From positions 1-32,899 of the forward strand of contig NZ_VUMR01000014.1 in the NCBI RefSeq assembly GCF_009696075.1: 32,899 nt of DNA, given 5' to 3'. This DNA is from Holdemanella porci (GTDB lineage Bacteria > Bacillota_I > Bacilli_A > Erysipelotrichales > Erysipelotrichaceae). Each line of letters starts with the position of its first letter. Position 1 is the first letter of the stretch. A model generated the notes under the pieces. It ran no database searches, was not told the origin of the DNA, and worked only from the letters and a program-made list of their open reading frames with translations. Positions 1 to 32,899 of the stretch are shown piece after piece. A program made the translations under genes and the position numbers.

Positions 1-25
1 ATTATCCTTTCAATTCAAGTATAAC

Positions 26-53
26 AAAAAACGCCCCAAAATACTTTGGAGCG
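26..53 (-). terminator. Intrinsic terminator for a leftward transcript
   Basis: Arms at 32-40 and 45-53 pair at 8 of 9 positions around a 4-base loop. Read on the minus strand the hairpin is followed by six T (26-31), so it is a much better terminator leftward than rightward. No minus-strand gene lies to its right before hslO, which runs the other way, so what it ends is unclear. Confidence 0.6.
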
Positions 54-138
54 AATTTTAAGCTGCCTAGCACATTACCCTATGTAATCTTATAGCGTAT
101 CTAGACCCCAACTATTTTTATATAGTCATTGTATACTT

Positions 139-158
139 AAGCCATCGATTGATGGCTT
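139..158. repeat. Perfect 8-bp inverted repeat (hairpin)
   Basis: AAGCCATC (139-146) and GATGGCTT (151-158) pair perfectly around GATT. It lies just upstream of the hslO promoter. Only short T stretches follow, so it would be a weak rightward terminator; it could also be a structure within a leftward transcript. Confidence 0.4.
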
Positions 159-168
159 TTAGTTTGGC

Positions 169-197
169 TTGAAATGGATACAAGAATTCAGTAGAAT
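169..197 (+). promoter_or_regulatory. Promoter of hslO-dus
   Basis: TTGAAA (169-174) and TAGAAT (192-197) are separated by 17 bases, close to the sigma-A consensus, about 30 bases ahead of the hslO start. An 8-bp inverted repeat (AGAATTCA 183-190, TGAATTCT 206-213) brackets the -10 element and could be an operator. The repeat is seen; the regulatory role is inference. Confidence 0.6.
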
Positions 198-229
198 GAT
201 GCTTGTGAATTCTATTGTGGAGGATAATT

Positions 230-1114
230 ATGAAAGATCAACTATTAAAAGCTCTTGTTTTAAATGAGCATGTTCGTTTATATATTGTGCGTACAACTGA
301 CTTAGTACAGGAAGCGCAAGATCGTTTTGATTTACATCCATGTGCTTGTGCAGCTTTAGGAAGAACTTTATCTGTGGCAAGTATGATGGGTGCTATGTTG
401 AAATCAGAAGAAGAAATGTTGTCAATCACAATCAATGGACATGGTCCAATTGGTTCTATTGTGGTAGATGCATATGCGAATGGAAATGTTCGTGGGTTTG
501 TTTCAAATCCCCATGTAGAGGATGTTTTGATTCGCCCAGGAAAATTGAATGTAGGAGCTGTTGTCGGTACAGATGGAACTTTAACAGTTACTAAAGATTT
601 AAGTATGGAAGAAAACTTTTCTGGTTCGGTTGAGTTGCAGAGTGGTGAAATTGGGGATGATTTTGCCTATTACTTCACTTTGTCTGAACAAACACCAACA
701 GCTGTAGCATGTGGAGTTTTAATAGGAACAGATGGCCGTGTTGCCAGTGCAGGTGCTATGATTCTACAAATGCTTCCAGATGCGACAGAAACAGACATTT
801 CTATTTGTGAACACGTACTTGAAGGATTGAAACCAATGAGTACTTTAATTCAAGAATATGATGATTCAAGTTTAGAAGATTTGGCAAATGACATGTTTGA
901 AGATGCGAAGATTTTAACGACACAACCAGTAGCTTATGATTGTCCTTGTTCAAAGGTACGTATGGCTAGAGCTTTGGGAACTATAAAAAAATCAGATGTT
1001 TTAGAGATGGCTGATAAAGAGCATGGTTGTGAAATCACATGTAATTTCTGTAATGAAACATATCATTTCACTGAAGAAGAATTAAGAGCGATTGCGAGTA
1101 AGATGCATGATTAA
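230..1114 (+). CDS. hslO: Hsp33 redox-regulated holdase chaperone
   Basis: Cytoplasmic Hsp33 of 294 aa, the normal family length. In this family, oxidation releases zinc and exposes a surface that holds unfolding proteins. The N-terminal Hsp33 fold covers roughly residues 1-230. The C-terminal zinc switch is complete, with Cys238-x-Cys240 and Cys271-x-x-Cys274. The ATG at 230 is chosen over an upstream TTG at 215 because GGAGG at 219-223 sits 6 bases ahead of it. The next gene, dus, starts inside the 3' end (8-base overlap), so the two are one transcript. A sigma-A promoter with an inverted repeat lies just upstream. Confidence 0.95.
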   Translation: MKDQLLKALVLNEHVRLYIVRTTDLVQEAQDRFDLHPCACAALGRTLSVASMMGAMLKSEEEMLSITINGHGPIGSIVVDAYANGNVRGFVSNPHVEDVLIRPGKLNVGAVVGTDGTLTVTKDLSMEENFSGSVELQSGEIGDDFAYYFTLSEQTPTAVACGVLIGTDGRVASAGAMILQMLPDATETDISICEHVLEGLKPMSTLIQEYDDSSLEDLANDMFEDAKILTTQPVAYDCPCSKVRMARALGTIKKSDVLEMADKEHGCEITCNFCNETYHFTEEELRAIASKMHD

Positions 1115-2072
1115 GATTGGAAATGTAGAAATCGAAAATCCGGTTGTGATTGCACCAATGGCAGGTATTAGTAATATCGCATTTCGTAGAATTGCGAAAC
1201 GCTTTGGAGCTGGTTTAGTTTGTAATGAAATGGTAAGTGATAAAGCTTTATACTATGATTCATTGAAGACGAAACAAATGTGTGTCATCGATGAAAATGA
1301 ACATCCAGTATCTTTTCAATTGTTTGGCCATGATATTGATACGGTTGTGTATGCAGCTAAATATTTGGATACGCAAACAGATTGTGACATTATTGACTTT
1401 AATATGGGGTGTCCCGTAAACAAGGTTATCAAAGCACAGGCAGGAAGCTTTTTAATGAAGGATATTGATTATGCCAAAGAACTTGTATTGAATATTGTAC
1501 AAAATGTAAATAAGCCAGTGACTGTAAAAATGCGTTTAGGCTTTGATACGTATCATATTAATTGCGTTGAAATGGCGAAGGCTATGGAAAGTGTGGGCGT
1601 TAGTGCTGTTGCGGTGCATGGTCGTACGCGTAATCAGATGTATGAAGGAAAAGCAGACTGGTCTTATATTAGGCAAGTAAAAGAATCGGTATCTATTCCT
1701 GTTATCGGGAATGGGGATGTCCGCAGTGTAGAAGATTTTCACCGTATGATGAATGAAACAGGTTGTGATGCGGTTATGCTAGGTCGTGGAATTGTAGGTA
1801 ATCCATTCTTGATTCAAGAATGTGTGGATTCAATTACGGGACAGAAACATGAATTTTCAATGGAAGATCGTATTGAAATATGTATGGATCATGCCAAAGG
1901 ATTAGCGAATACAAAAGGTGAAAAAGTAGCTATTCGTGAAATGCGAGGTTTGGCTAGCTGGTATTTAAAGGGACTTCCTAGTTCAAGGATCTTTAAAAAT
2001 GAGATGTCACAAATGAATACATTAGAAGATTTAGAAAATATATTACGTCAATTCATGGAGGTGCAGCGTTAG
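1107..2072 (+). CDS. dus: tRNA-dihydrouridine synthase (DusB-like)
   Basis: FMN-dependent enzyme that reduces uridines in the D-loop of tRNA. It is 321 aa, a TIM barrel with a C-terminal helical domain. Visible landmarks are the N-terminal APMAGI motif, the active-site Cys102 in NMGCPV, the KMRLGF strand, HGRTR at about residue 170, and the phosphate-binding IGNGDV motif. The ATG at 1107 overlaps the end of hslO by 8 bases; an alternative TTG at 1092 would only add five residues inside hslO. The hslO-dus pairing is common in Firmicutes. A terminator overlaps the last codons. Confidence 0.93.
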   Translation: MIKIGNVEIENPVVIAPMAGISNIAFRRIAKRFGAGLVCNEMVSDKALYYDSLKTKQMCVIDENEHPVSFQLFGHDIDTVVYAAKYLDTQTDCDIIDFNMGCPVNKVIKAQAGSFLMKDIDYAKELVLNIVQNVNKPVTVKMRLGFDTYHINCVEMAKAMESVGVSAVAVHGRTRNQMYEGKADWSYIRQVKESVSIPVIGNGDVRSVEDFHRMMNETGCDAVMLGRGIVGNPFLIQECVDSITGQKHEFSMEDRIEICMDHAKGLANTKGEKVAIREMRGLASWYLKGLPSSRIFKNEMSQMNTLEDLENILRQFMEVQR

Positions 2073-2085
2073 TTGCATCTTTTTT
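2059..2085 (+). terminator. Terminator of hslO-dus
   Basis: AGGTGCA (2059-2065) pairs with TGCATCT (2074-2080), with one G-T pair, and a T run follows. The hairpin includes the dus stop codon. Confidence 0.65.
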
Positions 2086-2092
2086 GATAATT

Positions 2093-2106
2093 GGTAAGCG
2101 TTTTCA
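2093..2106 (+). promoter_or_regulatory. cre-like site upstream of glgB
   Basis: GGTAAGCGTTTTCA matches the CcpA operator consensus TGWAANCGNTNWCA at 13 of 14 positions (first T is G). It lies 70-83 bases before the glgB start. Catabolite control of glycogen branching is plausible; CcpA binding is inference. Confidence 0.4.
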
Positions 2107-2175
2107 AAATCTGAAAAATACACTTTAAGTTTCTTGCGTTCCGGTATAAAATATATATACGGAGGTTATATCGTT

Positions 2176-4002
2176 ATGAATCAAAGAAAGACAAAAGCCT
2201 TTTTTGAAGGGCGTGACATATATGCTTATAATATTTTTGGTGCACACCTAGAAGCTAATGGGGTTCGCTTTAGAGTGTATGCTCCAAACGCAAAGAATAT
2301 TTCAGTTATTGGCTCATTTAATAATTGGGATGATCAAGCGAGTAAAATGAAAAAAGATAAACGTGGGATTTGGGAATGTTTTGTAGAAGGTGCAAAGGAT
2401 AAGGATTCGTATAAATATCGTGTGTGGCAGGCAAATGGTGAATTGGTAGACAAAATGGATCCATATGCTTTTTATAGTGAATTAAGACCAAACACGGCAA
2501 GTATTGTATCAGATTTAAGTTATGATGGCTGGACTGACAAAGAATGGCTGAATCAAAGAAATAAGGGCTTTGATTCTCCTGTGAATATTTATGAAATGCA
2601 TGTTGGTTCATGGAGAAAAGATGATGAAAACGAAGAGTTTGTACAGTATCATGAAATAGAAAAGGAATTGATTGAACACTGTAAGAAACATCACTTTACA
2701 CATGTTGAAGTCATGCCGCTATGTGAATATCCGTTTGATGGTTCTTGGGGTTATCAATGTACGGGTTATTTTTCAAGTACTTCTCGTTATGGAACAAATC
2801 ATGAATTAATGCACTTTGTGAATGCACTTCACGAAGCTGGAATTGGTGTCATCATGGATTTTGTGCCTGTACACTTTGTGAAGGATAATTACGCATTGGG
2901 AATGTTTGATGGTACGCCTTTATATGAATATTCAAAACCGGAAGATGCGAATAGTGAATGGGGAACGGCTAACTTTAATTTATGGAAAGAAGAAGTTCGC
3001 TCATTCTTGATGTCTGCAGCCAATTTCTGGATAGATGTTTATCATGTGGATGGCTTAAGAATGGATGCGATCAGTAATGCGATTTTCTGGCATGGAAACA
3101 AGAATAATGGTGTGAATGAAGGTGCATGTGATTTCATGAAACGTATGAATTACTTGTTGAATGAGGCACATCAAGGAAAAATCATGTTGATTGCGGAAGA
3201 TTCAAGTGATTTTCCTAATGTCACAAAGCCAAGTTATGCGGGTGGCTTAGGATTTGACTATAAGTGGGATCTAGGTTGGATGAATGATACATTATCCTAT
3301 TTAAAAAGAGATCCAATCTATCGTAAGTGGCATCACCATGACGTTACTTTTTCAATGGCTTATTTCTATTCCGAAAGATTTATCTTACCATTTAGTCATG
3401 ATGAAGTTGTGCATGGTAAGGCAACCATTGTAGATAAGATGTGGGGAAGCTATGAAGATAAGTTTGCCCAGGCAAGAGCATTATATGTATATATGTTTAC
3501 GCATCCTGGCAAGAAATTGAATTTCATGGGTAATGAAATTGGTCAATTGCGTGAATGGGATGAACAAAAGAGCTGTGACTGGTTCTTGTTGGATTATCCA
3601 ATGCACGATGCATTTGAACATTTTTGCGAAGATTTAGGCAATATTTACATAGAAAATGATGCATTCTTTGATCAAGATTATGATCCAAGTCGTTTCTGTT
3701 GGATTGATGCAGATAATGTAGGACAAAATACGTTCTCATTTATTCGTAGAGGTTCAAAGAAAGATTTCGTTATTATTATGAATTTCTCAACAAATCCATA
3801 TGATCACCAACAGTTTGGTGTTCCTTGCAAAGGTAAATATAAAGAAATTTTGAATACAGAGTGGGATAAATACAACGGAAACTTAAAAGGTCATACACCT
3901 CAAGAGGTGCAGGCAATGCGTCTTACAAGACATAATCAGCCATATATGATCGAAGTAAATGTTCCTAGTTTTGGTGCTATGATTTATGAAGTTGAAAAGT
4001 GA
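2176..4002 (+). CDS. glgB: 1,4-alpha-glucan branching enzyme
   Basis: Glycogen branching enzyme of 608 aa, which cuts an alpha-1,4 chain and rejoins it as an alpha-1,6 branch. An N-terminal CBM48 domain (about residues 20-105, with GSFNNWDD) precedes the GH13 barrel. Catalytic residues are recognisable: nucleophile Asp297 in GLRMDAI, acid/base Glu341 in IAEDSS, and Asp409 in SHDEVVHG. A C-terminal beta domain ends the protein. The ATG at 2176 follows GGAGG at 2161-2165; the TTG at 2134 has no such site. No other glycogen gene is in the window, so it stands as a single-gene unit with a cre-like site upstream and a terminator overlapping its stop. Confidence 0.95.
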   Translation: MNQRKTKAFFEGRDIYAYNIFGAHLEANGVRFRVYAPNAKNISVIGSFNNWDDQASKMKKDKRGIWECFVEGAKDKDSYKYRVWQANGELVDKMDPYAFYSELRPNTASIVSDLSYDGWTDKEWLNQRNKGFDSPVNIYEMHVGSWRKDDENEEFVQYHEIEKELIEHCKKHHFTHVEVMPLCEYPFDGSWGYQCTGYFSSTSRYGTNHELMHFVNALHEAGIGVIMDFVPVHFVKDNYALGMFDGTPLYEYSKPEDANSEWGTANFNLWKEEVRSFLMSAANFWIDVYHVDGLRMDAISNAIFWHGNKNNGVNEGACDFMKRMNYLLNEAHQGKIMLIAEDSSDFPNVTKPSYAGGLGFDYKWDLGWMNDTLSYLKRDPIYRKWHHHDVTFSMAYFYSERFILPFSHDEVVHGKATIVDKMWGSYEDKFAQARALYVYMFTHPGKKLNFMGNEIGQLREWDEQKSCDWFLLDYPMHDAFEHFCEDLGNIYIENDAFFDQDYDPSRFCWIDADNVGQNTFSFIRRGSKKDFVIIMNFSTNPYDHQQFGVPCKGKYKEILNTEWDKYNGNLKGHTPQEVQAMRLTRHNQPYMIEVNVPSFGAMIYEVEK

Positions 4003-4023
4003 GATTGATTTCTCACTTTTTTT
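3995..4023 (+). terminator. Terminator of glgB
   Basis: Perfect 10-bp stem AAAAGTGAGA (3995-4004) / TCTCACTTTT (4011-4020), running into a T tract. It starts inside the last codon of glgB. Confidence 0.85.
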
Positions 4024-4077
4024 GGTGAAACTTCTTTTTTTTACGTATAAGAGAGTGTAGAAAAAGGAGAACAAAAA

Positions 4078-4449
4078 ATGAAAAAATTAGATGTAGAATT
4101 TGAACTGTTTCGTAAGCGAGTGTACAACTTGGAGATTCGTAGCTTTTATTTACTTTTATTGAATCGGGGTTGTGACATTAAAACTTTAAGAGCTTTATTT
4201 TCGGATGTGGATGAAAAACTCGCCTTAAAGATGAGTGGTATGTTTTATCATGCTCAATCGGATCGAGTTCAAGAAGTGTTAGAGAAAGTAATCAAACAAG
4301 AAAAGACAAATGCGAGGATGGATTGTTTTGAGAAACTATTTGAAAAAGGGATAGACATGTTTGAAGCGTTGGAATTGATTGGGATTAGTCAAAATGACAT
4401 AGAATTGATCAATGATGCAGCTTATGTGTGGCAATATAAGCGTTTGTGA
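4078..4449 (+). CDS. Small helical protein of unknown function
   Basis: I do not recognise this 123-aa protein. It follows a good ribosome binding site (AAAGGAGA at about 4063-4070). It is charged, predicted all-helical, and has no signal peptide or membrane segment, so it is probably cytoplasmic. Cys residues at about 32 and 82 do not form a metal motif. It sits between the glgB terminator and the transketolase promoter, so it may be transcribed alone. No function can be assigned from sequence or neighbours. Confidence 0.7.
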   Translation: MKKLDVEFELFRKRVYNLEIRSFYLLLLNRGCDIKTLRALFSDVDEKLALKMSGMFYHAQSDRVQEVLEKVIKQEKTNARMDCFEKLFEKGIDMFEALELIGISQNDIELINDAAYVWQYKRL

Positions 4450-4491
4450 AATAATTGACTTTTTGTAGGGGGTGTATTGTGGCAAAAAGTT

Positions 4492-4500
4492 TGTTATAAT
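4492..4500 (+). promoter_or_regulatory. Extended -10 promoter of the transketolase operon
   Basis: TGTTATAAT is a perfect TATAAT (4495-4500) with the TGn extension, 31 bases before the transketolase start codon. No good -35 lies at 16-18 bases. TTGACT at 4455 is too far away. Confidence 0.5.
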
Positions 4501-4531
4501 GTATGCGCAAAAAGGAGATAGCGTAAATATT

Positions 4532-5347
4532 ATGGAAAACAAGGAACTTGCATTGCACGCAAAAAATATTCGTAGAAATATAGTGAAAGAAGTGTATAGT
4601 GCCCAAAGTGGACACCCGGGTGGAAGTTTAGGTGCAACTGACATTTTAACAGAGTTATACTTTGAAGAAATGGATATTAATGAGGAGAACTTAAATACAT
4701 TGGATCGTGATCGTTTTGTATTAAGTAAGGGACATGCAAGTCCAGCTTTATATGCAGTACTTGCTGAAAAGGGATTCCTTCCTGAAGAAGAATTGACAAC
4801 TTTCAGAACTATTAATTCACGTTTACAAGGACACCCTAACATGAATTATGTAGAAGGGGTAGATATGTCTACAGGATCTTTAGGTCAAGGTATTTCTTGT
4901 GCTGTAGGTATGGCATTAGCCAATAAATTAGATAAAAATGATCATCGTATCTATACTGTACTTGGAGATGGTGAATGCCAAGAAGGACAAGTATGGGAAG
5001 CTACAATGTCAGCGGCTCACTATAAATTAGATAATTTATGTATTATTGTTGACAACAATAACCTTCAAATTGATGGTCACGTAGATGAAGTTATGAGTGT
5101 GTATCCTTTGGATAAAAAATTCGAAGCTTTCAATTGCCACGTAATTAATGTAGATGGTCATGATTATGATCAATTGCGTGCTGCATTAAAAGAAGCTCGT
5201 GAAACAAAAGGAATGCCAACTGTAATTGTTGCGAAGACAATTAAAGGAAAAGGTGTTTCATTTATGGAAGATCAACAAGGATGGCATGGAGTAGCACCAA
5301 ATGAAGAACAATACCATGCTGCAATGAAAGAATTGGAGGCAGAATAA
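4532..5347 (+). CDS. Transketolase, N-terminal (thiamine diphosphate-binding) subunit
   Basis: First half of a split transketolase of the non-oxidative pentose phosphate pathway, 271 aa. It carries the thiamine diphosphate and Mg-binding domain: SGHPGGSLG near residue 25, KGHASPALY, and GDGECQEGQVWE followed by the NNNLQIDG loop. The ATG at 4532 follows AAAGGAGA; the longer frame starting at 4472 has no ribosome binding site. The stop overlaps the start of the partner subunit by one base (TAATG), so the two halves should be translated together. Full-length transketolase is about 650 aa; this two-gene form is common in anaerobic Firmicutes. Confidence 0.93.
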   Translation: MENKELALHAKNIRRNIVKEVYSAQSGHPGGSLGATDILTELYFEEMDINEENLNTLDRDRFVLSKGHASPALYAVLAEKGFLPEEELTTFRTINSRLQGHPNMNYVEGVDMSTGSLGQGISCAVGMALANKLDKNDHRIYTVLGDGECQEGQVWEATMSAAHYKLDNLCIIVDNNNLQIDGHVDEVMSVYPLDKKFEAFNCHVINVDGHDYDQLRAALKEARETKGMPTVIVAKTIKGKGVSFMEDQQGWHGVAPNEEQYHAAMKELEAE

Positions 5348-6261
5348 TGGCAAAAGTAGCTACACGTGTCGCTTATGGTGATGCTTTAAAAGAATTAATG
5401 GTTGAAAATAAAAATGTCGTTGTATTAGATGCTGACTTAGCGGGTAGTACAAAGAGTGGAGAAGCTAAAAAAGTAGACCCTTCTCGTCACTTTGATATGG
5501 GAATTGCCGAAGGAAATATGCTGAGTGTTGCGGCAGGTCTTGCGGCTAGCGGAAAGATTGCGTATGCATCTACTTTCGCAATGTTTGCGACTGGACGTGG
5601 ATTCGAACAAATTCGTAACAGTATCGGATATCCACAATTAAACGTTAAAATCTGTGCGTCTCATGCAGGAATTAGTGTTGGAGAAGATGGTGCAAGCCAC
5701 CAATGTATTGAAGATGTTAGTTTAATGCGTGGTATTCCAGGTATGAAAGTTATCGTTCCATGTGACTATAATGAAGCCAAACAAGCATGTAAAGCTGTAG
5801 CTGAAATTGACGGGCCTTGCTACGTTCGTTTAGGTCATAGTGGTGTTGAAAGCGTAAATGGCGATGACTATAAATTTGAACTAGGAAAAGGTGTTGTCCT
5901 TCAAAAAGGTGAAAAAGTAGCTTTAGTTGCGACTGGATTGATGGTTCAAGAAGCATTAGAGGCTGCTAAGAAAATGGAAACAGCTCCAACTGTAGTAAAT
6001 ATCCATACAATTAAACCAATTGATAAAGAATTGATTATTGAACTAGCAAAAACTCACGATACAATCGTGACTTGTGAAGAACACTCTATTATTGGTGGTT
6101 TAGGAAGTGCTGTGGCAGAAGTTTTAGCTGAAGCAGGAACAGCATGTAAACTTGTTCGTGTCGGTGTTCAGGATGTATTTGGTGAAAGTGGAAAACCAGC
6201 TGAATTATTCGCAAAATACAAAATTGATGCAGATGCGATTGTAGAAGCTGCTACAAAGTAG
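5347..6261 (+). CDS. Transketolase, C-terminal (pyrimidine-binding) subunit
   Basis: Second half of the split transketolase, 304 aa. It has the pyrimidine-binding domain (about residues 5-165, with the conserved Glu in DMGIAEGNML) and the C-terminal domain with TCEEHSIIGGLGS at about residue 240. The active enzyme needs both subunits. The start overlaps the stop of the first subunit by one base. Transketolase-like halves can resemble 1-deoxyxylulose-5-phosphate synthase, but the split and the conserved motifs favour transketolase. Confidence 0.92.
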   Translation: MAKVATRVAYGDALKELMVENKNVVVLDADLAGSTKSGEAKKVDPSRHFDMGIAEGNMLSVAAGLAASGKIAYASTFAMFATGRGFEQIRNSIGYPQLNVKICASHAGISVGEDGASHQCIEDVSLMRGIPGMKVIVPCDYNEAKQACKAVAEIDGPCYVRLGHSGVESVNGDDYKFELGKGVVLQKGEKVALVATGLMVQEALEAAKKMETAPTVVNIHTIKPIDKELIIELAKTHDTIVTCEEHSIIGGLGSAVAEVLAEAGTACKLVRVGVQDVFGESGKPAELFAKYKIDADAIVEAATK

Positions 6262-6262
6262 T

Positions 6263-6853
6263 ATGGCACACTATTTCACAAATGATATTGTAAAAGATGC
6301 ACCAGAAGAGATTACGATACATTTCCGTGATTTTACATATAAGTTAAATTCGAATGCTGGAGTTTTCAGTAAAGATAAATTGGATGAAGGTACGCGTATT
6401 CTTTTAGAAACGGTACTCGACAATGAAACTGAACCAAAAAACACATTAGATCTAGGTTGTGGAATTGGACCGATTGCCTTGATTTTAATGGAGTATTGGA
6501 AGCATACCGAAATGACAATGATTGATGTAAATCAAAGAGCTTGTCAGCTGGCAGATTCAAATATGAAAAAATATCGTCGTAAGGCAAAAATATTATGTCA
6601 GTCAGGTGTGAATGAAGGCCAGTATGCCTGTATTCTTTTGAACCCACCGATTCGTACGGGAAAGGCAATGATTTATTCGTTGTTTGATCAGTGTTTAGAA
6701 CATTTAAAGGAAGATGGTCATTTCTGGATTGTAATGCGCAAGCAGCATGGTGCACAAAGTGCGATTCATTATTTACAAGAAAAAGGCTATGAAGTAGAAA
6801 AAATGGCTCGTGATAAAGGTTATTGGGTCATGAAAATATCAAAAGCAGGTTAA
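6263..6853 (+). CDS. RsmC-like class I SAM-dependent methyltransferase
   Basis: Methyltransferase of 196 aa. Motif I is LDLGCGIGPIAL at about residue 62, and the NPPIRTGK motif at about residue 131 marks N-methylation of a base in the RsmC/RlmG group. Short single-domain homologues of RsmC, which methylates 16S rRNA guanine, are common in Firmicutes. The start lies one base after the transketolase stop, so it is the third gene of that operon. Target RNA is inferred from family only. A terminator overlaps its end. Confidence 0.82.
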   Translation: MAHYFTNDIVKDAPEEITIHFRDFTYKLNSNAGVFSKDKLDEGTRILLETVLDNETEPKNTLDLGCGIGPIALILMEYWKHTEMTMIDVNQRACQLADSNMKKYRRKAKILCQSGVNEGQYACILLNPPIRTGKAMIYSLFDQCLEHLKEDGHFWIVMRKQHGAQSAIHYLQEKGYEVEKMARDKGYWVMKISKAG

Positions 6854-6863
6854 CCCTGCTTTT
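6841..6863 (+). terminator. Terminator of the transketolase operon
   Basis: AAAAGCAGG (6841-6849) pairs perfectly with CCTGCTTTT (6855-6863) across a 5-base loop that includes the stop codon of the methyltransferase. A mixed T-rich stretch follows. Confidence 0.7.
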
Positions 6864-7337
6864 CTTGTGTTTTTATATATATTAAGAAATTGATTTCAGA
6901 GAAGATGAATTTGAAAATTTAAAAATGACCGAATTATCTGGGTTTAGAACTTTATTGGCGTGACAAAACAGACTATTGGTAATAGCCTTGTTTAGTATGG
7001 AATTCTTATTGGTTATATCCTTCTTTTATACATTCGCATCATTTCATCAATACATCTTTTTCAGTATGCTCTGTCATTTCTTTTGTCCTTGAATGAATTA
7101 TATGTATAAGTATACTGTATTGTGGCTTTACATTTGCATTGAATTGGATCTTAGGTTAAAAGAATCTATTAAATGAGTGCGTATTTGAATTTATTGTGTT
7201 TGTTTTTAAGGACTTTAGTTTTAGGTTCATGAGAATAAAAGATTTTGTTTTTGAACAACATTTGCTTCATATCCTTTTCTTATGGACTTTTTGACAAATG
7301 TCATTTATCATCATAAATACAGTAGAGGTGTTAATAA
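6864..7337. other. 474-bp intergenic region, no supported gene
   Basis: No convincing coding region on either strand. A plus-strand open stretch near 6890-6960 starts without a start codon and could be a remnant, but I do not recognise it. A small palindrome CTATT-GGT-AATAG lies near 6970-6990. I looked for a RAT-like antiterminator site and did not find one here, unlike the region before the mannose PTS operon. A 12-bp palindrome at 7292-7303 is listed separately. Confidence 0.5.
7292..7303. promoter_or_regulatory. 12-bp palindrome, candidate operator of the glucose-type PTS gene
   Basis: TGACAAATGTCA is a perfect palindrome 35-46 bases before the PTS start codon. It overlaps a -35-like TTGACA (7291-7296). 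The matching -10 is poor (TAAATA at 7314, or CATAAA at 7312) and would give a very short leader, so the promoter is uncertain. The same palindrome recurs at 32577-32588. Confidence 0.45.
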
Positions 7338-9427
7338 ATGAAACAACATCATGTGTTTAGCTTTTTACAAAGGATGGGCAAATCCTTTATGTTACCTATT
7401 GCAGTGCTTCCTGTAGCAGGTCTTTTTTTGGGTGTAGGAACTTCTTTAACCAATGAAACAACGATAGCTGCATTCCATTTAGAATCGGTATTAGGGCAAG
7501 GAACCTTTTTATATAGTGTTTTAATTTTATTGAAACAAGTAGGCAAAGTTTTATTTGATAATCTACCCTTGATTTTTGCGGTTTCTATAGCTTTAGGAAT
7601 GTCTAAGCAAAGAAAAGAAGTCGCTGCTCTTGCAGCTATTATTGCCTTTTTTGTAATGCATGCCACAATCAATACGTTACTCTGCTTGGATGGTAGTATT
7701 GTCAATGGTGTAGTTTCAAATTATATTCTAGATAGATCTATTACTTCGGTATGTGGAATGTTATCGCTTGAAATGGGTGTGTTTGGAGGAATTGTCGTTG
7801 GACTTGGTGTTAGTTATTTGCATAATCGGTTTTATCAAATCCAATTGCCAAATGTGATTTCTTTTTATGAAGGAGAACGCTTTGTTCCGATTGTTTGTGC
7901 TGTTACATATGTATTTGTTGGTGTAATTATGTATTTTGTTTGGCCACCATTACAACATGGCGTTTATAATTTAGGCCGATTGATATCGGATTCTGGCTAT
8001 TTTGGTACTTTTATTTATGGAATTATTAAGCGTAGTTTAGTTCCTATTGGCTTGCATGACGTTTGGTACATGCCATTCTATCAGAGTGCTTTAGGTGGTG
8101 TACAAATGGTGAATGGTTCAATGGTATCTGGAGCGCAGAATATTTTCTTTGCGCAATTATCCGATCCAAGTGTGACTCATTTTAGTGTGAACGCAACTAA
8201 ATTTTTCTCGGGAGAATTTATATTTATGATTTTTGGCTTGCCAGGAGCAGCCTTAGCCATGTGTCAGTGCGCAAATCCAAAAGTTAAAAAAAGACGGCAA
8301 GTTTATTGCTATCGGCCGCTTTAACAAGTGCATTAACAGGAATTACAGAGCCGATTGAATTCTCTTTCTTGTTTGTGGCGCCATTATTATATGTTGCTCA
8401 TGTGTTATTAGCTGCCACATGTTTTGTCGTTCCACAAGCTTTACAGGTTGCGATTGGATTTACTTTTTCAGCTGGTTTGCTTGATTTTACATTGTTTGGA
8501 ATTTTGCAGGGAAATGCGAAGACAAATTGGATAACTGTGGTTTTGCTTGGCTTAGTATATTTCTTTGTGTATTATAGGGTATTTAAGTTTTTGATTGTAA
8601 AGTACGATTTAAAAACGCCTGGAAGAGACGAAAGCATTAAGGTGTTTGATAAGAAAAAGTATGATTTTAGTTTTGATAAATCGTTGATTGATCCTAGAAG
8701 TCAGATGATTGTTCAAGGCTTAGGTGGGCGAAGTAACTTTACGGATTTGGATTGTTGCGTCACAAGATTAAGAGCGACAATCAAAGATGATACTTTAATA
8801 AATGAAGGGTTGTTAAAAAAATCGGGTGCTGCAGCTATTATGTGTCAGCCAAATGCAATTCAAATTATTTATGGTCCTCAGGCTTCGAATATAAAGACAA
8901 AACTGGATGAGTATATGTTGAATGTGCCGGAAAGTTATGATTTTGAGGATAAAGAAGTTGTTTTAGAAACAAAAACACAGTTGGAACTAGAATGTTTAGT
9001 AAATGGGGAAGTAATGCCGATAGAGGATGCATCGGATTCTATGTTTGCGCATAAATTAATGGGCGATGGTATTGTGATTCGTCCGTGTGATGGTGTTGTT
9101 GTGGCGCCGTGTGATGGAGTTATTTCAATGCTTTATCCAACAAAGCATGCGATAGGTATTACAATTGATGATAATACACAGATCTTAATTCATTTTGGCA
9201 CGGATTCGGCGAGATTAAATGGCAAGGGTTTTGAATTGTTGGTAAAACCAAACCAGAAAGTTAATGCTGGAGATGTTTTGTGGAATGCAGATTTAAAGTA
9301 TATCAAAGACAATGCGTTAGATGAAAATATTATAATTGTATTTACGAAAATAAAAGATGGTGCAGAAATAGAAAAAAAATATGGAAAAATGCAATGTCAT
9401 GATATGATGTTAAGGGTAAATGGATAA
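7338..9427 (+). pseudogene. Glucose/maltose-family PTS EIICBA, frameshifted
   Basis: Sugar permease and phosphotransferase of the glucose superfamily, split by a -1 change. Frame 1 (7338-8324) encodes the first part of the EIIC membrane domain, including GLHDVWYMPFYQ and the MIFGLPGAALAM region. The rest of EIIC with GITEPIEF, then EIIB and EIIA, continues in another frame to 9427. Adding one base to the A7 run at 8286-8292 restores a single reading frame of about 696 codons. EIIB keeps its phospho-acceptor Cys (codon 8756-8758, CVTRLR), and EIIA keeps the active His (9191-9193, LIHFGTDS), so nothing else looks decayed. It overlaps the antiterminator gene by one base. It may be a pseudogene, a slippage-expressed gene or a sequencing error. 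Substrate within glucose/maltose/N-acetylglucosamine is unresolved. Confidence 0.8.
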
Positions 9428-10266
9428 TGGATATGTATGAAATTTTAAACGTTCTGAATCATAATACAATCTTGGTTTTAAAAGAAAATGAAGAAATAAT
9501 TGTGATGTCTAAAGGAATTGGATTTGGTAAAAAGCAAGGGGAACAAGTGGATGTTCCTCATAATGCAAAGCGGTATAAGATGCAAAAGTCATATCAGGCG
9601 AAACAGAAGTCGAATAATATTTTTGATTACATTGATCCAATGTATATTGAAATTTCATCTGAAATTATTACTTTAACAAAAGAAAGATTTGGTAAAGTAG
9701 AACACGATATTTTATTATCTTTAGCGGATCATATTTATTTTGCGGTAAAAAGAATTAAAGAGAAGGATTTTCCATCAAATCCATTTAATATGGATATTCA
9801 ACTTATGTTTCCGGATGAGTATTCAGTAGCATTAAAGGCAAAGGATATTATTGAAAAATATACGCATGAGAAAATAAATGCAGATGAAATTGCGTTTATC
9901 ACCTTACATATTCACTCGGCTATATCGGTAAATAAAGTAGGGCAGTCTATGGAAGTTATGCGTGTGATTCGTGAATTCTTCAAGAAATTACAGGCCGATT
10001 TACATATTCGTATTGATGCGAATTCATTGTCATATATTCGTTTAATGAATCATATTAAATTTTTGTTGTTGAGACTAAATAATAATGAGAAATTACAAAT
10101 GGATATTACGGAATTCACAAAAGAAAAGTTTCCATTCGCTTATGAACAGGCTCGTGTTTTATGTGAACAATTGAGTCATGTTTTGCATAAAGAATTGCCA
10201 GATTCGGAGTTGGGGTATTTGACTTTACACTTGGAAAGAATTTTATCGAATACGAGTATTTCATAA
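9427..10266 (+). CDS. BglG/LicT/GlcT-family transcription antiterminator
   Basis: RNA-binding antiterminator of 279 aa. The N-terminal CAT domain (about residues 1-58) has the typical GKGIGFGKK. Two PTS regulation domains follow, at about 70-170 and 175-279. The paired histidines targeted by PTS phosphorylation are present in both: ADHIYFA and TLHIHSA in PRD1, MNHIKF and TLHLERI in PRD2. The start overlaps the PTS EIICBA stop (TAATG). Such proteins bind a RAT hairpin in nascent RNA and prevent terminator formation; the upstream EII usually inactivates them by phosphorylation when sugar is absent. A RAT-like sequence 62 bases after its stop makes the mannose-type PTS operon its likely target. 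If EIICBA is truly broken, that restraint may be lost. Confidence 0.9.
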   Translation: MDMYEILNVLNHNTILVLKENEEIIVMSKGIGFGKKQGEQVDVPHNAKRYKMQKSYQAKQKSNNIFDYIDPMYIEISSEIITLTKERFGKVEHDILLSLADHIYFAVKRIKEKDFPSNPFNMDIQLMFPDEYSVALKAKDIIEKYTHEKINADEIAFITLHIHSAISVNKVGQSMEVMRVIREFFKKLQADLHIRIDANSLSYIRLMNHIKFLLLRLNNNEKLQMDITEFTKEKFPFAYEQARVLCEQLSHVLHKELPDSELGYLTLHLERILSNTSIS

Positions 10267-10273
10267 AAAAATG

Positions 10274-10302
10274 TTGACAACGATTTCAGATAGTGGTATT
10301 TT
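10274..10302 (+). promoter_or_regulatory. Promoter of the mannose-type PTS operon
   Basis: TTGACA (10274-10279) and TATTTT (10297-10302) are 17 bases apart, and a TGG extension precedes the -10. An inverted repeat, TTCACTT (10302-10308) / AAGTGAA (10316-10322), covers the expected start of transcription and could be an operator or the first hairpin of the leader. Confidence 0.65.
10275..10288 (+). promoter_or_regulatory. cre-like site overlapping the -35
   Basis: TGACAACGATTTCA matches the CcpA cre consensus TGWAANCGNTNWCA at 13 of 14 positions. It covers most of the -35 box, a position where CcpA normally represses. Binding is inferred. Confidence 0.5.
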
Positions 10303-10327
10303 TCACTTACGTAAAAAGTGAATATTC

Positions 10328-10363
10328 AATAGCGTGTAACTGGTTAGGCAGGCATTTACTATT
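10328..10363 (+). promoter_or_regulatory. RAT-like ribonucleic antiterminator site
   Basis: The stretch 10335-10354, TGTAACTGGTTAGGCAGGCA, follows the recognisable RAT pattern of LicT/SacY/BglG targets (TGT-ACTG, a short loop, GCAGGCA). AATAG (10328-10332) and CTATT (10359-10363) close it as a lower stem, with asymmetric inner loops. Its 3' half is also the 5' arm of the terminator that follows, so the two structures exclude each other. The antiterminator gene lies immediately upstream. Confidence 0.65.
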
Positions 10364-10435
10364 TTGATTGAAGATATAATCTTTATTGGTTTATTGTATA
10401 TCTTCAGTTTAAATGTATATGTCTGTCTTTTTTTT
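10346..10435 (+). terminator. Leader terminator (attenuator) of the mannose-type PTS operon
   Basis: Long imperfect hairpin. The base stem AGGCAGGCAT (10346-10355) pairs with ATGTCTGTCT (10419-10428), with two G-T pairs. The upper stem GAAGATATA (10370-10378) pairs perfectly with TATATCTTC (10397-10405). Eight T follow (10428-10435). The gene start is 33 bases further on, so this is a regulated leader terminator; it may also end the antiterminator transcript. Confidence 0.75.
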
Positions 10436-10468
10436 GCGTATTGAATTTCTAAGAAAGGATGAAAATAT

Positions 10469-11455
10469 ATGGTAGGAATTATTCTTGCAAGTCATGGTGA
10501 ATTTGCGAATGGTATCTTCCAGTCAGGAGCTATGATTTTTGGTGAACAAGCCAATGTAAAGCCTTGTACTTTGATGCCTAGTGAAGGACCTGAAGACATT
10601 CGAAAGAAGATGGAAGATGCGATCGCTTCTTTTGAAAATCAAGAAGAAGTATTGTTCTTAGTTGACCTATGGGGAGGAACTCCATTCAATCAGGCAAGTG
10701 CCTTGTTAGATGGTCACGAAGACAAATGGGCAATTGTCACAGGTTTGAACTTGCCTATGTTGATTGAAACGTATGCTTCTAGATTCTCAATGGAGAAAGC
10801 ACACGAAATTGCAGCACACGTAATGCAGACTGCACAAGAAGGTGTACAGATCAATCCAAAAGAATTAGAACCAAAGGAAGAAAAGAAAGAAGAAGTAAGT
10901 GCGGCGCCTCAAGGAGCTATTCCAGAAGGAACAGTCCTTGGAGATGGACATATTAAATATGGCTTAGCACGTATTGATACACGTTTGCTTCATGGTCAGG
11001 TAGCCACAGCTTGGACAAAGACAGTTGGGCCAAACCGTATCATTGTTGTTAGTGATAATGTAGCTCATGACAATTTAAGAAAGAGCATGATCGAACAAGC
11101 AGCTCCTCCAGGAGTAAAAGCGAATGTCGTTCCGGTTGACAAAATGATCCAAGTTGCGAAAGATCCTCGTTTTGGAGCCACAAAAGCGTTGTTGTTGTTT
11201 GAAACACCACAAGATGCATTAAGAGCTATCAAAGGTGGAGTGGATATTAAAGAATTGAACTTAGGTTCAATGGCACACTCTCAAGGAAAGGTTGTATGTA
11301 CAAAGGCCGTTTCCATGGGTAGTGATGATGTAAAAACATTTGATGAATTATTGGCAATGGGAATTAAGATTGATGTTCGTAAGGTTCCAACAGATTCACC
11401 TGAAAACTTCGATGAAATTCTTAAAAAAGCGAAATCAGAATTAAAGCAAATTTAG
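10469..11455 (+). CDS. Mannose-family PTS EIIAB, fused
   Basis: Cytoplasmic phosphotransfer protein of 328 aa, a natural fusion of EIIA (about residues 1-135) and EIIB (about 165-328). A charged Glu/Lys/Pro linker joins them. The EIIA acceptor is His9 in LASHGEFANG, and the EIIB acceptor is His175 in RLLHGQVA. It passes phosphate from HPr to the sugar imported by EIIC-EIID. ManX/ManL-type proteins take up mannose, glucose, glucosamine and related sugars; the real substrate is unknown here. It opens an operon with EIIC, EIID and DUF956, preceded by the RAT and terminator leader. Confidence 0.93.
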   Translation: MVGIILASHGEFANGIFQSGAMIFGEQANVKPCTLMPSEGPEDIRKKMEDAIASFENQEEVLFLVDLWGGTPFNQASALLDGHEDKWAIVTGLNLPMLIETYASRFSMEKAHEIAAHVMQTAQEGVQINPKELEPKEEKKEEVSAAPQGAIPEGTVLGDGHIKYGLARIDTRLLHGQVATAWTKTVGPNRIIVVSDNVAHDNLRKSMIEQAAPPGVKANVVPVDKMIQVAKDPRFGATKALLLFETPQDALRAIKGGVDIKELNLGSMAHSQGKVVCTKAVSMGSDDVKTFDELLAMGIKIDVRKVPTDSPENFDEILKKAKSELKQI

Positions 11456-11467
11456 AGGGAGATTATT

Positions 11468-12286
11468 ATGTCAGCGATTAGCATTATTTTAGTTATAATT
11501 GTTGCCTTCTTAGCCGGTATGGAAGGAGTTCTTGACCAATTTCAATTCCACTAACCATTAGTAGCTTGTACATTAATTGGCTTGGCTACTGGTCACTTAA
11601 AAGAAGGCGTTATGTTAGGTGGCTCTTTGCAGTTGATGGCTTTAGGTTGGGCAAACATTGGTGCAGCGGTTGCACCAGATGCTGCACTAGCTTCAGTTGC
11701 TTCTGCAATTATCATGGTTTTAGGTTTAAATGGTGGAACAACAGATACTACAACGGCTATTTCTACAGCAATTGCTGTAGCTATTCCATTATCAGTAGCT
11801 GGTTTATTCTTAACTATGATTTGCCGTACACTTGCAATTCCAGTTGTTCACTTCATGGATACTGCTGCTGAAAAAGGTGATTTTGGAGCAATTGAACGTT
11901 GGCAAATCGTAGGTATTTGTTTACAAGGTATTCGTATTGCGATTCCTGCTGCTGCATTATGCTTCGTACCTAGTACAGTTGTAACTGGTGTATTAAATGC
12001 AATGCCAGCTTGGTTATCTGGTGGTATGACAGTTGGTGGAGGAATGGTTGCTGCTGTTGGTTATGCAATGGTTATCAATATGATGGCTACAAAAGAAACT
12101 TGGCCATTCTTCGCTTTAGGTTTCGTATTTGCTTGTGTAAGTGAATTTACACTAATTGCTTTAGGTGTAATTGGTGTTGTTATCGCAATCGTTTATTTAG
12201 GTTTGAAAGATGCAGCAAAAAATAGTGGTGGAGGATCAAATACTGGTTCTGGTGATCCATTAGGCGACATCTTGAATGATTACTAG
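11468..12286 (+). pseudogene. Mannose-family PTS EIIC with in-frame TAA
   Basis: Membrane permease subunit (ManY/ManM type), 272 residues if read through. The ATG at 11468 follows GGGAG, with a normal start MSAISIILVIIVAFLAG. Codon 29 (11552-11554) is TAA, sitting exactly where relatives have Gln in FHQPLVACTLIG; CAA to TAA is one C-to-T change. The downstream frame is otherwise intact, with GGSLQLMALGWANIGAA, several membrane helices and a Gly/Ser-rich C-terminus. Reinitiation near 11579-11582 would give a protein without the first helix. As written the gene should not make normal EIIC, which would inactivate the whole PTS. EIID and DUF956 downstream look intact. Confidence 0.85.
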
Positions 12287-12309
12287 GATTTTGAAGGAGG
12301 TAAATGAAA

Positions 12310-13227
12310 ATGGCTGAAAAAATTACATTAACTAAACAAGATCGTAAAAAAGTTTGGTGGCGTCATCAATTCCTTCAAGGTTCTTGGAACTATGAACGTA
12401 TGCAAAATGGTGGATGGTGCTATTCAATCATTCCTGCAATCAAGAAATTATATTCTAACAAGGAAGATCAAATTGCGGCTTTAAAACGTCACATGGAGTT
12501 CTATAACACTCACCCTTATGTATCAAGTCCAGTAATGGGTGTTACACTTGCTTTGGAAGAAGAAAAAGCAAATGGTGAAAATGTAGATGATACTGCAATC
12601 CAAGGTGTTAAAGTTGGTATGATGGGTCCTTTAGCTGGTGTTGGTGATCCAGTATTCTGGTTTACAATGCGTCCAATCTTAGGTGCTTTAGGAGCTTCTT
12701 TAGCATTAAGTGGAAACCTTTTAGGACCTATCTTATTCTTCGTATTATGGAACGTAATTCGTTTAGCATTTATGTGGTATACACAAGAATTTGGTTACAA
12801 TGTAGGAACTAAAATTGCTGAAGATATGTCTGGTGGACTTCTTGGAAAAATTACTCAAGGTGCAAGTATTTTAGGTATGTTTATCATCGGTTCCTTGGTT
12901 CAACGTTGGGTAAGTATTTCATTTACTCCAGTTGTATCAAGTGTTGCTCAATCTGAAGGTGCATACATTGATTGGTCACAAATTAAAGGAAATGCTGACG
13001 GAATTAAGAGTGCATTAGAACAATATTCTTCATTAGGAGCTACTGGTTTAAATCAAATCAAAGTTACAACTTTACAACAAAACTTAGATTCATTGATTCC
13101 TGGTCTTGCAGCTTTATTATTAACTTTATTATGCTGTAAATTATTGAAGAAGAAAGTTTCTCCAATCACAATTATCATCGCATTATTCGTAGTTGGTATT
13201 ATTGGTCGTGTAATCGGAATTATGTAA
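12310..13227 (+). CDS. Mannose-family PTS EIID
   Basis: Membrane subunit found only in mannose-type PTS, partner of EIIC, 305 aa from the ATG at 12310. Family motifs are plain: WWRHQFLQGSWNYERMQ near the N-terminus, then HPYVSSPVMGVTLALEEE, then VGMMGPLAGVGDPVFW. Hydrophobic segments lie at about 130-165 and towards the C-terminus, where the last is next to the end. Two ATGs are possible. AGGAGG at 12295-12300 is 9 bases from the ATG at 12310 but only 3 from the one at 12304, so the later one is preferred. Confidence 0.93.
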   Translation: MAEKITLTKQDRKKVWWRHQFLQGSWNYERMQNGGWCYSIIPAIKKLYSNKEDQIAALKRHMEFYNTHPYVSSPVMGVTLALEEEKANGENVDDTAIQGVKVGMMGPLAGVGDPVFWFTMRPILGALGASLALSGNLLGPILFFVLWNVIRLAFMWYTQEFGYNVGTKIAEDMSGGLLGKITQGASILGMFIIGSLVQRWVSISFTPVVSSVAQSEGAYIDWSQIKGNADGIKSALEQYSSLGATGLNQIKVTTLQQNLDSLIPGLAALLLTLLCCKLLKKKVSPITIIIALFVVGIIGRVIGIM

Positions 13228-13245
13228 TCACTTAAGGAGGTACAT

Positions 13246-13632
13246 ATGGCACAATCATTAAATTCAAAAGTAGATTTAACAATTAAGGCAACATCTTTTG
13301 CAGGTTTAAGTACAAATGGAAATGTCATGGTTGGAAATAAAGCGTTTGAATTCTATAATGAACGAAATGTTGAAGATTGTATTCAAATTCCATGGGATAC
13401 AATTGATCGAGTAGAAGCGAGTGTTTTATTTAATAAAAGCATTTCTCGATTTGTGATTTTTATAAATGAGAAAACATACTTTACTTTCTCTACAAAAGAC
13501 AACAAAAAAACACTGCGTGCTATAAGAGAATATGTACCTGCAGATCGAATGCTTCGATCATTAAGTTTTTGGGATGTGTTTAAACGAGGTTTAATGTATA
13601 TTCCAAATAAATTACTACATTCTAATCACTAA
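13246..13632 (+). CDS. DUF956 protein of the mannose PTS operon
   Basis: Small cytoplasmic protein of 128 aa matching the DUF956 family (ManO in lactic acid bacteria), which is nearly always the last gene of mannose-type PTS operons. Its role is described as regulatory or accessory but is not well defined. It has an AAGGAGGT site 8 bases before the ATG. It keeps a beta-rich core with a basic C-terminal tail. A terminator follows 8 bases after the stop, so it closes the operon. Confidence 0.85.
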   Translation: MAQSLNSKVDLTIKATSFAGLSTNGNVMVGNKAFEFYNERNVEDCIQIPWDTIDRVEASVLFNKSISRFVIFINEKTYFTFSTKDNKKTLRAIREYVPADRMLRSLSFWDVFKRGLMYIPNKLLHSNH

Positions 13633-13640
13633 GTATTGTT

Positions 13641-13680
13641 AACCCAATCCACATTATGTTGATTGGGTTTTCTTTCTTTT
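13641..13680 (+). terminator. Terminator of the mannose-type PTS operon
   Basis: AACCCAATC (13641-13649) pairs perfectly with GATTGGGTT (13661-13669) over an 11-base loop, and a T-rich tract follows to 13680. Confidence 0.85.
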
Positions 13681-13758
13681 AAATTGGTGTACACGAATAG
13701 TAAAAATACAGGAGAAAAGATAATATATGGAGAATAAAAAAAACGAGTTATTTTAATG

Positions 13759-13790
13759 AAAAGGGTGTGGATTTCTAGAATTCCACATCC
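13759..13790 (-). terminator. Terminator of the leftward HAD gene
   Basis: On the minus strand, GGATGTGGA (13790-13782) pairs with TCCACACCC (13771-13763) with one mismatch, then TTTT. It contains the HAD stop codon. Confidence 0.65.
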
Positions 13791-14626
13791 TTGTTGTTTA
13801 ATATATGATCAAATATGTAGTGTCCTACACCACCATCAAGACAATCGTAGTCAGTAATATCGTCGGCCAATGCCTTTGTGTTTGGATTGCCGTCTTTTAA
13901 ACAGACTCCCCATCCACTTGTGAGTAGTAAAGAACTATCGTTTTCATTATCACCAAACGCAATTGTATTTTCTAAGTGAATCTGATTCCATTCGCAATAC
14001 ATTTCTAAACCTCTACCTTTAGAGAAACCACTATACATTAATTCGATAGTACCTGGGAATGTTTCAATAGTTTGGTATTTCCCTTTATATTGTTCTTTGA
14101 CTTGATCACGGATAAGCTGCGTTGTTTCTGGGTCTGTCCTAAATAAGAACTTATAAACAGGTTTTTCACAAAAACCATCAATATCTCCTGTCTTGTCAAT
14201 TAATGGAATATTTCTTCGCTTTGACATATCAAGCAGATGGTTATTAATGTTCATGACATTATGTAATTGATTTCCTTCAACATTTACAGATACTTTGTTT
14301 TCTTCAATGATTGGCATTAAGAAAGTTAGAATTTCTTTCATTTCTTTAACGCTTAACATGTCCATCGTAAATGATTTATTCAGGTTACGATCATAGATCA
14401 TACCGCCATTCATCCCAATGATGAAATCAAATTCGAAACCTAATGTCCAGAACATACCTTTTGTTTTTTCTGCTTCAGTGATTTCACGTCCTGTCGCAAG
14501 ACCTATTTTTACGTTTCTTTTATGTAGTTCTTTTAAAGCTTGTATTGTGATTTCAGGTAAGGGACTGCCCTTAGAACTTAGGGTCATATCTACATCGGCA
14601 GCCAAAACCTTAATTTTATTGATCAT
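13775..14626 (-). CDS. HAD-superfamily Cof-type sugar-phosphate phosphatase
   Basis: Cytoplasmic Cof/YidA-like hydrolase of 283 aa. Motif I is DVDMTL near residue 11 (DxDxT with nucleophile and acid Asp), and motif IV is FGDNENDSSLL at about residue 233. The large C2 cap between them sets substrate choice. The start at 14626 follows GAGGTG at 8 bases; the longer frame to 14647 lacks a site. Usual substrates are sugar phosphates or FMN-like compounds; the exact one cannot be read from sequence. It runs opposite to the PTS operon and to the CDF gene, so it is a single-gene unit. Confidence 0.88.
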   Translation of the reverse strand: MINKIKVLAADVDMTLSSKGSPLPEITIQALKELHKRNVKIGLATGREITEAEKTKGMFWTLGFEFDFIIGMNGGMIYDRNLNKSFTMDMLSVKEMKEILTFLMPIIEENKVSVNVEGNQLHNVMNINNHLLDMSKRRNIPLIDKTGDIDGFCEKPVYKFLFRTDPETTQLIRDQVKEQYKGKYQTIETFPGTIELMYSGFSKGRGLEMYCEWNQIHLENTIAFGDNENDSSLLLTSGWGVCLKDGNPNTKALADDITDYDCLDGGVGHYIFDHILNNKDVEF

Positions 14627-14709
14627 ATAAATACACCTCAAATACATAAAATGTATACGATTTCATAAAAACTTGCAATTAAAAGTTATATAATACTACC
14701 TATTACGCT

Positions 14710-14738
14710 TTGTATTTTATCTTTGTGTGAGATATACT
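14710..14738 (+). promoter_or_regulatory. Promoter of the CDF transporter gene
   Basis: TTGTAT (14710-14715), a 17-base spacer, then TATACT (14733-14738), 25 bases before the start codon. A stray TATAAT at 14689 lacks a -35. Confidence 0.5.
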
Positions 14739-14762
14739 TTAAAAATATGAAGGTGATTTATA

Positions 14763-15923
14763 ATGGATTTTTTAGTACGTAGATTTATAAAAAATTATCA
14801 AGATACAAAGAATGTAAATGTCAGAACGAGCGTTGGGAAACTATCTGGAATTGTTGGTATATTGAATAACTTGTTTTTGTTTGTAATTAAATTTTTGATT
14901 GGTACAATTGTTCACTCAGTATCTATTCAAGCGGATGGCGTAAATAACTTGACAGATGCTGGCTCAAATATTATTTCAATCTTATCGTTCCATCTCTCAA
15001 ATAAACCAGCAGATAAAGATCATCCTTTCGGACATGAAAGAACGGAAACAATCGCATCTTTATTTGTAGGAATATTGATTTTGGTTTTAGGCTTTGAAAC
15101 CGCAAAAGAAAGTATTTCTAAAGTGATTCATCCGGGAAGTATTGATTTTAGAATTGCATCCGTCATCATTCTTTTAATTTCTATCATGGTTAAATTTTGG
15201 ATGTATGCATACAATAAGAAGCTTTCTAAAGCATATGATTCAAGTCTATTAGAAGCAACGGCATTGGACTCAATTAGTGATGTATGTGGAACAACAGCCG
15301 TTCTTGTATCGACATTGTTATCTCCAGTTCTTCACTTCAATCTAGATGGATATATGGGTATTGTAGTTTCAGGAATTATCCTTTATGGAGCTTATGGCTT
15401 ATTAAGAGATATGATTAATTCTTTAATTGGAGAAGCACCGGATCCTGAACTTGTACACAATATTGTAGATATGATCATGGCACATCCTGTAATTTTAGGT
15501 GTGCATGATATGATGCTGCATAATTATGGTCCAAATAAGATTTTTGCGAGTGCTCACGTAGAAGTGGATTCGTCTAAAGATATCTTTGAAACACATGATC
15601 AGATTGATAATATTGAGCGTGAAGTTAAAGAGAATATGAATATTGATTTGGTTCTGCATATGGATCCAGTAAAGGTAAATGATCCAGAAACCGAATTGTA
15701 TCGTGCAAAAGTGGTAGAAGCTATTCATCAAATTGATCCGAAATGGAGATTTCATGATTTTAGAATTGTGTCAGGACCAACACATGCGAATTTGGTGTTT
15801 GATTTGATGATTCCGTTTGAAGAAAAGTATACGCAAGAAGAAATAGAAGAAATGCTTTTAAAACATATTGAATCGGATAAAAAGATTTATTTAGTACTCA
15901 CAATTGATCATCCATACGCATAA
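14763..15923 (+). CDS. Cation diffusion facilitator family transporter
   Basis: Membrane efflux protein of 386 aa that exports divalent metals (Zn, Mn, Fe or Co) in exchange for protons. It has six predicted membrane helices in about residues 25-230 and a cytoplasmic C-terminal domain. Metal-site residues are present: the two Asp in ADGVNNLTDAGSN in the second helix, HPFGHERTE after it, and TALDSISDVCG in the fifth. The C-terminal part is longer than average for the family (about 150 residues) and seems to carry a second repeat-like domain. Metal preference is not readable. A promoter and ribosome binding site (GAAGGTG) precede it. Confidence 0.92.
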   Translation: MDFLVRRFIKNYQDTKNVNVRTSVGKLSGIVGILNNLFLFVIKFLIGTIVHSVSIQADGVNNLTDAGSNIISILSFHLSNKPADKDHPFGHERTETIASLFVGILILVLGFETAKESISKVIHPGSIDFRIASVIILLISIMVKFWMYAYNKKLSKAYDSSLLEATALDSISDVCGTTAVLVSTLLSPVLHFNLDGYMGIVVSGIILYGAYGLLRDMINSLIGEAPDPELVHNIVDMIMAHPVILGVHDMMLHNYGPNKIFASAHVEVDSSKDIFETHDQIDNIEREVKENMNIDLVLHMDPVKVNDPETELYRAKVVEAIHQIDPKWRFHDFRIVSGPTHANLVFDLMIPFEEKYTQEEIEEMLLKHIESDKKIYLVLTIDHPYA

Positions 15924-15947
15924 GGCAGAAGTTTTTAAACTTCTGCC
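15924..15947. terminator. Bidirectional terminator between CDF and DeoR genes
   Basis: Perfect 11-bp stem GGCAGAAGTTT (15924-15934) / AAACTTCTGCC (15937-15947) with a 2-base loop. It starts right after the CDF stop and contains the stop of the facing DeoR gene. T tracts on both sides are weak. Confidence 0.65.
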
Positions 15948-16693
15948 TCTATTATTTCTGGGATTACTTGGATTTGATGTTTTTCTTCTTTGGTTAATGG
16001 GTTTGAAATAAATACATCTACTTCTTTGAATTTACAGTACGTGTATTCAGGTTGTGCATTAAATTTATTTTTGTCAGTTACCACAATGATTTTTTCACTT
16101 TGTTGAAGAATGTGTCGCTTTAGTTCATATTCATTTTCATAAGTAGTAAATCCATTGTTGTCTTTAAATCCTTTAGTTCCTAAAATCGCAACATCAATAT
16201 GAATATAATCGATAGTTTCACTGGCGAAGTTTCCATAAGAGCGATAGGCATTGTTGGAAATGTTTCCACCAATCAAAATAACGTGCATATTTAGTTTAGC
16301 GCATTTATAGGCTACAAAAATGGAGTTTGTCACAATCGTAATATTATGAAAGGATTGAAGAAAGGGAATACCTGCTTGACATGTACTACCGGCATCTAAA
16401 TAGACAACCATTCCTTCTTTGATAAAGGTGCAAGTTTGCTTCATGATTTGTTTCTTTTCTTCAATATATTCTTGATTTCTTAATGAAATGGGCATTTCAT
16501 CAGGTTCTTCTAAAAGCAGCGCATAGCCATGCTCTTTTTTAATGATTTTAGAATTTTCGAGTTCAATAATATCTTTACGAATGGTTTCACTTGAAATTTG
16601 AAAGTAATCTGATAAATCGGATATCTTGATTTTTGGATGTTCCTGTAGAAGTTGGCGAACCTTGAATTGTCTTTCATCTTTCCTTTTTGACAT
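15935..16693 (-). CDS. DeoR/GlpR-family transcription regulator (second of a pair)
   Basis: 252-aa repressor-type protein. The N-terminal DeoR winged helix (about residues 5-57) contains KISDLSDYFQISSETIRKDI. The DeoRC sugar-phosphate domain follows, with YLDAGSTC, IVTNSI, IGGNISNNAYRSYGNFA and VTDKNKF. These regulators usually respond to a phosphorylated sugar. It starts 3 bases after the stop of its paralogue at 16697-17464, so both are on one mRNA. The two proteins share the same layout throughout, which indicates tandem duplication and divergence. No sugar operon lies directly next to it, so the target is not evident. Confidence 0.9.
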   Translation of the reverse strand: MSKRKDERQFKVRQLLQEHPKIKISDLSDYFQISSETIRKDIIELENSKIIKKEHGYALLLEEPDEMPISLRNQEYIEEKKQIMKQTCTFIKEGMVVYLDAGSTCQAGIPFLQSFHNITIVTNSIFVAYKCAKLNMHVILIGGNISNNAYRSYGNFASETIDYIHIDVAILGTKGFKDNNGFTTYENEYELKRHILQQSEKIIVVTDKNKFNAQPEYTYCKFKEVDVFISNPLTKEEKHQIQVIPEIIEAEV

Positions 16694-16696
16694 AAG

Positions 16697-17464
16697 CTAC
16701 ACCTGTGTGACTTTCTTGACTGTTTTTACAACATCATATTGTTCTGGTGTCAAATGGTTTGTGATAAATTCATCGAACTCATTAAATTTACAAAAGGCAT
16801 AAGGCGCAATGTCTGCCTTATTATTGACTTTACTTGCATCACTGATCATGATTTTTTTTGCGGATTGATTCATAACGTGGCGTTTAAAACCAAGTTCATC
16901 GGCAGAAATGGTGGTAAATCCATGACTCTTTTCAGTGAAAGCATCTGTTCCCATGATGGCTAAATCAATGTTTAAATGGTCGATGATTTCGGTCGCAAAA
17001 TGCCCATAGGTTCTTTTTCCTATATTGAATAATAAACCACCAGCCATTATGATATTTAAATTCATGTTGGCACATTCATAAGCTACAAGAATAGAATTGG
17101 TGACAATGGTGATGTCGCTTTTGTTTTGTAAGGCGCTTATGGCCGTTAAAATCGTGCTTCCAGAATCCAAATATACGGTCATGCCATTTTCGATTCGGCT
17201 AAATGCTTCTAGGGCTACAATTTTTTTCATTTCCTTATTTTTTTGTGCTTTTAACTCGACAAATGTTTCGACAGAAGAACTTTGAATTTTGGCGTAGCCA
17301 TGTTCTCGAACTAATATTTTTCTTTCTTGTAGTTCATCTAAATCCTTACGTAGTGTTTCTGGGGTGACAGAAAGTAATTTAGCGAGTTCTGCGACTTTTA
17401 TTTTTTCTTTTTCTTCAAGAATTTGACGAATTTGAAGTTGTCTTTCTTCTTTTTTCTTTGACAT
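16697..17464 (-). CDS. DeoR/GlpR-family transcription regulator (first of a pair)
   Basis: 255-aa regulator with the same architecture: DeoR helix-turn-helix at about residues 5-57 (KVAELAKLLSVTPETLRKDL) and a DeoRC domain with YLDSGSTI, IVTNSI, MAGGLLFNIGKRTYGHFA and ISDASK. It has an AAAGGTGA site before the ATG. Its promoter lies in the 156-bp gap shared with the divergent small gene at 17621, where two direct repeats could serve as binding sites for autoregulation. Two near-identical domain plans in a row could form a heteromer or give two sugar-phosphate specificities. Confidence 0.9.
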   Translation of the reverse strand: MSKKKEERQLQIRQILEEKEKIKVAELAKLLSVTPETLRKDLDELQERKILVREHGYAKIQSSSVETFVELKAQKNKEMKKIVALEAFSRIENGMTVYLDSGSTILTAISALQNKSDITIVTNSILVAYECANMNLNIIMAGGLLFNIGKRTYGHFATEIIDHLNIDLAIMGTDAFTEKSHGFTTISADELGFKRHVMNQSAKKIMISDASKVNNKADIAPYAFCKFNEFDEFITNHLTPEQYDVVKTVKKVTQV

Positions 17465-17496
17465 GTTTTCACCTTTTTCTTTTTGAATCCAATTAA

Positions 17497-17502
17497 ATTA
17501 TA
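17497..17502 (-). promoter_or_regulatory. -10 element of the DeoR pair
   Basis: A perfect TATAAT on the minus strand, 33 bases before the DeoR start codon. The -35 region is poor, which would suit a regulated promoter. Confidence 0.4.
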
Positions 17503-17528
17503 AACGAAATGTTTTGAAAATAGAATAA

Positions 17529-17563
17529 AAAGTGGGAATACAAATAATTTGAAAGTGGGTAAT
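17529..17563 (+). repeat. Pair of direct repeats in the divergent intergenic region
   Basis: AAAGTGGGAAT (17529-17539) and AAAGTGGGTAAT (17552-17563) start 23 bases apart, about two helical turns. They lie between the DeoR -10 and the promoter of the small gene. DeoR-type proteins often bind repeated half-sites, so an operator is possible. Confidence 0.4.
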
Positions 17564-17577
17564 GAATTCAATATTGT
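17549..17577 (+). promoter_or_regulatory. Candidate promoter of the first small paralogous gene
   Basis: TTGAAA (17549-17554), a 17-base spacer, TATTGT (17572-17577). The second direct repeat overlaps its -35. Confidence 0.35.
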
Positions 17578-17620
17578 TTCTGTGCATAATGAGATTGTCT
17601 AAAGAAAGTATGTGATAGAT

Positions 17621-17854
17621 ATGGAAGTTCGATTAAATCCGGTTGAATTTGCGAAGTCAATGATGAAAAAGAAGAAACAATTGATTCCCATACCGATTGT
17701 TTTAGATAATGGAATTGCCGGTATTGTGTATGGATATTATGAAGGTGAGGATTTTTATTATTTGGATCGACTTGATGGTGATGTTTCTAAAAAAAGAAGA
17801 ATTAAGAAAAATGAATGTAATGGAATTGAGACAAGAAATAGCGTTAAAGATTAA
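17621..17854 (+). CDS. Small protein of unknown function (paralogue A)
   Basis: Unrecognised 77-aa protein, basic and without membrane segment. It aligns over its whole length with the next gene: an N-terminal V-x-L-x-P-x-x-F-A, a central VLD-x-G, and YYLDR near residue 50. The C-terminus is shorter and lysine-rich. The start is uncertain: ATG at 17621 has only a weak site, while GTG at 17612 would add three residues and sits closer to AAAGAAAG. The pattern of short strands suggests a small beta domain, but no function can be assigned. Confidence 0.6.
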   Translation: MEVRLNPVEFAKSMMKKKKQLIPIPIVLDNGIAGIVYGYYEGEDFYYLDRLDGDVSKKRRIKKNECNGIETRNSVKD

Positions 17855-17938
17855 AATTTTTGTAGCCAACTCAAATTGAAATAAAATATTTTGAATCGTA
17901 AATAAAAACTTGGAAAACCAAAAATATAAACTAGACTA

Positions 17939-17967
17939 TTGAGGAGAATCTATAATTTATACATAAT
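17939..17967 (+). promoter_or_regulatory. Candidate promoter of the second small paralogous gene
   Basis: TTGAGG (17939-17944), a 17-base spacer, CATAAT (17962-17967), 25 bases before the start. A separate TATAAT at 17951-17956 is an alternative -10. Confidence 0.4.
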
Positions 17968-17992
17968 GCAAGTGTCAAAGGGGGTATAAGAA

Positions 17993-18277
17993 ATGCGTAC
18001 TGTCGTCCATCTTGAACCAGAAGATTTCGCAAGAGAATTAGTTCATAATCCAAAAAATGTTTATGCCAGAACGTATGTCCTCGATTGTGGGCTTGCCGTA
18101 GTCATTTATATGTGTCAAGATTCGCATTTCCTATACTACTTAGACAGACCGGATTGTTCGAAGGAAAAAAAGGACATTCTGAAATCAATGAATTTTTATG
18201 AACTGCATGCCGAAATCTATCGTAAGGTCAATTTAGATAATCGTCTTCGTGAAAGACAAAAAGACCCAAGCTGCTGA
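17993..18277 (+). CDS. Small protein of unknown function (paralogue B)
   Basis: Unrecognised 94-aa protein with a strong ribosome binding site (AAAGGGGGT). It is a clear paralogue of the 77-aa protein before it, at roughly 30% identity by eye over 65 residues: V-x-L-x-P-x-x-FA at the start, YVLDCGLAVVIY in the centre, YYLDR at about residue 50. It then has an extra C-terminal helix rich in Arg, Lys and Glu. No signal peptide. Each copy appears to have its own promoter, so they may be expressed under different conditions. Confidence 0.65.
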   Translation: MRTVVHLEPEDFARELVHNPKNVYARTYVLDCGLAVVIYMCQDSHFLYYLDRPDCSKEKKDILKSMNFYELHAEIYRKVNLDNRLRERQKDPSC

Positions 18278-18286
18278 CTTGGGTTT
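18263..18286. terminator. Bidirectional terminator between small gene B and pgeF
   Basis: ACCCAAG (18263-18269) pairs with CTTGGGT (18277-18283). Rightward it is followed by TTATTT; leftward by CTTTTTG. It contains the small gene's stop and abuts the pgeF stop. Confidence 0.7.
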
Positions 18287-19058
18287 ATTTAATGTATCCG
18301 AAGGTAAAGTGTTCGCCTGTTTGTTTATCGTTACGATAGCTAAAACATGTATCGAACTCTTTTTTTGTATCATATTTGCTTGAATGAATGTTTTTCTCTG
18401 GAATACCTAATTCTTTACACATTTCAATGTTAATACCTTGATTATCAATATAGGCTTTTTCATTTGGCATATAGCGAATGAATGGTGTCGTATCAATGCT
18501 GATTTGTTTCATTTGTTCAACAACTTCCATACCTACTTCTAAAGAATCAAATTGAATGCTTGGAGAAAAATATATGTGACAGGATTCAGGGTGAATCAAA
18601 TCTTTTTCGATTAATTCGCTCAAGCATTTTTTAGTGATTTCTAAAGTGGTTCCTTTCCATCCGGAATGAATGGCGCATATGCATGGTGTTGTTTCATCAA
18701 CCACGAGAATACCTAAACAATCCGCGGTAAATACGCCAATTAGAATGTTTGGCTCTGTCGTATATACGGCATCTACATTCATAATGCTTGTATATTTGTC
18801 ATAGGCACCCTTACCTTTATCACTAGAAGTAACGTGGGCCATGTTGTTTGTGTGCTTTTGCCAAGGAAGTGCCCAATGATCTAGAGGCATATTTAATTCT
18901 TCAGCTAATCTTTTGCGGTTGATCATAACAGCTTCTGGATCGATACACACATGGAGTGCGGTATTGTTCTTTTCAGGAAGTGTTATATCTTTTAGTGTAG
19001 TAGCACCAAATATGTGTTCGTTATTGATATGAATAATTTTATTTGTTTGAATAGACAT
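18285..19058 (-). CDS. pgeF: PgeF/YfiH-family (laccase-domain) protein
   Basis: 257-aa protein of the Cu-oxidase_4 (YfiH) family. Members were called polyphenol oxidases; the E. coli one is a peptidoglycan-editing factor, and others act as purine nucleosidases. Metal-site motifs are present: WQKHTN, FTADCLGILVVD and CAIHSGWKGT, giving the His-Cys-His set. The ATG at 19058 has GGAG 9 bases ahead and overlaps the upstream gene by 20 bases; the longer open frame to 19226 only runs back through that gene. It is the last gene of a leftward operon. Confidence 0.88.
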   Translation of the reverse strand: MSIQTNKIIHINNEHIFGATTLKDITLPEKNNTALHVCIDPEAVMINRKRLAEELNMPLDHWALPWQKHTNNMAHVTSSDKGKGAYDKYTSIMNVDAVYTTEPNILIGVFTADCLGILVVDETTPCICAIHSGWKGTTLEITKKCLSELIEKDLIHPESCHIYFSPSIQFDSLEVGMEVVEQMKQISIDTTPFIRYMPNEKAYIDNQGINIEMCKELGIPEKNIHSSKYDTKKEFDTCFSYRNDKQTGEHFTFGYIK

Positions 19059-19539
19059 TTGTAATTTCTCCAATATATACATAGTGCAAATCATCAAGTG
19101 GATAATTTTTTTCGTAAATTTCAGGCAATAAGAAATGTTCTTTTTCGAGTTTTCCAACATAGAGCTTCTTACAAATAAAGACTTCTTTAGCTTCTTTAAA
19201 TGTAGGATTTCCATCAACCATTTCAATGTGGAAGTTCACATTTGAAATTTTATCTTCATCCTTACCTGATTTAGTACCTAAGTAAGATAGTTCTTTATGC
19301 TTATCATCAAAGAAGGATAGGGTGAACGTCTCACTTTCATCGACGAATTCTTTTGTGTATCTTTGTGGACGAATAAAGATAATCGCAACATCCTTATTCC
19401 ATAAGTGACCAAGTGTCCCCCATGATGCTGTCATAGTGTTGGTTTTACCGTTTTTTGCAGCACTGATAAGTAGCCAGTCTTTTCCAACCTTATCAAAAGG
19501 ATTGAAGTTTAGACTATGAATATCAACTTTTTCAAACAT
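19039..19539 (-). CDS. Flavin reductase family protein
   Basis: 166-aa FMN-binding split-barrel protein. The N-terminal half has the pattern LLISAAKNGKTNTMTASWGTLG, where substrate and flavin contact, then IFIRPQRYT and TLSFF. Such proteins reduce free flavin or act as small flavin-dependent reductases; the partner is unknown. It has a very good AGGAGGG site. It overlaps pgeF by 20 bases and lies 12 bases after the DUF975 gene, so the three are probably one leftward transcript. Confidence 0.88.
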   Translation of the reverse strand: MFEKVDIHSLNFNPFDKVGKDWLLISAAKNGKTNTMTASWGTLGHLWNKDVAIIFIRPQRYTKEFVDESETFTLSFFDDKHKELSYLGTKSGKDEDKISNVNFHIEMVDGNPTFKEAKEVFICKKLYVGKLEKEHFLLPEIYEKNYPLDDLHYVYIGEITNVYSNK

Positions 19540-19551
19540 ATATAATCCCTC

Positions 19552-20238
19552 CTATATTTTCTGTTTTAAAATCAAATAAACTTCAGCTTTTGTTGCTTCT
19601 GGATATGGTTGTACAAATAGAAGTCCAATTCCGCAACAAAGTGCACCTAAAATGGTCCACCCTAAAAAAGATAAATCTAGAACGAAGAGGTTTACCTTTT
19701 GTCCTGTTGTCATTTGTTTGGACAAAGAGAAGGCTTCATCCGCCGAAAGATTTGGATTTTCTGCCAATAGATATGGAATCATAGAATATTCGTAAGCTTT
19801 AATAACTCCAGGTACTATAAATAAGAATAGCCATAGTAGGGTTTTTAAATCCATCAAAAACATAATTTTTACCACATTTAAATAGTTACCTTTAAAACCA
19901 CTAAAGATTTCACCAAGTTCAGGATTTTCGACATGGTTCTTAATAAAATATCTATTTTTTCCAACTACAATAACATTACCAATAAAGATTGTATAGAAGA
20001 TTCCAAGGATACTGGCGACAGAAATAAAGGAATAAAATATATATTGGAAATTAGAGGAATAAAATATGGGTGAAGTATCGTAAGATATGTTGTTTGATGC
20101 AAAGTCTTGTACTCTTTCAATAATCGTTGTTTTTTCACCAGTTAATATTCCTGTAAGCAGTGTTACCACAAACATTTTCCAATAGTTTCGTTTCATTATG
20201 AGTTTAGCTTGTTCTTTAACTTGTTGTCGATTCCACAT
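19552..20238 (-). CDS. DUF975 family membrane protein
   Basis: 228-aa integral membrane protein. The N-terminal WNRQQVKEQAKLIMKRNYWKM and the later VPGVIKAYEYSMIPYLLAENP, together with LSADEAFSLSKQMT, are typical of DUF975. About four to five membrane segments lie at 20-40, 75-100, 130-165 and 185-215. The function of this family is unknown. The start at 20238 has GAAGGTG 7 bases ahead; the frame extends upstream without one. It begins the leftward operon with flavin reductase and pgeF. Confidence 0.82.
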   Translation of the reverse strand: MWNRQQVKEQAKLIMKRNYWKMFVVTLLTGILTGEKTTIIERVQDFASNNISYDTSPIFYSSNFQYIFYSFISVASILGIFYTIFIGNVIVVGKNRYFIKNHVENPELGEIFSGFKGNYLNVVKIMFLMDLKTLLWLFLFIVPGVIKAYEYSMIPYLLAENPNLSADEAFSLSKQMTTGQKVNLFVLDLSFLGWTILGALCCGIGLLFVQPYPEATKAEVYLILKQKI

Positions 20239-20252
20239 AGAAGCACCTTCTT

Positions 20253-20280
20253 CCTTATGTTTTAATTTTATCACATAAGG
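20253..20280. repeat. Inverted repeat upstream of the DUF975 gene
   Basis: CCTTATGT (20253-20260) and ACATAAGG (20273-20280) form perfect 8-bp arms 12 bases apart, 15-42 bases before the start codon. It is a candidate operator or leader hairpin; no protein that binds it is evident. Confidence 0.4.
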
Positions 20281-20619
20281 AAATGAATGATGTGGAAAAG
20301 ATAGATGATTGTATGGTTGATGTATTTTTGTAATGCGTATGTCTAAAATAAGAAAACCATTCTAGTGTTGGCGTCTAGAATGGTTTCTTTTGTTTATTTT
20401 AATTTTTTTAGGAGAGAGATATGAATATTGGTTTATTTTTATATTCATTGCCTTATCTTTAAGGCACTTATAGAATAACATCCCATGTTGTCATAATTTT
20501 AGTATAACTTTGGTAAATCTTGTGAAATCAAAATGAATTATGTGAAATTATCAAAATATGCATCTTTTCTAAAATTCCCTTGTTTTTCGTATTAGAAAGA
20601 GAAGAAAAGAGGAATCATC
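20281..20619. other. 339-bp region without a clear gene
   Basis: No recognisable gene. It holds one strong hairpin (20354-20386, listed separately) and two tiny open frames with possible ribosome binding sites: 16 codons from 20285 and 13 codons from 20421 (GGAGAG upstream). A small hairpin GCCTT/AAGGC lies at 20450-20465. It could carry a short RNA or be decayed sequence linked to the broken Rpn-like gene. Confidence 0.35.
20354..20386. terminator. Strong hairpin, orphan terminator
   Basis: Perfect 12-bp stem AAACCATTCTAG (20354-20365) / CTAGAATGGTTT (20375-20386). T-rich sequence follows on both strands. No gene lies directly upstream on either strand, so what it terminates is unknown. Confidence 0.6.
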
Positions 20620-21370
20620 TTGAATTCGATGGATATTGAGTCTAAGAAGTTTTTAGGGCAACCCAAAAGCTTTGTCTCAATCTTCAATGCACTTTTATTT
20701 GATGGACATCCAGTGTTAAAGCCTGAATATCTTAAGGATGAAAACAGTGAACTTGTCATGAATGTTTCGAGTAAGCATGTGGATATCATCAAGCGGTATG
20801 AGGATGGTACTTATTTAGATTTGTTCGTGATTGAAAGTCAAAGCTATGTCGATCCGTCTATGGTCGCAAGAGTCATGGAATATGAAAGTGTTGCTCGTAT
20901 GCGTTATATTTGTCAAAACCTTAAGAAGCATGTACCTATGATTTTAACAGTCGCCTTATATGTGGGTGAATCCAAGTGGAATGCTGCTAAAAGATTGAGC
21001 TAAACACAAATCACAAGTATAATACAGGTGAAAAGGCAACACAGGACTTTTTTGATCTATTGCGTATAATCTATAGAAAGCAGATTTTAAAAGAAGATCT
21101 AGATCGAGAGCTTAATCGTGATGCATTGTATTTTGCGTATGTAGTAACAAAGAACAAAGAGTTATTGAATATCTACCAGAAAAGCGAGAAGAGAGATGTA
21201 AAAGTGTGTAGAGCATTAGATGAAATGTTTGAAGAATGAACAAAGGCATTGCACTAAATCAATTTGAAGTGTATCAAGCTATACTGGACAAAGGCTTCAC
21301 TGTTAAAGCTATCGCATCCATTTTCTCAGTGAGTGAAGAATCGATTAAAGAATTTTTGATTTATGTTTAG
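20620..21370 (+). pseudogene. Rpn/PD-(D/E)XK nuclease-type gene, degraded
   Basis: Remnant of the Rpn-family (transposase-like nuclease) group. The first part (20620-21003, TTG start after AGAGGA) has the N-terminal domain with the E-x-Q nuclease-type motif in DLFVIESQSYVDP, then stops. Coding resumes in another frame at about 20990 with EKATQDFFDLLRIIYRKQ and runs to a TGA at 21239. A third piece from ATG 21236 (44 codons, overlapping that stop as ATGA) reads like the usual C-terminal helix-turn-helix segment, ending at 21370. Compared with intact relatives, some central residues also seem missing. Rpn genes are recombination-promoting and often decay. Confidence 0.65.
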
Positions 21371-21413
21371 TTAAGGGTACGAATATTTGTATCCTTATTT
21401 TTTTGGTTGAAAT

Positions 21414-21440
21414 TTAGCACTCAATTGTTGACGGTGCTAA
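21414..21440 (+). promoter_or_regulatory. CIRCE operator of the hrcA operon
   Basis: TTAGCACTC (21414-21422), 9 bases, CGGTGCTAA (21432-21440). The left arm is perfect; the right arm departs from GAGTGCTAA at two positions. It overlaps the -35, as expected for HrcA repression. An extra half-site GAGTGCTAG lies at 21475-21483. Confidence 0.9.
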
Positions 21441-21455
21441 AAATTGTGATATACT
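21428..21455 (+). promoter_or_regulatory. Promoter of hrcA-grpE-dnaK-dnaJ
   Basis: TTGACG (21428-21433), a 16-base spacer, TATACT (21450-21455) with a TGA extension just before it. It lies 44 bases ahead of hrcA and inside the CIRCE region. Confidence 0.75.
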
Positions 21456-21498
21456 AATACCAGACAAGGAAAATGAGTGCTAGAAGGAGGTCTTCACA

Positions 21499-22531
21499 AT
21501 GGAAATCACACAACGTCAAAAGATAATCTTTAAAACAATAGTTGAAGAGTTTACTCGTTGTGCAGAACCAGTTGGTTCGAAGACTTTGATGGAACTTCTA
21601 GATTTCCCGGTTTCATCTGCAACCATCCGTAATGAGATGGCGACACTTGAGAAGTTAGGGCTGTTAGAGAAGACACATACTTCGAGTGGTCGAATTCCGA
21701 GTCAAAAAGGCTACAGGTACTATGTTGAACATCTTATGGAAACGGATTTGGATGCTTCTACAAAGAATGCTTTACAGCAAGTCTTTAGTGAAAGGCATTA
21801 TTCGTTAGAAGAAGTTGTTCAAAAGAGCTGTGATATTTTGTCGCACATGACAAATTTGACCAGTGTTGTTCTAGGACCTGATAGCAGGCATCAGACTTTA
21901 CAGCATGTACAGTTGATTCCGATCAACAATCAAAGTGCTGTTGCGATTATTGTCACAGATCAAGGACATACAGAAAATAAAGTGTTCCAATTTGGTACAG
22001 ATGTGTCCATGCAGGATATTCAAAATTGCACAGATTTATTAAATGACCAGCTAGTGGGAACGCCAATTGAAGATGTTGTTGACAAAATGAAAGAAATTGA
22101 ACCAATGATGGCAGCAAAACTTGTTCGACATGAAGTTTTGTTTGAAGCGTTCGTTTCAGCCTTTATGCGATTTGCGACAGAGAAAGTTGCGGTTTCTGGA
22201 CGAAGCAATATGTTGTATCAGCCAGAGTTCAGTGACATCAACAAGTTGAAACAAATGATGCGTATATTGGAAAATGGAAACTTATTCCATCAATGGACGG
22301 ATCAAGAGGGAAATGTAGCAATCCAGATTAGTGAAAGAAACGAGTTGTTACAAATCGGAGATTGTTCAGTATTAACGACAAAATTCCATTATAACAGCGA
22401 TGAGGAAGGACAATTAATGGTTGTTGGTCCAAATCGAATGCAATATTCCAAGGTCGTAGCCTTGATGGATTATATGTCAAATGTCATCGAAGACGTCTTT
22501 GGGACAGACAAAGATAAGGGAGGTGCCAACG

Positions 22532-22551
<20 letters not shown>
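21499..22551 (+). CDS. hrcA: Heat-inducible transcription repressor HrcA
   Basis: 350-aa repressor that binds CIRCE and controls the chaperone operon, with GroEL usually needed to fold it. The N-terminal winged helix (about residues 1-75) includes EPVGSKTLMELLDFPVSSAT and SGRIPSQKGYRYYV; the HrcA C-terminal dimerisation domain follows. It has an AAGGAGGT site. CIRCE and the promoter lie just upstream, so it autoregulates. The 3' end overlaps grpE by 20 bases, so the two should be translationally coupled. Confidence 0.95.
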
Positions 22552-24905
<2,354 letters not shown>

Positions 24906-24923
24906 AATAAATAAGCAACATTT

Positions 24924-24948
24924 GAAGTTCTAGCCCCGCTAGAACTTC
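24924..24948 (+). other. Hairpin between dnaK and dnaJ
   Basis: Perfect 10-bp stem GAAGTTCTAG (24924-24933) / CTAGAACTTC (24939-24948) with a CCCCG loop. No T run follows, so it is a poor terminator; it may slow or protect the mRNA and lower dnaJ relative to dnaK. Confidence 0.55.
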
Positions 24949-24972
24949 TTCGTATCGTATGGAGGGATTCAC

Positions 24973-26085
24973 ATGGCAGAAAAACGTGACTATTATGAAG
25001 TGCTTGGCGTCAGCAAAAGTGCTACACCAGATGAAATTAAAAAGGCCTATCGAAAATTGGCCATGAAATATCACCCCGATCGAAATCATGAACCTGGAGC
25101 TGAAGATAAGTTCAAGGAAATCAATGAAGCTTATGAAGTATTAAGCGATGAGAAAAAACGTGCAACATATGATCAATTTGGTCATGCAGGTATGGATGGA
25201 GCCTTTGGACAAGGTGGTGGATTCTCTGGAGGATTCACAGATTTTGGCGATTTAGGAGACATCTTCGGTTCGTTCTTTGGTGGAGGATTTGGCGGTGGAG
25301 GATCTCGCCGTTCAAGTAACCAGCCTCGACAAGGACAAGACCGTTACATGCAGATGCGCATTGATTTCATGGATTCAATTTTTGGTAAAACAGAAACGAT
25401 TTCATTGGATGTGGATGAAACATGTAAACACTGTAACGGATCTGGAGCTGAAAACCCAAGTGATGTGCAGACATGTCCTACATGCCATGGTTCTGGATAT
25501 GTTATGTCTCAACAAAGAACACCATTTGGTGTGATTCAGCAACAAAGCGTATGTCCAGATTGTCATGGTACAGGTAAGAAAGTTACACGTTCATGCTCAC
25601 ATTGTCATGGTAAAGGCTATGAGCACCGTCGTGTAAAACTAGATATTAAGATTCCAGCAGGCATTCAATCAGGTCAACAGATTCGTATTCCTGGAAAAGG
25701 TGAAAGAGGAACAAATGGAGGGCCTAATGGCGATTTATACATCGAAATTATGGTTACGCCACATCCAACTTTCAAACGCGAAGACAACAATATCTTCATT
25801 AAAGTTCCAATCAGTTCAATTGATGCGACAATTGGATGTACGATTCAAGTACCAACAGTATATGGCGATGTAGAATTGAAAATTCCTGAAGGAACACAGC
25901 CAAACACTAAGTTCCGTCTAAAAGGAAAAGGTGTAAAATCTCGTTCAGGACAAGGGGATGAATTTGTAGAAGTACAGGTTGAAATTCCACGTAAAGTATC
26001 TCGCAGAGAAAGAGAGCTATATGAAGAATTAAAATCAGGACAATCTGAATCTCCTTTTGAAAGATTTAAAAGAGCATTTAAGTAA
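24973..26085 (+). CDS. dnaJ: Co-chaperone DnaJ (Hsp40)
   Basis: 370-aa type I DnaJ. The J domain (residues 5-70) has HPD in KYHPDRN. A Gly/Phe-rich linker follows (about 75-115). Four zinc-binding repeats are complete: [32 protein letters not shown]. The C-terminal substrate-binding domains complete the protein. GGAGGG lies 7 bases before the ATG. It is the last gene of the hrcA operon and stimulates DnaK ATPase. Confidence 0.97.
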
Positions 26086-26089
26086 ACGA

Positions 26090-26120
26090 AAAGAGCAATT
26101 TATTGCTCTTTCTTTTTTTT
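26090..26120. terminator. Terminator of the dnaK operon (bidirectional)
   Basis: AAAGAGCAA (26090-26098) pairs perfectly with TTGCTCTTT (26103-26111), followed by CTTTTTTTT. It also covers the end of the facing thioesterase gene. Confidence 0.88.
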
Positions 26121-26528
26121 CATCTTGTCAGAATCTAAGAAGAACATTGTGAATGTGGCACGAGAAAGAAGTACGTTTTCATCATTGAAGATAAATACCT
26201 CATATACTCCAGTTGTTCTTCCGCTTGAGATTTCTTGGGCAATCCCAATCAATTTGCCACCACGACCAGGCTTAATATAATTAATTGTACCCGTAAGTGT
26301 AACACTATCTCTTCCTGTCGCAAAGCTTGCTGCTCCAGCGACTGTGTCAGCCAAAGAGAAAAGGGCTCCACCATGGACAAAGCCATGTATATTTAAAATT
26401 TGTTCATCAATAACCATTTCTACCTTCGCAAAACCATGGCGAACTTCTGTTACACGCATGTCATTGCTTTGCAGAAATTGACTCGAACTATTTAGACGAT
26501 CCATTAAAGCCTGCATATTTTCTTCCAT
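26100..26528 (-). CDS. PaaI-type hotdog thioesterase
   Basis: 142-aa single hotdog-fold acyl-CoA thioesterase-like protein. The signature lies at about residues 47-68, with FVHGGALFSLADT, the region that carries the catalytic Asp in this family, followed by a core strand with NYIKPGRGG. The ATG at 26528 follows GGAGG at 6 bases; the longer TTG start at 26534 overlaps that site. The C-terminus is a lysine tail. Substrate is not predictable. It points away from the next gene and shares a palindromic promoter region with it. Confidence 0.88.
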   Translation of the reverse strand: MEENMQALMDRLNSSSQFLQSNDMRVTEVRHGFAKVEMVIDEQILNIHGFVHGGALFSLADTVAGAASFATGRDSVTLTGTINYIKPGRGGKLIGIAQEISSGRTTGVYEVFIFNDENVLLSRATFTMFFLDSDKMKKKKEQ

Positions 26529-26550
26529 AAACAACCTCCAACAATGCTTT

Positions 26551-26578
26551 CATTATAGCATGAAATGATGCTATAATG
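26551..26578. promoter_or_regulatory. Palindromic divergent promoter region
   Basis: CATTATAGCAT (26551-26561) and ATGCTATAATG (26568-26578) are perfect 11-bp arms 6 bases apart. Each arm contains a TATAAT: one on the minus strand (26557-26552) for the thioesterase and one on the plus strand (26572-26577) for the membrane protein. The -35 regions are poor. One factor could control both. Confidence 0.5.
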
Positions 26579-26606
26579 CTTAGTGTACTTAAAAAGGAGA
26601 TGGATT

Positions 26607-27149
26607 ATGGATTCAAATAATATATTTTTTAAAATCGTTGTGGGTGTTGTATTAGTTGGATACATGGCATTCATATTTTATCAAAGTTTAAAAGGTGGAC
26701 TTGCCTACAAAAAGGAATTTGAAAACTTTAAAAACTCACATAAACACTACGAAACAATGGTCGATGGTGGCTATTGGGTATGGGTCATGGTTGCAATGGC
26801 TGTTTTGGCATTTGTTTTGATGTTTATGGCACCAAAATTAGCTTCCAATGGACAAACGTATTATTACTATTTAGCATATGGGTGTATTGGACTTGTATTT
26901 TTAGGACTAGCCATTGATTCATATACACACCGTCGTATTTATTTCACAGAAGAAGGGTTTTTCTTTGAAGATACATATTATCGTTATCGTATGCTTGCAA
27001 ATTTTGAATTTAAAAATGGTATTGTGGCACGCAACTGCAATGTGTTAATGAGCAACCGCGATAAGATCGTAGTCACAAAAAAGATTGGCGAAGCCTTACA
27101 GGAAAGACAAAAAGCATTTAAAAAAGCTAAGAAAGAACGTCGAAAATAA
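26607..27149 (+). CDS. Membrane protein of unknown function
   Basis: Unrecognised 180-aa protein. It has three hydrophobic segments, about residues 8-27, 58-80 and 90-107, then a soluble C-terminal half with YFTEEGFFFEDTYYRYRM, which resembles small PH-like beta domains of Firmicutes membrane proteins, and a very basic tail. The ATG at 26607 follows AAAGGAGA at 6 bases. Its stop overlaps the start of the HAD gene by one base, so they are cotranslated; a shared function is not evident. Confidence 0.7.
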   Translation: MDSNNIFFKIVVGVVLVGYMAFIFYQSLKGGLAYKKEFENFKNSHKHYETMVDGGYWVWVMVAMAVLAFVLMFMAPKLASNGQTYYYYLAYGCIGLVFLGLAIDSYTHRRIYFTEEGFFFEDTYYRYRMLANFEFKNGIVARNCNVLMSNRDKIVVTKKIGEALQERQKAFKKAKKERRK

Positions 27150-27922
27150 TGTTGTTTCTTTCGGATTTAGATGGAACTTTAATGGATTCAAGCGGAAATG
27201 TCGCAGATGAAGATGTGGAATGCATTCATCAATGGACACAAAAACATGCGTTTGGATTTGTGACAGGAAGAGATCGTGCCTTTTGTTTGGCACTAGCTTC
27301 GAAGTATCAATTGTCCTGTGAATATATGATCACAGATAATGGAGCTAATGCCTATTATAAAGATAAGAATGTATATTCTTCTTTGATTGATTTAAGTGAA
27401 GGTATACAAATGTGTAAAGCGATTTTGGCATATAATTTAGATTTGTTTTATACAGACGAAGTAGGCAATCGCTATTATCCAATTTCATGTTATGGAAAAG
27501 AAAGACTTCATGTTTTTAAAAAGAAACAACCGAGTTTAGGCTTGTTTTCAGATGTGGATTTAATGGAATATTTAAATACACGACATTTTGGCTTAGCCAA
27601 ATTGAGTGTGTATGTTGAAAAAGATTTGGATTTAATATTAAATCAATTTAGAGGATTATTTAAAAATTATGAAGTGATGGCTACTTCAAAGGATTATATT
27701 GAAATCACCAAAAAAGACACAAATAAATGGGAAGCCTTTTGTCATTTACCTGTCGAAGATGCGATTTTTATTGGAGATGGAGAAAATGATTTGTGTATAT
27801 TGGAAAAGCTAAATGACACATATGTTATGGAACATGCACCTGAGAGTTTGAAGGCATATGGTGTGTGTGTAAAGAGTGTGGCAGAAGCCATGAATATAGA
27901 AAGCAGGAAAGAAAATGTCTAG
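27149..27922 (+). CDS. HAD-superfamily Cof-type phosphatase
   Basis: 257-aa Cof-like hydrolase. Motif I SDLDGTLMDSSG is near the N-terminus; motif II VTGRD follows; motif IV FIGDGENDLCIL is at about residue 208; a C2 cap lies between. It likely removes phosphate from a sugar phosphate or similar metabolite. It starts within the preceding stop (TAATG) and its last 8 bases overlap the next gene. It is a distant relative of the leftward HAD gene at 13775 and not a recent copy. Confidence 0.88.
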   Translation: MLFLSDLDGTLMDSSGNVADEDVECIHQWTQKHAFGFVTGRDRAFCLALASKYQLSCEYMITDNGANAYYKDKNVYSSLIDLSEGIQMCKAILAYNLDLFYTDEVGNRYYPISCYGKERLHVFKKKQPSLGLFSDVDLMEYLNTRHFGLAKLSVYVEKDLDLILNQFRGLFKNYEVMATSKDYIEITKKDTNKWEAFCHLPVEDAIFIGDGENDLCILEKLNDTYVMEHAPESLKAYGVCVKSVAEAMNIESRKENV

Positions 27923-28241
27923 AAAAAGAAAAAGAGGGGCAAAGGCAACGGCTGCCTCAATGGTAATGGATACATTGAAAAAAAGAGGGGCAGTGGATGA
28001 AAAGAGTGCAGTAGATGTAAGTGTATTTAAAAATTTGCCTTATGCCACTTCAACAATTAGTTATACAATTTCGAATCTAATAGAAGAGGGTGTTGTTGGT
28101 AAAACCAATGATGAAAGATTCTATTATGATGATTTAGGATTTAAAGCTTTAGAAACAAAGTTTGTACGTGGATACTCAATGATTTTTATTGTGCCAATTA
28201 TCATTGCGATCCTTGTTTATGTTCTACAAAAAGTATTATAA
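27915..28241 (+). CDS. Winged-helix protein with a C-terminal membrane anchor
   Basis: 108-aa protein of unknown function. A very basic N-terminus (SRKRKRGAK) and a helix-turn-helix-like region at about residues 15-75 (VMDTLKKRGAVDEKSAV, ATSTISYTISNLIEEGVV, then a YYDDLGF wing) precede one hydrophobic helix at about 86-106 that ends the protein. This would place a DNA-binding-like domain on the inside of the membrane. It overlaps the HAD gene by 8 bases. The DNA-binding role is inferred from pattern only. Confidence 0.65.
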   Translation: MSRKRKRGAKATAASMVMDTLKKRGAVDEKSAVDVSVFKNLPYATSTISYTISNLIEEGVVGKTNDERFYYDDLGFKALETKFVRGYSMIFIVPIIIAILVYVLQKVL

Positions 28242-28246
28242 AAGAG

Positions 28247-28268
28247 TGTCGCAGTAATGCGACATTTT
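28247..28268 (+). terminator. Short hairpin ending the upstream operon
   Basis: TGTCGCA (28247-28253) and TGCGACA (28258-28264) pair perfectly around GTAA, followed by TTTTC. A weak to moderate terminator between the winged-helix gene and the sensing module. Confidence 0.55.
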
Positions 28269-28288
28269 CTGTAAGGAAGGAGATTTGA

Positions 28289-29269
28289 ATGGAGAAGCCA
28301 AAATCGTTTGTGTATATCATTTTCTGTTTAACGATTTGTCTAGCTTTTGCGGTAGGAAGTAACTACTTAATCAATATGATTACACAAGCGAATATGATAT
28401 ACAATTCGAATGAGCCACGTAAGATTGGCGCAACATATATGACCTACAACAATACGTTCTATTCGGTGGTCAATGAGGAAATTTCAAAAGTAGTTAAAAA
28501 ACACGGAGATCAGCTGATTACTTTAGATCCAGCTATGAGTTTAAAGAAGCAGAAGGAACAAATCCAATACTTAATAGATCAACAAGTGGATGCCTTAGTG
28601 ATTACGCCAGTGGATTATGATGGATTAAAAGATTCTTTAAAGCTAGCCTATAAGAAACGTATTCCTGTGATTGTTGTGGATACGGAAGTTAAACATAATA
28701 AATATGTGACCTATAGTATTGTCAGTGATAATTATGATGCGGGCGTACAATGCGCTAAAGATATGATGAGTAAGTTGGATCATGCCAATATTGTCTTGCT
28801 TCAACATTCGACAACTCGTTCTGGTTATTTACGAATTAAGGGATTTGAGGATACGATTCAGTCCAACTCAAATTATAAAGTGGTTCAGAGAATGGAATGT
28901 AAAGGACAATTAGAGAAGGCCATGCCAAAAATGGAGTCTTTTATTGAGGAAGGAATCGAATTTGATGTAGTGATGTGTTTAAATGATCCAAGCGCTATGG
29001 GCGCTATGGCCGCACTTTCATCGAACAATATGTTGGAAGGCAAGTATGTGTATGGCATAGATGGAACGCCTGAGGCAAAAGAAATGGTGTCAGAAGGTAA
29101 AATGGCTGCTACTGTGGCACAATCGCCAAAGACGTTTGGAAAGAAGGCGGGCGAAGCTATTTATAAGATGTTTTCGCAAGAAAAAATCAAGAATAAAAAT
29201 GTAGTGAGTCCTGTGCAAATCATCACAAAAGACAATGTTCATGATTATTCTACGGAGGGCTGGCAATGA
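28289..29269 (+). CDS. RbsB-like sugar-binding protein, membrane-anchored
   Basis: 326-aa periplasmic-binding-protein fold of the ribose/xylose group (Peripla_BP_4). Residues 8-30 are a signal-anchor helix without a lipobox. The two-lobe domain follows with DQQVDALVITPVDYDG, IPVIVVDTEV, the hinge region IVSDNYDAGVQCAKDM, and GIDGTPEAKEMV. No ABC permease or ATPase is present nearby; instead the gene overlaps a histidine kinase by 4 bases (ATGA). That context favours a sensor, as for XylFII with LytS in clostridia, over a transport role. The sugar is unknown. Confidence 0.88.
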   Translation: MEKPKSFVYIIFCLTICLAFAVGSNYLINMITQANMIYNSNEPRKIGATYMTYNNTFYSVVNEEISKVVKKHGDQLITLDPAMSLKKQKEQIQYLIDQQVDALVITPVDYDGLKDSLKLAYKKRIPVIVVDTEVKHNKYVTYSIVSDNYDAGVQCAKDMMSKLDHANIVLLQHSTTRSGYLRIKGFEDTIQSNSNYKVVQRMECKGQLEKAMPKMESFIEEGIEFDVVMCLNDPSAMGAMAALSSNNMLEGKYVYGIDGTPEAKEMVSEGKMAATVAQSPKTFGKKAGEAIYKMFSQEKIKNKNVVSPVQIITKDNVHDYSTEGWQ

Positions 29270-30576
29270 TACAAGATATAAAAAAATACAATGTATGGAT
29301 TGTCTACGTCTGTATGTGGCTTTTTAGTTTTTTTACCGTTTGGTACATTGCTATTGTGATGTATTATACGTTGGTGCATGTGACACAAAGCGGCTATGCC
29401 TCAGATTTTATTAAGAATATTTCCACACTTTCTAATGTTCCCATTCGATCCTTCTATATAGCGGTATTTGGCTTTATTGGATTGTTTTGTTTCGTGAGCA
29501 TACGTAAAAAAATTCGATTCTTTAGTCGTCATCAAATCATTCCAATTTTAATTGAACTTGGATTGAGCCTATTGATCATGAAGAATATATCGTTTAGTGC
29601 AACGTGTATTTTATTTTTGATTATTGCGGATAGCTTACTCTATGTGGATAAACCAGTTGATCGTTCAATTTGCATCATACTCGTCTTTTTAGCTTACATG
29701 CTATCCAACTATGGATATTTGTCCAACTATATTCCTATGATTTCATTCCAGGAATATTTGTCGGTGTATAATTCAAAGACACATGGCTTTTTGCTGGGAA
29801 TTGAAGTGACTTTAAGCAATTTAAATATTGTGTTGTTTATAGCTTATATATTCTTATATTTACAGAAACAAATGGATGAAACGCAGAAATTTGCGGCTTT
29901 GAATGCCGAATTAAAACGTTTAAATAATCAATTAAAAGGTTATGCGAATTTGCGAGAAAAAATGGGTGAAACCAAAGAAAGAAACCGTCTTGCCCGTGAG
30001 ATTCATGATACATTAGGGCATACTTTAACGGGATTAAGTGTTGGTCTTGAAGCGTGTCGAGTGATGATTGATAAGGATGTCAATGTTACAAAAGCACAAT
30101 TGGGTATTTTAGAAGAGAGTGCAAAACGCGGTTTAACCGATGTCAGACGTTCGGTGGATAAGTTGAAGCCAGATGCATTAGAGCGGTATTCTTTAAAAGA
30201 AGCATTGGATATGATGATCATGGATTATCAGAGATTGACCGATGTGACCATTCTTTATTTGTGTCATTTGCCTTTGGTGAATTTGAATGCGGACGAAGAA
30301 GAAATTGTGTATCGTGTTGTTCAAGAAGGAATGACCAATTCAGTCAGACATGGGCATGCGACAAAAATTTATGTTTCGATTGCGCAGGCCGATAATAATT
30401 TGATTATAATTATAGAAGATAATGGTCAGGGTTGTAAGAATATCAAACCAGGATTTGGCATTCATCATTTGACAGAACGTATTGACTTACTTCAGGGAAG
30501 AATACGTTATTATGGGGATAAAGGCTTTGAATTGATTGTAGAAATACCAATGAGAAGAGGAGAAAACAATGGTTAA
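29266..30576 (+). CDS. NarL-type sensor histidine kinase
   Basis: 436-aa membrane kinase. The N-terminal ~205 residues form about six membrane helices with short outside loops and no obvious sensor domain. A coiled-coil segment (about 205-240) leads into HisKA_3 with phospho-acceptor His247 in REIHDTLGHTLTG. The HATPase domain has the N-box in EGMTNSVRHGHA, then DNGQGC and GFGIHHLTERI. With no ligand domain of its own, it probably reads the state of the binding protein encoded just upstream (4-base overlap). It overlaps the response regulator by 8 bases. Confidence 0.9.
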   Translation: MIQDIKKYNVWIVYVCMWLFSFFTVWYIAIVMYYTLVHVTQSGYASDFIKNISTLSNVPIRSFYIAVFGFIGLFCFVSIRKKIRFFSRHQIIPILIELGLSLLIMKNISFSATCILFLIIADSLLYVDKPVDRSICIILVFLAYMLSNYGYLSNYIPMISFQEYLSVYNSKTHGFLLGIEVTLSNLNIVLFIAYIFLYLQKQMDETQKFAALNAELKRLNNQLKGYANLREKMGETKERNRLAREIHDTLGHTLTGLSVGLEACRVMIDKDVNVTKAQLGILEESAKRGLTDVRRSVDKLKPDALERYSLKEALDMMIMDYQRLTDVTILYLCHLPLVNLNADEEEIVYRVVQEGMTNSVRHGHATKIYVSIAQADNNLIIIIEDNGQGCKNIKPGFGIHHLTERIDLLQGRIRYYGDKGFELIVEIPMRRGENNG

Positions 30577-31228
30577 AATCATGATTGCGGATGATCAGCA
30601 GCTCATTCGAGAAAGCTTAAAGATCATCTTAGATTCAGATCCGAATTTTGAAGTAGTAAAAGTAGTTGGCAGTGGACAAGAAGTATTGGATACAGTGGAA
30701 ACAGAAAGTATAGATATTATCTTGATGGATGTGCGTATGCCAAGTATGAGTGGCGTAGAGTGTACTCGTTTGGTAAAAAAGAAGTATCCAAATATAAAGG
30801 TCATAATATTAACGACTTTTGATGATGATGAGTATATTTATGATGCATTAAAATATGGAGCAAGTGGATATCTTTTGAAGGGATGTTCCTTAGAAGAGTT
30901 GAGTTCGGCTATTCATAATGTTCTAGCGGGAGGAGCCTGTTTCAACCCAAATGTGGCGGGTAAAGTGACACAGTTCTTTTCTCAGATGGCAAATTCGAAT
31001 GGGGAATTTAATTTTGGACATGGAGAAGATGAACATATCGATTTGAGTGATACAGAATGTAAGATCATTGCCCAAATTGGTCATGGTTATTCAAATAAGG
31101 AAATTGCACAAAAATTAGGGTTTAGTGAAGGAACGATTCGTAACTATTTAAGTGTGATTCTGGATAAACTAGATTTAAGAGATCGTACACAATTGGCTAT
31201 TTGGTATTTATCTAGGGGAAATAAATAA
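30569..31228 (+). CDS. NarL/LuxR-family response regulator
   Basis: 219-aa regulator. The receiver domain (about 1-120) has the phospho-acceptor Asp54 in LMDVRMPS, acidic residues ADDQQ at the start, and Lys in YLLKGCS. The LuxR-type helix-turn-helix (about 155-215) has LSDTECKIIAQIGHGYSNKEIAQKL-type features. It is the cognate partner of the upstream kinase. Its start overlaps the kinase stop by 8 bases and its stop overlaps the next start by one. Targets may include the promoters at 32.6-32.7 kb; this is inference. Confidence 0.92.
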   Translation: MVKIMIADDQQLIRESLKIILDSDPNFEVVKVVGSGQEVLDTVETESIDIILMDVRMPSMSGVECTRLVKKKYPNIKVIILTTFDDDEYIYDALKYGASGYLLKGCSLEELSSAIHNVLAGGACFNPNVAGKVTQFFSQMANSNGEFNFGHGEDEHIDLSDTECKIIAQIGHGYSNKEIAQKLGFSEGTIRNYLSVILDKLDLRDRTQLAIWYLSRGNK

Positions 31229-32382
31229 TGGTGAAAAAAAGATTAAGAACTTTTTTGATAGCCATATTGGTGTGTTGTTTGTTAGGGACATTTTATTATA
31301 CGCAAAAACCCGTTGTTTTAACGATTGGCGTATTTGCGGGTAGTAACTGGAATGTGCCAAGTCCAGATAGTGGTAAGATCATTGATAATGCAATCAAACG
31401 GTTTGAAAAAACACATCCGAATGTTCAAGTAAATTATGTCAGTGGTATCTTGAAAGATGACTATTCGGCTTGGCTTTCAAAGGAGGCTCTGGATGGAAAG
31501 CTTCCCGATGTTTTCATGGTGTTGAGTGATGATCTTTCGACGTATGCCAAAGTAGGCATGTTAGAATCACTAGATACATACATGCAGACGGATCCTGATT
31601 TTAATCAATCGCGATATTTTTCAACGACACTCAATGCAGGTAATATTTATGATCAGCAGTATGCACTCCCTTATGAGAGTTCACCCACATTGATGTTTGT
31701 GAATAAAACATTATTAGAAGAGAATGGAATTGAAATACCCAATGTCAATTGGACGTGGGATGATTTCTATGCGATTTGTGAAAAGTTGACTGTGGATACG
31801 GATGACAATGGAGAAATCGATCAGTTTGGGGAATATGGATACACTTGGGAGAATGCTCTAAGTTCGAATGGACAGGCGTTGTTTGATGAGAAAAGCATGA
31901 AGAGTACTTTGCAGAATGAGGATGTGTATTCGGCTATTGAATTTGTGCGAAAGTTAAATCTTTTAAATCGAGGTCAGAATGTTACGAGTGAAATGTTTGA
32001 CAAGGGCAAGGTTGCCTTTTGTCCAATGATGTTTAGTGAGTATAGAACGTATAAGCCATATCCTTGGAGTGTTAAGAAATATTCAAATTTTGAATGGGAA
32101 TGTCTTCCGATGCCGGCAGGTCCTAGTGGCTATAATGCTTCACAAATGGATAGCTTGTTATGTGGTATTAGTAAGATGTCTTCTAAGAAAAAGATGGCTT
32201 GGGAATTTTTAAAGTTGCTTTGTTACGACGAAACAACGCAGGAAAGTTTGTTTAAATATTCGCAGGGTGTATCGGTTTTAAAAAACGTGTCGACATCCAA
32301 AAATGTGACTAAGTATATTCAAGAGGATGCGCCATTGGATTCAAGTTATAATTTGGAATTTTTTGATGATATGATGGAATAA
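31228..32382 (+). CDS. Family 1 extracellular solute-binding protein, C-terminally truncated
   Basis: 384 aa as written. An N-terminal signal-anchor helix (about 7-27) has no clear lipobox. The SBP_bac_1 domain follows: GVFAGSNWNVPSPDSGKIID, DVFMVLSDDLSTY, LPYESSPTLMFVNKTLL, then WDDFYAICEKLT. Such proteins bind oligosaccharides for ABC importers, but none is present in the window. A TAA at 32380-32382 stops it; the same frame continues for 49 more codons that match the usual C-terminal helices, so the gene originally ran to 32532 (434 aa). The fold may survive without the tail, or may not. It starts inside the response regulator stop, making four overlapping genes. Confidence 0.85.
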   Translation: MVKKRLRTFLIAILVCCLLGTFYYTQKPVVLTIGVFAGSNWNVPSPDSGKIIDNAIKRFEKTHPNVQVNYVSGILKDDYSAWLSKEALDGKLPDVFMVLSDDLSTYAKVGMLESLDTYMQTDPDFNQSRYFSTTLNAGNIYDQQYALPYESSPTLMFVNKTLLEENGIEIPNVNWTWDDFYAICEKLTVDTDDNGEIDQFGEYGYTWENALSSNGQALFDEKSMKSTLQNEDVYSAIEFVRKLNLLNRGQNVTSEMFDKGKVAFCPMMFSEYRTYKPYPWSVKKYSNFEWECLPMPAGPSGYNASQMDSLLCGISKMSSKKKMAWEFLKLLCYDETTQESLFKYSQGVSVLKNVSTSKNVTKYIQEDAPLDSSYNLEFFDDMME

Positions 32383-32532
32383 GCAATTACGATAAAAAAA
32401 CTGGATGGCTATGATCAATTGTATTCGATGGCAGATAGTGAAATTCGAAGAGTCATTGGTACAAATGAGGATATTGAAAGTGCGATGGAAAATTTGAATG
32501 ATGAATTGAATATATTATTGGAGAAACAGTAG
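32383..32532 (+). pseudogene. Cut-off C-terminus of the solute-binding protein
   Basis: In-frame continuation after the TAA at 32380. It reads YDQLYSMADSEIRRVIG and then an amphipathic helix ending at a TAG (32530-32532), which is how family 1 binding proteins normally end. It has no start codon context of its own, and a terminator overlaps its stop, exactly as expected if this were the original gene end. Confidence 0.7.
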
Positions 32533-32558
32533 GAAGTTAAATTTCTGCTGTTTTTTTT
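32527..32558 (+). terminator. Terminator of the sensing operon
   Basis: CAGTAGGAA (32527-32535) pairs with TTTCTGCTG (32542-32550) with two G-T pairs, followed by eight T. Confidence 0.85.
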
Positions 32559-32576
32559 GTTTGATTCTCAAAAAAA

Positions 32577-32588
32577 TGACATTTGTCA
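32577..32588. promoter_or_regulatory. 12-bp palindrome, second copy
   Basis: TGACATTTGTCA is the exact reverse complement of the palindrome at 7292-7303 and is flanked by AT-rich sequence like it. It lies about 25 bases upstream of the promoter at 32613. Shared regulator inferred. Confidence 0.45.
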
Positions 32589-32612
32589 TCTAAAAGTGGT
32601 GACATATGGAAA

Positions 32613-32640
32613 TTGAAAAGGTTTTCATACGGGTTATAAT
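32613..32640 (+). promoter_or_regulatory. Promoter with cre-like element
   Basis: TTGAAA (32613-32618), a 16-base spacer, TATAAT (32635-32640). TGAAAAGGTTTTCA (32614-32627) overlaps the -35 and matches cre at 13 of 14 positions, missing the central C. It is a near-perfect palindrome in its own right. Confidence 0.6.
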
Positions 32641-32709
32641 GAATGTGTATTCTATGTGATGCTCATGTTCAATAGTCGCATAAATATGTGAAATTATGTG
32701 TAATAACAC

Positions 32710-32737
32710 TTGAAAACACTAACATGTTTATTATAAA
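32710..32737 (+). promoter_or_regulatory. Second promoter at the window end
   Basis: TTGAAA (32710-32715), a 16-base spacer, TATAAA (32732-32737), 33 bases before the ATG at 32770. Confidence 0.5.
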
Positions 32738-32769
32738 ATGTGAGTATAAGAAACGCGGAGGAAAAAATA

Positions 32770-32808
32770 ATGAAAGGCTTAACTAGCAATTTGGTGACTT
32801 TGCTATAA
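32770..32808 (+). CDS. Possible 12-aa leader peptide or broken gene start
   Basis: An ATG with a very good GGAGG site (32756-32760) opens only 12 codons, MKGLTSNLVTLL, then TAA. In another frame after about 32797 a further open stretch runs to a TAG near 32877. It could be a short leader peptide or the start of a frameshifted gene; I do not recognise either reading. Beyond 32810 nothing else is supported. Confidence 0.3.
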   Translation: MKGLTSNLVTLL

Positions 32809-32899
32809 TTTTGCGTTTTATCACTTATGCGAATAACCATTCGTTCTTCAAATCCTTTAAACGAGTGATCTTATAGATATTTTTCAATCTAAGTAGTAC

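Follow-up and report, generated by a model that had tools for sequence, protein, structure and literature searches.

We are highly confident that four genes near the end of the analysed stretch of DNA from the gut bacterium Holdemanella porci encode a sensor of the LevQRST type, which would respond to fructose and/or mannose and activate an adjacent mannose-family PTS via a predicted operator, TGACAnnTGTCA. The stretch, called the window below, is 32,899 nucleotides long and represents a whole contig. The four-gene arrangement itself is already known as LevQRST (PMC3043104). The earlier note, which presented a module of binding protein, kinase, regulator and binding protein as novel, was therefore right to read it as a sensor, but its claim of novelty has to be corrected. 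Relative to the literature that we found, what is new is the operator, the breadth of the system across Firmicutes and a clade of Clostridia in which it is linked to an ABC importer.

Genes, domains and order

28289..29269, forward strand: levT-like gene for SBP1, a membrane-anchored sugar-binding protein of the RbsB fold, 326 aa (Peripla_BP_4, 6.9e-46)
29266..30576, forward strand: levS-like sensor kinase, 436 aa (Pfam HisKA_3 and HATPase_c)
30569..31228, forward strand: levR-like response regulator, 219 aa (Response_reg and GerE/LuxR HTH)
31228..32382, forward strand: levQ-like gene for SBP2, an anchored protein of the MalE fold, 384 aa (SBP_bac_1, 1.1e-30; SBP_bac_8)

All four open reading frames lie on the same strand, and neighbours overlap or abut throughout 28289-32382. 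Pfam and hydropathy agree with the earlier description of the products: the first is RbsB-like and anchored, the second a kinase lacking a ligand domain, the third a regulator of the LuxR type and the fourth a second, unrelated binding protein. SBP1 has a single N-terminal hydrophobic segment (residues 3-32, by hydropathy), and inspection of its sequence revealed no lipobox. The N-terminal half of the kinase contains about six hydrophobic segments, and neither hydropathy nor the alignments revealed an extracytoplasmic ligand domain in it; the nearest PDB entries to its catalytic half are DesK and VraS.

The best profile matches of SBP1 are RbsB-type proteins, and it retains the polar sugar contacts of that type (N, D, R, N, D and Q, residues whose roles are general knowledge), which are conserved across 20 relatives. 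Its profile also matched PDB entry 2x7x, deposited as a sensor protein, which we take to be the fructose-sensing hybrid kinase BT1754 of Bacteroides thetaiotaomicron. Binding proteins of the 5xsj type, presumably XylFII, match more weakly (95 bits). This weaker match, together with the RbsB-type best match, could be taken to mean that the quartet is a XylFII-LytS-like sensor of a pentose, xylose or ribose. In our opinion this is very unlikely: the regulator carries a GerE/LuxR HTH and is not of the AraC/YesN class, a contrast that the earlier note drew correctly, the target is a mannose-family PTS, and GH32 fructanases occur among the neighbours in relatives.

The order SBP1, kinase, regulator, SBP2 is present in all 31 loci from the same order (Erysipelotrichales) that carry a full-length kinase, and also in most of the best 80 of 409 named Firmicutes loci; given this repetition, the order is not a matter of chance. 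In class-level genome searches true homologues of the quartet appeared only within Erysipelotrichales, the other matches being kinase pairs without binding proteins, and a plasmid collection in which a Lactobacillus/Streptococcus homologue was sought yielded only unrelated kinases and ordinary ABC loci.

Correspondence with LevQRST

In Streptococcus mutans, a bacterium of tooth decay, LevQRST is a four-component system encoded in the order levT-levS-levR-levQ and followed by levDEFG; it switches on a sugar importer, and its LevQ and LevT are membrane-associated (PMC3043104). Our comparison concerns the published LevQ positions, gene order, make-up and localisation. LevQ residues C161, E170, C188, F292, C296 and C336 all map to SBP2 columns with an offset of -4, and in the SBP2 alignment the same residues occur there in 6/20, 14/20, 18/20, 20/20, 13/20 and 8/20 sequences, respectively. 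The SBP2 of the window has three of the four cysteines and F288, and deviates at columns 157 and 166, where relatives have C or E. The invariant F288 is the counterpart of LevQ F292, and the change F292S altered sugar specificity in S. mutans (PMC3043104). For the other binding protein, C149 of LevT probably matches the near-invariant C155 of SBP1. Based on these correspondences, we equate SBP1 with LevT and SBP2 with LevQ. The order T-S-R-Q followed by a mannose-family PTS is seen in Holdemanella biformis and in most relatives.

By homology with the S. mutans system, LevT (RbsB-like) and LevQ (MalE-like), anchored outside the cell, would inform LevS of sugar in the surroundings, which is most likely fructose and/or mannose. 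Through direct contact the sugar-loaded LevT and LevQ would switch LevS, a multi-pass kinase without a ligand domain, LevS would phosphorylate the LuxR-type LevR, and LevR would then bind TGACAnnTGTCA upstream of the adjacent PTS operon and activate the PTS.

Neighbouring transporter and fructanase genes

The earlier note stated that no transporter genes are attached to the four genes. Such an absence cannot be deduced from the window, because the window is the whole contig and ends at 32899, inside the end of an insertion sequence. In H. biformis DSM 3989, our comparison genome from the same genus (90% identity in the kinase), the quartet is directly followed by genes for EIIA, EIIB, EIIC and EIID of a mannose-family PTS and by a small ORF. 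The four-gene order, which the earlier note had suggested searching for, was found widely in other genomes. The PTS adjoins it, either downstream or upstream, in most Erysipelotrichales loci and in about half of the best 80 of 409 named Firmicutes loci, including those of Clostridium, Anaerostipes, Pectinatus, Butyricicoccus, Enterococcus and Thomasclavelia; a few relatives have the quartet with no PTS nearby.

In several relatives a GH32 fructanase gene lies within or next to the locus, with the operator upstream of it in some, as is expected for a fructose/fructan system. No GH32 gene was found in the window's genome or in H. biformis, and for this reason the inducer here may be the free sugar or another sugar.

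Predicted operator and promoter

32577..32588: predicted LevR operator TGACATTTGTCA, a palindrome before the PTS, from conservation
32600..32604, forward strand: additional TGACA half-site, also in H. biformis
32613..32640, forward strand: putative PTS operon promoter close behind the operator (TTGAAA - 16 bp - TATAAT), read from sequence

The promoter is identical in H. biformis. Across 31 loci (529,513 bp) the palindrome TGACAnnTGTCA occurs at 38 sites versus 0.86 expected. With at most one mismatch it is found upstream of EIIA in 39 of 39 named loci, which are related and do not represent 39 independent events, and by the same measure it precedes none of the other PTS genes in the named loci (EIIB 0/41, EIIC 0/41, EIID 0/40). 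We define the operator by this conservation alone, and we infer that the regulator binds to it.

A second site, TGACAAATGTCA, lies at 7292-7303 of the window, some 35 bp ahead of the start codon (ATG) of a gene for PTS EIIC (7338-8324), and is shared with H. biformis (L217). It is possibly a second target of the regulator; the window's genome contains five such sites, which is not above the control count. In two further loci (L088:14559-16042 and L090:14559-16056) a gene for a HAD-family phosphatase is divergent from the PTS, and a second copy of the operator lies on the phosphatase side.

Probable damage to the system in this genome

32380..32382, forward strand: in-frame stop TAA in the levQ-like gene; the frame continues to TAG 32530-32532
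32770..32775, forward strand: first bases of EIIA (levD-like) ahead of the insertion; the H. biformis alignment breaks here
32776..32899: insertion sequence end and contig end, 124 bases

The fourth gene had been described as ending at 32532, a position reached only by reading through the TAA. In H. biformis the frame is open through the position of this stop (434 aa versus 384 here), and the SBP2 proteins of relatives extend about 40-50 residues past the end of the window's protein. The 124-base insertion sequence end is matched at about 20 places in the genome (92-100%), for the most part at the ends of contigs, and one internal copy is adjoined by an IS1595-like transposase fragment (PF12762). 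Many assembly gaps fall at this element. The PTS resumes on another contig, C86, from within EIIB at 95% identity, whereas the assembly (133 contigs) contains neither EIIA nor the beginning of EIIB.

With the insertion sequence breaking into EIIA two codons after its start and LevQ shortened by 50 residues at its C-terminus, the pathway is probably defective here. S. mutans no longer signals through the system once LevQ is lost (PMC3043104). The combination of a truncated LevQ with an insertion in EIIA suggests that the system is decaying in the window's genome. Both the stop codon and the junction come from one fragmented assembly, and the alternative is that they are assembly or consensus errors in a system that is intact and functional, as the intact promoter and operator of the PTS might indicate. 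We consider this unlikely, given that the two lesions are independent and that insertion sequence ends join the sequence both at EIIA, in the window's contig, and at EIIB, in C86.

A variant linked to an ABC importer

In one well-supported clade of Clostridia (23 rows, support 99/96) an ABC importer takes the place of the PTS. Its genes encode a lipoprotein with Peripla_BP_4, an ABC ATPase and a BPD_transp_2 permease, and they lie mostly upstream of the quartet. Of 18 genes for the transport binding protein, 13 have operator-like sites ahead of them. ABC-coupled quartets are found at L156, L159, L188 and L202 and at other Clostridia loci. At an Anaerosacchariphilus locus (L174:3279-10314) the sole RbsB-like protein detected is a lipoprotein, and its gene lies with those for the ATPase and the permease, immediately ahead of the kinase gene; this protein may serve both the importer and the kinase.

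The existence of this clade, and the fact that the folds of SBP1 and SBP2 are both typical of ABC-importer binding proteins, could be used to argue that the two proteins are ordinary transport proteins which simply neighbour an unrelated two-component pair. In our opinion this is extremely improbable. Neither H. biformis nor the PTS-linked relatives have an ABC importer attached to the quartet, SBP1 is anchored and has no lipobox, and the ABC-linked loci usually possess a separate lipoprotein for transport while the sensor quartet is whole in nearly all of them. The arrangement that the earlier note had named as evidence against a joint module, each binding protein sitting with its own ABC transporter and the kinase pair standing alone, is not what these loci show.

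Returning to the LevQRST reading, it seems likely that LevQRST is a widespread sensor cassette of Firmicutes, which travels with TGACAnnTGTCA and can be plugged into another uptake machine. We found no description of an ABC-coupled LevQRST variant in the literature outside subscription papers.

Implications

The predicted operator offers a testable site for a sensor that has until now been studied in streptococci, and LevQRST-type systems turn out to be common in gut Firmicutes. The same sensor is found next to sugar importers of two unrelated classes. In the window's genome, the damaged copy would mark a lineage that is losing the system.

Comparison with known systems

The closest parallel is LevQRST of S. 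mutans. In both systems a kinase and a regulator are flanked by sugar-binding proteins, one on either side, in the order T-S-R-Q and then a mannose-family PTS; in both, the binding proteins are anchored and the kinase has little extracellular part, and the LevQ residue positions correspond. A GH32 fructanase beside the locus is a further likeness, seen here in relatives. As differences from S. mutans, no fructanase gene was found in the window's genome or in H. biformis, and in the window LevQ is truncated and EIIA disrupted.

In XylFII-LytS-YesN of clostridia, as predicted for the quartet, a binding protein presents the ligand to a kinase that has no ligand domain of its own; the differences are a regulator of the AraC/YesN class and the presence of only one binding protein. 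HptRSA of Staphylococcus aureus also combines an extracellular binding protein with a two-component pair, and controls a sugar-phosphate transporter, but it has a single binding protein, an AraC-type regulator and another ligand. Finally, the 2x7x sensor resembles SBP1 in that an RbsB-like domain serves sensing, whereas there the domain and the kinase form one fused polypeptide, unlike in the quartet.
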